The notes under the pieces: generated by a model
What the model was told of the DNA's origin: nothing
Database searches by the model: none
What the model saw: the letters and a program-made list of their open reading frames with translations, nothing else
Translations under genes and position numbers: made by a program
Shown here: piece after piece, positions 1-64,000 of the stretch
Layout of the letters: every line of letters begins with the position of its first letter
How positions within the stretch are numbered: position 1 is the first letter of the stretch
NCBI GenBank assembly: GCA_027069135.1
Contig: JALXFE010000102.1
Span: 1-64,000 of the forward strand
DNA length: 64,000 bases
Source of the DNA: Thermoanaerobaculia bacterium
Lineage (GTDB): Bacteria > Acidobacteriota > Thermoanaerobaculia > Multivoradales > JAHZIX01
Direction: 5' to 3'

Positions 1-161
1 GCGTCTTCCACAGTGTTCCCGACCTAACGGCAGCGATCGATGGACATCTCAAGGTCCACAACCGCAATCCTGCTCCGTTCATCTGGACGAAATCAGCGAC
101 CGACATCCTTGCCAAGGTCCGGCGAGCCCGCGAGAATCTCAATAAGTCGCCATCTGTATGA
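1..161 (+). pseudogene. IS630-family transposase, C-terminal end only
   Basis: The first 161 bases read in frame as the last 52 residues of a transposase and end at TGA 159-161. The tail (segments HNRNPAPFIWTKSATDIL and VRRARENLN) has the usual end of IS630/Tc1-like DDE transposases, where an HN-x-x-P-x-PF-x-W-T motif precedes a closing helix. The rest lies outside the window, so completeness cannot be judged. The same frame continues after the stop into unrelated sequence with a likely TA target at 172-173, so the element probably inserted into the gene whose remnant follows. The family call rests on a short segment. Confidence 0.7.
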
Positions 162-359
162 CGCACTACGCTAGAGGGTTACGCCTCCCGGGAGGGGAAA
201 GAGGTCTTGGCGGTCTGCAATGCATTCTTGGACCGGACCTGTAAGGCGGTGGAGCTGATTCTTGAGGCTGCCCAGGAGGTTGGGGCGGTAGAGGCTGAGG
301 TTTTCAAGGTGCCAGCGGTTCAGGAGCGTGAGCCGGTGCAGATCTCGCTCTTTGGGTAG
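162..359 (+). pseudogene. C-terminal remnant of an interrupted gene, ending in a sliding-clamp-binding-like motif
   Basis: Codons 174-359 give about 61 residues of protein-like sequence (EGYASREGKEVLAVCNAF near the start) with no start codon, directly behind the IS630 end. The last residues, QISLFG just before the stop TAG 357-359, fit the Q-[LI]-[SD]-L-F beta-clamp-binding motif found at the C-terminus of many replication and repair proteins. A hairpin with a T-rich tail follows at once. I do not recognise the family. The simplest reading is a gene cut by the insertion sequence, leaving only its end. Confidence 0.4.
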
Positions 360-384
360 GGAAAGCCTTGGGTCCGACCGGAGT

Positions 385-408
385 GGCCTCATCGGAGGCC
401 TTCCTTTT
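385..408 (+). terminator. Rho-independent terminator after the remnant gene
   Basis: A 6-bp GGCCTC/GAGGCC stem with an ATCG loop is followed by TTCCTTTT. It lies 26 bases after the stop of the remnant gene and isolates it from the conflict operon. Between here and 615 no gene, promoter or other element stood out. Confidence 0.6.
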
Positions 409-615
409 CGCCGGTTCCTTTGTTCGTTGGCAATTCTCTTGGGACTTTGCGGCGCTCTCATCTGGGAAGCGCAAGAGGTCCTTACTCTCTAAAAACCAGT
501 ATACTTGGAGAATTGGCGACTACATCGCAGCTGCTTGCTAGCTGAGGCTCTGGGTGAGAAACCGGGTAGATCCCTAGGATTTCTTGAGAACCGGCGATTT
601 GGATAAGTCTAGATG

Positions 616-660
616 GGCTCTCCTTTTCGGGTAGCTGGGAGAGCCGGAGCGAAAAGGAGA
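616..660 (+). promoter_or_regulatory. Leader hairpins covering the ribosome-binding site of the conflict operon
   Basis: A perfect 10-bp inverted repeat (620-629 with 650-659, arms CTCCTTTTCG/CGAAAAGGAG) overlaps a second, mutually exclusive 8-bp one (616-623 with 638-645, GGCTCTCC/GGAGAGCC). The 3' arm of the first contains the purine-rich AAAAGGAG that is the likely Shine-Dalgarno of the gene starting at 666. The two structures could therefore switch the RBS between hidden and exposed. The structure is seen in the sequence; a regulatory role is inferred. Confidence 0.5.
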
Positions 661-665
661 AGGCT

Positions 666-977
666 ATGAGTGTCTCAGAAATTCCCTTGAAAGAAGTTAT
701 CCAGGAGCTGCGCGTTCAGCTCGCAGAGGCGATCGAAGCCGGTGATGGAGAGGATCTTAGGTTTGGTATCGAGGATCTGGAGCTGGAGCTCCAAGTGGTC
801 GTGACCAAGGGCGGTGCGGGCAACCTTGAGGTGGAGGGGGGGCTCAAGTTCATGGTGCTCAATGCTCTTGGCAAGGGTGAGGTCAGTGGTTCTTATGAAA
901 AGAGCCATCTTCAGAAGCTCCGTCTAAAGCTCCGCCCAAGGTCCGAATCCGGGCGCAGTACCGATTTGTCCGGCTGA
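666..977 (+). CDS. Trypsin-co-occurring domain (Trypco2-like) protein
   Basis: A 103-aa acidic protein. Its first 95 residues follow the Trypco2 pattern: an amphipathic helix (VIQELRVQLAEAI), the phrase GEDLRFGIEDLELELQV, then a beta-rich half ending KLRLKLRP. Trypco domains are small, of unknown biochemical activity, and occur next to trypsin-like proteases in NTPase-dependent conflict systems, where they are thought to link protease and effector modules. The next gene, 10 bases downstream, is exactly such a protease. It is the first gene of the island operon and its RBS lies in a hairpin. The family call comes from pattern recognition plus context. Confidence 0.75.
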   Translation: MSVSEIPLKEVIQELRVQLAEAIEAGDGEDLRFGIEDLELELQVVVTKGGAGNLEVEGGLKFMVLNALGKGEVSGSYEKSHLQKLRLKLRPRSESGRSTDLSG

Positions 978-987
978 GATCTAGACC

Positions 988-2538
988 ATGGATTCGGAAC
1001 TATTCGGTCGTATTGTGCGGATAGAGGCCAGCTTTGCTGGCTGCGATCCCAAGGTCGGAACCGGTTTTCGGCTGGCGCCGGGCCGGGTTCTGACTTCCCA
1101 ACACGTCGTGGAACGCGAAGGCTCTACGGCAGAGAGCATCTTCGTCAGCCGCGACGCCGCAGGGGATGGCCAGATCGAGAGGAAGCCAGCCACCGTTATT
1201 TGGCGAGGCGAAAGAACTCTCGACCTGGAAGATCATCGGTCTCTCGACGCGGCTCTTCTCGAAGACGAGCTGTCCGCCGAAGGTCTGAAGCCGTTTCAGA
1301 GGTTGGTTCGATTGCCTCAGCCGGGAGGAACGTTCGTAGGTGCCGGATTCGTCAAGGTTAGCGGCTCGAGCCGAGAGCTTCATCGCCCTGACGGAATGGA
1401 GGGGCACTTCGACCCGGTTCAGGACTTTGCAACCAGCGTGAGCCTGCGCATCGAGGGAGCCTTTCCGACCAACAAAGCCGGGGAAGCCGCCTGGGGCGGA
1501 ATCTCTGGCTCCCCCATTTTCATAGGACCCCAAGGAGGCTGCCTCGCTGGTTTCCTCTATGGTGTTGTCCGCAGAACGGTTGGGAGCTTTTCGGACCGCG
1601 TCACAGCGGTGGCTTCGACAGTGCTTTTGCGAAACCCGGAGTTCTGCGCGGCCTTGGGAATCGAAGATCCGCCACCGCCGCACGAGCGGCTTGTTGTGGC
1701 CTCCCGGGATCTCTTGGAGAAAAACCCGCAACTTGCACGCCGCCTGGCCGCGATGGATTCTCCTTGGAAGCAGGCTTGGAAAGATAAAGGGACGGAAGGC
1801 CTCCTCGAAGCCGTTTGCCGGGAGGGGGATATGGAGACCCTCCTCGATGGGCTCCTGGTTCTAGCGAAGGCCAGCAAGTCGGAGCCCGGGGAGCTCGCTT
1901 CCCTGCGGGAATCGGCGGTTCACCTCGTGGCTCTTCTGGCGCATCACGAGTTTTCCCGCCGGGCTGGGGTCGCGGAAACGGCGCCGGGGCGCTTTCGAGT
2001 TCCGGTGACAAGTCTCAACTATGCGGAGGCGGTTTTTGCATCGTCGGTAGGGCTCAAGGCACGCTATGCGAAACCTACATCTGAGTCGAGAGGACGGCAG
2101 AGCCTCGCCGCTCGCGAGCTGGAAGTGCCAACGACTCAACTGGAGAGCGGTCTTGAATCGCGAAATCTTGTGGCGGATCAAGTCGAGGAGATGGCGGCCA
2201 CATTCCTCGAAGGGCTCGATATGGCGCCGTATCTCTACGACGAGCAACAGCAAATCATAAAGGGAGAAGGGCCGGAGCGACGTATTGAGGTCTTGGGTAA
2301 GGCTGTCGAACACAACCTCCGGAGGCTGGCCAAACGGAAGGGACGGCAGCCTTTCCTTTTCCTCACCGCGGAACGCAAGAAGCCAGGAGGATTCGCTACC
2401 GAGGCCTTTCTGAGGCACCTTCAGAACGTGCTTCCCAGCCTGATCTACCTCGACCTCGAGGGGGATGCCCTAGAAGCCCTGGAGCTCGAAGAAAAGCTTC
2501 GGCCCCTTTGGGAAATCCTGGGTATCGAATCAACATAG
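988..2538 (+). CDS. Trypsin-like serine protease of an NTPase conflict system
   Basis: A 516-aa protein. Residues 1-225 form a trypsin fold with an intact triad: His39 (in LTSQHVV), Asp87 (SLDAAL) and Ser173 (GGISGSPIF). There is no signal peptide, so it should act in the cytoplasm. Residues 230-516 are mostly helical and charged, and probably hold an effector-associated or partner-binding region. In known systems such proteases are activated when a sensor/NTPase partner detects an invader, then cleave a target. It lies between Trypco2 and the MoxR ATPase, so a shared complex is likely. The C-terminal part is not assigned to a family. Confidence 0.8.
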   Translation: MDSELFGRIVRIEASFAGCDPKVGTGFRLAPGRVLTSQHVVEREGSTAESIFVSRDAAGDGQIERKPATVIWRGERTLDLEDHRSLDAALLEDELSAEGLKPFQRLVRLPQPGGTFVGAGFVKVSGSSRELHRPDGMEGHFDPVQDFATSVSLRIEGAFPTNKAGEAAWGGISGSPIFIGPQGGCLAGFLYGVVRRTVGSFSDRVTAVASTVLLRNPEFCAALGIEDPPPPHERLVVASRDLLEKNPQLARRLAAMDSPWKQAWKDKGTEGLLEAVCREGDMETLLDGLLVLAKASKSEPGELASLRESAVHLVALLAHHEFSRRAGVAETAPGRFRVPVTSLNYAEAVFASSVGLKARYAKPTSESRGRQSLAARELEVPTTQLESGLESRNLVADQVEEMAATFLEGLDMAPYLYDEQQQIIKGEGPERRIEVLGKAVEHNLRRLAKRKGRQPFLFLTAERKKPGGFATEAFLRHLQNVLPSLIYLDLEGDALEALELEEKLRPLWEILGIEST

Positions 2539-2549
2539 GAGACTTGACG

Positions 2550-3542
2550 ATGGCAACGTGGAAGCTCGAGGCTCTCGAAGTAGAGCTTGAAAACAAAGTT
2601 TCTCCTCCTGGAGGGGGGGCTGCTGGCCCCTCTCGGTCTCGGCATCTCTTTGATCCCAAAGATGTGCTTGCCATCAATGCTTCTCTCGCTTCAGGTCGCC
2701 CGCTCCTGGTGCGCGGAGAGGCGGGAATTGGAAAAAGCCAGTTGGCTCGCGCAGCAGCAACAGGCCTCCGCCGCCGGTTCGTCTCGGCGGCGGTGGATGC
2801 CCGCACGGAAGCCCAGGACTTGCAGTGGACGTTTGATGCCGTGCGCCGCCTGGCGGACGCTCAGCTTCTGGGGTCGACCGGTGCGCGGCTGGATGAGTCT
2901 CAGAAATTGCTGGATGAAAAGCGCTACTTGAGCCCTGGTCCCCTTTGGTGGGGGTTCGATTGGGCAGGGGCAGCGCAGCAAGCGAAACAAGCGAAGACAA
3001 CCTTTCCGGTGGGCGCAGGAGACGCAGAGGCGGCTCCGCGAGGGGTCGTCGTCCTGCTGGATGAAATCGATAAGGGGGACAGCTCGGTGCCCAATGGGCT
3101 GCTGGAGGGTCTCGGGAACCGGCAGTTCACGAGCCCTACGGGGGACCTCGTTCGCTGTGATTCCGTGCCACCGCTGGTGGTCGTCACCACCAACGAAGAA
3201 CGTTCCTTGCCCGATGCCTTTCTGCGGCGCTGCCTGGTGCTTCAGATGGAGGTTCCCGGGAAGGAGGCCGGCCTCCTCAAGTGGCTGAAGAAACGAGGCC
3301 GCGCTCATTTTGGGCAGGAGGAACTAGCCGACGAGATCCTCTCCGAGGCCGCCAAAATGCTTGCTGTGGACCGGGCGGCGGCGCAGCGGAGAGGATTATC
3401 GCCACCAGGAGGTGCGGAATACTTGGATCTTCTCCGAGCACTCTTTTACCTGGGTGGCTCCACCCGCGAAAGAGAGACTCTCTTAGGGGAGATTCGTGAG
3501 TTCACCTTTCAAAAGCACCCGTCCGAGGATGTCGCGGGGTGA
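2550..3542 (+). CDS. MoxR-type AAA+ ATPase
   Basis: A 330-aa AAA+ protein. Walker A is GEAGIGKS at residues 56-63, Walker B is VVLLDEID around 167-174, and a sensor-1 segment VVVTTNEERSLPDAFLRRC follows. I chose ATG 2550 because AGGAGA precedes it at a good distance and it leaves no overlap with the protease; an in-frame start at 2508 would overlap that gene. MoxR ATPases usually work with a vWA-domain partner, and the next gene, overlapping by GTGA, carries a vWA-like region. Likely role: ATP-driven remodelling or priming of the protease/sensor complex (inference). Confidence 0.8.
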   Translation: MATWKLEALEVELENKVSPPGGGAAGPSRSRHLFDPKDVLAINASLASGRPLLVRGEAGIGKSQLARAAATGLRRRFVSAAVDARTEAQDLQWTFDAVRRLADAQLLGSTGARLDESQKLLDEKRYLSPGPLWWGFDWAGAAQQAKQAKTTFPVGAGDAEAAPRGVVVLLDEIDKGDSSVPNGLLEGLGNRQFTSPTGDLVRCDSVPPLVVVTTNEERSLPDAFLRRCLVLQMEVPGKEAGLLKWLKKRGRAHFGQEELADEILSEAAKMLAVDRAAAQRRGLSPPGGAEYLDLLRALFYLGGSTRERETLLGEIREFTFQKHPSEDVAG

Positions 3543-6500
3543 GAAGCTCCCCCCTCTCCGGGCCGCCTCGGGAGGCCGAGGCCTTGCCGGGATCCGCTCC
3601 GTGGCGAGGGGATCTCCTCCGCGCTTGGGTTTTTGGCGACCGGGCGGCCCTCGACGCAGCCGCCGAGCGGCATGGTTTTGGACGCCGGCTCCAGACAGAG
3701 CCTTCCGAGAAAGAGAGCCAGAAGAGCGACGAGATCCGAGACACCAAGACAACGAAGTGCCCGACGGATCTTGCGCGCCGCCGCCCGGCCCCTACGTTCT
3801 TCTGGCAGCCGGTGGCTCGAGATTTTGGCGATGATCACCTCGACGCGGACCCAGAGGATTCCGCGGAGAGACAGCTGCAGCTTAGCGAAGAACATCTCCG
3901 TCCCGGCCCCGACGACAGGGCTCCTCAGCCAGAACCCATCGTGGCCTGGCCGAGGCTTTGGCGAGCTCTGGAGGATCGGCTGAAGAGTCCGAAGCCTCGG
4001 CGTCTCGTCGATGTCGATCGGCTAGTTCGAAGATGGTCCCGGGGTGAGTTGGTGCGGCGCCTGCCGCTACGCTCCGGCCTAGCTCACGCTCGCCTGGCGA
4101 TATTCCTGGATCGCAGTGAGAGATTGAAACCCTTCTGGGGAGACCAAGTATCGGTCACCCGGAGGTTGGCAAGACACCTCGGCCGAGACTCCATCCGGCT
4201 ACTTCCGAGGAGTCTTCTTTCGCAGGGCATCCCGCCTCTTGCAGTCGATGAGAGGCTTCTCATCGTCAGCGACTTGGGACTCTATGGCGGTCCAGAGGCA
4301 TCTAGGCCTTGGGTTCGCCTGGGGCACCGGCTGCAGCGGAACCTAGGGCCGGCAGCGGTCGCTCTGCTGCCTTGTCCGAGGAACCGCTGGGTAGGAGACG
4401 GCCCCCAGCTTTTTTCCTCGCTGGATTGGTCGTCTCCGGACCGGGAAGGTTGCCCCCGGCCTGTCCGCGTCTCCGAGGGCGGGTCGGCGGTCGATCAGGT
4501 TTTGCGTCTGGCATCGGTCGCGCGGCGGCTCGAAACGGGTCTTGTGCGGGAACTGCGCTGCCTGGTTCCGGATGCAGACTTGGGCACGGAGGCGGATCTC
4601 TGGGCGCATCCGGCAGTCCGTTCTGCTCAAGCCATTGGCATTGTGCTCGAAGAAGATCGAGCCCGTTCCCTAAGGCTCGAGATGGCCGACCTACCCACCC
4701 TTGTCCAGGCCCGGGTGGTTTCTCTCTTGGCTCGTTGGCACAAGGGGATCGCTCCGGAGACCTGGGCCACCGAAGTGGCCGACTTGCTTGCCTTGGGGGT
4801 TTCGCAAGAGGTTATCGGTCAGGCGGAAATTGTCCGGTCCAAGGAACTGATGGGGCGCATCGCGAACCTGATTGAAGCCGGTGCAGGCCCTCTTTCGAAG
4901 GACGCTGATGCCTGGTTCGACCGCCTGAGCCTTTGGTGTTCCCGAAGCCTCTGGCGGCATAAAAACTACCGTGGGCTATTGTCCCGGGCTGTCGCTGCGC
5001 GCCAACGACGGAATCCAGAGAGCCCCCTACCTTCAGGGCTCACGCCAGAGATGCTCGGGGGTGAATCCTCGACCCTCCCGGTGCGCCGCTATTCGATCTG
5101 GCACGAAGGCCTCGAATTCAGAGCACTCGCCGCATCTCACAAAGGGTCTGGAAGTTTTGTGGCAGAGGTAGCGGCGCGCCTACCCCGCTTACTTTCCGAC
5201 AGCGGAGAAGAAGCTCCGATGGAAGTTGATCTAGGGAATTCCGAGCTCACATGGCCCGCCCCGGATCCCTCCGGCCCCGTCTTGCTTGTGACGGATGTCG
5301 AGGCGCTCGAGCTAGAACCCTCAGGAATGCCTCTGTGGGCTCGCTGGGCGGGGCGAGATCATTTTGGTTTCTGGGCCGCGTTCGAGGTGGTGGGCGTACG
5401 TCAGCGGCTCCGGTGGATTCCGCCGGGCCGGTTTTGGATGGGATCTCCTCAAGACGAAGCGGGCCGGTTTGAAAGGGAGGGTCCAAGGCACCAGGTCACG
5501 TTGACCGAGGGGTTTTGGATGGGTGAGACTCCCTGTACCCAAGCCCTCTGGGAGGCGGTGAGCACTACCAACCCGAGCCACTTCTCTGGTCCGGAGCATC
5601 CTGTCGAGAAGGTTTCTTGGGACGACTGTCAGACGTTTCTAACCAAGCTCAACGAACGGGTTCCTTTCCTCGAAGCAGAATTACCCACCGAGGCCCGGTG
5701 GGAATATGCCTGCCGGGCTGGGATCGCTGAGGCCACCTGGAAGGGTGATCTCGAGACGGAGGTGGAAAACACCTCAGCGATTTTGGATGAAATCGCTTGG
5801 TATCGAGGCAACAGTGCTGGGCTGGAAAAAGCCGGGCCAGACCGTAGCCTCTTCGCTTGGAGGAAGAGGCCGACTACGGAACCGCGCCGCGGAACCCACC
5901 CTGTTGGCCAGAAGGAACCGAATCCCTGGGGACTCCACGACATGTTGGGGAATGTGTATGAGTGGTGCTCGGACACCTACGGTCCCTACGGAGAGGAAAG
6001 AGCGGTGGATCCGGCGGCGGGTTCGAAGCGCGTGATTCGCGGCGGCTCCTGGAGCTCGTTCGCACGGCGCGTGCGTGCGGCGTACCGCTGCGGGGCCGAG
6101 CCGGGCTACCGCGACGACTACCTGGGCTTCCGCCTGGTCCGAGGTCCGGGGCGCGGAGCGCAGGAAATCGGTCGGGGCTCCGCGGCCGCGGAGGGAGGGA
6201 CGACCCCGCGCCGACGGAGACCACGACCGAGGCGATCTCGCATCGCTTGGGCTAGTGCCTCTGGTGAAGATGGAATCGGCCACTGGGCAGCGTTTGAGGT
6301 AGCAGGCGTCGAGCAGCGTTTGCGGTGGATTGAACCGGGAACGTTCTGGATGGGTTCCCAGGAGACCGAGGCCGGGCGGTGGGGGGACGAGGGCCCTCGC
6401 CATCGGGTTCGATTGACTCGAGGGTTCTGGCTGGGCGAGACCCCCTGTACCCAAGCCCTTTGGCAAGGCGTGATGGGTTCGAACCCAAGCCGCTTTAAGA

Positions 6501-7093
6501 GTCCGAACCGGCCGGTCGAGCGGGTGAGCTGGGAGGATTGTCAGGAGTTTCTGGCGAGGCTCGCTGAGAGCCATCCGCTCCTCAACCTTCGCCTCCCTAC
6601 CGAAGCGGAGTGGGAGTATGCCTGCCGGGCGAAAACGGAAAATGCTACCTGGATGGGGGACCTCAAGATTCTTGGGGAGAACAACGCGCCGTTGCTCGAT
6701 AAGATTGCTTGGTACGGGGGCAACAGCGGCGTGGGCTTCGACCTCGTCGAAGGGGCCGATTCTTCTGGATGGCCCGAGAAGCAGTATCCGCACGAGCGTG
6801 CAGGGACTCGCCCTGTCGGTCAGAAAGCCCCCAATCCGTGGGGACTCCGCGACATGTTGGGGAATGTGTTCGAGTGGTGCTCGGACTGGGTGGGGCCCTA
6901 TTCTGGAGAGCACGCCGAAGGCCCGAAGGGCCCGGAGTCGGGTTCGAGGCGCGTGATTCGCGGCGGCTCCTGGGACTCGGGCGCACAGAGCGTGCGTGCG
7001 GCGTGCCGCTTCGGGGACGAGCCGGGCGCCCGCGGCCACAACCTGGGCTTCCGCCTGGTCCGAGGTCCGGGAGGCGGAGCCGATGAGCGGTAG
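3539..7093 (+). CDS. vWA/SAV_2336-like protein with two FGE-sulfatase (C-type-lectin fold) domains carrying DGR variable repeats
   Basis: An 1184-aa protein starting at a GTG that overlaps the upstream stop (GTGA). Residues 150-600 resemble the SAV_2336 family: a vWA-like strand LAIFLDRSERL near 190 and LLIVSDLGLYGG near 241 suggest a degenerate metal-site domain, the expected partner of MoxR. Two FGE-sulfatase domains follow, at about 605-875 and 905-1180, each with RWIPPG/RWIEPG, FWMGS, ETPCTQALW, LPTEA-WEYACRA, NPWGL-DMLGNV-EWCSD and a closing RGGSW...LGFRLVRGPG. Each closing segment is a DGR variable repeat (VR1, VR2). The cysteine pair of catalytic formylglycine-generating enzymes is missing there, so both domains are probably ligand-binding lectin-like folds. 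Two variable domains in one chain would give a bivalent sensor. Confidence 0.82.
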   Translation: MRSSPLSGPPREAEALPGSAPWRGDLLRAWVFGDRAALDAAAERHGFGRRLQTEPSEKESQKSDEIRDTKTTKCPTDLARRRPAPTFFWQPVARDFGDDHLDADPEDSAERQLQLSEEHLRPGPDDRAPQPEPIVAWPRLWRALEDRLKSPKPRRLVDVDRLVRRWSRGELVRRLPLRSGLAHARLAIFLDRSERLKPFWGDQVSVTRRLARHLGRDSIRLLPRSLLSQGIPPLAVDERLLIVSDLGLYGGPEASRPWVRLGHRLQRNLGPAAVALLPCPRNRWVGDGPQLFSSLDWSSPDREGCPRPVRVSEGGSAVDQVLRLASVARRLETGLVRELRCLVPDADLGTEADLWAHPAVRSAQAIGIVLEEDRARSLRLEMADLPTLVQARVVSLLARWHKGIAPETWATEVADLLALGVSQEVIGQAEIVRSKELMGRIANLIEAGAGPLSKDADAWFDRLSLWCSRSLWRHKNYRGLLSRAVAARQRRNPESPLPSGLTPEMLGGESSTLPVRRYSIWHEGLEFRALAASHKGSGSFVAEVAARLPRLLSDSGEEAPMEVDLGNSELTWPAPDPSGPVLLVTDVEALELEPSGMPLWARWAGRDHFGFWAAFEVVGVRQRLRWIPPGRFWMGSPQDEAGRFEREGPRHQVTLTEGFWMGETPCTQALWEAVSTTNPSHFSGPEHPVEKVSWDDCQTFLTKLNERVPFLEAELPTEARWEYACRAGIAEATWKGDLETEVENTSAILDEIAWYRGNSAGLEKAGPDRSLFAWRKRPTTEPRRGTHPVGQKEPNPWGLHDMLGNVYEWCSDTYGPYGEERAVDPAAGSKRVIRGGSWSSFARRVRAAYRCGAEPGYRDDYLGFRLVRGPGRGAQEIGRGSAAAEGGTTPRRRRPRPRRSRIAWASASGEDGIGHWAAFEVAGVEQRLRWIEPGTFWMGSQETEAGRWGDEGPRHRVRLTRGFWLGETPCTQALWQGVMGSNPSRFKSPNRPVERVSWEDCQEFLARLAESHPLLNLRLPTEAEWEYACRAKTENATWMGDLKILGENNAPLLDKIAWYGGNSGVGFDLVEGADSSGWPEKQYPHERAGTRPVGQKAPNPWGLRDMLGNVFEWCSDWVGPYSGEHAEGPKGPESGSRRVIRGGSWDSGAQSVRAACRFGDEPGARGHNLGFRLVRGPGGGADER
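6020..6150 (+). repeat. DGR variable repeat VR1 (first FGE domain)
   Basis: 131 nt aligning without gaps to the template repeat 8703-8833. By hand I count about 13 differences at template adenines and one non-A difference, the G opposite template C at 8827 near the 3' end. Most hits fall on first and second bases of AAC codons, e.g. AAC to TTC, CGC, TGC, GCC and TAC. It encodes the last strand of the first FGE domain. Confidence 0.95.
6178..6193 (+). repeat. GC-rich perfect palindrome downstream of VR1
   Basis: CTCCGCGG followed by its reverse complement, 28 nt after VR1 and inside the coding linker between the two FGE domains. Related hairpin-forming sequences and a shared GGGAGGGACGACC block follow VR2 and VR3 but not the TR. 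In phage DGRs, GC-rich hairpins just after the VR promote target recognition; the same role is inferred here. Confidence 0.6.
6941..7071 (+). repeat. DGR variable repeat VR2 (second FGE domain)
   Basis: 131 nt matching the template repeat without gaps. About 13 differences sit at template adenines (AAG to AGG; AAC to GAC, GGC, AGC, TTC, GCC, CAC; TAC to TGC; GAC to GGC) and one non-A difference is the shared G at the 3' end. It encodes the last strand of the second FGE domain and ends 22 nt before the stop codon. Confidence 0.95.
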
Positions 7094-7104
7094 CGCAAGG
7101 GAGA

Positions 7105-7126
7105 GGCTCCGCGAGCGAGGGGGAGG
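7105..7126 (+). repeat. GC-rich DGR flank element after VR2
   Basis: A block beginning GGCTCCGCG and running into GGGAGGGACGACC, 12 nt after the stop of the target gene. It corresponds to the elements after VR1 and VR3, although here the stem is imperfect. Probable target-recognition element (inference). Confidence 0.45.
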
Positions 7127-7186
7127 GACGACCCCGCGCCGCTGGAGCCTCGAGAGCTGTGTAGACTCGAGGGAAGAGACGAAGCG

Positions 7187-7684
7187 ATGCGACTGAAATT
7201 CTTCACGGTGCCCGTCTTCGGGCCTGGCGACTCGGAGACGGAACTCAACAGATTCTTGGCTCAGCACCGGATTCTGAAAGTGGACCGCGGACTGGTGACG
7301 GAGTCTTCCGGAGCTTGTTGGGCCGTATGCGTTGGTTATCTCGATAGTGAGATGAAACCAGCCTCCCGAAAGAGGAGTCGGATCGACTATCGAGAGGTGC
7401 TCTCGCCCACGGAGTTCGAGATCTATGCGGACCTTCGGAGGTGGCGCAAGGTGCAGGCGGCCGATGACGGTGTTCCTCCGTATCAAATCTTCACCAACGA
7501 ACAGCTGGCGGCTATCGTCCAGCAAGGAGTTCGGACCGTGGAGTCTTTGACCCTTCTCCCGGGGGTGGGGCCGGCTCGGTTGGCAAAATACGGTCAATCG
7601 GTTCTCGACCAGTTCAGTAGCCTCACGGCCGCTTTGGAAGAGAGCCTGGAAGGACACGATGAAACGGAAGCTGATTCCGCTTGA
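7187..7684 (+). CDS. HRDC-domain DGR accessory protein
   Basis: A 165-aa protein. The first 70 residues (KFFTVPVFGPGDSETELNRF, then a strand-rich stretch ending ACWAVCVGYLD) resemble the N-terminal piece often fused to HRDC in DGR accessory proteins. Residues 88-155 are an HRDC fold: LSPTEFEIYADLRRWRK, PPYQIFTNEQLAAI, LTLLPGVGPARLAKYG. HRDC domains bind nucleic acid, and some DGRs carry such a protein in place of the Avd barrel. It overlaps the RT start by 26 nt, so the two are translationally coupled. Likely role: binding TR RNA or RT during mutagenic cDNA synthesis. Confidence 0.85.
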   Translation: MRLKFFTVPVFGPGDSETELNRFLAQHRILKVDRGLVTESSGACWAVCVGYLDSEMKPASRKRSRIDYREVLSPTEFEIYADLRRWRKVQAADDGVPPYQIFTNEQLAAIVQQGVRTVESLTLLPGVGPARLAKYGQSVLDQFSSLTAALEESLEGHDETEADSA

Positions 7685-8666
7685 AAGCATCGCGGAGCGG
7701 GACCATTTGGCCTGGGCCTTCTGGCGTGCGGCCCAAGGGAAGCGTGGCCGGCCTGAGGTCCAGGCCTTTGCGAAGAATCTCGACGAGAACCTGGATCGCA
7801 TGCAGTCCGAGATTCTGTCTGGGACCGTTGGGGTGGGCCGCATGCACTCGTTTGAGATTCGAGATCCCAAACGCCGAGTGATCCACGCTCCTTGTTTCCG
7901 GGAGAGAGTCCTGCACCATGCACTGATGGCCTACCTGGGGCCGGTTTTCGAGCGTTCGTTGGTTGCGGACACCTTTGCCTGCCTTCCTGGAAGGGGAAGT
8001 TGGGCTGCTGTTTTGAGGGCGCAGCAGCACTCTCGATCCTATGGCTGGTTTCTCAAGATGGATATGCGTTCGTATTTCGCGTCAATCGACTAGAAGATAC
8101 TCTCCTCCCAGATTCGTCGCCGCCTCAAAGGAGAAGGTGTATTGGAGCTTTGCGACCGGGTCCTTTCTGCCTACTCGACATCCGCTGGGCGAGGACTTCC
8201 CATCGGAGCTCTGACCTCTCAGCACTTCGCAAACCTGTACCTGGCCCCTTTTGATCGCTACCTTCTGGAGGAACTCGAAGTCGGTGGACTGGTTCGCTAC
8301 ATGGATGATGTCGTGGTCTGGGGCGAGACGAGTCAGCGGCTCCGGGACGTCCTTCGGGCCTGCGAGGAATTCGTAGAGGAAGGTCTTCGCCTCGAGATCA
8401 AACCAAATTGGCAGATTCAGCGAACTTTCCGGGGGTTGACCCTCTGCGGATTCCGGGTTTTTTCCCGGAAGTTGGCGCTCTCTCAGCGCCGCCGGCGGCG
8501 TTATCGGCAGGCCCGGGTGAGCTGGGAAAGCGCTTACCTCTCTGGCGCCATTGATGCTCGGACTCTCCAGGAGGCCTACGCAGGGGTTCTCGCCATCACC
8601 ACTGGAGCGCAGTCCCTGGCCTGGCGTCGCGGCGAATTGGCACGCCGACCGGCAGTCGAGGTTTGA
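7659..8666 (+). pseudogene. DGR reverse transcriptase interrupted by one in-frame TAG (codon 145)
   Basis: A single frame of 336 codons with one internal stop, TAG 8091-8093. Before it: RT motifs including RDPKRRVIHAP and the motif-A segment FLKMDMRSYFASID (catalytic Asp135). After it, in the same frame: GLPIGALTSQHFANLYLAPFD, which carries the SQ signature specific to DGR-type RTs, and RYMDD with the two catalytic Asp (216-217), then a thumb region. No frameshift is present and both halves are well conserved. A CAG-to-TAG change would explain it. It is either a recent nonsense mutation, a sequence error, or a stop that is read through. A TTG at 8142 could start a second fragment but would lack motif A. 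Confidence 0.88.
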
Positions 8667-8702
8667 GCATGATAGAAAACCCATGGTGGTCAGGATCAAC
8701 AA

Positions 8703-8833
8703 GGTTCGAAGCGCGTGATTCGCGGCGGCTCCTGGAACTCGAACGCACAGAACGTGCGTGCGGCGTACCGCAACGGGAACGAGCCGGGCAACCGCGACAA
8801 CAACCTGGGCTTCCGCCTGGTCCGAGCTCCGGG
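8703..8833 (+). repeat. DGR template repeat (TR)
   Basis: 131-nt non-coding template 36 nt after the RT stop. It is the common ancestor-like copy of VR1, VR2 and VR3. It contains eight AAC codons in the VR frame, the usual design that allows wide amino-acid change without stop codons. Read in that frame it spells RGGSWNSNAQNVRAAYR and so on to GFRLVRAPG. The C at 8827, where all VRs have G, marks the IMH*/IMH difference that protects the template from being overwritten. The flank 8834-8973 contains no gene I can support. Confidence 0.95.
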
Positions 8834-8973
8834 GACGCTGGAAGCTTCCCGGACCCGATTCTGGACCCGTCCGGCTGCGGGACTTGCGGTCGGCGAATCC
8901 TTGGGCTCCGGTGTGTAAGTAGGGTTGCAGAAGCCTCCGCGAACGCTCGCCGGCGCCTGCTTGTTTTCCTCCG

Positions 8974-9891
8974 ATGAGCCGCCAAGCAAAACCCTCCAGT
9001 CACGGCGAAACCTACTGGCATCCACTCGTCAACCTCAACCCCCCCGCTTGGGCTTGCGCTTGGGGGGAAGATCCCTGGGGCGTGTTTGCGACCTTTCTGG
9101 TCGGCGATGTCGAGCAAGAAATGCGATGGATCCCGGCGGGAACCTTTTGGATGGGCTCTCCTCCAGGAGAGGCGGGGAGGGACGCAAACGAAGATCGGCA
9201 CCTGGTGACCCTGACGAAGGGGTTTTGGATGGCACAGACGCCTTGTACCCAAGATCTTTGGCTGGAGGTCATGGGCCAAAACCCGAGTAGGTTTGTTTCC
9301 GGGCGTCGCCCCGTAGAGACCGTGAGTTGGGAGGATTGCCAGGGTTTCCTCGAACGTCTCAGCGAGCGTTGCCCAGGCCTCGAACCTCGGCTGCCGACCG
9401 AGGCGCAATGGGAGCACGCTTGCCGGGCAGGCGTCGATTCGGCCACCTGGCCGGGAGACCTCAAAATCCTTGGAGTCCGCGATGCTCCCCTCTTGGACCC
9501 GATTGCCTGGTACGGTGGAAACAGTGGCGAGGGTTTTGATCTTGAGAAAGGTTGGGATTCTTCTAGTTGGCCTGAGAAGCAGTATTCCCATAAGAAGACC
9601 GGGACTCGGCTGGTGGCTCTCAAGGAGCCGAATCCGTGGGGTCTTCTTGACATCCTGGGAAATGTCTACGAGTGGTGCTCGGACTGGAAGGGGCCCTATC
9701 CTGCAGAGCACGTCGAAGACCCGAAGGGCCCGGATTCGGGTTCGTTGCGCGTGTTTCGCGGCGGCTCCTGGAACTCGAACGCACAGGACGTGCGTGCGGC
9801 GTGCCGCGACGGGCACGGGCCGGGCGTCCGCGGCAGTTACCTGGGCTTCCGCCTGGTCCGAGGTCCGGGAAGCGCAGCCCAGGAGCGGTAG
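8974..9891 (+). CDS. Stand-alone FGE-sulfatase (C-type-lectin fold) protein, second DGR target
   Basis: A 305-aa protein made almost entirely of one FGE domain: MRWIPAGTFWMGSP, QTPCTQDLWLEVMG, LPTEAQWEHACRAG, NPWGLLDILGNVYEWCSDW and the closing variable repeat. No signal peptide is visible. It is closely similar to the two FGE domains of the vWA fusion protein. The catalytic cysteine segment of formylglycine-generating enzymes is absent, so a binding rather than an enzymatic role is expected. It lies just behind the TR, the usual place for a DGR target. It probably supplies an extra diversified recognition subunit. No clear Shine-Dalgarno precedes ATG 8974, so the start is less certain than the frame. 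Confidence 0.85.
   Translation: MSRQAKPSSHGETYWHPLVNLNPPAWACAWGEDPWGVFATFLVGDVEQEMRWIPAGTFWMGSPPGEAGRDANEDRHLVTLTKGFWMAQTPCTQDLWLEVMGQNPSRFVSGRRPVETVSWEDCQGFLERLSERCPGLEPRLPTEAQWEHACRAGVDSATWPGDLKILGVRDAPLLDPIAWYGGNSGEGFDLEKGWDSSSWPEKQYSHKKTGTRLVALKEPNPWGLLDILGNVYEWCSDWKGPYPAEHVEDPKGPDSGSLRVFRGGSWNSNAQDVRAACRDGHGPGVRGSYLGFRLVRGPGSAAQER
9739..9869 (+). repeat. DGR variable repeat VR3
   Basis: 131 nt matching the template repeat without gaps. About 12 differences fall at template adenines (e.g. AAG to TTG, ATT to TTT, AAC to GTC, CAC and TAC). Two do not: a C-to-T in an AGT codon and the shared 3' G. The repeat ends 19 nt before the stop codon. Confidence 0.94.
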
Positions 9892-9905
9892 CGACAAGAG
9901 AGAGG

Positions 9906-9925
9906 CTCCGCGTTCGCGAGGGGAG
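9906..9925 (+). repeat. GC-rich hairpin after VR3
   Basis: CTCC and GCG pair with CGC and GGAG around a TT loop, with bulges, followed by the same GGGAGGGACG block seen after VR1 and VR2. Likely DGR target-recognition structure by analogy with phage DGRs. Confidence 0.5.
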
Positions 9926-10026
9926 GGACGACCGCGCGTCGCTGGTGTTGGCAACGTTCGGAAACTGACCCACCCCCGGCCGAGTTTCAGTGTAATCGAG
10001 AGTCGGTCTTTTCTCCTTTCTTAGGT

Positions 10027-10203
10027 CTTTTCTTTCAACCGCTGCCGTCGCGGTTGGGGGAGCTGTGGTCGGAGCCGCCGGAGACAGGGCAGCTGATTAT
10101 CCGGAGTGGCACCGGAGTGGCACTGACGGCTTTGGATGAGGATCTGTCCATTCGGGGAATTCTGGTCGGCGATTATGGACAGTTGCCCCGTCGAGCCGCT
10201 TGA
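10027..10203 (+). other. Possible coding remnant at the right edge of the island
   Basis: In the 528 bases between the last DGR target and the cytochrome gene, one frame reads 58 residues of protein-like sequence (SRLGELWSEPPETGQLIIRS, later DEDLSIRGILVGDYG) ending at TGA 10201. It has no good start and no recognised family. It may be the tail of a gene lost when the island formed. Apart from the promoter at 10250 I see nothing else in this gap. Confidence 0.25.
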
Positions 10204-10249
10204 AGGCTCACGGGGGGCGATCCTCTCGGCAGCTCCTCAGCTCATTGAT

Positions 10250-10277
10250 TTGACAGGTCAAGATTACATGATATACC
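10250..10277 (+). promoter_or_regulatory. Sigma-70-type promoter for the cytochrome gene
   Basis: TTGACA at 10250-10255, a 16-nt AT-rich spacer and TATACC at 10272-10277, about 140 nt before the start codon at 10420. This is the only stretch of low GC in the gap. Confidence 0.55.
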
Positions 10278-10419
10278 GTCTTAACAATTAATCGCCGGTT
10301 GCTCTTCAAGAAAGCCAACGACAAGGTCCAGCCGGCTCCCTCAAGGAGAAGGGGCGGAGCTGCGCAGGTCTGTTGGACCATTCTGAAGGGATCAAGCCGG
10401 AACCCACAAGGAGGAAATC

Positions 10420-12678
10420 ATGGAGAGTACCCACAACCAGCCCGTCCCCGTCGCGCGAAAGATCTTGTGCTATCTGGCATTCCTGCTACTGGCCGTCGGC
10501 TTGGGGCAGGTCACGGTCCAGGCAGCGCAGGAAACCCGCCTCCCGAAGCTCGAGCTTGCCACCCAACCGGCCGACCAACTGATTGGAAAGACAGGCCTTT
10601 CCGACCAGGGCACGATTCCCCTCTTGAAGGTTATTGAAGGCACGCCGGAGAGGGCTTTGCTCGAGGCGGAGCCCCTCGGCAAGGAGATCGAGGAACGGGC
10701 TCAAGCATTGGCCAACGGCACCCTTCAAGTGCGAGCGGAGACCGCGAAGGTCGATGATCTCTACCTCAAATGGGCGAGCGCTAACGCCAAGCAGGGGGGA
10801 GATCACAATCTCAGGCTCGTTCTCGGTACGATCCGCGGCCTGATGCCCGCCGGCGAGGCGACCGGCAAGGCGTGGGTCGACTTGGTCGACGCCAAGGTGC
10901 GGATCGAGATCGAGAGCTTGCGGGTTGGGGTCGACCTCTGGTTGGTCGACAACCAGAGTGGCCACGGCAGAAGCGCGCTTCCGGAGGCCGGTGACCGCTA
11001 TTTCCGGTTGGGCCACCTCGAACCCCTAGGCGACGTTGCGGAGTTTTCGAAGAACCTTGACGGCGGTTTTTTCGATCGCTTCGAGCTCGATCTCTTGGTG
11101 GTCACCCCGGCGGGCATTCATCCCAAGGACGAGATGATGCTGCTCGGGACCCCATCGACCTTCCAGCGTCGGTTTACCCGCGAACGGCGTGGTGTCTCTT
11201 CGGCTCCGGCAGGTGCCGGTGGCTTTTCTGACCCCCGGGTCGCTCTCGGCCTGGTCAGCCAGCAGGTCTTGGAAGGGGGCGATCTTTTCTTCCGGGGCAC
11301 CTTCGAAGGCAACGGCCGCAGCTGCGGAACCTGCCATCCGCCGGCCTTCAATCTGGTGATCGATCCCGACTTCATCGCCCGTCAGCGCCGGATCAACCCC
11401 AACGATCCTCTCTTCATCGCCGATCCGGGTCGTCCGAACGGTGTGCCGCTGGAGATTCCTGACATCCTGGAACGCTTCGCTCTCATTTTTGAGAATGTCG
11501 ACGGCTTCGAGGATCCGGGCAATAAGTTCATGATGCGCAGCGTGCCGCACAATATTTCGAGTGCTCTTTCCGTCCTGCCGCCGGGTGATAGCGACGGTGA
11601 CGGCGTGCTCGACGACGGCACCACCAACGACGTTTTCGCCTTCCGCACCGGATGGTCCGGAGACGGTGCGCCGTCGCCGGGCGGCCTGCGAGCTTTTCCT
11701 CTTGGAGCTGTGGTCCAGCACTACACTCGGGATTTCAATACTCGCTTTCCGAGCCCGCAGAGCTTCCGGTTGCAGACCGAAGCGGAGCTGGACCGGTTGG
11801 AGGCCTTTCTTCTCTCGACGGGCCGGCTCAACGAGTTGGACCTCTCCGTGGCGGGCTTCACCGATAGCCGAGCCGAACGCGGCCGGCAGCTCTTCACCAC
11901 CGGTGTCGGGGGAGCCAAATGCTTTGGCTGCCACAATAACGCTGGCGGTAACTCGGCCTTCGGTGGCAATCGCAATTTCAACACCGGCATCGAGACGGTG
12001 CGCATCGCTGAGCTCAATGCTCGTGGCATCCCCTGCGATGGCGGTTTCGGAGGCCAGGGGAACGTCCCGCCCAACAATGTCGGCTGCGCACCGGGCTCGG
12101 CCGGTGGTCGAGGCAACGGCAGCTTCAACGTGATGCCTCTGGCCGAAGCGGCAGATACGCCTCCTTTTTTCCACACCAACGCGTTCAACACGATCGAGGA
12201 GGCTGTCGGGTTCTACTCGACGCCGACCTTTGCCAACTCTCAGGGCGGCGCTGTGATCAACTCGGTCTTCGGTGAGCCCATCAACCTGACCGCCCAGCAG
12301 ACCAATGACGTGGCGGCCTTCTTGCGGGTCCTCAACTCGTCCTTCAACCTCCAGCAGTCCCTGCAACGCATCGAGGCGGCGCAGCAGATCGGCGGCGTCT
12401 TCGGCCTGTCGCAGATCCAGCTGACCAACAATCTGCTGATTCTGGCCAACAACGAGTTGGTGGATGCTTTCTTCGACTTGCGCGACCGTGGCCTTAACGG
12501 TGCCTCCCAGTCGGATATCTTCAACTCGATCTTTTTTCTTCGGCAGGTTCTCAGGAGCGGCAACCCTGCGATCCGTGCCTTTAACGCCGAGCTCGCACGA
12601 GCCTTTGCCGCCCGGGCGGACAGCCGGCTCGGCTCGGGGATCGCCTTCGACATCGGCGAGGGCAATCTGCTCTTCTAG
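10420..12678 (+). CDS. Secreted di-heme cytochrome c / peroxidase-like protein
   Basis: A 752-aa exported protein; the signal peptide (CYLAFLLLAVGLGQVTVQA) ends near residue 36. Two heme-c motifs are present, CGTCH at about 302-306 and CFGCH at about 501-505. The layout (heme 1, then FMMRSVPHNI, then RGRQLFTTGVGGAKCFGCH, then PPFFHTNAFNTIEEAVGFY) resembles MauG/CcpA-type di-heme cytochrome c peroxidases, but with a long N-terminal extension of some 270 residues of unknown fold. A well-placed AAGGAGG precedes the ATG. It should act in the periplasm as an electron-transfer or peroxidase protein; the substrate is unknown. Confidence 0.75.
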   Translation: MESTHNQPVPVARKILCYLAFLLLAVGLGQVTVQAAQETRLPKLELATQPADQLIGKTGLSDQGTIPLLKVIEGTPERALLEAEPLGKEIEERAQALANGTLQVRAETAKVDDLYLKWASANAKQGGDHNLRLVLGTIRGLMPAGEATGKAWVDLVDAKVRIEIESLRVGVDLWLVDNQSGHGRSALPEAGDRYFRLGHLEPLGDVAEFSKNLDGGFFDRFELDLLVVTPAGIHPKDEMMLLGTPSTFQRRFTRERRGVSSAPAGAGGFSDPRVALGLVSQQVLEGGDLFFRGTFEGNGRSCGTCHPPAFNLVIDPDFIARQRRINPNDPLFIADPGRPNGVPLEIPDILERFALIFENVDGFEDPGNKFMMRSVPHNISSALSVLPPGDSDGDGVLDDGTTNDVFAFRTGWSGDGAPSPGGLRAFPLGAVVQHYTRDFNTRFPSPQSFRLQTEAELDRLEAFLLSTGRLNELDLSVAGFTDSRAERGRQLFTTGVGGAKCFGCHNNAGGNSAFGGNRNFNTGIETVRIAELNARGIPCDGGFGGQGNVPPNNVGCAPGSAGGRGNGSFNVMPLAEAADTPPFFHTNAFNTIEEAVGFYSTPTFANSQGGAVINSVFGEPINLTAQQTNDVAAFLRVLNSSFNLQQSLQRIEAAQQIGGVFGLSQIQLTNNLLILANNELVDAFFDLRDRGLNGASQSDIFNSIFFLRQVLRSGNPAIRAFNAELARAFAARADSRLGSGIAFDIGEGNLLF

Positions 12679-12701
12679 CTCCAGGGTGAAGAGTCAGGGG
12701 G

Positions 12702-12735
12702 CAACCCGGGTGCCGCTGTTTCGGCACCCGGGTTG
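12702..12735 (+). terminator. Strong hairpin after the cytochrome gene
   Basis: A 14-bp perfect stem (12702-12715 with 12722-12735) around a 6-nt loop, 23 nt after the stop codon. It lacks a long T run, so it may act as a factor-assisted terminator or as a 3' mRNA stabiliser. Confidence 0.6.
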
Positions 12736-12832
12736 TTCCGGTCTCCCCTTATCGGGGTGTACTATGCAGGTCGTTCGATGGCCAACGATGGTTGCTTTAG
12801 GAGCAATCCGAAAAAGCATAGGCGATGAAGAA

Positions 12833-13228
12833 ATGGCCTCCGAGTTTCGGGGATCTTCTTTGTCGGATCCGATGGAGGAAGACCCCGTGACCTTCGCGTT
12901 CAATGTCGTCGTATCCGCGTTGATCATCAGTCTGGCTTCGTGGCTCTCGAGGAAGCTGCCAGCTTTGGCGGGCTTCATCGTGGCCCTACCTCTGGCGAGC
13001 ATGCTCGTCCTTCCTCTGTCCTTTCACCAGCACGGAGACTCCCAGGCCTCGATGGTCTTGGCCAGGAGTATCTTCCTGGCCATCCCGGTGAGCCTGATGT
13101 TCTTCTTGCCCTTCCTCGTCTCCGGCCGCTTCGGCCTGAGCTTCTGGCAAGCCTATGGACTGGGCTGCATCGCCCTCATGGTCGGTTTCTTCACCCACCG
13201 GCTCGTGACCCGAGTCTTTTTCCTGTAA
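12833..13228 (+). CDS. Small four-helix inner-membrane protein (DUF3147/GlpM-like)
   Basis: A 131-aa protein with about four hydrophobic segments: FNVVVSALIISLASWL, PALAGFIVALPLASMLVLPL, SIFLAIPVSLMFFLPFLV and YGLGCIALMVGFFTHRLV. The pattern of a first helix, a charged turn, then LAGFIVALPLASML matches the small DUF3147/GlpM-like membrane proteins, whose function is not settled. I took ATG 12833; an ATG 36 nt further in (MEEDPVTFAFN) is also possible and would still keep all helices. It stands alone between the hairpin and the methyltransferase. Confidence 0.6.
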   Translation: MASEFRGSSLSDPMEEDPVTFAFNVVVSALIISLASWLSRKLPALAGFIVALPLASMLVLPLSFHQHGDSQASMVLARSIFLAIPVSLMFFLPFLVSGRFGLSFWQAYGLGCIALMVGFFTHRLVTRVFFL

Positions 13229-13335
13229 CTTCGCGCCCTTGGAGAAGGAGAGCTAGACTTCGGTCCTGTGCTGGCCGGGGTAGAGCGGCTTATCGAACGG
13301 CGCAACGCGATGATCCGGCGGGAGGCGGAACGGCA

Positions 13336-14169
13336 ATGACGACCCATGAGCTGAGTGTTTCGAAGCACTATGCGATTCAGGATCTCGAGACGCGAGTTCT
13401 CGCTGCCCTCGAGGCGGCGGGGAAGGATCTCGAAGCGCTGAGCATCGAGGACCTGGCACCCATCGATGCGTTCCACATTCGGGGACGGGCGGCGACGGAG
13501 GAGTTGGCGGGACGGGTGGATCTCGGCCCCGATCATCTGCTTCTCGACGTCGGCTGTGGCCTTGGCGGAACCAGCCGGTACTTGGCGGCTACCGCCGGCT
13601 GCAAGGTATTCGGTCTCGACCTCACCGAAGAGTATTGCCGGGTGGCCGAGATGCTCTCGGCCCGGGTAGGTCTGGCGGATCGGACCGACTTCCGGCAGGG
13701 TAGTGCCCTCGCCCTGCCGTTCGAAGATGGCCACTTCGATGTGGTCTGGACCGAGCACGTGCAGATGAATATCGAAGACAAGGCCGGATTCTACGCAGAC
13801 ATCGCCCGGGTGCTCAAGCCCGGCGGCCAATTCGCCTTTCACGACATTTTCGCCGACACCGAGGACGGTCTGCGCTTCCCCGTCCCCTGGGCCTCCGACG
13901 CTTCTCTGAGCCACTTGATCACGGTTCCGAAGCTGCGCACCTTGTTGCAGGAGTCGGGATTGGTCTTCGAGCATTGGGAAGACATGAGCGAAGCGTCGAT
14001 GAGCTTCTTCCGGTCCGTGCTTCAAGGTGATGGAGCCTTAGGCCAGCAGCCTCTCAGTCTCAACTTGCTGATGGGCGAAACCACCGAGCTCAAGTTCACC
14101 AATCTGCTTCGCAACTTGGAAGAGAATCGTGTGCGGGTGGTGCAGGGCGTCATGAGACGAGGGACGTAG
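13336..14169 (+). CDS. Class I SAM-dependent methyltransferase
   Basis: A 277-aa protein. Motif I is LLLDVGCGLGGTSRYLA (about residues 71-87), the acidic end of strand 2 is VFGLDLT, and motif II is FDVVWTEHVQMNIEDK. This is closest in style to the UbiE/glycine-sarcosine-dimethylglycine group, which uses a small metabolite as acceptor. The substrate cannot be told from sequence. The GTG- or ATG-initiated extension upstream is rejected because the methyltransferase core starts soon after ATG 13336. Confidence 0.75.
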   Translation: MTTHELSVSKHYAIQDLETRVLAALEAAGKDLEALSIEDLAPIDAFHIRGRAATEELAGRVDLGPDHLLLDVGCGLGGTSRYLAATAGCKVFGLDLTEEYCRVAEMLSARVGLADRTDFRQGSALALPFEDGHFDVVWTEHVQMNIEDKAGFYADIARVLKPGGQFAFHDIFADTEDGLRFPVPWASDASLSHLITVPKLRTLLQESGLVFEHWEDMSEASMSFFRSVLQGDGALGQQPLSLNLLMGETTELKFTNLLRNLEENRVRVVQGVMRRGT

Positions 14170-14319
14170 TCCGGTCCGACCACGGCATAGAAAGAGGAAG
14201 GTAGAAGCAATTCGTACTATACTCAGAGGGAAACCCTGACGTCTATGCGAGCCTTGGTGGTCTTTTGGTCGTGGGGGCTTCGGGCCAAAATTATCGACTA
14301 AAGAGCTCAGATTCCACTC

Positions 14320-14922
14320 ATGTCCTCGCCCAGCACCAGCGTTACCCAATTGATCATCGCCCATAGAAATGGGGATCAACAAGCCTTTGATCGATTGGTC
14401 TCGGTCCTATATGACGACCTGCGCCGCCTGGCCCATGGACAGCTTCGACGTCTGAAATCCTGGGAAGGCCTCAACACGACGGCGCTCGTTCATGAGGCCT
14501 ACGTCAAGCTGGTCGCCAAGGAGGACCGCGGTTGGGAGAGCGAAGGCCACTTCCTCGCCACGTCGGCAAAGGCCATGCGCCACATCCTGGTGGACGCGGC
14601 CCGTCGACGTCTGGCCGCCAAACACGGCGGCGGCCAGATCCCGGAAACCCTGGACGACCGCCTCTGCGGGGAAAACTCTCACGCTGCCGAGGTGCTTTCG
14701 GTGCACGAGGCCTTGGACCAGCTGCGGGAGATCGATCAGCGCATGTGTCAGGTCGTCGAATGCCGTTTCTTCGCCGGCTACTCGGTAGAAGAGGCGGCCA
14801 AAGCTCTGGGCATCTCCCAGCGCACCCTGCACCGTGACTGGCTGCGGGCCCGAGCTTGGTTGAGACGTTGGCTGGCCGCGGCCGACGGCGGCGAGCCGAG
14901 AGAAGTGGAAGAGGAGGCCTGA
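14320..14922 (+). CDS. ECF-type RNA polymerase sigma factor (Sig-70_X6 class)
   Basis: A 200-aa sigma factor with region 2 (FDRLVSVLYDDLRRLAHGQL, then TTALVHEAYVKL) and region 4 (MCQVVECRFFAGYSVEEAAKALGISQRTLHRDWLRARAWL). The DLRRLAHGQLRR/HFLATSAKAMRHILVDAARRR pattern is that of the ECF group common in Acidobacteria and Planctomycetes and typically paired with a TPR kinase. The kinase gene overlaps it by TGATG, so the two are translated together. Kinase-controlled sigma activity is a likely mode; target promoters are unknown. Confidence 0.88.
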   Translation: MSSPSTSVTQLIIAHRNGDQQAFDRLVSVLYDDLRRLAHGQLRRLKSWEGLNTTALVHEAYVKLVAKEDRGWESEGHFLATSAKAMRHILVDAARRRLAAKHGGGQIPETLDDRLCGENSHAAEVLSVHEALDQLREIDQRMCQVVECRFFAGYSVEEAAKALGISQRTLHRDWLRARAWLRRWLAAADGGEPREVEEEA

Positions 14923-17699
14923 TGGCCCCTTCTAAAGGCCCCCTGCCCTTCGACAGCCGAGGAGCGAAACCCACCGGCGAACGCAACCGGCGCATGGACG
15001 CTCTCTTCGCTGAAGCCCTCGACCTACCTCCGAGGGACAGAGAACAGTTCCTACTCCGCGCCTGTGGTGAAGACGACGGGTTGCGCCGTGACATCGAAGA
15101 GCTCCTGGCTGCAAGCGAGCTCGACGATACCTTCTTGGAGCCCGGCGGAGCCGCCCATCGTGGACTCCTCAGCACTCTGATCGCCCCAGTGGAGAGCCCG
15201 GTCGGCCAGACCCTCGGCCGCTACCGGGTGATCGAGGAGATCGGCCGCGGCGGCATGGGGGTGGTTTATCTGGCTCAAAGGGCGGACGGCCAATTCGAAC
15301 AGCGGGTCGCCTTGAAACTCCTGCTGGTCCACTCCGACCCGGCTGCCGTCGAGCGCTTTAGCCGCGAACGCCAGATTCTTGCCAACCTCGAGCATCCCCG
15401 TATCGCCCGCCTCATCGACGGTGGGCTCACCGATTCCGGTCAACCCTTCCTGGTCATGGAGTATGTCGCCGGCCTACCCATCGACCGGTTCTGCCGCCAA
15501 CACCGGCTCGGTCTCGAGCAGCGCATCACCCTCTTGACGGAAGTCTGCGACGCGGTGGAAGCCGCCCACCGGCAGCTGATCGTCCATCGGGACCTCAAAC
15601 CGTCGAATATTCTCGTGCGCGACGATGGCGAGCTTCGCCTCCTCGATTTTGGCATCGCCAAGCTCATGGATCCCGGGCCCGGGGGGCAGACCCAAACTCT
15701 CGAGCGCTTTCTGACTCCCCAATACGCCAGCCCGGAGCAGGTGCGGGGAGGCCGCATCACGGTCGCATCCGACGTCTACCAGCTCGGCTTGCTCGCCTTC
15801 GAGCTGTTCAGCGGTCGCCGTCCCTACAACCTGGCCGGCTTGAGCGCCGCCGAAGCTGAACGAAAAGTCTGTGACGAGGTCCCCCGGCGGCCGAGCACCG
15901 CAAGCCGGTCCAGATCCGACGAGCAAATGGTCTCGGAGGACGGCTATCGGCCGGACCCGAGCCTGCTGACGGGGGATCTGGACCTGATCCTCCTCAAGGC
16001 CCTGCATAAGGATCCGGAACGGCGTTACGGCTCGGCGGAGGCCTTTCGCCTCGACCTGCAGCGATTTCTTGCCGGCTTGCCGATCTCCGCCCGCCCGGAT
16101 GTCTGGACCTATCGTCTGCGGAAGTTCGTCGGTCGCCATCGGTGGGCGATCACTGCCGGCTTGGCGACCCTGACGATGGTGACCGTCCTGGTCGCCGGCT
16201 TTGTTTGGCGGCTGGCGGAGGAACGGGACCAGACCCACCTCGAGGCCCTGCGGGCAGAGGAACGGCGGGCGGAGACCGAAGAGGTCACCTCCTTCTTGAT
16301 CGGTCTATTCGAGGCCTCGACACCCTTTTCTTCCAATTTTTCCCGGTCGTCCCCGGGGAGTGTGGGAGCGGATACGACGGCGCGGGAGCTCCTGGCTCAG
16401 GGGCGGCAAAGACTGGACGGCGCCTTTCCGGACCAGCCCCTGGTCCATGCTCGCCTGCTCCAGGCGGTGGGCCGGATCTACCGAAATCTCGAGCTCTTCG
16501 ACGAAGCCGACCCCCTCCTGACGGAGGCTCTGGACCTGCGGCGGGAGGTGGCCGGCGACCAGGGGCCGGACCTTGCCGAGAGCTTCGCCGACGTCGGATC
16601 CGTGCTCGCTCAGACCGGGCGCGAGCAGGAAGCTGAGGACTACTACCGCGAGAGTCTGGCCCGATTCGTCGCCCAGTACGGGGAGCACCACCGCGAGGTC
16701 GCCCGGGCCCAAGGGAACCTCGCTAACCTGCTGCATCGTTTAGGAAAATTCGAGGAAAGCGAGAGCCTTCTTACCCTAGCCGTCGAGACTTCGCAGACCC
16801 TGGAGAGCCCCGACGAGCTGCGTTCCGCCTGGTTGATGAACATGCTTGCGCGCTCTCGCCTGCAGAAAGGGGAGGCCCCGGAAGCCCACCAGCTCTTCGA
16901 GCGTGCGTTGGAAATCCGTCGAAGAATCCTCGGCCCGGACAACTATTGGGTTTCTCGCTCCCTCGTCTCGGTGGCCCTGAGCCATTATCACCAGGGCCGG
17001 TACCAGCAAGCGATTCCCCTCTATCGTGAGGCCCTGCGGATTCTCGAGCTACACCTGGGGCCCGACAGCACGCGGGTCGCTTCCGTTCTCGAGAACCTTG
17101 CTCACAGCCTCCATTTCGCGGGCCAGGGGGAGCAGACCCAGGCGATGATGGAACGGGCTCTCGAGATTCACGTAGCGGCTCAAGGGGAAGAATCCGCCAA
17201 CGCGATGCGGCTCCGCTACAACCTGGCCCACCTTCGGCTCCTCCTCGGCGACGCTGCCGAGGCAGAGAAGGAGTTTCGGCGTCTGCAGCCGATCCAGAAG
17301 CGGGTCTTCGATGGGCCGACAGAACAGAGCGCCATGACCTGGAACGGCCTCGGTGAGGCTCTGGTGGCCCAAGGTCGGGCGGACGGGGTCGAAGATTACT
17401 TTCGACGCTGCGAAGCGCAGCTGCTGTCCCTCTTCGGGCCCAAGACCAAGAAACTGGCGACACCCCTACTCAATCGTGGGCGCTTAGCCCGCCGCCGGGA
17501 TGATCTCGCGACGGCCGAACCCCTCTTTCGCAGGGCCTACGACATCCTTCAGGCGAACCTGAGCCCCGAAGCCGATCTGCTTGGTAGGGTCCGCCTCGAA
17601 TTAGCTGAGCTGCTTCGCGAGATGGGCAAGAGCGACGAGGCCGCCGTCCTTGCCGCGCAGGCCCCCTCGTCCCCGGCCGCTCCGCTCCCGGCACGCTGA
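14922..17699 (+). CDS. Membrane Ser/Thr protein kinase with C-terminal TPR repeats
   Basis: A 925-aa protein. Residues 95-390 are a Hanks-type kinase: glycine loop IGRGGMGVVYLAQR, VALKLL lysine, VHRDLKPSNIL catalytic loop and LLDFGIAKL. One transmembrane helix lies at about 408-428 (WAITAGLATLTMVTVLVAGF), putting the kinase in the cytoplasm and the C-terminal half outside. Residues 460-900 are tetratricopeptide-type helices with LLTEALDLRREVAG, LFERALEIRRRILGPDNYWV and LYREALRILELHLGPDS. The start at 14922 overlaps the sigma-factor stop. Probable signal transducer acting with the sigma factor. Confidence 0.9.
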   Translation: MAPSKGPLPFDSRGAKPTGERNRRMDALFAEALDLPPRDREQFLLRACGEDDGLRRDIEELLAASELDDTFLEPGGAAHRGLLSTLIAPVESPVGQTLGRYRVIEEIGRGGMGVVYLAQRADGQFEQRVALKLLLVHSDPAAVERFSRERQILANLEHPRIARLIDGGLTDSGQPFLVMEYVAGLPIDRFCRQHRLGLEQRITLLTEVCDAVEAAHRQLIVHRDLKPSNILVRDDGELRLLDFGIAKLMDPGPGGQTQTLERFLTPQYASPEQVRGGRITVASDVYQLGLLAFELFSGRRPYNLAGLSAAEAERKVCDEVPRRPSTASRSRSDEQMVSEDGYRPDPSLLTGDLDLILLKALHKDPERRYGSAEAFRLDLQRFLAGLPISARPDVWTYRLRKFVGRHRWAITAGLATLTMVTVLVAGFVWRLAEERDQTHLEALRAEERRAETEEVTSFLIGLFEASTPFSSNFSRSSPGSVGADTTARELLAQGRQRLDGAFPDQPLVHARLLQAVGRIYRNLELFDEADPLLTEALDLRREVAGDQGPDLAESFADVGSVLAQTGREQEAEDYYRESLARFVAQYGEHHREVARAQGNLANLLHRLGKFEESESLLTLAVETSQTLESPDELRSAWLMNMLARSRLQKGEAPEAHQLFERALEIRRRILGPDNYWVSRSLVSVALSHYHQGRYQQAIPLYREALRILELHLGPDSTRVASVLENLAHSLHFAGQGEQTQAMMERALEIHVAAQGEESANAMRLRYNLAHLRLLLGDAAEAEKEFRRLQPIQKRVFDGPTEQSAMTWNGLGEALVAQGRADGVEDYFRRCEAQLLSLFGPKTKKLATPLLNRGRLARRRDDLATAEPLFRRAYDILQANLSPEADLLGRVRLELAELLREMGKSDEAAVLAAQAPSSPAAPLPAR

Positions 17700-17738
17700 T
17701 CCCACAGATCGGCGTGCCCGCCGGAGCCTTGCCGAGGT

Positions 17739-17903
17739 TAGCAGCCCGTGGCAAAAGTCGAACCGCGCTCCGAGCGGTTCTATTCGGCCGAATCTTCGTT
17801 GTCAAACCTCGATGATTCTAAGAATCATCTGCGGTTTTCCGCCTTGATTCGGCTCGAATACTCCTCGCTCTCGCTAGCGCCTGACTTCTGCCACGGGCTG
17901 CTA
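17739..17903. mobile_element. MITE-like palindromic element, copy A
   Basis: 165 bp bounded by inverted termini (TAGCAGCCCGTGGCAAAAGTC and its near reverse complement) with an inner palindrome GATGATTCTAAGAATCATC and a GAACCGCGCTCCGAGCGGTTC hairpin. There is no coding capacity. A second copy in inverted orientation lies at 32323-32482. The rest of the 17700-18114 gap holds no gene I can support. Confidence 0.8.
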
Positions 17904-18114
17904 GGAATCGGTCTTTTCCGGGCCCTTCCGGCGTTCCCGTATGTCCACCCATCCGCTCCATCGCGCAGGAATTTCATCCTCCGTGGCAGGTCCGAGCTAG
18001 AAATCTCGTCATCCCTCGCAGGTGCCCGACATTGTCGCCGGGCCAGATCCATTCCCTGATTTGGGCCGAGACATTCACTCCAAGGGGTCTTGGCTTCTTT
18101 GTCCTGGAGATCTC

Positions 18115-19893
18115 ATGAAACCGAATATTTTCCCCCTTTGTGCTTCCACCAAACCTCATTCCATATCCTCCGGAGTCAGGACTGCCACCGGCGTCTTGGC
18201 TGCAGGAGCTCTCGCGTTTGTGCTCGCCTTGGCGTTCTTGGTTCCGGTCACGGCGAATGCCGCTGAGATCCTGCTACGCCACGGGGACGGCAGCCCAGCC
18301 TGGGTGGAAGGCGCGCTGGGCCCCGTCGCCCTTCCGCCAATCCCGGAGGAACTTTCCGACGACTACTACGAAGAGGCTTTCCTCGCCCTCAACGAAGGGC
18401 TCCAAGCCGCTTTGGTCGAGAATTTCGGCACCACCGGCGGGGAGCAGCTGGATCTCGTATCTATGGCCGTCCGCCACGTCGGCCGTGTCGATGTCGGTAC
18501 CCTGGCCTTCCGCCAGACCATGTCCGGCCTGCCGGTGATCGGCAGCGGTTTTCGGGTTCGCCTAGACCTGGACGCCGGTCAGATCCTGGCCATTCACGGC
18601 CGGGTCTACCCACGGAGCGAAGCCTATTCGCTCCGTGCCATCTCCCAGATTCCCTTTGAAGACGCTTTGGCCCGCACCCTGACTGAGCTGCGAGCCGAGG
18701 CGGACCTTCTCGGCGAGCCGGAGCTGGTCTTCGTCGGTGGCCAGACCGAGTTGGTACTGGCCTACCGGGTTCTCGCTTCACTGAGCACCAGCACGGCACC
18801 GGAGTTTCTTTCCATCGCCGCCACCGACGGTCGTTTTCTTGGCGCCGAGCCGACCCAGCTCACGGCCCCCCCCACGGGGCCTGGTAATTCCGGTGGTTCC
18901 GGCCCTACTTGGCCGACGATCAATTACAAACAGAGCTTTCGCTCCCATGACGCCTCCGCGTCCTCAGCCTTGCCCCCGTACGGCCCTCTTCTCCTGTGTT
19001 CCACCAACGTCTATTTCCCCATCCCCGGATTTCTCTTGCTATCGAACGCCCCGTGTACACCGGATGGTTCGGTCGCTCGAGCCCATGACCACGCGATCAA
19101 GACCTACCGCTTCTTCCGAGAGAAGGAGGGCTGGAAATCCTACGATGGCCTCAGCTCGCCCCTCATCTCATTCGCCAACGAGTTGATACAAGACTCCCAA
19201 GGCCAATGGAAGCCCATGGTCAACGCCTATTGGGATTCGCAGAAAAAGGAGATGCATTACGGCGACGGCGACGGAAGCCTGCTCTTCGACCTTACGTTGG
19301 GCTTCGACGTCACCGCCCACGAAATCTCCCACGGCATTACCCAAGCTCGTAATGGTCTGATCTACAGCAAGGAGTCCGGGGCTTTGAACGAGGCCTTCTC
19401 CGACATCTTCGCCGCCGCCGCTGAGGCCTGGAAAGACGGTGGCATCACCGCTGATACCTTCCTCATCGGCGAAGACGTCGCCGGACCCTTGTTGGGGCAG
19501 GCCTTGCGCTATATGCACAATCCAGGTCTGGATGGCTTCTCTCCCGACTACTACCCCGACCGGCTCTACCCGGATCCCGGTTGCGTTCCCACGGGCGGTT
19601 CCGCGGGCAATGATTATTGCGGTGTGCACCACAACAGCGGCATCGCCAATCTGGCCTTCTACCTGCTGGTCAGCGGTGGCCAGCACCCTCAGGGCAAGAC
19701 GACGGTCGTCGTGCCGGGCATCGGAATCGACAAGGCCCGGGCGATCTTCTTCGAGGCCCACGGCCAGTTGAGCCCGGTGTCAAATTTCCATGCCGTGAGA
19801 TTGGCAACAGAGCAAGCCGCCGCGAATCTCTACGACCCCGCCACCGTCGATGCGGTCAGCAAATGCTGGAGCGCCGTCGGTGTCAATCCCTGA
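18115..19893 (+). CDS. Secreted M4-family (thermolysin-like) zinc metalloprotease
   Basis: A 592-aa exported prepro-protease. The signal segment (VLAAGALAFVLALAFLVPV) spans about residues 26-44, and a propeptide runs to about 265. The catalytic domain has HEISH (residues 402-406), the downstream ligand motif GALNEAFSDIFAA, and the C-terminal DYCGVHHNSGIANLAFYLL that carries the catalytic-site histidine. I chose ATG 18115 because GGAGA precedes it and the signal peptide starts soon after; an in-frame ATG at 18022 lies in non-conserved sequence. A strong terminator follows. Role: extracellular protein degradation. Confidence 0.9.
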   Translation: MKPNIFPLCASTKPHSISSGVRTATGVLAAGALAFVLALAFLVPVTANAAEILLRHGDGSPAWVEGALGPVALPPIPEELSDDYYEEAFLALNEGLQAALVENFGTTGGEQLDLVSMAVRHVGRVDVGTLAFRQTMSGLPVIGSGFRVRLDLDAGQILAIHGRVYPRSEAYSLRAISQIPFEDALARTLTELRAEADLLGEPELVFVGGQTELVLAYRVLASLSTSTAPEFLSIAATDGRFLGAEPTQLTAPPTGPGNSGGSGPTWPTINYKQSFRSHDASASSALPPYGPLLLCSTNVYFPIPGFLLLSNAPCTPDGSVARAHDHAIKTYRFFREKEGWKSYDGLSSPLISFANELIQDSQGQWKPMVNAYWDSQKKEMHYGDGDGSLLFDLTLGFDVTAHEISHGITQARNGLIYSKESGALNEAFSDIFAAAAEAWKDGGITADTFLIGEDVAGPLLGQALRYMHNPGLDGFSPDYYPDRLYPDPGCVPTGGSAGNDYCGVHHNSGIANLAFYLLVSGGQHPQGKTTVVVPGIGIDKARAIFFEAHGQLSPVSNFHAVRLATEQAAANLYDPATVDAVSKCWSAVGVNP

Positions 19894-19951
19894 TCTGCGA
19901 TCCCTTATTTCCCTATCGCTAGCGCGAGAGTCAGCGCTACGACCGGGTACA

Positions 19952-19989
19952 GCTCCGAAGGTCGATCTCGGTCTTCGGAGCCTTTTTTT
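19952..19989 (+). terminator. Rho-independent terminator of the M4 protease gene
   Basis: A 9-bp stem GCTCCGAAG/CTTCGGAGC (19952-19960 with 19973-19981) followed by seven T residues, about 60 nt after the stop. Confidence 0.9.
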
Positions 19990-20060
19990 ATTCGGTCCGG
20001 GTTGCCGGAGAAGCCCGGAAATGCCAAGAGTGTTCGGCAGCTTCCCTGTCCAATCCGCAT

Positions 20061-20330
20061 TTGCTGCGGATCCTGGCATACATGCTCCTCGTGTTCGTGG
20101 CCCTCATGCTCGCCATATATCGTGACAAGTTGAAAGGGAAGCTCAATCCGACCTTCGCGATCAACCTCCCGAAATTTCTTGTCATAGCGGCGATCTTACT
20201 CAATGAATCAGTGATGCTTTCTTGGAGGCTGGATCGGGAGCATGCGTTGGAGGTTGTCGATAAATCCTATTATTTTCAATGGTCACCCTATAGCGCTGTT
20301 CCTGATCAGGCCGTTGATGAGCAGCAGTAG
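20061..20330 (+). CDS. Small hypothetical membrane protein
   Basis: An 89-aa reading frame with two hydrophobic stretches (ILAYMLLVFVALMLAIY and PKFLVIAAILLNESVMLSW) joined by a basic loop RDKLKGKLNP. The start is uncertain: TTG 20061, or ATG 20082 inside the first helix. I do not recognise a family. It lies alone behind the terminator, 52 nt before the tocopherol-cyclase-like gene, and could be cotranscribed with it. Confidence 0.4.
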   Translation: MLRILAYMLLVFVALMLAIYRDKLKGKLNPTFAINLPKFLVIAAILLNESVMLSWRLDREHALEVVDKSYYFQWSPYSAVPDQAVDEQQ

Positions 20331-20382
20331 CGGGGGGTGGTAGGCTTCGGGGAACGTTTCGTTTCCGAGGGAGGTACATGCT

Positions 20383-21546
20383 ATGGGGACGCTGAGGAGA
20401 GCTTTGGGAGATGTCCTGGGTCTTGGCAGCCGTCCACCCAACGCCTTCATGTGGAAGGGCGAGCGGGAGCCGTTCTACAACCGGTGGTGGCTAAAAGTCG
20501 TTGGGCCGGAGGGTGACGTTTTCAGCATCCAGGTGGTGGTCAACAATCCGTGGGATGAAGACGGTGTGCACCTCTATACGGGTGTCTCCATTTTCTTTGA
20601 CCGCTTCAGCTCCCGGGCGGATAAGAACCTCATGAGCATGCCGTCCTGGCCGCTCGGCTCATTCTCGGCGAAAACGGATCGATTCGAAGTTCGTATCGGA
20701 GACAATCTCTTCACGGACCGGGTCTTCCGGGGAGCCTTCCGAGATGACCACCATGACAAGGACATCAGTTTCGAGTTGGCGATCGAGCCGACCGATGCCT
20801 TCCTGCTGCGCCATGCCGGCCTGGATGGCTTTTCTCGCTCGAGGGTGGTCAATACCTTGTGGCAAGCTCCTTTGGCTTCCTGCCGAGTCTCGGGTCAGAT
20901 CACCATCGATGACGAGGTCATCGAGCTCGGCGAGGCTCCCGGGTATCAGGACACATTCTGGGGTCCGTCGGTGCCGGATCGCTGGTTCTGGGGCCAATGC
21001 AATAAGTTCGACGAAGACTCGACAGCCTCGATCGTGATCGCGGCGGGGCAGTTGGAGCTCTTCGGCGCGAAGTTTCCCCGCTTCCTCGATGCCGATTCCT
21101 TTCCGATGCTGATCGCCGTGCGCCACGGCGGCGAGCAGGTCGTGTTCAAAAGTGTCTTGAGCCGCATCGAGTACATCTTTGACAAGGGAAAAATCCGCAT
21201 TGACGCTCGCAAACGGTTTGGCCGAACACGGGTGGTCTATGAGTCCCAGGTCCCTCGCGAGGACATGAGGCCCATGGATTGGCATTCCCCGGACGACACT
21301 GTCCTCGAGTCCGGCATGACCCTGAGGGCGCCGGCACGGTTGGAGATCTACAGACGAGGCTTTCTAGGCCCTTGGAGGCTCGAGACTACGCTGACCACCG
21401 AGGATGCCGGCTCCATCTGCGGCGGCGCCAAAATGGACCGCATCTCCCAGTCTTACCCGTTCCTCAAAGCTGTCTTGAGTCCCATAGCCCAACTCGCCTA
21501 TGTGCTGGTATTCTTCCTGCGCGGCCTCTTCTCGCGGGCAAAATAG
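20383..21546 (+). CDS. Tocopherol-cyclase-like / CrtC-AttH-type lipocalin-fold protein
   Basis: A 387-aa protein rich in beta strands. The central phrase APGYQDTFWGPSVPDRWFWG, followed by QCN, matches the GY-x-x-x-x-WG...P-x-WFW-x-QCN signature of tocopherol cyclases (plant VTE1 type), and the double-barrel layout recalls hydroxyneurosporene-synthase/AttH domains. C-terminal residues 360-380 are hydrophobic (PIAQLAYVLVFFLRGLF) and may anchor it to membrane. The GAGGGAGG upstream of ATG 20383 is a good RBS. It may cyclise or bind an isoprenoid or other lipid; real tocopherol synthesis is not shown, since no partner genes are nearby. Confidence 0.6.
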   Translation: MGTLRRALGDVLGLGSRPPNAFMWKGEREPFYNRWWLKVVGPEGDVFSIQVVVNNPWDEDGVHLYTGVSIFFDRFSSRADKNLMSMPSWPLGSFSAKTDRFEVRIGDNLFTDRVFRGAFRDDHHDKDISFELAIEPTDAFLLRHAGLDGFSRSRVVNTLWQAPLASCRVSGQITIDDEVIELGEAPGYQDTFWGPSVPDRWFWGQCNKFDEDSTASIVIAAGQLELFGAKFPRFLDADSFPMLIAVRHGGEQVVFKSVLSRIEYIFDKGKIRIDARKRFGRTRVVYESQVPREDMRPMDWHSPDDTVLESGMTLRAPARLEIYRRGFLGPWRLETTLTTEDAGSICGGAKMDRISQSYPFLKAVLSPIAQLAYVLVFFLRGLFSRAK

Positions 21547-21574
21547 CATTCTGGGCCGATAAGCTTGAGCTCCG

Positions 21575-22957
21575 ATGACCACCTCCATCCACCAACTTCT
21601 GGCCACTTTCGACGCCGCCTCGGCGGGGCGAGAGATGTACGCCTTCGTCGAGAAGGCCTTTCCCATCTGCCGTAGCCTTACCGGGGACGGCGTCCGGGAG
21701 ACGTTGAGGTTGATCGGCGAGACGATTCCGCTCGCGGTCCACGAGGTGCCTACGGGGACGCCGGTGCTGGATTGGACGGTGCCGAAGGAGTGGAACGTCC
21801 GGGAGGCCTGGGTCAAGGATCCGGCGGGGCGCAAGGTGGTGGATTTCGCGCACCACAATCTTCATCTGCTGGGGTATAGCGTCCCGGTGCATCGCAAGAT
21901 GCAGCTGGCGGAGCTCGAGGAGCATCTTCATAGTGTGCCGGAGCAGCCGGACGTGATCCCTTACCGCACTTCCTATTACAAAGAAGCCTGGGGGTTTTGC
22001 CTGCCCCATCGGCAACGGCAATCTCTGCCCGGCGGGGAGTACGAGGTTTTCATCGATGCCACCCTGGAGTCAGGCTCCCTTTCCTATGGAGAGTGTTTTC
22101 TGCCGGGGAAGAGCCAGCAGGAGGTGTTGATCACAGCCCACGTCTGTCATCCCTCCCTCGCCAACGACAACCTTTCCGGCCTGGCCGTGGTCCGGGCGAT
22201 GGCGCAACACCTGGCCGGGGTGGAGCGGCGTTTCGGGTATCGATTTCTCTTCATGCCGGGAACCATCGGCGCCATTACCTGGCTGGCCAGGAACGAGAGT
22301 CGGGTGGGGCGCATCGCCCACGGGTTGGTGGCCGCGAATCTCGGGGATGGGGGCAAGTTTCACTACAAGCGGAGCCGCCGGGGGAAGGCCACCATCGATC
22401 GTGCTGTGGAGCAGGTGTTGTCGGAGCAGGTGTTGTCGGAGCAGGTGTTGTTGAAGTCCGGGGGAGACTTCGAGGTCGAGGATTTCATTCCCTTTGGCTA
22501 CGACGAGCGGCAGTTTTGCTCGCCGGGGTTCGATCTGCCGGTGGGCTCCCTCACCCGCACACCCTACGGCCGGTACCCGGAGTATCACACCTCCTCTGAC
22601 AATCTGGACCTGGTGCTCCCGGAGCACCTTGGCGGCTCGCTTCTCACGTATTTGCAGGTCGCGGTGGTGCTGGAGGGCGAGGGCCGCTACCGGAATCTTT
22701 CGCCCAAAGGTGAGCCTCAATTGGGACGACGGGGCCTTTATCGGGCTCTTGGGGGAGAGGGCAGCCGGGATCGGGAGCTGGCTCTCCTCTGGGTGCTGAA
22801 TCTGAGCGACGGGGAGAATTCTCTACTCGATGTGGCTCGCCGGTCCGGCTTGCCTTTCGCGGCGGTGCGAGGGGCGGCAGACGCTTTGGTCGAGGCGGAG
22901 TTATTACTCTCCCTGGACGAAACTGGGGATTCACAACGAGAGGAAGAGACGCGATGA
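21575..22957 (+). CDS. DUF4910/M28-like zinc aminopeptidase
   Basis: A 460-aa protein. The N-terminal part (FPICRSLTGDGVRETLRLI, then VPKEWNVREAWVKDPAG) and the core (LITAHVCHPSLANDNLSG with likely metal-binding His and Asp, EYHTSSDNLD with another His) match the DUF4910 aminopeptidase-like family, often seen in polysaccharide gene clusters. The C-terminal 70 residues form a winged-helix-like tail (SLLDVARRSGLPFAAVRGA). An odd in-frame triplication (EQVLSEQVLSEQVL, DNA 22408-22452) sits in a loop. Its stop overlaps the next start (ATGA), so it is coupled to the SDR gene. Confidence 0.8.
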   Translation: MTTSIHQLLATFDAASAGREMYAFVEKAFPICRSLTGDGVRETLRLIGETIPLAVHEVPTGTPVLDWTVPKEWNVREAWVKDPAGRKVVDFAHHNLHLLGYSVPVHRKMQLAELEEHLHSVPEQPDVIPYRTSYYKEAWGFCLPHRQRQSLPGGEYEVFIDATLESGSLSYGECFLPGKSQQEVLITAHVCHPSLANDNLSGLAVVRAMAQHLAGVERRFGYRFLFMPGTIGAITWLARNESRVGRIAHGLVAANLGDGGKFHYKRSRRGKATIDRAVEQVLSEQVLSEQVLLKSGGDFEVEDFIPFGYDERQFCSPGFDLPVGSLTRTPYGRYPEYHTSSDNLDLVLPEHLGGSLLTYLQVAVVLEGEGRYRNLSPKGEPQLGRRGLYRALGGEGSRDRELALLWVLNLSDGENSLLDVARRSGLPFAAVRGAADALVEAELLLSLDETGDSQREEETR

Positions 22958-23679
22958 GTTTGCTGAGGGGACAGACCGCCGTGATCACCGGCGCTAGCGG
23001 AGGCATCGGCAGTGCCATGGCCCGAGAGCTCGCCGCTCAAGGCTCGGAGCTGCTGCTCTGCGGTCGGGACCGCGGACGCCTCGAAGCCCTGGGCCGGGAG
23101 GTGGAGAGGGAGGCCTCCCGGGTGGAGATCCTGGCGGCGGATCTGGTGGAGGACGAGGGGCTCGAGGAGACCGCCCGGGCGGTGGCCGAGAAGTTCGGAG
23201 GGGTCGATCTGCTGATCCACAGCATCGGTCTTTTTATCGGTGGTGCTGTGGAGGATAGCCCGGTGGAGGAGCTGGATCTCCTCTATCGCGTGAACCTGCG
23301 TTCGCCGTATCAGCTCACGCGTCTTCTCCTGCCTTCGCTCCAAGAACGGCAGGGGCAAATCGTGTTCGTCAATTCGAGTGCCGGCTCCGGCGCCGACCGG
23401 CCCAACTACAGCGGCTACGCGGCGGCCAAGAGTGGCTTGACCGCCTTGGCCAACGCCCTGCGAGGGGAGGTCAACCGCCACGGCGTGCGGGTCATGACGG
23501 CCTATCCCGGGCGCACCGCCAGCGCCATGCAGGCAGAAGTCCATAAATTCGAGGGCCGACCCTACGATCCCCAACGCTGGTTGCAGCCGGAAGACGTCGC
23601 CTCGGCGGTGGTTCATGCCCTGGCCTTGCCGCGCAGCGCAGAGCTCACGGATCTCCACATCCGCCCGATGCTGAGCTAG
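22954..23679 (+). CDS. Short-chain dehydrogenase/reductase
   Basis: A 241-aa classical SDR. The cofactor motif is TGASGGIG near residues 12-19, the NAD(P) segment is AADLV, the catalytic Ser lies in VFVNSSAGSG and the YxxxK pair in YSGYAAAKSG. It overlaps the aminopeptidase by 4 nt. The substrate is unknown; an oxidoreductase acting on a metabolite handled with the upstream peptidase is possible. Confidence 0.88.
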   Translation: MSLLRGQTAVITGASGGIGSAMARELAAQGSELLLCGRDRGRLEALGREVEREASRVEILAADLVEDEGLEETARAVAEKFGGVDLLIHSIGLFIGGAVEDSPVEELDLLYRVNLRSPYQLTRLLLPSLQERQGQIVFVNSSAGSGADRPNYSGYAAAKSGLTALANALRGEVNRHGVRVMTAYPGRTASAMQAEVHKFEGRPYDPQRWLQPEDVASAVVHALALPRSAELTDLHIRPMLS

Positions 23680-23711
23680 ATCGCCCCACCCGGCGAGGTC
23701 CAGTCGGGTAC

Positions 23712-25499
23712 CTATTTGTCGATGCGTACGAGTTGCATCATGCCGAGATCCTCGTGGTGGAGGATGTGGCAGTGGAGCACGAAGGTGCCGTCGAAGCGTT
23801 CGTAACGGGTGCGGATGGTGATCTCGTCGCCGGGCTTTTGGTACCGCGGGACGATGATTGTGTCTCGCCATTCGGCGGGTACACCGTTTCGGATCACTTG
23901 GAACGCATTGACGTGGATGTGGAAGGGATGGACTCCCCCGCTGAGGCTCTTGAGCGTCCATTCTTCGGTGTCTCCGAGCTTCAGCTGAAAATCTTCGTGG
24001 ATCCGGGAGTGGTCGAACTCCCTCCCGTTGATCTCGAATTTTCCGTTGACGATGCCAAAGCTCACTTCTCGGGGTTTTCCGGTGACCTCCTCGAGATCCG
24101 GGAGAGGAGATTTCAGGGAGCCCGGCGGTAGAAGTTTGCGTACCCGGATCGATTTGCAGGCCGCCGAGCCTGGGTCTTGGAGCTCGATTTCTGCGAGGAC
24201 CTGCCGGTCGCCGGGCTGGTCCATGCCAGCGAAGACGATATCCGAGCCGGTTTTTCGTAGTACGGCTTTGAAGCCCGGTGCCAGGGAATCCGGGGCTTTG
24301 ACCAGGAGGTCGACCCGGTAGCCGGGGCCCATCTTGCGGGGACCTCTCATGGGTAAGGGTCCGTTCATGGTGATGCCGTCGGTGGCGATGATCTGGGCTT
24401 CTATCTGTCCGGCCCGACGATTTCCGTTCATGATGGCCAGCTCGACGGGGACCATCTCGAAGATCCCTCCGTCGATGAGCCTCCAGCGCTGCACCTCACC
24501 GGGGCACATGGGGACCCGCGGTTTGTAGACGCCGTTGATGGTCGTGTAGCGGCCCAGCTGCCAATTTCTGCGCAGCTGGTTGACGTTCTCGATGTCGACC
24601 AGCCCCCGGTCGTCGAAGGCGAGCTGCTGGGTGACCATCACCCGCTCCCGGATGCCTTGAATCAAGGGAATCTCGTTCGGATCCTCGACGATCAGCGCCC
24701 CCGCCATGCCGCTGGCCAGTTGGGCCGCTGTCGAGCCGTGGTGGTGGGCGTGGTACCAGAAGGTTCCGGGATAGTGGACTCCCGGTTCTATCCCCGGATC
24801 CCGGGCCGGGAGGATCTTGAACTCGTGCTCAAAGCTGCCGGCGTAGCAGCCCTCTTTGGCGGCGCAAAGCCGGGCCCGCTCACCGCTGTCCCGACGGGGG
24901 GCGACGGAGACGAGGACGTTGTCACTCTTGTCCTTGGGCGAAATATGCAGACCGTGAGTGTGGAGGTTGGTGTAGTCGAAACATTGGGGCGGATTGTGGG
25001 AGTTCGGGTCGCAAACGCCGCGGTTGGGGGGAAGCTCGTTGTTGAGATGGACCTTGACGACGTCCCCGGCCTTGATCCGCAAGGTCGGCCCTACGAGGCC
25101 GTTTCTCCGGCCGACCGCTTGGGGGCTCGAATAGGAACGCAGATTCACCCGCCGGCAGCCTCCGGGGATACGCACGCAGGGAGCGGGGCCGCAGCGGCCG
25201 TGGGTCACGGTACAGGATCCTGGTTGAAAGTTGGGGTTGTTCATCACGACGTTGAGAGCGATCGGGTCCGAACCCGGGCGGATCACCGGAGGCTCGAACC
25301 AAGCACTGGCGGGCTCGGCCAAATCCGCGAAGATTTCGTTATCAGCGGCGGCGGTGTCGACGTCGCCGTCGGACGTGGCGGACGGGGCTGGGGTACAGCC
25401 CCAAGATCCGGCGGCCAGAGCGAGGCCGGCGGCGAGGTGCCACCAGCCCTTCTTGGGCGCACTGTAGCCCGGCGGGGAATTTCGGGTTCTTCTGTTCAT
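23712..25499 (-). CDS. Periplasmic multicopper oxidase (probable lipoprotein)
   Basis: A 595-aa three-cupredoxin protein. All four copper motifs are present: HTHGLH, FWYHAHHHG, HPFHIHVNAF and HCHILHHEDLGMM. The first 35 residues form a signal sequence ending GSWGC, an acceptable but not ideal lipobox. I chose the ATG at 25499 because the frame upstream of it is unstructured. It lies 71 nt downstream of the tyrosinase on the same strand and may be cotranscribed. Family members oxidise phenols, Cu(I) or metal ions with O2. Together with the tyrosinase it suggests oxidative phenol chemistry. Confidence 0.9.
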   Translation of the reverse strand: MNRRTRNSPPGYSAPKKGWWHLAAGLALAAGSWGCTPAPSATSDGDVDTAAADNEIFADLAEPASAWFEPPVIRPGSDPIALNVVMNNPNFQPGSCTVTHGRCGPAPCVRIPGGCRRVNLRSYSSPQAVGRRNGLVGPTLRIKAGDVVKVHLNNELPPNRGVCDPNSHNPPQCFDYTNLHTHGLHISPKDKSDNVLVSVAPRRDSGERARLCAAKEGCYAGSFEHEFKILPARDPGIEPGVHYPGTFWYHAHHHGSTAAQLASGMAGALIVEDPNEIPLIQGIRERVMVTQQLAFDDRGLVDIENVNQLRRNWQLGRYTTINGVYKPRVPMCPGEVQRWRLIDGGIFEMVPVELAIMNGNRRAGQIEAQIIATDGITMNGPLPMRGPRKMGPGYRVDLLVKAPDSLAPGFKAVLRKTGSDIVFAGMDQPGDRQVLAEIELQDPGSAACKSIRVRKLLPPGSLKSPLPDLEEVTGKPREVSFGIVNGKFEINGREFDHSRIHEDFQLKLGDTEEWTLKSLSGGVHPFHIHVNAFQVIRNGVPAEWRDTIIVPRYQKPGDEITIRTRYERFDGTFVLHCHILHHEDLGMMQLVRIDK

Positions 25500-25570
25500 G
25501 GTAGATCTCCTAGTGGCTGATTCTTGAGTAGAGATGGAAAGACGGGCGGCTCCCTCGGTGGAGGGAGCCA

Positions 25571-27268
25571 CTAGGGGTAGACGAGCTCGATGCGGGAGAA
25601 CTCGATGGCGGCTTTCTCCGGGTGCGGCCCCCGGGGAACGAAGGTGATCTCGATGGGCTGGCGCCAAGTCCCGGCGAGCTTCTGAGCGATGACCTTGTCG
25701 GTGATACCGGTGAGGTAGCGCAGGCCGTGGCCCCCGTGCCCCCCGTGCCCCCCGTGGCCACCGGTGAGCCCGAAAAAGGTCAGCGCGCCGACGTAGTGAT
25801 CCGCCGCCGTCTTCCACAGCTGGGCGTCCCCGAGGCGGGTCTCCTGCGGCAGATTGAGGAAAATATCGTAGGAGCCCATGGGCGGTCCTTCCCCGGTGGC
25901 GCGGATCCCCTCGATGCGGAGGAGGATCTCTCCGTAGCTCGGTTCGTCATCGACGACGGCAGCGAGGGCTGAGAGGAGCCGTCGGTTCGCCGCAGAGTCG
26001 ATCTCGAGGGAGAACCGGCGGGCCTGGTTGGCGAGCTCCTGGGTTTTCATTTCGCCTAATGCGGCGATTCGTGTCACCGGCAGTGCGGGAACGGCGGAGG
26101 CGCCCCCGGTTCGGGGCTCGTCTTGCCGCGGTTCGTCGTCGTAGACATACCCGAGGCCCCTTCCGGTCGGTGCGAAGCTCGCTGCGATGAGGGCTCTGGG
26201 GGACATTTCGACTTTGCGATAGCCCCCTCCGGCGGCGGCGTCAAAGAAGGTAAAGACGTCTTTCCTATCGCTGCAGGTTCGGAGATCTTCGGCGCCCCGC
26301 AGGCAGCACATTTGCTGGAGATACGGTCGGTCGTCCCAGGGTGCGCCGCAAGCTCGGGTCTCCCTCCCCCAGGCGAGAGCGAGGGCCTCGTCGACGGATG
26401 GATTGCGATGGCCGGGCCGCCGTAGCCATTGGTTCCAGAGGCGGTCAATATTCGTGTGGTGGAGCCAGAAGACGGTGTCCCGGCCGGCGGTGGCGATGCT
26501 GGCCATGAAGCCGCATTCGCGATCGTTGCAGGCGAAGGCCGGGTTTGGCGGGCACTCCCCGTCGACGTATCCACCGAGGGAGACGTGCATCTGGTTGTGG
26601 GGGTGGCTCTCGACCCGGCTCGAAAACGTCACCCAACTGGGCGTTTCGAGGGCGTCCCGAAAGCTCGCGGCGTGGCGATCGACAGGTTCGGCCGCGTTGA
26701 CCCGTCTGAGAAAGTAGTCCCGACCGCTGAGCCAGCAGCGCACATTGCTGCGTTGTCGGAGGAAGAAAGGATTGTTCGATGGAGGTTCCCGCAGGAAGGC
26801 GGGCAGCTGCCGGGGCGGTTCCTCATCGTGGGAGTAGTCCCAGTAGGGGAGCGTGAAGCGGCCATCTCCCGAGGCTTGCCGCAGAAGGCGTTCCATGTAG
26901 AAAACGTACAGCCTATGCCAGGAGAGAAACATCAGGTCGCCGTGTGGGCAGACGGCCCAGGTCAGCTCCGCGTCCGGCGGGTAGGTGCCGCGGTCGCCGG
27001 GGTCCTCCACGCAGCCCGGCAAGCGGACTCCACCGTGGGTGCAGGACGGGACGTGGTGGACGTTGGCCTGGTACAGCCAACTCGCCGGGTTCATGAGGCC
27101 GCGGCTCTTGAGCACGGCTACGGCCCGGCCAAAGTTACGGATCTGTGGTCGGGTAAGCCTCTCGACGCTGACCCGCTCGAAGGGTTGGGCTTGGGCCGGA
27201 AACCCGGGGCCGAGGGCGAGGACGGTGAGAAGGGCTGCCGCACAGAGGTGGCGTAGAGCTCGATACAT
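25571..27268 (-). CDS. Secreted tyrosinase/polyphenol oxidase
   Basis: A 565-aa binuclear copper enzyme. The signal peptide (LCAAALLTVLALGPGFPAQA) is cleaved near residue 26. CuA site: ANVHH, then CPHGDLMFLSWHRLYVFYM; CuB site: HPHNQMHVSLGGYV and FWLHHTNIDRLW. The C-terminal part from about 430 resembles the beta domain that follows plant and bacterial catechol oxidases (SYDIFLNLP near its middle). That domain contains a (Gly-Gly-His)4 insertion. AAGGAG precedes ATG 27268. It converts phenols to quinones in the periplasm or outside; a MITE sits just upstream of its start. Confidence 0.92.
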   Translation of the reverse strand: MYRALRHLCAAALLTVLALGPGFPAQAQPFERVSVERLTRPQIRNFGRAVAVLKSRGLMNPASWLYQANVHHVPSCTHGGVRLPGCVEDPGDRGTYPPDAELTWAVCPHGDLMFLSWHRLYVFYMERLLRQASGDGRFTLPYWDYSHDEEPPRQLPAFLREPPSNNPFFLRQRSNVRCWLSGRDYFLRRVNAAEPVDRHAASFRDALETPSWVTFSSRVESHPHNQMHVSLGGYVDGECPPNPAFACNDRECGFMASIATAGRDTVFWLHHTNIDRLWNQWLRRPGHRNPSVDEALALAWGRETRACGAPWDDRPYLQQMCCLRGAEDLRTCSDRKDVFTFFDAAAGGGYRKVEMSPRALIAASFAPTGRGLGYVYDDEPRQDEPRTGGASAVPALPVTRIAALGEMKTQELANQARRFSLEIDSAANRRLLSALAAVVDDEPSYGEILLRIEGIRATGEGPPMGSYDIFLNLPQETRLGDAQLWKTAADHYVGALTFFGLTGGHGGHGGHGGHGLRYLTGITDKVIAQKLAGTWRQPIEITFVPRGPHPEKAAIEFSRIELVYP

Positions 27269-27293
27269 GACGTCTCCTTTTTCTATTGCTGTT

Positions 27294-27458
27294 CTAGTGT
27301 CCCGATTGACAAATTCATCGTATAAATACACGGCCCTTTCGGGCTCTAGCTGCGTTGTTCCTTCGCGCAATAGCTCTGCTATTGCTTGTCGTCACGCCTT
27401 ACCAGAGTCCCGAAATGCCTCGCGATTTCTCACGCGAATTAGCCAATCGGGACACTAG
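27294..27458. mobile_element. MITE-like palindromic element with perfect 15-bp termini
   Basis: 165 bp starting CTAGTGTCCCGATTG and ending with the exact reverse complement. Inside are a second pair (TTTCGGGCTCT-like with AGAGTCCCGAAA) and a central GCAATAG/CTATTGC hairpin, so a single strand folds into one long stem. No transposase is coded. It lies 26 nt upstream of the tyrosinase start codon, where it could carry or alter the promoter. Between it and the permease at 27613 nothing was seen. Confidence 0.75.
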
Positions 27459-27612
27459 GAGCTCAGTGGTGCGGGGCCTTCGAATCTCTCACCGTCCGGA
27501 GAAAAAAAGGCCTTCCAGGTCATCGCGCCCTCGTCGGGGGGGAGGCTCGGGTGCTTCGCGAAATCCTTCCGTCTCGACTCCGGGGCGGAGTTTCTGAGAA
27601 AATGGCGCCCAT

Positions 27613-29367
27613 ATGAGTGACAAGCAGACGAAAGCTCAACACGACGTGTTGACGGAGTTGCCGGCGACGGCGATCTGCGGCAACGACATCACCTCCTCCT
27701 GCCTCTACGTATCTGCCCTGGCAATCATGGCGGCGGGGAAATACGCGGCGCTCTCCTTGTTGATCGTCGCCGGAGTCCTATTTCTCTTCCGCAAGATCTA
27801 TGCGGAGGTGGTCGGGGCCTTACCGCTCAATGGCGGCGCCTACAACGCCTTGCTCAATACCACCAGCAAACGCGTTGCATCCCTGGCCGCCTGCTTGACC
27901 CTCCTCTCCTACATGGCGACGGCGGTGATCTCCGCCGGTGAGGCCGTGCACTATATTCATGGCCTCTTCCACACGGTGCCGGTTCGGGAGGCGACGATCG
28001 CTTTGTTGGCGGTCTTCATGGTCCTGACCATCATCGGGATCGGGGAGTCTTCGAAGGTGGCCGTGGGCATCTTTCTCATCCATATGGTGACGCTGACGCT
28101 GCTGCTCCTGGTCGGCGGTTTTTTCCTGTTCAACAACGGGTTCGCGATTCTCCTGGAGAACCTGGCGACTCCGGCACCGGGCAGTATGGGGAAAGCCCTC
28201 TTCTTCGGGTTCGCGGCAGCCCTGCTGGGAATTTCCGGCTTCGAGAGCTCGGCGAATTTCGTCGAGGAGCAGGCCGACGGGGTCTTTCCCAAGACTCTCC
28301 GGAATATGTGGTTGGCGGTCAGCTTCTTCAACCCGATGATGGCCATTCTCGCCCTCTCCCTGGTGCGGATTCCGGATGTAGGGGCGCATGAGGTGGATCT
28401 TCTGGCCCATATGGGAAACCTGGCTGGAGGCAAATGGCTGGCGATTTTGGTGTCGGTGGATGCAGCCCTGGTCCTGAGCGGTGCTGTGCTGACCTCCTAT
28501 GTGGGGGTTACGGGTCTCGCTCGCCGCATGACCCTGGACCGGGTCCTGCCTCAATTCCTTCTCAAGACCAATCGCCGAGGCACGACCCACCGCATCATCA
28601 TCGGTTTCTTCCTGCTCAGCATATCGGTCCTGTTGATCACCCGCGGGGAGCTCGCGGCCTTGGCGGGCGTCTACACCATCTCCTTCCTGGCGGTCATGAC
28701 CTTGTTCGGCATCGGCAATGTTCTTCTCAAGGTTCGCCGCGCGAGACTTCCGCGACCGACCCGGGCCTCCTGGGGGGCGGTGATCATCGCCATTACCGCG
28801 GTGATCCTCGGATTGATCGGGACCGTGGTGCGGAATCCGGACTATGCCGGGGTATTTCTCGCGTACTTCATCCCAGCGATGGTCATTGTCGCGATCATGT
28901 TGGGGCGGATCGGCATTCTCAAGGCCGTCATGTTCTTCGTCCGCTCGCTCAGCGAGGTGGTCTCCGGGTGGAGCAGTGGTGTCTCCGATAACCTGCGGAA
29001 GAAGGTGGAAGAGATCAACTCTCAGGAGATGGTGTTCTTTACCCGAGGGGATAACGTCTCTACATTGAACCGGGCCATGCTCTACGTACGCCGCAACGAG
29101 CACACGGACCGTCTCAAGGTTGTGATCGTCAAGAATGAGAACAATCCGGTGCCGGAACGGTTGGAGAAGGACCTCCAATTTCTCGACGAGGTCTATCCGG
29201 ATCTCAAGGTGGAGTATCTGGAGCTCGAGGGGCGGTTCGGGCCGGAGCTCATCGAGGAGCTCTCGGAAGAGTGGAAGATCCCGAAGAATTTTATGTTCAT
29301 CGGCTCCCCCGGGGATCGCTTCCCCTACCGCCTGGAGCACCTAGGTGGCGTGCGGCTGATTATCTAA
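27613..29367 (+). CDS. APC-family amino-acid/polyamine permease
   Basis: A 584-aa inner-membrane transporter. About twelve hydrophobic helices span residues 15-450, with the APC-like opening ATAICGNDITSSCLYVSALA and the conserved segment GALPLNGGAYNALLN after helix 2. The last 130 residues are soluble (EEINSQEMVFFTRGDNVSTL, then VEYLELEGRFGPELIEEL), an added cytosolic regulatory domain. The substrate cannot be fixed from sequence. The MFS gene starts 27 nt downstream. Confidence 0.82.
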   Translation: MSDKQTKAQHDVLTELPATAICGNDITSSCLYVSALAIMAAGKYAALSLLIVAGVLFLFRKIYAEVVGALPLNGGAYNALLNTTSKRVASLAACLTLLSYMATAVISAGEAVHYIHGLFHTVPVREATIALLAVFMVLTIIGIGESSKVAVGIFLIHMVTLTLLLLVGGFFLFNNGFAILLENLATPAPGSMGKALFFGFAAALLGISGFESSANFVEEQADGVFPKTLRNMWLAVSFFNPMMAILALSLVRIPDVGAHEVDLLAHMGNLAGGKWLAILVSVDAALVLSGAVLTSYVGVTGLARRMTLDRVLPQFLLKTNRRGTTHRIIIGFFLLSISVLLITRGELAALAGVYTISFLAVMTLFGIGNVLLKVRRARLPRPTRASWGAVIIAITAVILGLIGTVVRNPDYAGVFLAYFIPAMVIVAIMLGRIGILKAVMFFVRSLSEVVSGWSSGVSDNLRKKVEEINSQEMVFFTRGDNVSTLNRAMLYVRRNEHTDRLKVVIVKNENNPVPERLEKDLQFLDEVYPDLKVEYLELEGRFGPELIEELSEEWKIPKNFMFIGSPGDRFPYRLEHLGGVRLII

Positions 29368-29394
29368 GGGCCCGGCGAGCCGTCGTCCCATCGG

Positions 29395-30672
29395 ATGAGA
29401 TCTTTCAAGTCCCCTTTCGAGGGCCTCGTGCGCCTCTATGCAGCCTCCTACCAGGGAATTCCCCGGAAGGTCTGGTTGCTCTGCACGGTCTTTTTCGTCA
29501 ACCGGGCCGGCTCGATGGTGATGCCTTTCCTGTCTCTTTACGTCATCCTGGAGCAGGGGATGACAAAGACCCAGGCCGCCTGGATCCTCGCGGCCTTCGG
29601 GTTGGGCTCCCTCGTGGGATCGGTGACGGGAGGACGCCTGACCCGCCTTCTCGATCCCATCGCAGTTCAGAAAATAGCTTTGATTCTCTCCGGGACGGGG
29701 TTCTTGGCCCTGACACGATTGGAGTCCTTCGGGTCTCTCGCAGTGGGAGTTTTTTGCGTCAGCCTCTGTGCGGACGGATTTCGTCCCGCGGCCATGGCGG
29801 CGGTGGTGGAAGCGTCCCCGCCGGAGAAGCGGACTCGCAGCCTGGCCTTGGTACGGTTGGCAGTGAACCTGGGGCAGAGTGTCGGCCCGGCGGTCGGAGG
29901 GCTTCTGGTCACGATCGGCTATCGCTGGCTCTTCCTTGCCGACGGTTTGACCTGTTGGGCGGCGGCGGCCCTGCTTTTCGTGCTGCTGCCCGCCCCGAAG
30001 AGAGCGAAGGGACGGCTTTCCGACGAAACTTCCCGTGGCAAGGCCCGGTCCGTGGGTGGGGTTTGGAAAGATGGGCATTTCCTGGCCTTCTTGGCAGCGG
30101 TCTTCCTGGTCGCCTGCATCTTTTTCCAACTGCTCGGTACCTATCCCCTGCATCTCCATCAGGTTTGTGGATTCTCGGAGAGCACCATCGGTTTGTTGTT
30201 GGGCTTCAACGCCCTGATGGTAGTTCTTCTGGAAATGCCACTGGTACACCTCTTGGAAGGCCGACCCCTGCTGCGGATCTTCGGCCGAGGTGCCGTTCTC
30301 CTGGGGTTGGGGTTCGGGTTGTTGCCCCTCGACTGTTCCCTGCCGTTTGTCCTCTTTACGGTGGTCTTGTGGACCTGGGGAGAAATGGTGACGCTCCCCT
30401 TCAGTAATGCCTTGGTGGCCCAGCGTGCGGGGGAGGGACGTTCCGGGGAGTATATGGGGGCCTACTCGGCCACGTTTTCCCTCGCCCTTTTGGTGGCACC
30501 ACCGGCGGGCCTGTGGTTTTACGGTCGCTTCGGACCCCTTGCCCTTTGGTACTCGGTGGGCCTGCTCGGGCCCTTGTGCTGGGCGTTATGCCGATGGTTG
30601 GAGGCGAGATTCTCTTTGCCGAAGGGTAAGCTGATTCCCGCTGCGCCGAAGCGGCGTGTCGCCGATGGGTAG
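29395..30672 (+). CDS. MFS transporter
   Basis: A 425-aa protein with about twelve transmembrane helices. The typical loop 2-3 signature appears as GLGSLVGSVTGGRLTRLLDP, and the second half opens after a basic central loop (APKRAKGRLSDETSRGKARS). Many MFS drug or metabolite exporters look like this. It follows the APC permease by 27 nt and is probably in the same transcript. The substrate is unknown. Confidence 0.82.
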   Translation: MRSFKSPFEGLVRLYAASYQGIPRKVWLLCTVFFVNRAGSMVMPFLSLYVILEQGMTKTQAAWILAAFGLGSLVGSVTGGRLTRLLDPIAVQKIALILSGTGFLALTRLESFGSLAVGVFCVSLCADGFRPAAMAAVVEASPPEKRTRSLALVRLAVNLGQSVGPAVGGLLVTIGYRWLFLADGLTCWAAAALLFVLLPAPKRAKGRLSDETSRGKARSVGGVWKDGHFLAFLAAVFLVACIFFQLLGTYPLHLHQVCGFSESTIGLLLGFNALMVVLLEMPLVHLLEGRPLLRIFGRGAVLLGLGFGLLPLDCSLPFVLFTVVLWTWGEMVTLPFSNALVAQRAGEGRSGEYMGAYSATFSLALLVAPPAGLWFYGRFGPLALWYSVGLLGPLCWALCRWLEARFSLPKGKLIPAAPKRRVADG

Positions 30673-30790
30673 GGAATGCGGAGTTCTTGGAGAAGGATAC
30701 CTGCGGCTGCAGGTGAAGAGATGAAGGTGGGAAGGGTGAATGAAGGCGCCGGAGCCCCAGGAAGGAGCTCCAGCGTTTGCTCAACCGGGT

Positions 30791-31078
30791 TTACCAGCCG
30801 CCGCGATGACCGCCACCGCCACCGCCTCGATCGTCACGACGAGGACGAGCCTCGTTGACGGTCAGGCTACGGCCGCCCATATCGCTCTGGTGAAGAGCCT
30901 GGATTGCCTCGTCGGCACCATCTTCCATTTCCACGAAGCCGAAACCCCGAGGCCGGCCGGTCTCCCGATCGGTGATGAGGTTGACGGACTCAACGGTGCC
31001 GTAGGCCTCGAAGAGCTCGCGGACCTCGTGGTCCGTGGCGCTGAATGGCAGGTTTCCGACGTAAAGCTTCTTCGACAT
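30791..31078 (-). CDS. RRM-type RNA-binding protein
   Basis: A 95-aa single RNA-recognition-motif protein with RNP-2 (LYVGNLPF) at residues 5-12 and RNP-1 (RGFGFVEM) at about 44-51, then an arginine/glycine-rich tail ending HRGGW. This is the bacterial cold-inducible Rbp type, which binds mRNA in the cytoplasm. It is convergent with the MFS gene. The 118-bp gap downstream holds only short weak hairpins. Confidence 0.92.
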   Translation of the reverse strand: MSKKLYVGNLPFSATDHEVRELFEAYGTVESVNLITDRETGRPRGFGFVEMEDGADEAIQALHQSDMGGRSLTVNEARPRRDDRGGGGGGHRGGW

Positions 31079-31212
31079 GATTCAAATCTCCTGGCCCATC
31101 CCAAACAGGTGCGGCCGGTGGTTGCTCCCGGGTCTTGACGCGGGACAAAAAAACGAAAGGGTAGTGTCCAGGGGAACTCTGGAGCCTCGAGCTTGACTCG
31201 GGAAGGGACTGT

Positions 31213-31248
31213 TCTGTTCAGAGTCTGTTCAGAGAATCGCTGTTCAGG
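31213..31248 (+). repeat. Three short direct repeats of CTGTTCAG
   Basis: TCTGTTCAGAG occurs twice in tandem (31213-31234), with a third partial copy at 31240-31248. This lies in the 486-bp gap between the divergent RRM and lysozyme genes and could be an operator. A further 12-bp tandem repeat (TCCGCCGATACC, three copies at 31472-31507) lies closer to the lysozyme gene. No gene is supported in this gap. Confidence 0.4.
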
Positions 31249-31564
31249 AGGTCGCTTCTGGATGCAGGCAGGAAGTGCTCACAGGCCGGTGGATAAACCC
31301 AACGTACAAACGCTAGCACAGAGTCCAGAAGAAAAGCAATATCTTTTGACCCCCGGTGGCGGAAGACCTGCCGTAGTCGACTCTATTGCCAGAGAATAGC
31401 CTCTACGGCGAGCTTGGCCGAGGTTGTTTGTGGGTGAGGATTCGGCATAAAGTCTGAATATGGAACGAGTTTCCGCCGATACCTCCGCCGATACCTCCGC
31501 CGAAACCCCCGGTAGTGCCTCCGACGCTGGGCCCAGCGAGGTCTCCGACAACGGTGGGCGAGCG

Positions 31565-32320
31565 ATGCTGGGTAGCCCAGCCCGCCTTGTTTTATCGATG
31601 CTTCTTTGCGCAGGAGGGTTTGCTGCCTGTACCAGCCCGGAGCCGGGACCGAGCGAGGTGGGGAGCCCGCCGCTGGCACAGGCTCCGTCCTCGCGCCCAT
31701 CTTCAGAAGTCGTGGGCAGGCTCCATAAAGGGCTGGACGTTTCGGGGTATAGCGGAACGGTCGTGTGGCCGGAGCTGGTCAAGGAGGGCCACAGCTTCGC
31801 TTTCATCAAGGCGACGGAGGGAATGGATCTGCGCGACCCGGCTTTCGTCGCCCATTGGGCTGCGGCCCAAGAAGCCGGGATCATCCGCGGGGCCTACCAT
31901 TTCTATGTCACCGAGGATGACCCGCAAAAACAGGCCCGTTTCTTTACCGATACCGTCGACCTCGAACCCGGGGATCTCGCTCCGGTGGTCGATATCGAGT
32001 CGTTGGGGCACGACACCCCGCCGGGTCTATCGGATCGCCTGAAGACCTTCCTGGATCTCCTGGAGGCTCATTACGGCCTCAAACCCATCATCTACACCGC
32101 GCCCAACTTCTGGGACGAGCACCTCACCGACGAATTCGGCGCCTATCCCCTCTGGGTCGCGGAGTACGGCGTCGACAAACCCCGCCTCCCCGCCGGCTGG
32201 TCCACCTGGCATCTTTGGCAGTGGAAGGGGGATGCCACGGTCCCCGGGGTGGAGCATGGCGCCGACCTGAGTCGCATCCATCGGGATGGGCCGGATCTGT
32301 CGGTGTTGCTCCTGCCGTAA
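31565..32320 (+). CDS. GH25 lysozyme-like lipoprotein
   Basis: A 251-aa protein. The signal peptide ends in a lipobox (GGFAAC), so the mature form is lipid-anchored. The GH25 domain starts at HKGLDVSGYSG and contains FAFIKATEG, IIRGAYHFY and the catalytic DIE (VVDIESLG), ending PGVEHGADLSRIH. I chose ATG 31565 because it places the signal peptide at the N-terminus; the frame opens at 31460 but that extension consists of Thr/Ala/Ser repeats. It hydrolyses peptidoglycan glycan strands. MITE copy B begins directly after its stop. Confidence 0.88.
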   Translation: MLGSPARLVLSMLLCAGGFAACTSPEPGPSEVGSPPLAQAPSSRPSSEVVGRLHKGLDVSGYSGTVVWPELVKEGHSFAFIKATEGMDLRDPAFVAHWAAAQEAGIIRGAYHFYVTEDDPQKQARFFTDTVDLEPGDLAPVVDIESLGHDTPPGLSDRLKTFLDLLEAHYGLKPIIYTAPNFWDEHLTDEFGAYPLWVAEYGVDKPRLPAGWSTWHLWQWKGDATVPGVEHGADLSRIHRDGPDLSVLLLP

Positions 32321-32322
32321 CG

Positions 32323-32482
32323 GCCCGTGGCAGAAGTCAGACACTAGCGAGAGCGAGGAATTTTCGAACCGAATCGAGACGGAAAGCTCAGATGATTCTT
32401 AGAATCATCGAGGTTTGACAACGAAGATTCGGTCGAAAAGGACCGCTCGGAGCGCGGCTCGACTTTTGCCACGGGCTGCTAA
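32323..32482. mobile_element. MITE-like palindromic element, copy B
   Basis: Inverted copy of the element at 17739-17903, about 160 bp, with the same termini (one end reads CGGCCCGTGGCAGAAGTC, the other GACTTTTGCCACGGGCTGCTA) and the inner palindrome GATGATTCTTAGAATCATC. It begins 3 nt after the lysozyme stop codon, so the element supplies the 3' end of that mRNA. The following 32483-32700 is AT-richer and holds no gene I can support. Confidence 0.8.
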
Positions 32483-32703
32483 GTCCCTCGCTTTCGCTCT
32501 CGCCGTACAACCTTCTCTCCTGCGTCCAGTCGGGGCCTATGGAGTGAGAGCGCACACCTGTTTCAAAAAGGGGTTCTGTTTAAGTTGCTTCCGTGGAATA
32601 ATACATCTTCAGTTCGTAATATTTTCGTATGGGTGCTCATATGGCTGCCTGCAGTGGCTGCGGCAGTTCCGGCCCACGACTAACGTAACTGAAGGAGTCC
32701 AAG

Positions 32704-33492
32704 ATGAGAGATCTCCCTATCTTCGCAAGACTGAGCCGCGCGCTGCTAGCCACCTTATGGATCACTTTGCTGATGACCGCTCTGCCGACACTTCCGGCGG
32801 CCGCCCAAGAGGAAGGCGGCGGGACGATGATCCAGAACATCCCCTTCGAGACCTTGCCCGCGGGGGTGGATCTGGTGGGGCCGGGAGGCATCACCCTGGA
32901 CGGACCTACCGCGGTGACCGGGAGCCTGACGGTGGCGGGGATCCTCGAATCGACGATCGGAGGCATCCTCTTTCCGGATGGCACGGTGCAGACGACGGCG
33001 GCCACCACCTCCGGAGCCCAGACCGCCAATTCCGGCCTCTACAACAACCGCATCCCGGACTTCACCCCGCCCCAGCCCTATAGTGAGATCTGCTTCAAGG
33101 CCGGCTCTGTGCAATCGGATATCCACGCCATCTCCGAAAGCCCCGCCGGCGGCCTCTGCGAGCCCGGGGACTTGGGCTGGATTATCGAGCGGGACGAGCG
33201 CACCGCCGCCACCTGGGAGGCCGCAAGGGTCCAATGCCTCCTCCAAGGGATGCGCCTGCCAGAGCCCTTCGAGTGGCGGGTGAGCTGCGTCGACGCTGCA
33301 ACCTTCGGCCTCAACGACATGACCGGGAATGCCGAATGGGCATCGAATGCTGCCATTCCGCTCGTTACAACGAGCAGCGTCGGAATCGGTGCAACTATCT
33401 TTGGATTCTCGACTTGCAGTAGTGCCTCCTTCAGCTGGGTGGGGCGGGGTACCCCAAGCAGTGAGTCTGAAGCCTACCGCTGCCTACTCTGA
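32704..33492 (+). CDS. Secreted protein with degenerate FGE/C-type-lectin-like C-terminus
   Basis: A 262-aa exported protein; the signal peptide ends at about residue 34 (ALPTLPAAAQ). Residues 60-105 contain the fibre-like phrase GGILFPDGTVQTTAA, common in bacterial surface and tail-fibre-like proteins. Residues 125-262 retain a worn FGE skeleton: GMRLPEPFEWRVSC, FGLNDMTGNAEWAS and an ending AYRCLL, with long segments missing compared with the DGR targets. Probably a cell-surface binding protein. It bears no template-repeat match, so it is not a DGR target. The family call is tentative. Confidence 0.55.
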   Translation: MRDLPIFARLSRALLATLWITLLMTALPTLPAAAQEEGGGTMIQNIPFETLPAGVDLVGPGGITLDGPTAVTGSLTVAGILESTIGGILFPDGTVQTTAATTSGAQTANSGLYNNRIPDFTPPQPYSEICFKAGSVQSDIHAISESPAGGLCEPGDLGWIIERDERTAATWEAARVQCLLQGMRLPEPFEWRVSCVDAATFGLNDMTGNAEWASNAAIPLVTTSSVGIGATIFGFSTCSSASFSWVGRGTPSSESEAYRCLL

Positions 33493-33570
33493 GGAAGGGC
33501 TACCCTGGCCGCGGAGTCTGCCCGTTGTCTCGAACATGAAATTGGAGGGTTCCGGGCCGCGCCGGACCTT

Positions 33571-33645
33571 AGCCCGGCGATGAATCGCCGGGCTACGTAG
33601 AGGCGCCGGCTGAAAGCCGGCTTCTGGAAGCCTCCGACCGGAGGC
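33571..33645. repeat. REP-like cluster of three short hairpins
   Basis: Three close palindromes: AGCCCGGCGAT/ATCGCCGGGCT (33571-33594), GCCGGC/GCCGGC (33606-33622) and CCTCCG/CGGAGG (33632-33645). This type of intergenic REP-like cluster is common in GC-rich genomes. It lies in the 331-bp gap before the PSD-family gene; the rest of the gap holds no gene. Confidence 0.65.
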
Positions 33646-33823
33646 GTAGCTCATTGCCCTGGGATTCATCCCGGGGCGAGCCCTCTACACTGGCCTCTCC
33701 CCGTCGCCGGTTCGCAGCTCCTGGTAACAATCGGGGCGTTCCCGCGCCTGAGGAATCACCTACTTACTACGAGGAGCGGTCCGGTTCGGGCGGCTCCTCC
33801 AAGACCCTTGGAGGAGGATTTCC

Positions 33824-35020
33824 ATGGCATCATTGACAGCCTCGACTTCGCCCATCGCCGAGCTCGCAGCAAGGGCGAAGTCGGAGAGCACTCTCGAAGC
33901 GCTGCTCACGGAATCACTGCAGAAGGCCAAAGCGGCGGCGAGCTCGCAGCTTTCCCCGGCCCTCTTCAAGGCCCTTCAGTGGCCCCTAGACTTCGATGCC
34001 TACCTCGCCTATCTGGCCTGGTTCGAACGGTGGATTCCCCAGCAGAGCGGCGACGAAGCCTGGATCGACCCCGGCACCGACGAGCACCAGGAAGTGTACG
34101 ACCGGCTCTGCCACTTCTACTGGCTCATCGACCAGGAAGTCGGGCCGGAGGGCAAGGTGATTGTGGAGAATCTCCCGTGGTTCAGCGAGTGGCTGGTGAG
34201 CTACGCCAACGCCTGGGGGGCCTTTCTCAATACCACCGAGTCCTTCAACCAGGAGGCCCTGGACTCCTTCATCGAATTTTCCCCGGAGTACCAGGTGGAA
34301 AACTCGATGATTGACGGCAAGCCCAACTCTCCCAGCGGCTGGTTGACCTTCAACCAATTCTTCGCCCGCGAGCTCAATCCGGGCCTTCGTCCCATCGCCA
34401 ATCCTGCCGATAACTCGGTCGTCACCTCCCCCGCGGATTGCACCTTCAAGGCCATGTACCCGATCGCGGCGAATTCGACCATCCCGGAAATCACGATCAA
34501 GAAGACCCATAAATTTGCCAGCATCGAAGATCTCCTCGAGGGCAGCGCCTACAAGAGCGCCTTTGCCAACGGGACCTTCGCTCATTATTTTCTGGGGCCC
34601 TACTCCTACCACCGATTCCATACACCGGTGGCGGGCATCGTCCGGGAGTGCTATCCGGTCCAGGGCTTGGTCTACCTGGACGTCAATTTGAGCGGCGACC
34701 AATTCGACGCGCCGGACAGCTCCGAGGGCGGCTACGAGTTCTCCCAGGCACGGGGGATCATCACCCTCGATACCTCCGGCTCAGCCTTCGGCGACATCGG
34801 GATGATCGCCGTGATTCCCGTGGGAATGTGCCAGGTCTCCTCCGTCAACATGACCGCCACGGTCGGGAGCGAGCTCCTCAAGGGCGACGAGTTCGGCTAT
34901 TTCCTCTTCGGCGGTTCCGACATCATCGTCCTCTTTCAGGAAGGCGCCCAGGCACAAATCGCCACCGAGACCCAATACCGGCACTACGGATCGATCATCG
35001 CGACCTGCACGAAGGGTTGA
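33824..35020 (+). CDS. Phosphatidylserine-decarboxylase-family protein
   Basis: A 398-aa protein. Core motifs of the family are present: TFNQFFARELNPGLRPI (about 185-201), SPADCTFKAMYP, YHRFHTPVAG with the conserved His, and the maturation site FGGSD near residue 366, where the usual LGST is changed but the Ser that becomes the pyruvoyl group is kept. The long N-terminal region is not that of the housekeeping enzyme, and the layout is closer to the divergent PSD-like decarboxylases that act on amino acids or other substrates. GGAGGA precedes ATG 33824. It stands alone. Confidence 0.75.
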   Translation: MASLTASTSPIAELAARAKSESTLEALLTESLQKAKAAASSQLSPALFKALQWPLDFDAYLAYLAWFERWIPQQSGDEAWIDPGTDEHQEVYDRLCHFYWLIDQEVGPEGKVIVENLPWFSEWLVSYANAWGAFLNTTESFNQEALDSFIEFSPEYQVENSMIDGKPNSPSGWLTFNQFFARELNPGLRPIANPADNSVVTSPADCTFKAMYPIAANSTIPEITIKKTHKFASIEDLLEGSAYKSAFANGTFAHYFLGPYSYHRFHTPVAGIVRECYPVQGLVYLDVNLSGDQFDAPDSSEGGYEFSQARGIITLDTSGSAFGDIGMIAVIPVGMCQVSSVNMTATVGSELLKGDEFGYFLFGGSDIIVLFQEGAQAQIATETQYRHYGSIIATCTKG

Positions 35021-35043
35021 GTGCGACCGTTCCGTGAAGGGAG

Positions 35044-35436
35044 CTACGCGGGGAGGACCTCGAAGCCGACCCGCCGGGCAAGGCTCCGCTGCTGCTGATC
35101 GAGGCTGGCGAAGGCGAGATTTTGGCCTTTTGGGTCCAGAAAGAGGGCACAGGCAAGATGCCAGAGGTCGGCTCCGCGTGAGTTGCCGACATCGGTCAGA
35201 GTTCTGAGCTCTTTGGCGAGCGGACGATCCGGAAGAATCCATGCGATCTGGTCGAGAAGCTCTTCGAGGCCTTCGGAGGTTTCTTCCCGTTTGAAGGCAG
35301 CTCGGAGCTCTGCCTCCAGGAGATTCGAAGAGTACCGCTGGCCGAGATCGCTGATTTGAGACGCGAGCTCTGCGGAGCCGGGCTCTCCGAAGGCGATCGC
35401 CGCAAGGCAGGAGGTGTCGACGTAGGCGCCCTTCAA
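35044..35436 (-). CDS. vapC: PIN-domain ribonuclease toxin (VapC-like)
   Basis: A 130-aa PIN protein. It begins YVDTSCLAA with the first catalytic Asp, has E-rich EAELRAAF in the middle and an ADLWHLACAL block with the third acidic site, then LAFASLDQQQ. It is the toxin of a type II pair with the antitoxin just upstream, 3 nt apart. VapC toxins cut tRNA or rRNA when the antitoxin is lost. Confidence 0.88.
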   Translation of the reverse strand: MKGAYVDTSCLAAIAFGEPGSAELASQISDLGQRYSSNLLEAELRAAFKREETSEGLEELLDQIAWILPDRPLAKELRTLTDVGNSRGADLWHLACALFLDPKGQNLAFASLDQQQRSLARRVGFEVLPA

Positions 35437-35439
35437 GAA

Positions 35440-35712
35440 TCAATCCCGGGATTCGAGAAAGCGCTTCAGAGCTCCGGGGCGCCGAGGCCCAGGTCGGAGC
35501 CCTGTCGGCGAGGCGGATTTGGCGGGGACCAAGATACCGGCAGCCTCCAGGGCTTCCAACCGGCTGGCGAAGGAATCCGCCGGTTTCAACGGCCGGATTT
35601 CAGCGACCGGCTGGCCATGGTACGAGACGATCACCCGTTGGCCGCCCCGGACTTTCCGCAGGATCTCGCTGAATTGACTTTTTGCCTGGTAGGTGGAGTA
35701 CATGCTCGCCAT
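35440..35712 (-). CDS. Phd/YefM-type antitoxin
   Basis: A 90-aa protein whose first 50 residues (STYQAKSQFSEILRKVRGGQ, then VIVSYHGQPVAEIRPL) have the Phd/YefM DNA-binding fold; the Arg/Pro-rich tail (GLRPGPRRPGALKRFL) should bind the PIN toxin. The start at 35712 or the Met three codons later is equally possible. A perfect 13-nt palindrome upstream is a likely autoregulatory operator. Confidence 0.88.
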   Translation of the reverse strand: MASMYSTYQAKSQFSEILRKVRGGQRVIVSYHGQPVAEIRPLKPADSFASRLEALEAAGILVPAKSASPTGLRPGPRRPGALKRFLESRD

Positions 35713-35730
35713 AGAGCCATGTTCTTTTAT

Positions 35731-35743
35731 CTAGTCAGACTAG
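35731..35743. promoter_or_regulatory. Palindromic operator of the Phd/VapC pair
   Basis: CTAGTCAGACTAG is a perfect palindrome about an A, 19 nt upstream of the antitoxin start codon. Such sites are where Phd-type antitoxins repress their own operon. Confidence 0.6.
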
Positions 35744-35820
35744 TCAAGTAGCTTGGGTGAAATCCTCACCCTGACGAACAGATAGCTTGCAGGCTAGGCT
35801 GTCGTGCTCCATTGGAGGCC

Positions 35821-35841
35821 CGTGGGAGCCTACCGTTTCCG

Positions 35842-35854
<13 letters not shown>
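35821..35854. terminator. Bidirectional hairpin overlapping the clpB stop
   Basis: An 11-bp perfect stem CGTGGGAGCCT/AGGCTCCCACG with a 12-nt loop that contains the clpB stop codon (35842-35844). Likely 3'-end processing or termination signal for clpB. Confidence 0.6.
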
Positions 35855-38490
<2,636 letters not shown>

Positions 38491-38573
38491 AATAGGTCAC
38501 TACCTTTCGTGGGTCTTGTTGTCTGAATCTGTCGTACCTTTCTAGTCGTGAAGGGTCGCTCTTCTTTCTAAGC

Positions 38574-39524
38574 TCAATCGGTGACCGGCTCGCTTCGGGG
38601 TTCGAAGGCCGAGATTTCCGCCAATTGTTGGTAGAGCTCTCGTTCCTCTTGAGATGGAGACTCCGGCACCACGATCTTCAATTCCGCAAAAAGGTCCCCA
38701 GCGCCGCTACGGGCGGGAAAGCCCTTGCCGCGGAGGCGTATCTTGCGCCCGGACTGGGCTCCGACAGGGATCCGTACCGTCACCGGGCCGTCCAGGGTCT
38801 TGATGCTGACGGTCCCTCCCAACACCGCTTCCCAGGGGGTGATGGGGACCGTCGTGTAGAGGTCTTTCTCTTCCAGGCGCAGCTCCGGATCCGGTGAGAT
38901 CTCGACCTTCAGGAAGAGGTCTCCTCGGCCACCGCCGCCGAACCCTTCGGTCCCCTGATCCGAGAGCCGAATTTTCTGCCCCGGGAGAATACCTTTGGGG
39001 ATGGTCACCGTAAGATTCTTCCGGGCTCCGGTCGTCGGGTCCGAGACCGTGACCTGTTGGCGCCCGCCGTGGGCGGCCTGTTTTAGGCTCAAGGCGAGAG
39101 TGCTTTCGAGATCCTGGCCCTGTCGCGGCCGTCCACCGCCGCGGGGCCGGGGGCCGCCGAAGGGGCTGCCCTGGAACCCGCCGCTGCCCCCAAACAGGGC
39201 CTCGAAGAAGGAGCTGAAGCCGGAGGAGCCCAGATCCGGCCCGTTGCCAAAATCGAAGCGGATGTTCTCGAACCCGGGCGGCGGCCCTCCGGTTTGCTGA
39301 GACGACTTCCAGGCGCTCCCAAATTGATCGTATTTGGCCCGTTTCTCCGTATCCTTCAAGACTTCGTAGGCTTCACCGATCTCTTTGAAGCGGACTTCGG
39401 CGTCCGGCTCCTTGTTGATGTCCGGATGGTACTTGCGTGCCAGCTTCCGGTAGGCCTTTTGGATCTCGGTGGACGAAGCGTCCTTCTTGACTCCCAGGCT
39501 CTTGTAGTAGTCCTTGTATTGCAA
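38574..39524 (-). CDS. DnaJ-family co-chaperone, CbpA-like (no zinc finger)
   Basis: A 316-aa J protein. The J domain covers residues 1-70 with YHPD (HPD signature), a Gly/Phe-rich linker follows ([16 protein letters not shown]), then two C-terminal substrate-binding domains ([40 protein letters not shown]). The four CxxCxGxG repeats of DnaJ proper are absent, as in CbpA. The start is a TTG at 39524 with AAGGAGG nine bases before it. It is the first gene of a probable dnaJ-clpB unit. Confidence 0.92.
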
Positions 39525-39598
39525 CTGTCTTCCCCTCCTTCTTTCGCAGCCTTCACCGCGAGGGCCACGATCAAGCGGGTGCGGACCGTGACTGAAAT

Positions 39599-39627
39599 AT
39601 CTTAGCTCAATCCGCTCATATTTTCAA
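39599..39627 (-). promoter_or_regulatory. Promoter of the dnaJ-clpB unit
   Basis: On the minus strand TTGAAA (39622-39627), a 17-nt spacer and TAAGAT (39599-39604), 75 nt before the TTG start. CTTGAAA could also serve as a heat-shock sigma -35, but no CCCCAT-like -10 and no CIRCE element were found. Confidence 0.55.
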
Positions 39628-39695
39628 GCTAGAGTTGGTGCTCTGCCATTTCGAGTTGAGTGTATTTATATCAGATTTCTAGGGTTCTTCCTTGG

Positions 39696-39723
39696 GTGAC
39701 ATCTGAGTCATAGCTGTTATAGT
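39696..39723 (+). promoter_or_regulatory. Possible promoter of the TonB-dependent receptor gene
   Basis: GTGACA, a 16-nt spacer and TATAGT at 39718-39723, about 100 nt before ATG 39826, in an AT-rich stretch. The -35 match is weak. Confidence 0.4.
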
Positions 39724-39825
39724 GCGTCTCGAGGAATTTTTTCATATTCAGAGTTATGCCTCGGTGTTGTGCCGAGTTATCCGATATCCCCGGGATGGCC
39801 GGCTTCCCAAAAAAAGGAGGACCCA

Positions 39826-42780
39826 ATGACTCTGAAGTCTCTCTATGTTGTGCTTGTCGCTTTTCTCCTCATGAGCTCCGGGGCGGTGGCTCAATTCGCT
39901 AACGGCGATTTGGGCGGCACCGTCACCGATCAGGACGGGGGTGCCCTTCCCGGGGTGACGGTGACCGCGAACCACGAGGGTAGCGGCGTGAGCCGAACCG
40001 TGGTTTCCACCACCAATGGTGGGTACCACATCGCGGGCCTGGCTCCTGGTCTGTATACGCTCTCCTTCTTATTGGATGGATTCCGGGGGGTTTCCCGGAC
40101 CGGGGTACGGCTCCTGGTCGGCCAACAAACGACCGTCAATATTGAGTTGGAAGTAGGAGTCGCCGAGACCATTACGGTCACTGCCCAGGCGGCTCTCATC
40201 GAAGTCGGCACCAAGGAGGTGGGCGGAACGTTGACCTCCGAAGAATTCGAGGTGCTTCCCTCCCAGAACCGTAGCGCCCTGCTTTTCGCCGCCCTGCTGC
40301 CGGGGGTGGCCCCGGACCCGAGCACGGAGTCTACCTCTTCGGACGCTTTGTTCATCAACGGCCAAGATGACAATAACAACTCCTTCAACGTCGACGGCGC
40401 GAACAATGATGACGACGTCATCGGTGCACGGGCCGGGGCCCAGACCCGCACGTCCATCGAGGCAATCCAGGAGTTCCAGGTTCTGACCACCCAATTCGAC
40501 GCCGAGTTCGGCCGGTCCTTGGGGGGAGTTCTCAACGCGGTGACCAAGAGCGGCACCAACGAGTTCTCCGGCGCTGTCTTCGGCTATCTGCAGGACTCGA
40601 GCTTCGACGAAACCGAGTTTCTGACCGAGCAGGAGGGGCTCAAGAAGCCCGATACGAGTTACGAGAACGTCGGCTTGACGATCGGCGGACCCATCGTGCG
40701 CAACCGGGCTCATTTCTTTCTCAGCTACGAGGACATCACGGACCAAGCCGGAGTGGTCGGTGCATTCCCGTCCCGGCCGGAATTCAATTTCACGACCTCT
40801 GAGGACAACCAACTGGAAAATGTCCTGGCCAAGGTGGACTTCCAGATTGCTTCGGGACAGTCTTTTTCTTTTCGCTACCTGAGGGAGGAATCCCCTCAAT
40901 TCAACCAGATCATCGCCGTCGGCGGGGTGCCGATCACCCTCGCGGCGTCCCGGGAGGAAGACGACACGGACTCCAATTGGATTGCCAGCTTGAGCTCGGT
41001 GATCAGCAATGCCGCGCTCAATATCGCCCGGGTCTCCTTCACCAAGGAGGATGTTTCCTTCGCCAACCCGGGCTTCAACAACGGTGGGCAGAATTTCGAT
41101 TCCCAGCGTTCGCAGGACGTTCAAGAGCAGCATCCGGGTTTCGTCGGCGGAGCCAGTACGGTGGCGCAATCCAGAATCAACCGTTCGACCCAATTCGACG
41201 ACACCTTCTCGTTCTTCATTCCCGATTGGCGGGGCGAGCATGAGTGGCGGGCCGGGGTCAACTATTCCGAGAGGGAGGAGGAGTTCACCAATTTTGGAAC
41301 CTTGAACGGTGTCTTCTTCAATTTCGAAGACGATCGGGCCTTCGACCCTTCAGAGCTCTCGACCTATCCAGGATCTTTCTCTATTCGGGTCGGTGGCGGG
41401 TTGACGGCAGATATCCCCACCAACGAGACTCTCGGTCTCTTCGTCCAGGATGATTGGAAGGTTACCGACAACCTGACTCTGAATCTGGGAGCTCGATTCG
41501 ACGAGGAGGATATTACCGACGACAGCAACCTCTCCCCACGGCTCGGCTTCTCCTGGGATCCCTTCGGCAAGGGGCGATCGGTCTTCCGTGGCGGCTACGG
41601 TCGTTTTTATGATCGATTTCAGCTCGGGTTCTTCGCCGGTACGTTCTTGGATGCGGTGACCATCAGCCAGGGCTTCATCCAACGATTTCCCTTGGCCGGT
41701 AGCAACGCCCAACTCTTCTTCGATATCGCCCAGGCCAACGGGCTCACCACCCTCAATCAACTGCGGGACTTCCTCGTCGGACAGGTCGAGGGCGGGGCTG
41801 GGACCTTGATCAACTCTGCGCCGACGGTGGACAACCCGGATCGCGAGCAGAGCTACGCCGATACCTTCAGCCTCGGGGTCCAGCAAGAGTTGGGTCGAGG
41901 GATCGCCGTCGCCGTGGATCTCATCCACGTAGAGAACCGAGACACCCTGGTGACCGTGGATCTCAATCCCAACTCATCGTCCCAGGGGGGACGCCCCAAC
42001 CTCAGCATCCTCAACGGGGAGCGGGTTTCGTTGGGGAGTGTTACGACCTGGTTCAATGCTGGGGAAAGCGATTACGACGCCTTGCAGCTCTCGGCTCGCA
42101 AGCGCTTCGATGGGCGATGGGGCGCCCGAGTCTCCTATACCTATGGGGATACTGATTCGAACCATGAAGGCGGCGGCGGGGGGGTCGCTTCCGCGTACTT
42201 CCAGAGCCGGACGGAGACCGGCTACAACTTCGATACGGGGCAGATCATCGGTTCGGCTCCGGACCTCAACCTGGACGATTCCCGGGCGACGGGGCAGCCG
42301 CTTCGCTGGCAGCGGGATCACAACCTGGTGATCTCAGGACAGTACGCCGTTCCTGGGACTTCCTGGCGGGAGAATCGGGGGCTGATCGTGGCAGGGATCT
42401 TCCGCTATCTGAGCGGCGACCAATTCACGATCTTCGATAACAGCGCCCGCCTCGACAACGGTCGCCGCGCTCCCGCGGCGGCGGGGACCTACAGCGCGAC
42501 GGATCCCCGAGGCAGGGCCCAGCAGGGTATTTCCTTCGACGGGGGCTTGAGGGGAGCCGAGAATCCGGGGTTTCGGCGTCTGGATCTGAGCCTGCGCTAC
42601 ACGCTCAAATTTCACGACCGCTTCAACGTGACCTTGTCGGGAGATGTGTTCAACGTTCTCGATGCAGTGAACTGGCGCAGTGCCGGAGCCAACCGGGAAG
42701 GTACCGGTAGCTTCCTGGTGCCCACCAGCACCCAATTGCCGCCCCGAGCCTTCCAGCTAGGGGCTCGCATCGAGTTTTAA
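39826..42780 (+). CDS. Oar-type TonB-dependent outer-membrane receptor
   Basis: A 984-aa exported protein. Signal peptide (LYVVLVAFLLMSSGAVAQ), then an N-terminal carboxypeptidase-regulatory-like domain (GDLGGTVTDQDGGALPGVTV at about 26-45), a plug (FINGQDDNNNSFNVDGANND, AIQEFQVLTTQFDAEFGRS) and a long barrel rich in alternating strands, ending in ARIEF with the terminal Phe typical of outer-membrane barrels. AAAGGAGGA precedes ATG 39826. This architecture is typical of the expanded Acidobacterial receptor family. The substrate is unknown. Confidence 0.92.
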   Translation: MTLKSLYVVLVAFLLMSSGAVAQFANGDLGGTVTDQDGGALPGVTVTANHEGSGVSRTVVSTTNGGYHIAGLAPGLYTLSFLLDGFRGVSRTGVRLLVGQQTTVNIELEVGVAETITVTAQAALIEVGTKEVGGTLTSEEFEVLPSQNRSALLFAALLPGVAPDPSTESTSSDALFINGQDDNNNSFNVDGANNDDDVIGARAGAQTRTSIEAIQEFQVLTTQFDAEFGRSLGGVLNAVTKSGTNEFSGAVFGYLQDSSFDETEFLTEQEGLKKPDTSYENVGLTIGGPIVRNRAHFFLSYEDITDQAGVVGAFPSRPEFNFTTSEDNQLENVLAKVDFQIASGQSFSFRYLREESPQFNQIIAVGGVPITLAASREEDDTDSNWIASLSSVISNAALNIARVSFTKEDVSFANPGFNNGGQNFDSQRSQDVQEQHPGFVGGASTVAQSRINRSTQFDDTFSFFIPDWRGEHEWRAGVNYSEREEEFTNFGTLNGVFFNFEDDRAFDPSELSTYPGSFSIRVGGGLTADIPTNETLGLFVQDDWKVTDNLTLNLGARFDEEDITDDSNLSPRLGFSWDPFGKGRSVFRGGYGRFYDRFQLGFFAGTFLDAVTISQGFIQRFPLAGSNAQLFFDIAQANGLTTLNQLRDFLVGQVEGGAGTLINSAPTVDNPDREQSYADTFSLGVQQELGRGIAVAVDLIHVENRDTLVTVDLNPNSSSQGGRPNLSILNGERVSLGSVTTWFNAGESDYDALQLSARKRFDGRWGARVSYTYGDTDSNHEGGGGGVASAYFQSRTETGYNFDTGQIIGSAPDLNLDDSRATGQPLRWQRDHNLVISGQYAVPGTSWRENRGLIVAGIFRYLSGDQFTIFDNSARLDNGRRAPAAAGTYSATDPRGRAQQGISFDGGLRGAENPGFRRLDLSLRYTLKFHDRFNVTLSGDVFNVLDAVNWRSAGANREGTGSFLVPTSTQLPPRAFQLGARIEF

Positions 42781-42807
42781 GGGAGGCGCTACAAAGGGCG
42801 ATGCACA

Positions 42808-42837
42808 ACAACGGCGCACCTTGAGGTGCGCCGTTGT
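42808..42837. terminator. Bidirectional hairpin terminator
   Basis: A 14-bp perfect stem ACAACGGCGCACCT/AGGTGCGCCGTTGT with a 2-nt centre, midway between the convergent receptor and ferredoxin genes. It has no T run on the plus strand. Confidence 0.7.
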
Positions 42838-42876
42838 GCGACTTCGAGCCTTGGCCGCCCCTCGTATGGGTCGTCC

Positions 42877-43134
42877 CTACTCCGGTGGCTCCAGGTCAAA
42901 TTTCTGGTAATTTTTGGCGATCCAGCCATTCCATTTCTCGGGAACTTCCTCTTCCGGGAGAATCGCCTCCACCGGGCAGGCGTCGACGCATAATCCGCAG
43001 TCGATGCATTCTTCCGGGTGAATGTAGAGGGCGGGCCAGTCTTCGTCTTGGCCGTAGATGCAATCGACGGGGCAAACGTCGACACAGGCTGTATCTTTGG
43101 TGCCGACGCAGGGCTCCATGATGATGTGCGTCAT
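42877..43134 (-). CDS. Seven-iron-type ferredoxin
   Basis: An 85-aa ferredoxin. The first cluster motif is EPCVGTKDTACVDVCPVDCI (C-x7-C-x3-CP), which suits a 3Fe-4S or 4Fe-4S cluster, and the second is CIDCGLCVDACPVEAI (C-x2-C-x2-C-x3-CP), a 4Fe-4S cluster. The short acidic tail (EEEVPEKWNGWIAKNY) is like FdxA-type ferredoxins. AAAGGAGA precedes the ATG. It is a cytoplasmic electron carrier. The 235-bp gap to the next gene holds nothing I can support. Confidence 0.93.
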   Translation of the reverse strand: MTHIIMEPCVGTKDTACVDVCPVDCIYGQDEDWPALYIHPEECIDCGLCVDACPVEAILPEEEVPEKWNGWIAKNYQKFDLEPPE

Positions 43135-43369
43135 TCGAGGCGTCTCCTTTGGCTTGACGGCAGTCTTTTGGCTTAGCGGCAGATTTCAAAATCGCCGGGA
43201 CGTAAGTATAGCAGCCCAGAGCCGGAGTCGAGCCGCGTTCCGGGGGGCCTTTTAGGTCCCGTTGGCGGTATCAAAACTCGACGATTCCAGGAACTATCCA
43301 TGGTCTTGGGCCTCGAGGCGGCCGCAGGAAATTCGCACCCCCGCCGACTCTGGACATCCACCATCCATC

Positions 43370-44290
43370 TCACGTCGCTGCCAGGACTCGAGCTACCTCC
43401 GGCAGCGCCTCGAAGCATCGGGGATAGGTCAGGCGTTTTACGGCAGCCCGGTGGGCCCAGTCGGTCATGGCTGCCAGGTGGCGAGCCAGGAGGGCGCGGG
43501 GAAAGAGCCGCGCCGCCGCGGTGTTGGCGGCCAGGGCCAGGGCGGCTTCGCTCTCACTTAGGGTCTCGATGCGGATCTTTGAATCTTCATCCAGCAGGTA
43601 CAACCGTTCGATGGGCAGGCAGGCCTGCGTCGGCCGCAGGGGTGTCTTGAGCTGGGGAAAGTCTGTCCAGGCGACCAGGCGCCCGTCCACGATTTCCACC
43701 GGCAGAAGGTCATCCGCGACGCGTTCCCATCCGGCATCTCCCAGGGCGGCACCGAGGGTGGATTTTCCGGCCCCGGATTCGCCGAGAAAGAGCGAGGTCC
43801 GGCCCCCCACGGCGACGGCGCTGCAGTGGAGGCAGAAGATTCCCCTCGAGGCCAGCACGAGAATCAGGAGAGGGCCGAGGGCGGCCTGTTGGAGCTCTTC
43901 CGACGAGCCGGAAGCCTGGGAGGATTCGCGGTCGGGAGGATCCGGGGGATGACGGAACACGCCCTCAGAGGTGAGGGAAAAGGTTCCAAGGGCGGAGATT
44001 CGGATCGTCCGTTGGTCTTCGTCTCCCCAGCTGAGGAGGTCTCGCTGCCGGCCGGCGACGAAACCATGGCCCAATGTTGAGGCCTCGGGAGGCTGCGACA
44101 GCTCCGGGGCGACCGGCCTCGGTCCCCAATCCGGTTCTGGAACCCGGACCACGCGATCCTGCGCAAGGACCGCCCCCAGGGGAGAGTCGGAGAGGATCTC
44201 CTGACCGGCGAGAGTGAATCGATAGCCCCCGACCGTGGATCCCTCCGAGCCCAGGCGGAGGTGGATCGGTCTCCAGTTCGTCCAGGTCAC
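43370..44290 (-). CDS. HPr-kinase-related serine kinase
   Basis: A 306-aa protein. The C-terminal half has the HprK-fold P-loop FLGESGAGKSTLGAAL and the nearby VADDLLPVEIVDGR (acidic catalytic pair), preceded by GIFCLHCSAVAVGG. The N-terminal 140 residues do not match HprK/P itself, so this belongs to the HprK-related kinase group often tied to peptide or cofactor maturation. It begins 9 nt after hemL on the same strand, so it is the third gene of the hemB-hemL operon. The substrate is unknown. Confidence 0.75.
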   Translation of the reverse strand: MTWTNWRPIHLRLGSEGSTVGGYRFTLAGQEILSDSPLGAVLAQDRVVRVPEPDWGPRPVAPELSQPPEASTLGHGFVAGRQRDLLSWGDEDQRTIRISALGTFSLTSEGVFRHPPDPPDRESSQASGSSEELQQAALGPLLILVLASRGIFCLHCSAVAVGGRTSLFLGESGAGKSTLGAALGDAGWERVADDLLPVEIVDGRLVAWTDFPQLKTPLRPTQACLPIERLYLLDEDSKIRIETLSESEAALALAANTAAARLFPRALLARHLAAMTDWAHRAAVKRLTYPRCFEALPEVARVLAAT

Positions 44291-44299
44291 GACGGCCCG

Positions 44300-45607
44300 T
44301 CAGGCCTCTCGCAAGGCTGCTTCGAAGGCCTCGAGGGTCTTCTCGATCTCTTTCGGGCCGTGGGCGGTGGAGAAGAAAAAGGCTTCGTAGGCCGAGGGCG
44401 GCAGATGGACGCCGCGCTCGAGGAGTCGGTGAAAGACGACCTTGAAGCGCTCCTGGTCGGTGGCGTCGACATCGGCGAGGCTGGAGATCGGCCGCTCGCT
44501 GAAGAAAAAGCCCAGCATTCCACCTCGGCGCAGGATCTGGCAGGGTACACCCTTGCGGTGCGTGACCTCCCGCAAGCCATCTTCCAGGGCCCGGCCGGTG
44601 GTCTCGAGGGTCCGGTAGGCCGCGAAATCCTCGCTGGCCAGACTCTTGAGGGCCGCGGTGCCCGCCGCCACTGCGATGGGATTCCCGGAGAGGGTTCCGG
44701 CCTGGTAGACCGGACCCGATGGGGAGATCCTTTCCATGACGTCCCGCCGCCCGCCGTAGGCCGCGATGGGCAACCCGCCGCCGATCACCTTGCCGAGGGT
44801 CGTCAAATCCGGCCGGACGGGAAAGAGCTCCTGGGCCCCTCCCCAGGCGACCCGAAACCCGGTCATCACTTCGTCGAAGATCAGAAGCGCCCCGCAGGCA
44901 TCACACAGCCGACGCAGCCCCTCGAGGAATCCCTCCTGGGGAAGGATCATGCCCATATTGCCGGCGATGGGCTCGACGATGATAGCGGCGAGACGGTCCC
45001 CGTGGCGGCGAAGGCGTTCCTCCACCGCTGCCAGGTCATTGTAGGGAGCCAGGAGCGTATCGTCGGTGACCGGTGGCGGAACCCCTGGCGATGAAGGGAT
45101 CCCAAGAGTCAAGGCGCCGGAGCCGGCAGCGACCAGAAAGGGGTCTGCGTGGCCGTGGTAGCAGCCTTCGAATTTTAGGAATTTGTTGCGGCCCGTAAAG
45201 GCCCGGGCCAGGCGCAAGGCGGACATGGTGGCTTCGGTCCCGGAGTTGACGAGCCGGACCATCTCGATGGAAGGCATGGCGGCGACGATGAGCTCCGCCA
45301 ACTCGACTTCCTCGAGGGTCGGCGTCCCGAAGGTCGTACCCCGGGCCAGGGCTTCGGAGACGGCCTCGACGATGGCCGGATGGCGATGGCCGAGAATGTG
45401 GGGGCCGTAGCCGCAGATGTAGTCGACGTAGCGCTTGCCCTCGATGTCTTCGAGATAGGCACCCTGCGCCGATCGTACGAAGACCGGGTCGCCGCCGACG
45501 GCCTTGAAGGCTCGGACCGGTGAATTCACGCCCCCGGGGATCACCCGGCAGGCCCGGACCATGGGGTCCGCAGCCTTCGTAGGCTTCGGGGGCTTCATGG
45601 CTCCCAT
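44300..45607 (-). CDS. hemL: Glutamate-1-semialdehyde 2,1-aminomutase
   Basis: A 435-aa PLP enzyme of the C5 heme pathway making 5-aminolevulinate. Signatures: [19 protein letters not shown] at the N-terminus, [16 protein letters not shown], the PLP-binding Asp region [17 protein letters not shown] and the Schiff-base lysine in [18 protein letters not shown]. Length is normal for HemL. Its start overlaps the end of hemB by 13 nt, so the two are coupled. Cytosolic. Confidence 0.97.
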
Positions 45608-46581
45608 CCTCCTTGAAGGAGCTTCGCCGCTCGGCGGGCACCGTAGGTGATGACGAGGTCAGCACCGGCGCGGCGGATGGAAAGCAGAGACTCCATCAGC
45701 ACCCGGTCGCCGTCGATCCAGCCTCGCTCCGCGGTCGCCTGGATCATCGAGTACTCGCCGCTCACCTGATAGGCGACCAGTGGGTGATCGAAGCGCTGGC
45801 GCATGAGGCTCAGCACATCGAGGTACGCGAGGGCGGGTTTGACCATCAGGAGATCGGCTCCCTCGTCGGCGTCGAGGCCGATTTCTCGCAGAGCCTCGCG
45901 GCCATTGGCCGGATCCATCTGGTAGCCGCGGCGGTCGCCGAAGCTCGGAGCGGACTCCGCCGCTTCTCGGAAAGGGCCATAGAAGGAGCTTGAGAACTTT
46001 GCCGCGTAGGCGAGGATGGGCGTCGGCTCAAACCCCGCGTCGTCGAGGGCGAAGCGGATCGCTGCGACCCGGCCGTCCATCATGTCCGACGGCGCGATGA
46101 TGTCGGCTCCCGCCCGCGCGAGGGACACCGACTGGCGGGCCAGATTCGCGACGGTGCGGTCGTTGTCCACTTCGCCATCGACGAGAACGCCGCAATGCCC
46201 GTGGTCCGTGTACTCGCAAAAACAGACGTCGGCGATGGTGACGAGATCCGGGACCTCGCGAGCCAGGGCCTCAAGCGCTCGTTGGACGACGCCATCCTCT
46301 CGCCAGGACGACGACCCCACGGCGTCTTTTTCCGCCGGGATCCCAAAGAGGAGGACCGCCGGGATCCCTTCATCGAAGGCGGCTCGCGCAGTCTCCGTCA
46401 ACTTGTCGACGGATTGTTGGAAGACCCCCGGCATCGAAGAGACGGGCGTTTCCACCCCGGAGCCGGGGACGGCAAAGAGGGGGAGGATGAAATCATCCGC
46501 TGCCAGCTGAGTCTCCCGGACCATGCGGCGGAGGGTCGGTGTTCGGCGCAGGCGGCGCAGGCGGGTTACGGGAAAGCTCAT
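45595..46581 (-). CDS. hemB: Delta-aminolevulinic acid dehydratase (porphobilinogen synthase)
   Basis: A 328-aa enzyme joining two 5-aminolevulinate molecules. Key segments: a zinc-type cysteine cluster [36 protein letters not shown], the first lysine near [12 protein letters not shown] (AAKFSSS), and the Schiff-base lysine in [12 protein letters not shown]. Three cysteines in the metal site indicate the Zn-dependent form. ATG 46581 is chosen over a GTG six codons upstream. It heads the hemB-hemL-kinase operon and diverges from the ArsA-like genes. Confidence 0.97.
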
Positions 46582-46738
46582 GGTGAAGCGTTGTATCACA
46601 AAGCGGGCCCCGGGCCACGTTCAGACCTCGGGATCGACTCCCTTGACGGCCTGGCAGCGATCTGGCACTGTGGCCTCGCCGCGCTGCGGCAAGATCGCCG
46701 GACTGCGACTCCGGCTCCCCATCTCGAAAGGAAGATCC

Positions 46739-47647
46739 TTGAGTAGAAGTCCCATCGACGACTTGATGCGCCTGCCCTTCTTGGTCGTCACCGGTAAGGG
46801 CGGCGTCGGGAAGAGCGCCATTTCCGCCGCCTTGAGCACGGCGTTGGCCCGAAAGGGTAAGAAAGTCCTCCTTCTCGAAGTCGACCCGCGGGAGAACGTC
46901 CACCAGCTCCTGGCGGTCTCGCCCTCCGGGGGGGAGGTCATCCCGGTGAAGCGGCGTCTGTGGCTGCAGAACCTCAAACCTCGGGAGGCGTTGGATCAGC
47001 TGATCCGCAAACAATTGGGGAGAGGGCTCATCACCCGGCGGGTTCTGCGGAGTGAAACCTACCGCCAACTGGCCGACGGGGCCCCGGGGCTCAAGGAGTT
47101 GGGGATTCTCGACTATGCCCTCGAGCGCTGTGAAGCTCGCGGCAAGGACGGTTTGGGGCCTTTCGATACGGTGATCCTGGACGCTCCCGCGACCGGTCAC
47201 GGGGTTTCGATGTTGGCAGCGCCCCTCCTCGTTTCGGAAGTCGTCGAGAATGGGCCGGTGGGCGAGAGGGCGAGATCCATGGCCGCTTGCGTCCGGGATG
47301 TTGAGAGATTGGGCGTCGTGGTGGTGACGCTGGCCGAGGAAATGCCGGTGCAGGAGGCTCTGGAGTTGGAGGAGATGCTCGCCGAGCGTCTCGGGCGCCG
47401 AGCCAACCTCTTGATGGTCAACGGGCTCTATCCTCCTTTGCCGGACGGGGACAGCCCATCGAATCCGGCGTTGGCCGTTTGGTATCGGCGGCGGCGGGTC
47501 AACGAGAGGGAGCTCGACCGGCTGCGGCAGGAGTGGCGACAACCGTTTGTCGAGTTGCCTCTCTTGCCGGTGGACCGAGGGCCTCAGCTGGTCGGGGCGT
47601 TGCGGCAGCGCCTGGAGGTCGCATCGTTACCCGGGGAGGTGGTATGA
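46739..47647 (+). CDS. ArsA-like P-loop ATPase, first of a tandem pair
   Basis: A 302-aa SIMIBI-class ATPase. The deviant Walker A is VVTGKGGVGKSAISAALS with the signature lysine before GG, switch I is EVDPRENVHQLL and the switch II region FDTVILDAPATGHGVSML. The C-terminal part (LVVVVTLAEEMPVQEALELE-like) follows the ArsA fold. The start is the TTG at 46739, preceded by AAGGAAG; a Met 10 codons further is the fallback. The protein lacks the metalloid-binding cysteines of true arsenite pumps as far as I can see. It overlaps its partner by 4 nt (ATGA). Confidence 0.82.
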   Translation: MSRSPIDDLMRLPFLVVTGKGGVGKSAISAALSTALARKGKKVLLLEVDPRENVHQLLAVSPSGGEVIPVKRRLWLQNLKPREALDQLIRKQLGRGLITRRVLRSETYRQLADGAPGLKELGILDYALERCEARGKDGLGPFDTVILDAPATGHGVSMLAAPLLVSEVVENGPVGERARSMAACVRDVERLGVVVVTLAEEMPVQEALELEEMLAERLGRRANLLMVNGLYPPLPDGDSPSNPALAVWYRRRRVNERELDRLRQEWRQPFVELPLLPVDRGPQLVGALRQRLEVASLPGEVV

Positions 47648-48711
47648 GCCGGACGCCGGATCTTTCGGTGGTGGTGGGTAGCGGAGGGGTCGGGAAGACC
47701 ACCTTGGCGGCAGCGATGGGCATCGCCGCCGCAGAAGGGGGCCAGAACACCTTGGTCATGACCTTCGATCCTTCCCTGCGTCTCAAGGATGCTCTCAAGG
47801 TCGGGGAGGCGGCACGATCTCGGGAGGTAGAAGTCCCCTTGGGGGCGAAAGGTCTCCTGGCGGCGAGCCTTCTGGATGCACGCCAGACCTTCGATCGTTT
47901 GATCGAGCGCTATGCGCCGGACCCAGCCTCGAAGAACCGCATCCTCACGAATCGCTTCTACCATCACCTTTCCGGTTCCCTTTCCGGAATCCTCGAGTAC
48001 ATGGCGGTGGAGCGACTCTTCGAGGTCGCCCAGGAGGGGCGCTACGATCGCATCATCCTCGACACCCCCCCGACCCGTCAGGCCTTGGATTTCCTGGAAG
48101 CACCGGACCGCATCGTCTCTTTCCTCGATAGTCCGGCCCTCTCGATCGCCTTGCGAGATTGGTTTGACGACCAAGGTCGCTTGCGGGCGACGGCCCGTTT
48201 TGGAGCTCTCGGGCGCCGTCTCGATGGTTTCTTGGATCGCATCATCGGCGTGGATTTTCTGCGCGATGTCTCGGAGTTCTTCCGGGCCTTCGGCCCTCTT
48301 TTCGCGGGCTTTCGCAGCCGGGCGGAGGAAGTCCAGACTCTCCTCCGGTCCCCCCAAGCCCGGTTCTTGTTGGTCGCGGGACCGAGTCAGGAGAGGATTC
48401 CCGACGCCCTCTTTTTCGCCCGAAAACTCGAAGAGGCGGGGCATCGATTGCAGGCGGTGTTGGTCAATCGCATCCATCCGCCTTTCGAGATTTCGCCGCA
48501 ATGCGGCATGGCGGAGCCTTCAGAGGTCCTGGAAGCGCAGCGGTTGCTCACCTGGCTCGGAGATCGAGACGATCGGGGCGTAAGAGAGCTCGAGTCCCTC
48601 CTCAGTGCCCATCCGTTGGTGAAGATCCCTATGATGGAGCGGGAACCCACGGATATACCAGCCCTTCGCGAGTTGGGCCTAAGTCTCCGGGAAGAGCTGC
48701 CGGGGCTCTGA
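47644..48711 (+). CDS. ArsA-like P-loop ATPase, second of a tandem pair
   Basis: A 355-aa partner of the upstream ATPase. The P-loop is VVGSGGVGKTTLAAAMG, where Ser stands in place of the signature lysine, so the two subunits are not equivalent. Switch segments are TFDPSLRLKDALK and YDRIILDTPPTRQALDFL, and a C-terminal NRIHPPFEISPQ region follows. ArsA has two such halves fused in one chain; here they are separate, which suggests a heterodimer. The genes lie directly upstream of the PHA granule locus. The stop codon sits inside the first unit of a tandem repeat. Confidence 0.82.
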   Translation: MSRTPDLSVVVGSGGVGKTTLAAAMGIAAAEGGQNTLVMTFDPSLRLKDALKVGEAARSREVEVPLGAKGLLAASLLDARQTFDRLIERYAPDPASKNRILTNRFYHHLSGSLSGILEYMAVERLFEVAQEGRYDRIILDTPPTRQALDFLEAPDRIVSFLDSPALSIALRDWFDDQGRLRATARFGALGRRLDGFLDRIIGVDFLRDVSEFFRAFGPLFAGFRSRAEEVQTLLRSPQARFLLVAGPSQERIPDALFFARKLEEAGHRLQAVLVNRIHPPFEISPQCGMAEPSEVLEAQRLLTWLGDRDDRGVRELESLLSAHPLVKIPMMEREPTDIPALRELGLSLREELPGL

Positions 48712-48775
48712 AGTGCCGGGGCTCTGAAGTGCCGGGGCTCGGAGGTGTCGGGGCTCGGAGGTGTCGGGATTCAGA
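48696..48775 (+). repeat. Five tandem 16-bp repeats
   Basis: Units of the form AGTGCCGGGGCTCTGA (48696-48711, then every 16 nt to 48775), the last two more diverged. The first unit carries the ArsA-like stop codon. No hairpin or coding role is evident. Slippage could change the 3' end of that gene. Confidence 0.8.
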
Positions 48776-48804
48776 AGTATTTTGCCGCGCTGCGGAAGAA
48801 TATC

Positions 48805-48833
48805 TTGACGGTCATGCCGCAGTGCGGTATCTT
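48805..48833 (+). promoter_or_regulatory. phaR promoter with a palindromic PhaR-type operator in the spacer
   Basis: TTGACG (48805-48810), a 17-nt spacer and TATCTT (48828-48833). The spacer ends in the perfect palindrome CCGCAGTGCGG (48817-48827), directly against the -10. Two related TGCCGC/TGCGG half sites lie at 48783-48795 and 48846-48852. Known PhaR repressors bind TGC/GCA-rich sites and repress their own gene and phasins. Autoregulation by the gene product at 48915 is inferred. Confidence 0.6.
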
Positions 48834-48914
48834 TCTGTCGTCGACATGCCGCACCGCGCCTTTTGACCTCCGCGGCGTCGCGAAATTCGAATTCTTCTTA
48901 AGGGAGAGGACCTC

Positions 48915-49364
48915 ATGGTTCGTCTGATCAAACGATACGAGAGCCGGAAGCTCTACGACACCGAAGAAAGTCGCTATGTCTCGTTGGAGGATATTGCCCT
49001 CTGGGTGCGGGAGGGGCAGGAAGTCAAAGTCGTGGACAACGCGTCTTCAAAGGACGTCACGGCCCAAACTCTGACCCAGGTCATCCTCGATGAAGGCCGT
49101 CGCGGTACCCGATTTCTTCCCAGCGAGCTCCTTCACGACCTCGTGAGGGCCGGTGAGAAAGCCCTCTCGAGCGGTGTCGAGCAGGTCCAACATGGCGTGG
49201 ATCGTTGGGTCCGGGCTTCCGTGGATCGGCTCGGTCCGGTGCGCAGGGTTCGCGAAGAGATGAACAATCTCCGGTCGAGGCTCGAGAGCCTCGAAGACAC
49301 CCTGGTAGATCTCGAAGTCAGCGATGCGGCGGGCCAACCCGGCGAGAGCGATCCAAAGAAATAA
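48915..49364 (+). CDS. phaR: PHA synthesis regulator PhaR
   Basis: A 149-aa protein. Residues 1-62 are the PHB/PHA-accumulation regulator DNA-binding domain (LIKRYESRKLYDTEESRYVS, then DIALWVREGQEVKVVDNASS). The C-terminal part is helical and ends in a coiled coil (MNNLRSRLESLEDTLVDLE) that should bind PHA granules. PhaR represses phasin genes until granules form and titrate it. The phasin gene starts 13 nt downstream. Confidence 0.92.
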   Translation: MVRLIKRYESRKLYDTEESRYVSLEDIALWVREGQEVKVVDNASSKDVTAQTLTQVILDEGRRGTRFLPSELLHDLVRAGEKALSSGVEQVQHGVDRWVRASVDRLGPVRRVREEMNNLRSRLESLEDTLVDLEVSDAAGQPGESDPKK

Positions 49365-49376
49365 GGGAGAAGGTAC

Positions 49377-49778
49377 ATGAACACCCAGCAGTTACTGAAA
49401 AATACCGAAGACAAGATCGAGAGGCTCAGCGACGAGGCGAAAACCGCCGGTCACTCCGTTCTGATGGCTGGCCTAGGAGTTTTCGCCGAGGCCGACGAGC
49501 AGGGCCGAAGTCTCTTTCGTGACCTGGTTTTGAAGGGTCGCGAAGTCCAAAGTGAGCAGAAGGATTTCTTGGAGGATACCTTCGGCGATTCTCGCCAGCG
49601 TGTCCGGCGGGTTGCCGAATGGGCCTCCGGTACGCTTCGGGAATCCGTAGACGGAATCCATCAGCGTTCCACAGAATTTCTCCAGCGCCTCGGCGTACCG
49701 ACTTACGAGGATGTGCGAACCCTAAATCAGCGGGTGAGCGAGCTCAACGAAAAAGTCGAGGCTCTGGCCAGCCGGTGA
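49377..49778 (+). CDS. Phasin-like granule protein
   Basis: A 133-aa, mostly helical amphipathic protein: KIERLSDEAKTAGHSVLMAG, GLGVFAEADEQGRSLFRDLV and a C-terminal heptad segment (LNQRVSELNEKVEAL). The GLG-x-[FL]-A-x-[AT]-x-E-x-G pattern matches PhaF/PhaI-type phasins and is shared with the second phasin (GLGALATTQEEGGKLFKHLV). Phasins coat polyhydroxyalkanoate granules. It follows phaR closely and is probably PhaR-controlled. Confidence 0.8.
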   Translation: MNTQQLLKNTEDKIERLSDEAKTAGHSVLMAGLGVFAEADEQGRSLFRDLVLKGREVQSEQKDFLEDTFGDSRQRVRRVAEWASGTLRESVDGIHQRSTEFLQRLGVPTYEDVRTLNQRVSELNEKVEALASR

Positions 49779-49788
49779 CTCCGTCATT

Positions 49789-49848
49789 GGAGACACCTTA
49801 GCCGGAGACACCGTAGCCGGAGACACCTTAGCCGGAGACACCGTAGCC
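49789..49848 (+). repeat. Four tandem 15-bp repeats between the phasin genes
   Basis: GGAGACACCTTAGCC and GGAGACACCGTAGCC alternate twice, forming two 30-bp units, followed by a partial GGAGAC. They begin 10 nt after the first phasin stop. No spacers, so not a CRISPR array; a protein-binding array or slippage product is possible. Confidence 0.85.
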
Positions 49849-49902
49849 GGAGACGAGATACAAAGATTGACAGAGGCCTAAGGGTCTCGGAGGAATAGGA
49901 AA

Positions 49903-50436
49903 ATGGCAAAGAAAAAAGTCAAAGCCGCGGCAGAGGATGCCCTGACCGTAGCCAACAATATCTGGTTGGCAGGCCTCGGCGCATTGGCCACCACCCAAGA
50001 GGAGGGCGGCAAGCTCTTCAAGCATCTGGTGAAGAAGGGTGAGAAGGTCGACCTCACAGGGAAAATCAAAGAGAAGACCAGCGTCGAGGAGACCGTCGAA
50101 AAGGCCCGGACCAAAGTGTCCGACGCCAAGGATCGCATCGAGGGACAGGTCGACAAGGCGAGAGATGCCGTCAGCGATGCCTGGGGGGATCTGACCCAGG
50201 TCTTCGATGAGCGGCTCGGCGGGGCTCTGCACCGTCTAGGAGTTCCCACCCGCGACGAGATCAAGACCCTCACCGCTCGGGTGGAGGCCCTGATCGAGAA
50301 GGTGGAGCAGGCGGAGGCGAAGGCGAAAGCCCCCGCCCGCCGAGCTCGGAAGACCAGTACCAGCACCGCCAAGAAGCCCGTCGCCAAGCCCCGTGCGAAG
50401 GCCACCAAGGCTGAAGCTGCAACCGTTAAGTCCTGA
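49903..50436 (+). CDS. PhaF-like phasin with histone-H1-like basic tail
   Basis: A 177-aa protein. The N-terminal phasin helix region (NIWLAGLGALATTQEEGGKL, then a coiled coil KARDAVSDAWGDLTQVFDE) is followed by RLGVPTRDEIKTLTARVEAL and an Ala/Lys/Pro-rich tail from about residue 140 (KKPVAKPRAKATKAEA). The tail resembles the H1-like DNA-binding region of PhaF, which ties granules to the chromosome so that they are shared at division. It is the second phasin of the locus, 24 nt before the patatin gene. Confidence 0.88.
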   Translation: MAKKKVKAAAEDALTVANNIWLAGLGALATTQEEGGKLFKHLVKKGEKVDLTGKIKEKTSVEETVEKARTKVSDAKDRIEGQVDKARDAVSDAWGDLTQVFDERLGGALHRLGVPTRDEIKTLTARVEALIEKVEQAEAKAKAPARRARKTSTSTAKKPVAKPRAKATKAEAATVKS

Positions 50437-50459
50437 TTCTGAGCTGGGGAGGTAAGAGG

Positions 50460-51686
50460 ATGGTCCGAAGGGACGGTGAGAAGGGGAAACGGCGTGATCG
50501 TATCGGTCTCGCCCTAGCGGGTGGCGGGCTCGGTGGCGCCGTCTACGAAATCGGTGCGCTCCGAGCTCTGGACGAAGTCCTCGAAGGGGTGGACCTCAAC
50601 GACCTCGACATCTATGTAGGGGTCAGCGCCGGGGCCTTTATCGGCGCCTGCCTGGCCAACAATCTCAAGACCGACCAGATGTGTCGGGCCATCCTCAAGA
50701 ACGAGCCGGGGGAGCACCCCTTCGTGCCGGAGACGTTTCTGACTCCGGCCGTTGGGGAGCTCTTTCAGCGCACTCTCTCGATTCCCGGATTGCTGCGGGA
50801 CGCCCTCTTCGCTTACTTGCAGGGGCCCAAGGAGCACACAATTCGGGAGTCTCTGACCCGCCTGGCGAGGGCGTTGCCGGTGGGCATTTTCGATAACGAG
50901 CCCATTCGTTCGTACCTCCGCAAGATCTACACCCTCAAGGGGCGAACGGACGACTTTCGGGAGTTGAAACGGAAGTTGGTCGTCGTCGCCGCGGATCTCG
51001 ATTCCGGCGAACCGGTCCTCTTCGGCACCGAAGGCTACGACGATGTGCCGATTTCTCGGGCCGTGCAGGCGAGCAGCGCGTTGCCGGGAATCTATCCTCC
51101 GGTAGAAATCGGCGGACGGTACTACGTGGACGGAGTCCTCTTGAAGACCCTCCACGCCTCCGTGGCCCTCGAGGCGGGAGCCAAGCTCCTGCTGTGCATC
51201 AACCCCATCGTCCCGGTCGACACCGTGCGGGCGGTGGAGAAGGGCATCATGAAACGGGGCAAGCTCATCGACCGAGGGCTCGTGACGGTGCTGTCACAGA
51301 CCATGAGAACCTTGATCCGCTCCCGCTTGGACGCCGGGATGGCCCGCTACGAAGATCGCTTCGAAGGGGCCGACATCGTGCTCCTGGAGCCGAAGCGGGA
51401 CGATTACGAGATGTTCTTCCGAAACATCTTCAGCTTCCGCTCGCGACAGGAGGTCTGCGAGCACGCCTACCGAAAGACTCGGGCGGAGCTCCTGGCTCGA
51501 TTCGACGAGCTGGCGCCGGTCCTCGAGCGTCACGGCATTACTTTGCGCAAGGACTTGCTCGCCGACCGGGATCGGAGTCTTTTCGATCACATCGGTCTCC
51601 CGAAGAGCACCACCCATTCCAGCCCGGGGGTCCTCAAGGATCTCGATTCCCTCCTCAGTCGGTTGGAAGAGGCCGTGGGCGCCTAA
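50460..51686 (+). CDS. Patatin-like lipid/polyester hydrolase
   Basis: A 408-aa protein with the patatin elements GLALAGGGLGGAVYEIGALR (oxyanion loop), the nucleophile elbow GVSAGAF (Ser about 61) and the catalytic Asp in YYVDGVL (about residue 223). No signal peptide is visible. It lies in the phaR-phasin operon, so a granule-associated lipase or intracellular PHA-depolymerase role is a reasonable inference; a phospholipase is the alternative. Confidence 0.85.
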   Translation: MVRRDGEKGKRRDRIGLALAGGGLGGAVYEIGALRALDEVLEGVDLNDLDIYVGVSAGAFIGACLANNLKTDQMCRAILKNEPGEHPFVPETFLTPAVGELFQRTLSIPGLLRDALFAYLQGPKEHTIRESLTRLARALPVGIFDNEPIRSYLRKIYTLKGRTDDFRELKRKLVVVAADLDSGEPVLFGTEGYDDVPISRAVQASSALPGIYPPVEIGGRYYVDGVLLKTLHASVALEAGAKLLLCINPIVPVDTVRAVEKGIMKRGKLIDRGLVTVLSQTMRTLIRSRLDAGMARYEDRFEGADIVLLEPKRDDYEMFFRNIFSFRSRQEVCEHAYRKTRAELLARFDELAPVLERHGITLRKDLLADRDRSLFDHIGLPKSTTHSSPGVLKDLDSLLSRLEEAVGA

Positions 51687-51698
51687 TTTAAGGAGGCT

Positions 51699-53108
51699 AT
51701 GTTGGATCGAGATCTTCCCCTTGGAACCCATCGGCGGCGCAGAGTCGGAGGCCGCATCTGGGGCCCCGTATTCTTTGTTCTGACCCTCTTGCTTCTCCTG
51801 GCTTGGTTTCGCGTCGGCGCGGTGCCCGAGGTCGAAATCTCTCCGGGCCTACCCGCGATCGGCCCGGCGACACCGGTGCACGTGGCCGTCGAGGAACCCA
51901 CCCGTGGCCTGGGACGTTTGCACATCGAGCTCGTGCAGGGCGAAGCCGTGTACCCTCTGGATTCGCAGGATTTCGAGCCTCGACCCTTCTGGGCTTTTTG
52001 GGGTCCGCGGTCTCAGCGGTACCAGGTAGATTTGGAAGTCGGCCGCGTCGCCCAACCGGAATTGCAGGAGGGGGAAGCGACCCTGAAGGTGACTGCCGAG
52101 CGGGCTGCGACCTGGTTGCGCCATCCGCCGCCGCAAATCGTAGAGAAGACCCTCGCCGTGCATTTGCGGCCCCCGCGGCTGGAGGTCGAGCGAGGCCCGG
52201 CCTCGGTGGCCACCGGGGGGAGTGGGCTGGTGGTCTACCGAGTCGGTGCCGAAAGCGCTCTAGACGGCGTCCGGATCGGCACCTGGAAATTCCCGGGCTA
52301 TCCCCTGCCCGGCGGCGAGGACGGGGAGCGCCTCGCGTTCTTCGGTGTCCCCTTCGATCTGACGGAGTCTTCAGAAGTCCTCCTGGTCGCCGCTGACGAG
52401 TTGGGAAATAAGGTGGAGATGCCGTTTCTCCGGCAGCTGAAGGTGAATCCTTTCAGGCAGGATGAGATTCGCCTGAACGAGACGTTCTTGCGCCGGGTGG
52501 TCCCCCACATCCAGGCGGAGACACCGGAGCTACACCCCTCTGAAGATGTGTTGCAGGATTATCTGGCGATCAATCGGGACCTACGGGCGTCCAATGCCCA
52601 GGAGCTTCAACGGTTGGGTCAGGCCTCGGCGCGAGGCCTGCTGTGGGAGGGGCGCTTTCTGCAGCTCCCCGGGAGTCAGGTGATGTCTTCTTTCGCCGAC
52701 CGCAGAACTTATACCTATCAGGGACGAAAGGTGGATCAGCAGGACCATTTGGGGTTCGATCTCGCTTCGACCCGAAAGGCGCCGGTACCGGCGTCGAACG
52801 GCGGAACCGTCGTCCTGGCGCGATTCTTCGGCATCTACGGCCGGACGGTGGTCATCGATCACGGATATGGCCTGATGAGCTTGTACGCTCACCTCTCGTC
52901 GATCGCGGTGGAGGAAGGGCAGCCCATCTCTCGGGGAGAGGTGGTCGGCCGCACCGGCGCCACGGGTCTGGCCGGCGGCGACCACCTACATTTCTCGATT
53001 CTCCTGCACGGCCTGCCGGTGAATCCCCTGGAATGGTGGGATCCACGCTGGATCGAACGGCAGATCCTGCGGCGGATCCCGGAGGTATCGACGGCTCGTC
53101 GGGGCTGA
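51699..53108 (+). CDS. Membrane-anchored M23 peptidoglycan endopeptidase
   Basis: A 469-aa protein with one N-terminal helix (WGPVFFVLTLLLLLAWF, about 22-39), a beta-rich periplasmic region and a C-terminal M23 domain (about 335-445): HLGFDLAS (zinc His and Asp), IYGRTVVIDHGYGLMSLYAH and GDHLHFSILLHG. All zinc ligands are kept, so it should be active on peptide cross-links. It starts 12 nt after the patatin gene with AAGGAGG, so it is probably cotranscribed with the PHA locus although functionally unrelated. Confidence 0.9.
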   Translation: MLDRDLPLGTHRRRRVGGRIWGPVFFVLTLLLLLAWFRVGAVPEVEISPGLPAIGPATPVHVAVEEPTRGLGRLHIELVQGEAVYPLDSQDFEPRPFWAFWGPRSQRYQVDLEVGRVAQPELQEGEATLKVTAERAATWLRHPPPQIVEKTLAVHLRPPRLEVERGPASVATGGSGLVVYRVGAESALDGVRIGTWKFPGYPLPGGEDGERLAFFGVPFDLTESSEVLLVAADELGNKVEMPFLRQLKVNPFRQDEIRLNETFLRRVVPHIQAETPELHPSEDVLQDYLAINRDLRASNAQELQRLGQASARGLLWEGRFLQLPGSQVMSSFADRRTYTYQGRKVDQQDHLGFDLASTRKAPVPASNGGTVVLARFFGIYGRTVVIDHGYGLMSLYAHLSSIAVEEGQPISRGEVVGRTGATGLAGGDHLHFSILLHGLPVNPLEWWDPRWIERQILRRIPEVSTARRG

Positions 53109-53118
53109 AATCCGACAG

Positions 53119-53571
53119 TTACCGATGTGTCTTTCCGCGGTGACGGATAAAGCCGCCGGGTCGCCGGCCCCGAGGGTCGTGATGGGTCCAATGAATCACC
53201 CCGCCCCGGTCGTTCCACTCATATTGTCCCCGCACCTCGACCGGGTCGCCGGTAGCGACGGGCACCCGCTCGGCCAGATCGATGTTATGACTGACCAGGA
53301 CCGTTTGGCCGCCGGCTAGACGAACGATGAATCTCTGGTGACGAGACCCCTCGAGATCGTCCGAGAGGATCCGCTCCACCGTCCCCGCGATCTCGACCAC
53401 GATTCCCGATCGTCTCGCTTCGAAGGCCTCCGCCACGGCAGCGCTGCCGCCACCGTGGCCGGGGGCGGCGGGGCTCTTGTCGCGGTAGGCTTCGGCCGCC
53501 CAGAGAATGAGCCCTACAGCGATGAAAGCCAAAGCCCGCAGGGGAAACCGGCGACCCCGAAATCTCCTCAT
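53119..53571 (-). CDS. DUF3465 protein
   Basis: A 150-aa protein with an N-terminal anchor or signal (LRALAFIAVGLILWAAEAY) and an OB-fold-like domain matching DUF3465: GTVERILSDDLEGSRHQRFI, VSHNIDLAERVPV and the ending GGVIHWTHHDPRGRRPGGFI. The function is unknown. It follows the subtilase on the same strand by 58 nt and is convergent with the M23 gene. Confidence 0.82.
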   Translation of the reverse strand: MRRFRGRRFPLRALAFIAVGLILWAAEAYRDKSPAAPGHGGGSAAVAEAFEARRSGIVVEIAGTVERILSDDLEGSRHQRFIVRLAGGQTVLVSHNIDLAERVPVATGDPVEVRGQYEWNDRGGVIHWTHHDPRGRRPGGFIRHRGKTHR

Positions 53572-53629
53572 GAGCCCTCGGTCCCCCGGCCGATGGCGGG
53601 AAGGAGTCGGCGGTAGAAGGGCCATCCCA

Positions 53630-55204
53630 TCACGGCGGGCCCTCCGGGAATTCGGCGGGCTTCTGGGGATCTGCATACTTTCCGCAGATGCGTGGCCGGT
53701 AGGGCAGGGAGAACACCGCGCTGCCCAGATTTGGCATCGGGCCGATCTTGCCACCGTTTGAAGGGGTGGCGCCGCGGTGCAGGATGTTTAGAATATTCTC
53801 CGGTGCCAAGGGTGGCTGGCCGTAGCCCTTTTGAGCTCCCTGGATGGCCGCGGCGGCGCCGGCGATGATAGGGGTGGCACTCGATGTGCCCGCAAACCGG
53901 GCCGTATACCAGTCGTTGGGGCCAGAGCCCCAAAAATCTCCCCAGCCGGTGGTGACCACCAGCTCTCCCCAGGCATGGAAATCCATCCGGGTTCCCTGGT
54001 TGGTGAAGCACATGGGAACGCGGGTCGTGGCTGTGCTGGCCGCCACCAGGAGCGCCCCGGAGTTTCGAAACGTGCGATCGAAGGCTCGTCCGTAGATCGG
54101 ATGGTCCAGGTTCGACGAGCCGTTGCCCCCGGCCTCGACGACCGTCACGCAATTGGCGCTGGCCAGGGCGATGGCATCGAATTCCGCCTGCCAATACTCC
54201 ATGGGGACCAGGCCGCATTGGTTGAACACACAGGTGCAGTTGGCCGCACCCCACGGTCCCGGCGCCTGGAGCTCGAGGACCACGATGCCGCCTTCTCCGA
54301 CGACCGCCGCGGCCGTGAAGATGGCCGGGGCGACCCCGGTAGGAAAGGCGCTCTGGACGCCGTAGGTCGCCAGATCTGCTATGCCGTGGACGCCGAGGGC
54401 GTTGTCGACGCCGGCCATCTCGCCCAAGACCGCGGTACCGTGGTTCTCCCAGGCAGCGCCCTGGAATTCGGTGCCCCCTTGATAGAAGAGGCCGGGTAGG
54501 TCCTCGTGGGTTTCGTTCCACGCTCCCTCGATGTCCACTACCTTGACGTTCGTCCCCCGGCCACCCCGGCCGCGATTGTGATTCCAGGCAGCCGGGGCGT
54601 CGATACCGTTGGGAGCGGCGAAGAGATAGCCTTGATAAGGCATGAAATCCGGCGTCGTCAGGAGGCCGCTGGCCTGGGTCAGCTCGGGTCGAGGCTCGGC
54701 GTAGGCGACCTCGACGGCAGCCAATGCGTTGAGCTGATCCAACAGGTCCTTGAGGTCGCCGAAGGTTGTATCCGCTTCGATGGGGATGGCGAAATACAGC
54801 CCCAGATCGGCCTGCTGTCGGCCGGATGACTGCTCGCCGTTGCTCTTGAGGGTCGCCAGAAGAGTGTCGTCGGCGTTGAAGAGGGCGTAGGGATCTCCGG
54901 CGACGGGGTAGGCCAGGAGCAAGTCATGGGCCTGATCCAGTTGCCAGGCCAAGTCTTCCGGGGCGAGTCCCGCGGGAAGCTCCTCGCGAGCCTTCCCGAC
55001 CGCGAGTGGTCTCCACAGGCCGTCGATCTGGCGAATGCCGGTGCCCTCGGTGAATTTCACCACCAAGCGGGCGGGGGAATAGTCCGAAGGTAGGGTGTAA
55101 TCGAAGGCATTGCCGGGGATGCGGGGTACGAGTGGTTCTTGCGCTGCTTCGGCCGCATTGAGCACGGTTGAGCCCATAAGAAAGGCGGCTAAAAAGTACT
55201 TCAT
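53630..55204 (-). CDS. Secreted subtilisin-like (S8) protease
   Basis: A 524-aa exported protease. Signal peptide (MKYFLAAFLMGSTVLNAAEA), a long propeptide to about residue 185, then the catalytic Asp in VKVVDIEGAW, His in ENHGTAVLGEMAG and Ser in FAGTSSATPIIAG. The His motif differs from the classical HGTHVAG but keeps HGT. Several extra cysteines (ANCTCVFNQC) suggest disulfides. A good RBS (AGGAGG) precedes the ATG. It degrades proteins outside the cytoplasm. Confidence 0.9.
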   Translation of the reverse strand: MKYFLAAFLMGSTVLNAAEAAQEPLVPRIPGNAFDYTLPSDYSPARLVVKFTEGTGIRQIDGLWRPLAVGKAREELPAGLAPEDLAWQLDQAHDLLLAYPVAGDPYALFNADDTLLATLKSNGEQSSGRQQADLGLYFAIPIEADTTFGDLKDLLDQLNALAAVEVAYAEPRPELTQASGLLTTPDFMPYQGYLFAAPNGIDAPAAWNHNRGRGGRGTNVKVVDIEGAWNETHEDLPGLFYQGGTEFQGAAWENHGTAVLGEMAGVDNALGVHGIADLATYGVQSAFPTGVAPAIFTAAAVVGEGGIVVLELQAPGPWGAANCTCVFNQCGLVPMEYWQAEFDAIALASANCVTVVEAGGNGSSNLDHPIYGRAFDRTFRNSGALLVAASTATTRVPMCFTNQGTRMDFHAWGELVVTTGWGDFWGSGPNDWYTARFAGTSSATPIIAGAAAAIQGAQKGYGQPPLAPENILNILHRGATPSNGGKIGPMPNLGSAVFSLPYRPRICGKYADPQKPAEFPEGPP

Positions 55205-55253
55205 AGTTTTTCCCTCCTGGAGAGAATTCTAGCCCGAAAGGGAAGGCCGATTC

Positions 55254-56057
55254 CTAGCAGCGGCGGAGGCGAGCAGAGAGGAGGTAGGGAAGTTGTTCCT
55301 CCAGCCACGCCTCAGCCTTGAGATGCGTGGGTAGAAGCTTTTCCCGGCGCCGAAATTCCGGGGTATGAGAGTAGCGGCGGCCGCCTCGGAGGATGGCCGG
55401 AAGGTCCGCGTGGAGCATCTCGTGGTAGACCACCGCCTCGACGACCTCTCCGGGGACCTGAGGATCGTCGAGGACGCGATGAATTCGGATCAGATTGCGG
55501 GTTCCATCGAAGCTGCCCAGGCGCAGGGTTCGGCGGGCGGCGCGGCGGCGCGGCGTGCGGGGGAGGGCCCGTCCCCAGGTGATGTCGACTTCGATACGGC
55601 CTTCGAAGAAGGCTTCGTTGAGCCGATCTCGCAGGTTGCGCAGGTCGAGGCTCCGGCCGAGAGGATCAAGTCTCACGGCAGGAGGTCTTCGGGTTGGGCG
55701 AGCTCCTTGCCCGGGGTTTCCATGGGTCTCGAAATAGCGGCGCAGGATGGCCAGGGCCCCGCGGCGTTGAGCCTTTCCGAACCTTCCCAGGGCGTAGAGA
55801 GCCACGGTTTTCAGAATCCCCGTTTCAGCGGTGGCGAAGGAGGCATGCAGGCGAAGGTCGAGGCGGTCGGAGCCTCTGTGGACAGGGCGGCAACTGAGAA
55901 TCCGGGACCGATTTCTCGTCAGGACCAGGCTGGCGAGGCGCCCGTCCATGAGCTCTCCGAGGACCCGGAAGAGCTCCTCCTCAGATTGTTCCGAGCCTCT
56001 TTGGTGGGAGGGAGCGCCCGTCGTCGCGGGGTGGAGTGTTGGCAGCGTAAGTTGCAT
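55254..56057 (-). CDS. SprT-like zinc metalloprotease-fold protein
   Basis: A 267-aa protein with the zinc motif VVYHEMLHADLP, preceded by LNEAFFEGRIEVDITWGRAL and RRTLRLGSFDGTRNLIRIH, which together are the SprT-like layout. Downstream SHTPEFRRREKLLP supplies the third ligand region. The N-terminal 100 residues are Arg-rich and unassigned. ATG 56057 is chosen; a TTG 14 codons upstream is the alternative. The protein is probably cytosolic, with an unknown target. Confidence 0.78.
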   Translation of the reverse strand: MQLTLPTLHPATTGAPSHQRGSEQSEEELFRVLGELMDGRLASLVLTRNRSRILSCRPVHRGSDRLDLRLHASFATAETGILKTVALYALGRFGKAQRRGALAILRRYFETHGNPGQGARPTRRPPAVRLDPLGRSLDLRNLRDRLNEAFFEGRIEVDITWGRALPRTPRRRAARRTLRLGSFDGTRNLIRIHRVLDDPQVPGEVVEAVVYHEMLHADLPAILRGGRRYSHTPEFRRREKLLPTHLKAEAWLEEQLPYLLSARLRRC

Positions 56058-56252
56058 AGCACCGGGGAGGAATTGTATCCCGCCGAGGACGCAGATCAAC
56101 CTCTTAGCTCGATCGCGGAGAGGATGCCTTGAGGAATTGCGATATCGTCGACCTGTTGTCGGGGAAGGGGGCTGGGAGCCGGCTCGGCAGATGTCTAGAG
56201 ATTACGATCGTGGTGCCTGCACCGGGAATATGTTTTTCGAGAGGCTTTTGGG

Positions 56253-57290
56253 ATGGGGACAGAAGAGCTGATTGAACAAATCGACGACCTGCTGGACCGG
56301 GTCTCGGCGATGGAATCACCCAAGGCGGAAGAGACGGGTGCTCTGGGAAGGTTCCTCCGCCAGCGGCCCCGGACGATGGAGCTCCTACAGGAGGGAGAGC
56401 GCATCCTCCGGGAGGTGGAAGAGCGGTTCGAGAAGGAGGAGGCGGTCCGGTCGGCCCAGGAAGGCAAGGGTGATGATTCCTTGGTCGATATCGGGTACAT
56501 GATCTCTACCGAGATGGCGGCTCAGGGGCTGGCAGATCTGGCGTTCATCGCCCGGGGAGACCTCCGAGCTTGCCTGCAGGATCTGCGCACCGCTGGCGAG
56601 GAGGATCCCTGGCGGGTGGCCTCACTCATGGATCGCTCTCAACGCCGCATTCGGCGCGGGCTGATTTCTGTCGAATCAGCCATCTGTGAGTTCGAGGGCC
56701 GGGACGGTCCGATTCGGGTCTGGGGTGACCTGGATACCTCTTTGGAGACCCGCCGCCTTTACGGGGAGCTCCGCCGGGAAGCCAAGGCTCTGGATGTTGA
56801 AGGGGACGCCGATGACCCCACTCGATGCATCGAGCAGATCGCCTCGAGGTTCTCCGACCTGGCGTCCCATCGGCTGTATCCTCTGCTGAGAATCGAGGAT
56901 CGCCAACAGATCCGGCGGATCTATTACCGCATGCGGCGCTGGTCGCAGGAGCGCAGCGAAGAGTCCGCCGAGGAAGGCCAAAGGCTGTGGCAGGATGTCG
57001 TGGCTTTCATATCCCTATTGGGGGCCGTCAATCAGCGAGAGGAGCTGCGGCAGCACGATCAGGCGCTGGTCGAACGGACCCTCAAGAGGCTCTTCGGTGG
57101 CGGGGGAGTGGCATTTCTCTCGGAGAGCCTCCTGCGAGAGCTCGGGGCGCTGCGAGGGTTGGACGAAGAATTGGATGAACTCATTCTCCATCCCGACAGT
57201 CATCCCCTAGTCCGCTGGCAGGAACCCCTGGAACGTCTGCGGACCACCTTTCTCAACCGGCACCAAGAGGCCTTGAGCCCCTTCGGCTGA
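56253..57290 (+). CDS. Hypothetical coiled-coil cytosolic protein
   Basis: A 345-aa charged protein with long helices and no signal or membrane segment. Recognisable stretches are ELIEQIDDLLDRVSAMESPK, GERILREVEERFEKEEAV and, in the second half, VAFISLLGAVNQREELRQHD. The segment RLFGGGGVAFLSESLLREL may be a loop. I do not recognise a family. It is convergent with the cystathionine lyase gene and stands alone. Confidence 0.6.
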   Translation: MGTEELIEQIDDLLDRVSAMESPKAEETGALGRFLRQRPRTMELLQEGERILREVEERFEKEEAVRSAQEGKGDDSLVDIGYMISTEMAAQGLADLAFIARGDLRACLQDLRTAGEEDPWRVASLMDRSQRRIRRGLISVESAICEFEGRDGPIRVWGDLDTSLETRRLYGELRREAKALDVEGDADDPTRCIEQIASRFSDLASHRLYPLLRIEDRQQIRRIYYRMRRWSQERSEESAEEGQRLWQDVVAFISLLGAVNQREELRQHDQALVERTLKRLFGGGGVAFLSESLLRELGALRGLDEELDELILHPDSHPLVRWQEPLERLRTTFLNRHQEALSPFG

Positions 57291-57304
57291 TCTTTCGGGA
57301 TCGG

Positions 57305-58513
57305 CTATTGGGCCAGCGCGGCTACCGGGGCCGGAGCGGACTTCGCCATGGCCATGGCTCGTTGAAGGTCGGCTTCCAGGTCCTCGGCGTTCTCGATTCC
57401 TACGGACAGGCGTACCAGACCGGGGTCCACCGCCAGGCTCGAATCCGCCACGGATGCGTGGGTCATCACCGCCGGAACCTCGATCAGGGATTCGACGCCA
57501 CCCAGGGATTCCGCCAGGGTGAAGAGACGGGTTCCCGTCGCGACGGCGCGAGCCGCTTCGACCCCACCCTTGAGAATGAACGAGATGATTCCACCGCCGG
57601 CCTTCATCTGTCGCCGGGCGAGTTCGTGGTGGGGATGGCCGGGAAGCCCCGGATAGATCACCTCCGCCACCTCCACGTGCTCCTCCAGGAAGCGGGCGAT
57701 CCGTTCCGCGTTGCGGCAGGTGGCCGCCATGCGGATGGCTAGGGTCTTGATGCCCCGCAGGGTGAGGAAGCAATCCATGGGGCCCGGTACCGCACCGGCG
57801 GAGTTCTGGATGAATTTCATGTCCTCGTAAAGCTCTTGGTCGTCGGTCACGACGATGCCGCCGACGACGTCGGAATGACCCCCGAGGTACTTCGTCGAGC
57901 TGTGGACGACGATGTCCGCTCCGAGCTTGAGGGGCTGCTGCAGGGCCGGGGAGGCGAAGGTGTTGTCCACCGCTAAGTGGATGCCGCGGTCCTTGGTGAG
58001 GTCGGCGACGGCAGCGATATCGGTCAGCTTGAGCAGCGGGTTGGTGGGCGTTTCCAACCAGATCAACCGGGTCGTAGGCTTGATGGCTTCGGCGACCTCG
58101 GCGGTTCGGGTCGTGTCGATGAAGGAGAAATCGATGCCGTGGCGGCGGAGGATCTTGTCGAAGAGGCGAAAGGTGCCGCCGTAGACATCGTTGCCGCAGA
58201 TCACGTGATCTCCCGGGGACAATCGGCGGAGGAGAACGTCCGTGGCCGCCATACCGGAGGCGAAAGCGAGGGCGAAACGTCCCCCCTCCAGAGCGGCGAC
58301 GGAATCGTGGAGGGCGGTACGGGTGGGGTTGTCCGTGCGGGAGTACTCGTAGCCTTTGTGGACTGCGACGTCCTCCTGCGCATAGGTCGAGGAGAAAAAG
58401 ACCGGGGTCATGACCGCTCCGGTGATCGGTTCCGGTTCGACGCCGGCGTGCACCGCGAGGGTTTCGAATTCGAGCTCGGCGTCATCGCCGGGAAGAGTGG
58501 GTCGTTTTGCCAT
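57305..58513 (-). CDS. Cystathionine gamma-lyase/gamma-synthase-type PLP enzyme
   Basis: A 402-aa Cys/Met-metabolism PLP enzyme. Markers: YEYSRTDNPTRTALHDSVAA, the cofactor stacking segment DVYGGTFRLF, LIWLETPTNPLLKLTDI and the Schiff-base lysine in VHSSTKYLGGHSDVVGG. Length and motifs fit MetB (cystathionine gamma-synthase) or CGL; sequence alone does not separate them. Cytosolic, in transsulfuration. No operon partner is seen. Confidence 0.92.
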   Translation of the reverse strand: MAKRPTLPGDDAELEFETLAVHAGVEPEPITGAVMTPVFFSSTYAQEDVAVHKGYEYSRTDNPTRTALHDSVAALEGGRFALAFASGMAATDVLLRRLSPGDHVICGNDVYGGTFRLFDKILRRHGIDFSFIDTTRTAEVAEAIKPTTRLIWLETPTNPLLKLTDIAAVADLTKDRGIHLAVDNTFASPALQQPLKLGADIVVHSSTKYLGGHSDVVGGIVVTDDQELYEDMKFIQNSAGAVPGPMDCFLTLRGIKTLAIRMAATCRNAERIARFLEEHVEVAEVIYPGLPGHPHHELARRQMKAGGGIISFILKGGVEAARAVATGTRLFTLAESLGGVESLIEVPAVMTHASVADSSLAVDPGLVRLSVGIENAEDLEADLQRAMAMAKSAPAPVAALAQ

Positions 58514-58643
58514 GACCGGGGCTCCTTATGCGAGGGATCGGCCCGGGGGCCGTAGATTGTCAAGAATGCTCCATTCTACGACGAAAATCACCCGGAGTGC
58601 CGGAGCTCAGCTGCTTTTTCCGGTCGCTCCGGCTTTCCCTAAG

Positions 58644-60359
58644 TCAGAAAGACTCGTGGGTCGAGAAGAGAAACTGGACCTTGTCGATGTCGCCGTCGGC
58701 ATCCAGGGGGAATGCGACATCCAGGTGAAACATCGTTCCCAGGCCGGAGCGGCTGGGGCTGATGCGCAGGCCGAGGCCGACGTCGGTGAGGGTGCCCCGT
58801 TCGCTGACGATGTCATGGCCCGGCGTCCAGGCGCGACCGGCGTCGAAGAAGACCGCGGCGCCTACGTGGGCGAGCTGGAAGGGATGCCAGCGGGTATAGA
58901 AACGCTGTTCCAGAGTGAGGAGGGCCCGGCGGTCGCCGTCCTGGTAGCGTAGCGGATAACCCCGCAGCCCCGTATCGCCGCCCAAGAGGAGCTGATGCTC
59001 CGGATCCAGATTGTCCACCACGTCGAGGCCTAGGGTGGCCACTAAGGCATGTTTGCCGTGCAGGTTTCGCCAAAAGTAGCGCACCCGGGCGCCGGCCCAG
59101 AAATTCTCTAGGCCCTTCTCCTGCCAGCGACCGTTGGTATAGCCATTGAAAAACATCAGGTGACGGGGCGTAGGCATCCATCCGACGGAATAGTCGCTCG
59201 CGAAAACGAGCTGGTCGATGGTTCCGCCGAACAGCTCCGAGGCCCACCCGAGACGGCCGCTGATCCGCCGGCCCAGGTCCAGATCCTCCGTACGGCCGAT
59301 GAGATTCAGGTCTTGAGCCTCGATCTGGTCGTACTCGATCGTCTCGAATCCGATCCAGGGATAGGTGAGGATGCGATCGCTGAACGGGGGCTGGAGAACG
59401 GGGCGGTCGGTGGGCGCGAAACGGTCCCGGCGGTAGGTGAAGCCGGCGAGCCACCGGTGGGTGTGGTCGTCGGTCAAGCCTTTGGAGAAGCCCGTCCAGA
59501 CTTCGGTGAACGTGGAGACATGCTGAAACTCATGGCTCACTTCCCCTAGGGTGTAGAAGGTGTCGGTACGGTCGTTCTCGATGAATTCCACGCCGGCAGC
59601 GCGCCGGACTTCCAACGAGTAGAAAGGGCGCCGAAGGCGAAACTTTCCGCGGATTCCGTCACTGTTGTCGGAGTAGTTCAGCTCCAACTCGCCCCGAGTC
59701 CCGGCGATGTTCGGATCCACGTACCGTACCTGAAACCCGGAACGGTCGACGTCCGAGCTGCGCTTCACGATCACCTCTTTACCCGTGCCCAGGATATTCG
59801 AGTCCTCTAGGGAGAACACCGATTCATTGGTCCCGCCGCTTCGGCTCACACTGAGGCTTACCTTCAAGGTCCAGACGTCTCGGGTGACCACCCGCAGATC
59901 GACCGTGCGGCCGTCCCAGGCGGTCGGAAAGATCTCGGCCTCGTGGAGGAATCCTTGAGCGCGCAGGATCCGCTCGGATTCTTCCAGGCGATAGATGGAG
60001 AATTTTTGCCCGGTCCGGAGGAGCAGGAGGCGTTCGATGACCCGCTGCCGGGTCTTTCGATGGAGGTGGTTCGCCGTCATATAGATGCGGTTGTTCTCGT
60101 CGGGATCCTCCGGGTCGAAAATATCCCCGAGGCGGATATCGATCTCACCGATGATGGCTTCTTGCGCTTCGAGCTCCTCCAAGGAAGGAATGGCGAAGCC
60201 TCTTCGGGGGCTGGCGGTAGCCATCGGTGCGGCTTCCACGAGCTCGTCGGAACGGAGGCTAGCGATCCCGGTGGTGGTCGCATCATCCTGCGAGACGGGA
60301 GGCAGTGCCGCCAAGGGCAGCAGCAGGCGTGTCGCGAGGAGAATGGGGAATGGATTCAT
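58644..60359 (-). CDS. BamA/TamA-like outer-membrane beta-barrel protein
   Basis: A 571-aa exported protein. After the signal peptide, residues 70-165 form POTRA-like repeats (VIERLLLLRTGQKFSIYRLE, SERILRAQGFLHEAEIFP, VDLRVVTRDVWTLKVSL). The C-terminal barrel carries LLGGDTGLRGYPLRYQDG, the counterpart of the VRGF loop motif, and ends in Phe (STHESF). It is shorter than BamA and closer to surface-antigen D15-domain proteins. Likely role: insertion or secretion of outer-membrane components. Confidence 0.87.
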   Translation of the reverse strand: MNPFPILLATRLLLPLAALPPVSQDDATTTGIASLRSDELVEAAPMATASPRRGFAIPSLEELEAQEAIIGEIDIRLGDIFDPEDPDENNRIYMTANHLHRKTRQRVIERLLLLRTGQKFSIYRLEESERILRAQGFLHEAEIFPTAWDGRTVDLRVVTRDVWTLKVSLSVSRSGGTNESVFSLEDSNILGTGKEVIVKRSSDVDRSGFQVRYVDPNIAGTRGELELNYSDNSDGIRGKFRLRRPFYSLEVRRAAGVEFIENDRTDTFYTLGEVSHEFQHVSTFTEVWTGFSKGLTDDHTHRWLAGFTYRRDRFAPTDRPVLQPPFSDRILTYPWIGFETIEYDQIEAQDLNLIGRTEDLDLGRRISGRLGWASELFGGTIDQLVFASDYSVGWMPTPRHLMFFNGYTNGRWQEKGLENFWAGARVRYFWRNLHGKHALVATLGLDVVDNLDPEHQLLLGGDTGLRGYPLRYQDGDRRALLTLEQRFYTRWHPFQLAHVGAAVFFDAGRAWTPGHDIVSERGTLTDVGLGLRISPSRSGLGTMFHLDVAFPLDADGDIDKVQFLFSTHESF

Positions 60360-60565
60360 GTCCAGGCAGCTATAATGCTGTACATCGAAGCCACCGGCCT
60401 CGAGCGTTGGTCAGCGACGAAGATCTGGTATGACAATTTACCATAAATCTTTCCGCGGTCGAATCTTGTTGGACGGGGCTAGAGTTCCTTGCGCCGATGC
60501 TACGCTGCCGCGACCCCGTTGGCTAGTCCTTGCAACGTAGAAGTCTGGGGCCCCCGCAAAGTGTG

Positions 60566-62652
<2,087 letters not shown>

Positions 62653-62682
62653 GGGCGGGTTTGAAACCTTCCCCCTACGGCA

Positions 62683-62760
62683 CCAGAGCGGGGGCCGAAC
62701 GGAGTCGATCCTGATGTCCCTCCTACCGCGGGCCGATTGGCATTATGGCTGGGCATGTAG
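62683..62760 (+). pseudogene. Duplicated fragment of the hemF 3' region
   Basis: Starting at 62683, about 70 nt match hemF 62508-62577 with only a few changes (both read [12 protein letters not shown] then [10 protein letters not shown]), and the fragment closes on GGGCATGTAG like the real gene end. It lies just downstream of hemF with no start codon. A short local duplication is the simplest cause. Confidence 0.8.
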
Positions 62761-62796
62761 ATACTCTCTTTTCGGTCAAGTTTCCTAACTACCAGG

Positions 62797-62920
62797 CGTA
62801 GGGGCGACCCTTGTGGTCGCCCTGGTCGAGGGCAGGCACAAGACCTGCGCCTACAACAGAGCTCACGGTAGTAGCTCTAAGCGTAGGGGCAGGTTTCAAA
62901 CCTGCCCCTGGTGCATCAGG
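62797..62920. repeat. REP-like hairpin cluster
   Basis: GTAGGGGCGACC/GGTCGCCC (near 62799-62822) and GTAGGGGCAGGTTT/AAACCTGCCCC (near 62884-62909) flank an imperfect hairpin. A related palindrome occurs at 62651-62678. This GTAGGGGC-type repeat is widespread in GC-rich genomes and probably non-autonomous. Confidence 0.65.
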
Positions 62921-62993
62921 GATCTTGACACGAGTAATGCTCAGGGTTAGCATATGTATAGGCCGGCCTGGCCGGTCTTTCTTTGTAGACTAT

Positions 62994-63014
62994 TTATACT
63001 CAATATGAGCATAA
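62994..63014. promoter_or_regulatory. Near-palindromic operator candidate upstream of nadA
   Basis: TTATACTCAATATGAGCATAA: nine-base arms with one mismatch, ending 10 nt before the nadA start codon and overlapping its leader. NAD biosynthesis genes are often controlled by NAD-sensing repressors at such sites; which one is unknown. Confidence 0.45.
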
Positions 63015-63024
63015 GGAGCATGGA

Positions 63025-64000
63025 ATGAGCCACCTATCCTCCGCTTTGAATCCTTCGGAGCTGGCCTATAGCCCGGAAGTCGCCGCTGCAACCGCCCCGA
63101 TCTACGAGCGGATCCGGGATGTCATCCCGGCCATCGAGTGGCCGGTTCATGCTCCCTATATCGAGGCGATCAACCATCTGAAGAGGGAGCGCAACGCCGT
63201 CGTATTGGCTCATAATTACCAGACTCCCGAGATCTTCCATGGGGTAGCGGATTTGAGCGGAGACTCCCTGGCCCTGGCCCGGATGGCGACGGAGACCGAT
63301 GCCGACGTCATCGTGCTCTGCGGCGTCCACTTCATGGCCGAAACGGCAAAGATCCTGAATCCCTCCAAGACCGTGCTGATCCCGGACCTCGAGGCGGGCT
63401 GCTCGCTGGCTTCCTCCATCACCGGCGCGGATATTCGGCTCCTCAAGGAAAAATACCCTGGGGTTCCGGTAGTGACCTACGTCAACACGTCTGCCGAGGT
63501 CAAAGCGGAAACCGACGTCTGCTGTACCTCCGCCAACGCGGTGCAGGTGGTGGAGTCCTTAGGCGTCGATCGGGTGATCTTCCTGCCGGATGAGTACCTC
63601 GGAAACTACGTCGCCCAAAGAACCGATGTCGAGCTCATCCTGTGGCACGGACACTGCGAAGTCCACGAGCGATTTACGGCGCAGGAGATCCGCAGCCTGC
63701 GGCGCCGCTATGACGACCTCCAGGTTCTGGCTCACCCGGAGTGTCCACCGGACGTTTTGGCGGAAGCGGATTTTGTCGGCTCCACCGCGGGCATGATCGA
63801 TGCTGTTGGCGACGCCGGTTCGAAACGAGTGATCATGATCACCGAATGCTCCATGAGTGACAACGTCGCGGTGGCGCATCCGGACGTGGAGTTCATTCGC
63901 CCCTGCAACCTGTGCCCCCATATGAAACGCATCACGCTGCCGAAGATTCACCAGGCCCTGGTCCATCTTCAGCATGAGGTTCTGGTCGATCCGGCGGTGG
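63025..64000 (+). CDS. nadA: Quinolinate synthase, 3' end beyond window
   Basis: The first 325 residues of NadA, which condenses iminoaspartate with dihydroxyacetone phosphate to quinolinate using a 4Fe-4S cluster. Two or three cluster cysteines are visible: [15 protein letters not shown] and [11 protein letters not shown], with a later [15 protein letters not shown]. Other markers are [19 protein letters not shown] and [18 protein letters not shown] precedes ATG 63025. The C-terminal end lies outside the window. Cytosolic, first steps of NAD synthesis. Confidence 0.95.

Follow-up and report, generated by a model that had tools for sequence, protein, structure and literature searches.

A DGR whose single template matches three variable repeats, two of them in tandem FGE/CLec domains of one protein, in a Thermoanaerobaculia bacterium

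The window that we analysed, a 64,000-nucleotide stretch of a Thermoanaerobaculia bacterium contig, contains a DGR within a run of genes that all lie on the plus strand. The first of these encodes a Trypco2 (trypsin-co-occurring domain 2) protein (666-977; PF19631, E 5.4e-19), followed by a trypsin-like peptidase that is the likely effector (988-2538; PF13365, Trypsin_2, E 1.2e-4, which is below the gathering score) and a MoxR-type AAA ATPase (2550-3542; PF07728, AAA_5, E 5.7e-9, together with a bpMoxR match at E 3.4e-4 that is below the cut-off). The ATPase gene adjoins the gene for target protein 1 (3539-7093), and the GTG start codon of the latter shares GTGA with the stop codon of the former. 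Downstream are the genes for an HRDC-domain accessory protein (7187-7684; PF00570, E 6.7e-15) and the DGR reverse transcriptase (RT; 7659-8666), then the noncoding template repeat (TR; 8703-8831) on the 3' side of the RT gene, and finally target protein 2 (8974-9891), a protein of 305 aa with a single FGE domain (PF03781, E 1.7e-38). The peptidase part of 988-2538 also matches the PADLOC LmuA model (Lamassu) with an E value of 2.7e-8. Farther along the window, at 23712-27370 on the minus strand, there are genes that resemble multicopper oxidase and tyrosinase, as judged from their translations only.

Target protein 1 (1184 aa) consists of an N-terminal region (3539-5340) and two FGE/CLec domains, which Pfam detects as two stretches of PF03781 (E 1.2e-84): FGE domain 1 at 5414-6142 (residues 626-868) and FGE domain 2 at 6317-7066. 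Each variable repeat (VR) closes an FGE/CLec-fold domain, VR1 at 6020-6143 with an IMH side that reaches about 6151, VR2 at 6941-7064 with an IMH side that reaches about 7071, and VR3 at 9739-9862 in target 2. The sequence-only reading had placed two FGE domains, each closed by its own VR, at 5350-7093 in the 1184-aa protein; the span is correct, and Pfam and the ungapped TR comparison described below both bear out the architecture. The N-terminal region is possibly a degenerate vWA domain with the motif DRSER, and D191, S193 and D245, including a D-x-S motif, fall in conserved alignment columns. When vWA was sought there, Pfam gave no match even at an E value of 5, and Foldseek with the full-chain model of target 1 gave no significant match beyond the FGE part. 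The full-chain model has a mean pLDDT of 48.5 and is too poor to indicate the orientation of the domains or the direction of the variable faces. The closest solved variable protein to FGE2 is TvpA (2y3c), both by sequence (E 8e-26) and by fold, where it is the best Foldseek match (E 6e-17; mean pLDDT of the FGE2 model 71.7). TvpA carries a single variable domain, unlike target 1, and to our knowledge it does not belong to an operon such as the one found here.

The three VRs were compared without gaps with the TR at 8703-8831, whose 124-nt core (8703-8826) contains 25 adenines and 99 other sites. Thirteen of the 25 adenines are changed in each VR. None of the other core sites is altered in VR1 or VR2 and one is altered in VR3, so that TR adenines account for 13/13, 13/13 and 13/14 of the core mismatches in VR1, VR2 and VR3, respectively (hypergeometric P 4e-11 for VR1 and VR2 each). 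All of the A-site changes in VR1 and VR2 are nonsynonymous. Immediately beyond the core, C8827 of the TR is a G in all three VRs and is the sole non-A difference of VR1 and VR2 over 8703-8831; it would represent an IMH*/IMH-type difference at the 3' end, as expected of such a pair. Because the noncoding TR matches all VRs outside the adenines, except at the IMH site and the one VR3 site, homing was recent. VR1 and VR2 differ from each other at 15 of the 25 A sites, and at the eight sites where both have been altered, five carry different bases and three are identical. The proposal of independent substitutions at nearly every shared site therefore stands with regard to independence and overstates the proportion. 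The larger claim, that one template has fed two VRs in tandem domains of the same chain, is supported by the restriction of changes to adenines and by the agreement of VR1, VR2 and TR at 99/99 non-A core sites. A further candidate VR of this TR, at C588:52905-53034 in G000 (L005, L159), was rejected: only 10 of its 36 mismatches fall at adenines, and this lack of adenine bias marks it as an old unlinked FGE paralog with an end that is 72% TR-like.

The RT has the motifs IGALTSQ and YMDD, which fit the DGR-clade patterns (I/V/L)GxxxSQ and YxDD, and its best solved relative is the reverse transcriptase 8ub7 (E 9.4e-40). Its frame is interrupted by an in-frame TAG at 8091-8093, which the sequence-only reading had overlooked, and is otherwise open, and a full-length RT is not predicted under the standard code. 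Present activity of the DGR in this strain is therefore doubtful. We consider the chances about even that the DGR is now dead, with a nonsense mutation that cuts the RT after motif A and with VR1 to VR3 as the frozen record of earlier homing. The TAG replaces codon 145, a near-invariant position that is His in 10/10 aligned relatives, and there was no in-frame stop among the RT relatives found at the strict cut-off. Conversion of a His codon to TAG takes two base changes, which makes a single simple sequencing error less likely. No second related RT was matched elsewhere in the genome, and other published DGRs have recently acquired nonsense mutations in the RT while keeping their TR/VR pairs intact (PMC3521204). 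Set against inactivity, the remainder of the RT is intact, with only two of 64 otherwise invariant positions differing, one of them being the TAG itself; there is almost no non-A decay in the TR and VRs, so any loss would have to be very recent; and the genome is in 626 contigs, which makes an assembly error possible. Since the RT is otherwise conserved and the TR/VR pairs are undecayed, the TAG would either be read through or stem from an assembly error or from a loss of very recent date. The only tRNA gene in the window is a tRNA-Ser. One 9-Mb genome (L012, G403) contains six separate matches to this RT.

Relatives of the RT were gathered from named genomes, viral contigs and species genomes, and their loci were scanned for A-biased repeats. 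Two VRs in one ORF were found in 5/89 loci having a TR/VR pair, in at least three phyla, with ORFs assigned as the longest open frame, a procedure that may err in GC-rich DNA. A search for other targets with two VRs in a single ORF had been suggested, and four loci are thus added to that of the window: a Chromatiaceae MAG (L008, ORF of 1200 aa), a Magnetospira MAG (L011, 1182 aa), a Verrucomicrobiia MAG of the Verrucomicrobiota (L014, 1252 aa), and a second Verrucomicrobiota locus that came from a search of the phylum of L014 (L139, 1451 aa). Two Pfam FGE stretches were confirmed in the two-VR ORFs of L008, L011 and L014. All four resemble the window in having two A-diversified VRs per ORF with an HRDC gene and RT downstream, and differ from it in that their RTs have no stop codon. 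An HRDC gene is present in all five two-VR loci, that is, 5/41 loci with HRDC against 0/48 without (Fisher p 0.018), in a census whose 89 loci are not phylogenetically independent. A third, solo target is also present in L008 and L011, and in five further loci (L009, L123, L126, L136 and L142) the VRs are split between a large and a small ORF, with one in each. In L138 and L147, one TR serves three single-VR target genes in the same locus.

The coding linker between the two domains of target 1 provides a clue to the origin of the tandem. Its segment 6176-6226 aligns with the DNA past the VR2 stop codon (score 64, shuffle maximum 44-47) and with the DNA past the VR3 stop codon (score 52, shuffle maximum 34-39), which identifies the linker as a former target-gene 3' flank that was part of the duplicated unit. 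Linker homology of the same kind was found in L011 and L139 and was sought and absent in L008 and L014. In a tree built from FGE domains minus the VR part, FGE2 of the window groups with the FGE domain of the solo target (98/87) and not with FGE1; a clade of FGE1 plus FGE2 is not rejected (p 0.33). AU tests, each of which sets only two trees against each other, reject cross-locus orthology among the window, L008 and L011 for the first domains (p 5e-8) and for the second domains (p 4e-5). The tandem domains at these three loci are thus not orthologous by position, and this rejection points either to separate duplications or to turnover through gene conversion at a later time. On these trees, separate origins of the tandem domains in the window, L008 and L011 are favoured; gene conversion could give the same tree. 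The earlier arrangement was likely a single FGE domain in each ORF together with a solo FGE target, as in the five loci with one large and one small target ORF. A complete homing target, comprising FGE domain, VR, IMH and 3' flank, would have been duplicated beside another target, and loss of the stop codon between the adjoining targets would have turned the former 3' flank into a coding linker.

It is very improbable that the fusion is instead an assembly artefact, in which each domain has its own gene and error or misassembly removed the stop codon between them. The derivation of the linker from the 3' flank of a gene might invite that suspicion, and the same doubt was voiced for Marichromatium by the authors in 2012 (PMC3521204), but the same two-VR ORF occurs in four other loci, the linker is open in frame over about 55 codons, and around the position of the former stop several bases have changed and a deletion is present, not a change of one base. 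Domain duplication alone, with no later homing, is the least credible explanation for the likeness of VR1 and VR2: although FGE1 and FGE2 are homologues with 61% amino acid identity, the DNA just upstream of VR1 and VR2 is only 66% identical, against 99/99 non-A sites in the VR core, and mismatches are confined to the adenines of a noncoding TR that is otherwise identical to both, a pattern that plain duplication cannot yield. The low upstream identity indicates that both VRs were recently rewritten by the DGR and were not copied from each other; a closer likeness of VR1 to VR2 than to the TR outside the adenines, which was named beforehand as a sign of simple duplication, was looked for and is absent, all three being identical there. 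The locus is very probably an HRDC-type DGR in a MoxR/trypsin/Trypco2 conflict-type operon, with one TR for three FGE/CLec domains and a tandem that arose through a duplicated target and loss of a stop.

A short element containing GGGAC or GAGGGACGA follows each VR of the window at a distance of 45-60 nt (6190-6211, 7118-7139 and 9918-9939). The element after VR2 (7105-7153, plus strand) includes a clean hairpin, GGGG-GAGGGACGA-CCCC, at 7119-7135, and the element after VR3 (9904-9941, plus strand) contains GAGGGACGA. The linker after VR1 contains GAGGGACGA and keeps the GGGACGA element that is found after the VRs of other HRDC-type loci, with an imperfect stem. The GGGAC/GAGGGACGA element, often as a hairpin, also follows VRs of L007, L008, L124, L127, L136, L139 and L142, and in some loci it falls within coding DNA. 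In the genome set, GGGAC lies 20-90 nt 3' of 28/67 VRs against 3/46 TRs (Fisher p 2.8e-5), a p value that, like others for this motif, is optimistic because the motif was defined after some of these loci had been viewed and because the loci are related. Ten VRs and no TRs are followed by a loop of GGGAC or GAGGGACGA on a stem of at least 4 bp, where shuffles expect 0.4%. Folding is better for VRs located at the ends of ORFs than for TR flanks (p 0.0007), whereas for the five internal VRs the strength of the following hairpin was not above that of shuffles (mean z 0.19). The idea that each stop codon is framed by a perfect inverted repeat was also considered and was rejected as inconsistent across loci. 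In BPP-1, a hairpin after the VR is required (PMC3240598). We tentatively suggest, with somewhat less than even confidence, that the GGGAC/GAGGGACGA hairpin may be the target-recognition element of HRDC-type DGRs, a counterpart of the BPP-1 GRNA, and that the complete homing target may be the duplicating unit; retention of the recognition element inside the coding linker would then keep the internal VR rewritable.

The sequence-only reading had noted that most described DGR targets have one VR per protein; novelty of the two-VR target is not sustained by the literature. For MarpuDRAFT_1558 of Marichromatium purpuratum 984, an ORF made up of three tandem FGE paralogs with three VRs was described in 2012 (PMC3521204), more than one VR per ORF was reported in 2019 for 31 of 948 DGRs (PMC6642488), and tandem CLec sensors were reported in Thiohalocapsa in 2024 (PMC10907252). 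As far as the descriptions can be compared, Marichromatium resembles the window in that tandem FGE-sulfatase paralogs within a single ORF carry several VRs of one TR; it differs in having three domains, whereas the window has two, with the third VR in a separate gene, and an RT with an in-frame stop. DGR 4 and DGR 5 of Thiohalocapsa PB-PSB1 likewise have tandem VR-bearing CLec domains in the target of a MoxR/trypsin-type ternary system; there the authors name a vWA and three CLec domains, whereas in the window the vWA is only putative. VR diversity has been shown in natural populations of Thiohalocapsa PB-PSB1 (PMC10907252). The DGR of Treponema denticola TvpA shares with the window an HRDC accessory gene (PMC4891356). 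What we add beyond this literature is modest, namely the linker of the fused unit and the post-VR element.

The Trypco2 protein, the trypsin-like protein and the MoxR-type ATPase fit the ternary conflict systems described previously (PMC7159879) and agree with the sensor model put forward in PMC10907252. VMAP-C was not detected on the peptidase protein, where Pfam gives only Trypsin_2 and a divergent domain could escape detection; since neither vWA nor VMAP-C was found, we describe the locus as ternary-like and refrain from classing it among VMAP systems. Target 1 would be a sensor with two sites, relaying its signal to the peptidase by way of the ATPase. Each of its VRs could encode about 10^13.5 amino-acid combinations, and the window represents an independent case of two hypervariable sites per chain, outside the lineages in which multi-VR ORFs were named. 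The linker shows a route by which such proteins may arise, the fusion of complete target units, and the post-VR element provides a concrete candidate for target recognition by HRDC-type DGRs.

Follow-up and report, generated by a model that had tools for sequence, protein, structure and literature searches.

In a window of 64,000 nt (the whole stretch of DNA that was analysed) we found a DGR of the HRDC/FGE type that appears complete but whose only reverse transcriptase (RT) gene seems to have recently gained a nonsense codon. We think it most likely that the RT was recently and genuinely inactivated by an ordinary nonsense mutation. In that case translation would end at codon 145, ahead of the SQ and YMDD motifs, and no polymerase would be made; wherever the TAG allele is carried, the three VRs would stay fixed as they last were, and the population may also include cells whose allele is intact. 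The features of the locus are:

3539-7093, + strand: target protein of 1184 aa with two FGE-sulfatase domains (VR1, VR2)
6020-6143, + strand: VR1, inside ORF 3539-7093; 13 A-site and 0 other differences from the TR
6941-7064, + strand: VR2, at the C-terminal end of ORF 3539-7093; 13 A-site and 0 other differences from the TR
7187-7684, + strand: accessory protein with an HRDC domain (Pfam HRDC, E=6.7e-15), overlapping the start of the RT
7659-8666, + strand: DGR reverse transcriptase frame with one interruption (from ORF reading, the alignment of relatives, the PHROG 1423 match and a structure model)
8091-8093, + strand: in-frame TAG, codon 145, the first residue of a modelled helix (145-155) behind motif A
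8129-8144, + strand: AGGAG (8129-8133) 8 nt before an in-frame TTG (8142), a candidate restart for the C-terminal piece, probably due to chance
8703-8826, + strand: template repeat (TR) core, 124 nt, 25 A
8974-9891, + strand: target protein with one FGE-sulfatase domain (VR3)
9739-9862, + strand: VR3, in ORF 8974-9891; 13 A-site differences from the TR and 1 other

The RT frame ends at a TGA (8664-8666) and contains a single internal stop, the TAG at 8091-8093 (codon 145 of 335), which is real in this assembly. Our ORF reading hence agrees with an earlier note on this DNA, where the frame from 7659 was described as open to 8666 save for that codon. The same note saw intact motifs on either side and no frameshift. 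The profile search confirmed the lack of a frameshift: the part before the stop matches positions 103-244 of PHROG 1423 (reverse transcriptase) and the part after it positions 247-420, and since these are consecutive there is neither a frameshift nor a missing piece. Motif A (D135) precedes the stop, while IGALTSQ and YMDD follow it, both conforming to the (I/V/L)GxxxSQ and YxDD motifs of DGR RTs. A chance ORF can be discarded, since the frame aligns nearly end to end with 11 relatives (41-57% identity). The chain obtained by reading through the stop folds as an RT in a structure model (mean pLDDT 86.7) whose best match in the PDB is the DGR RT 8ub7 (TM 0.84), also the top PDB match by sequence, and residue 145 is predicted to open a helix (145-155) after motif A. 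PADLOC matched the RT pieces to general RT models only, adding nothing. Termination at codon 145 removes both the SQ and the YMDD motifs, and from this order of motifs the truncated RT is presumably inactive. With its RT frame interrupted instead of intact, the locus is classed as an inactivated DGR and not as a working one.

Stop codon aside, the locus is an otherwise complete DGR of the HRDC/FGE type, with an accessory gene, a TR, three VRs and FGE-type targets. The accessory gene of a DGR can be of the Avd or the HRDC kind; here it is the HRDC gene at 7187-7684, a type described in PMC4891356. Differences between the TR and the VRs fall on template adenines, as is proper of DGRs: over the three VRs together, 39 of the 75 template-A positions are changed, against 1 of the 297 others. 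In each VR 13 of the 25 A positions have changed, and the other 99 positions show 0, 0 and 1 changes (the 124-nt core was set by us, and the flanks outside it diverge freely). ORF 3539-7093 has a separate VR in each of its two FGE domains; comparable targets with VRs in tandem have been reported from Marichromatium and Thiohalocapsa (PMC3521204, PMC10907252). A-biased TR/VR pairs are also found near an uninterrupted RT in 8 of the 11 closest relatives; a simple scan found none in the other three (L047, L049 and L050). Locus L042 has two VRs before the RT and one after it, the same layout as here, and that of the nearest relatives is similar. At E<=0.001 there is no second RT match in the genome (7.17 Mb, 626 contigs, 97.45% complete).

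The residue that the TAG replaced can be approached through the relatives. The stop column is His in all 11 of the closest ones, encoded by CAT or CAC. Among 90 distinct RT sequences (from the 103 loci, of 114 non-own loci, whose alignment spans residues 130-200) it is H in 70, R in 8, Q in 5, K in 2, and N, T, Y, P or W in one each. Going from a His codon to TAG takes two substitutions, so the single CAG-to-TAG change put forward in the earlier note is not a likely path. The need for an intermediate is also a point against nonsense inactivation; the route from His to TAG perhaps passed through a tolerated Gln or Tyr. Relatives with further stops or frameshifts, which the earlier note held would prove simple decay, did not appear: none of the 90 distinct sequences has a stop in the aligned stretch, and none is more than 57% identical to the RT. 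No closer relative was found in genome_contigs, in viral_contigs, or in the genomes of the order, class and phylum, and G001, the sole genome of the same genus in the relatives list, has a distant RT match only. Plasmids gave no DNA match, and the exact pattern around the stop was unmatched in viral_contigs. An internal TGA is present in 1 of the 49 other RT matches of one listing (G042:C251:19491-19931), near the C-terminal end of the L039 RT, whose stretch in the RT alignment is stop-free; two further listings, with 21 and 13 non-own matches, contained none with a stop.

Several comparisons suggest that the stop is of recent origin. Of the 61 alignment columns in which the other 11 rows all agree, the RT departs from the shared residue in 2 (the stop itself and L152I); the other 11 sequences, treated likewise, depart in 0-5 of 59-64. 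The two parts of the frame match L012 about equally well, with 86 of 143 codons identical before the stop and 105 of 190 after it, so the post-stop part shows no further decay. The stop aside, neither side of it shows excess decay. The almost pure A-site changes in the VRs imply that the RT worked until recently, and mutagenic retrohoming is recent relative to ordinary substitution. Low decay and near-pure A-site differences together place any loss recently. We also tried the neighbouring gene 10420-12678 for dating by synteny, which was of no use (matches in two of the three genomes G001-G003, at 40-41% identity).

The two traits by which recently inactivated DGRs have been recognised are an RT truncated by nonsense, frameshift or insertion, and VR changes at A sites only (PMC3521204, Fig. 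4). Here the first is present, provided that the assembly is right, and the second holds in VR1 and VR2 (0/99 other sites) and nearly so in VR3 (1/99). In the cases shown in that work (2012, Fig. 4A-C), the nonsense-broken RTs of Ruminococcus gnavus and others, with A-only VRs, were attributed to very recent inactivation or sequencing error. Our locus shares with them the premature RT stop, the (near-)A-only VR changes and the same argument for recency; compared with these cases from other organisms, it stands apart by the position of its TAG right behind motif A, by its HRDC accessory gene and by the number of its VRs, which is three; one of these has one non-A change.

An error of assembly or base calling, or a consensus of mixed strains, would leave the real (or majority) gene intact and the DGR working. 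The assembly is indeed fragmented (626 contigs, 2.4% estimated contamination), recently used VRs suit a working DGR, and intact and interrupted RT alleles within one population are reported in PMC10907252. However, none of the 70 ABC and 78 kinase domain matches in the genome has an internal stop, so that errors creating stops must be rare. Moreover, no single-base error leads from a His codon to TAG. Either two bases of the codon would have to be wrong, or it would have to encode another residue than His, which is the case for 20 of the 90 distinct relatives but for 0 of the 11 closest. His ancestry, two steps away from TAG, makes a lone miscalled base less likely. We consider this reading unlikely, if the most serious of the alternatives, and the TAG is probably a real change. 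Amber readthrough would instead yield a little full-length RT and a low hypermutation rate. It fits a frame that is otherwise intact and VRs that were recently rewritten, and Gln and Tyr, the residues that amber readthrough can insert, occupy the stop column in 5 and 1 of the 90 distinct relatives. Amber recoding would entail in-frame TAGs in other conserved genes and loss of RF1, yet internal stops are found in 0/148 of the above domain matches and RF1 is encoded (prfA is present); it could also entail that relatives share the stop or that an RNA structure follows it, but the stop is absent from all 90 distinct relatives, and the RNA behind it folds worse than shuffles (z=+1.75), with no stable structure. 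In 856,841 sampled bases, 173 of 566 gene-end-like stops are TAG. The 43 tRNAs that ARAGORN found in the window and in stretches with Rfam RF00005 matches include no CUA tRNA, though this list is incomplete, as Phe, Ile and Ala-TGC are missing too. A codon-model scan for interrupted frames gave, at its loosest threshold (the first ones were too strict), 36 stops flanked by coding signal before and after, and 8 of them lack an in-frame start within 12 codons (TGA 5, TAG 2, TAA 1), so there is no excess of TAG among interrupted frames, although the scan is blind to genes with atypical codon usage, since the RT itself fell below threshold upstream of its own stop. Low basal readthrough is compatible with all of these tests and nothing points to it; we consider readthrough a highly improbable explanation.

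A split RT is the least probable of the alternatives. In it, translation would restart at TTG 8142 behind the AGGAG, giving two pieces (144 + 174 aa) that assemble. The AGGAG stands 8 nt ahead of this in-frame TTG, itself 48 nt past the stop, and an AGGAG at -16 to -5 is seen for just 83 of the 8704 in-frame start codons that lie within long ORFs (44 of 8704 for longer forms). This is a mild coincidence. There are several downstream start codons and each could match by chance. Both pieces would lack residues 145-161 and with them the modelled helix 145-155 behind motif A, and an interruption at this place is seen in 0 of the 90 distinct relatives. A broader idea, in which the amber codon acts as a translational throttle, through either rare readthrough or the TTG 8142 restart, leaving a trace of RT and a very low hypermutation rate in a defence sensor, we regard as very improbable. 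From the three options raised in the earlier note, recent loss fits best; nothing speaks positively for a readthrough throttle, and several tests speak against one. As a separate observation, a TGA near 18420 on the minus strand of contig C588 (L178) lies between two stretches with coding signal, lacks a start over 32 codons, and may mark another interrupted gene.

Amber codons in DGR RT genes have a precedent in seven RTs of Zeta crAss-like phages, for which amber suppression is described (2025, PMC12386605). The likeness lies in the in-frame amber in a DGR RT gene. Those phages, however, have code changes, with suppressor tRNAs in many, whereas here the stop is isolated and TAG is used as a stop. 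A search of open-licence PMC papers found no cellular genome in which a DGR RT is read through; if readthrough were proved here, it would be a new control of a hypermutator. Nonsense inactivation of a DGR RT is an already published kind of event, of which this locus is most likely a new instance. It would add a well-characterised DGR caught shortly after the loss of its RT, in a genome with no second RT match, and it shows how recent death can be weighed against readthrough through relatives, TR/VR differences and stop usage.

Another comparison is offered by the degenerate DGR loci of Thiohalocapsa PB-PSB1, where some RTs are broken while intact alleles coexist (2024, PMC10907252). By analogy, coexisting intact and interrupted RT alleles would be a natural reading here too. 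The breaks described there are transposons or a deletion, in contrast to the nonsense codon found here, and some targets there are served in trans, whereas we found no second RT. The surroundings are alike as well: in Thiohalocapsa, DGR targets with tandem C-type-lectin/FGE domains adjoin MoxR ATPase, trypsin-like peptidase and Trypco genes (PMC10907252).

Upstream of the DGR target, the region 666-3542 holds Trypco2, trypsin-like and MoxR-like AAA genes that resemble a ternary conflict system. The Trypco2 match is strong (E=5.4e-19) and that to AAA_5 is above its cut-off, while the Trypsin_2 match is weak (23.3 bits, under its cut-off of 27.6); neither vWA nor VMAP was matched at E<=0.001 in the domain search of the locus proteins. 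In its pair of FGE domains, the 1184-aa target is similar to the tandem targets that PMC7159879 and PMC10907252 describe for ternary conflict systems. GC3 is 0.63-0.68 in the DGR and conflict-system genes (666-9891) vs 0.76-0.77 in the downstream genes 10420-12678 and 14856-17699, a contrast in base composition suggesting that the whole 666-9891 cluster may have been gained horizontally.
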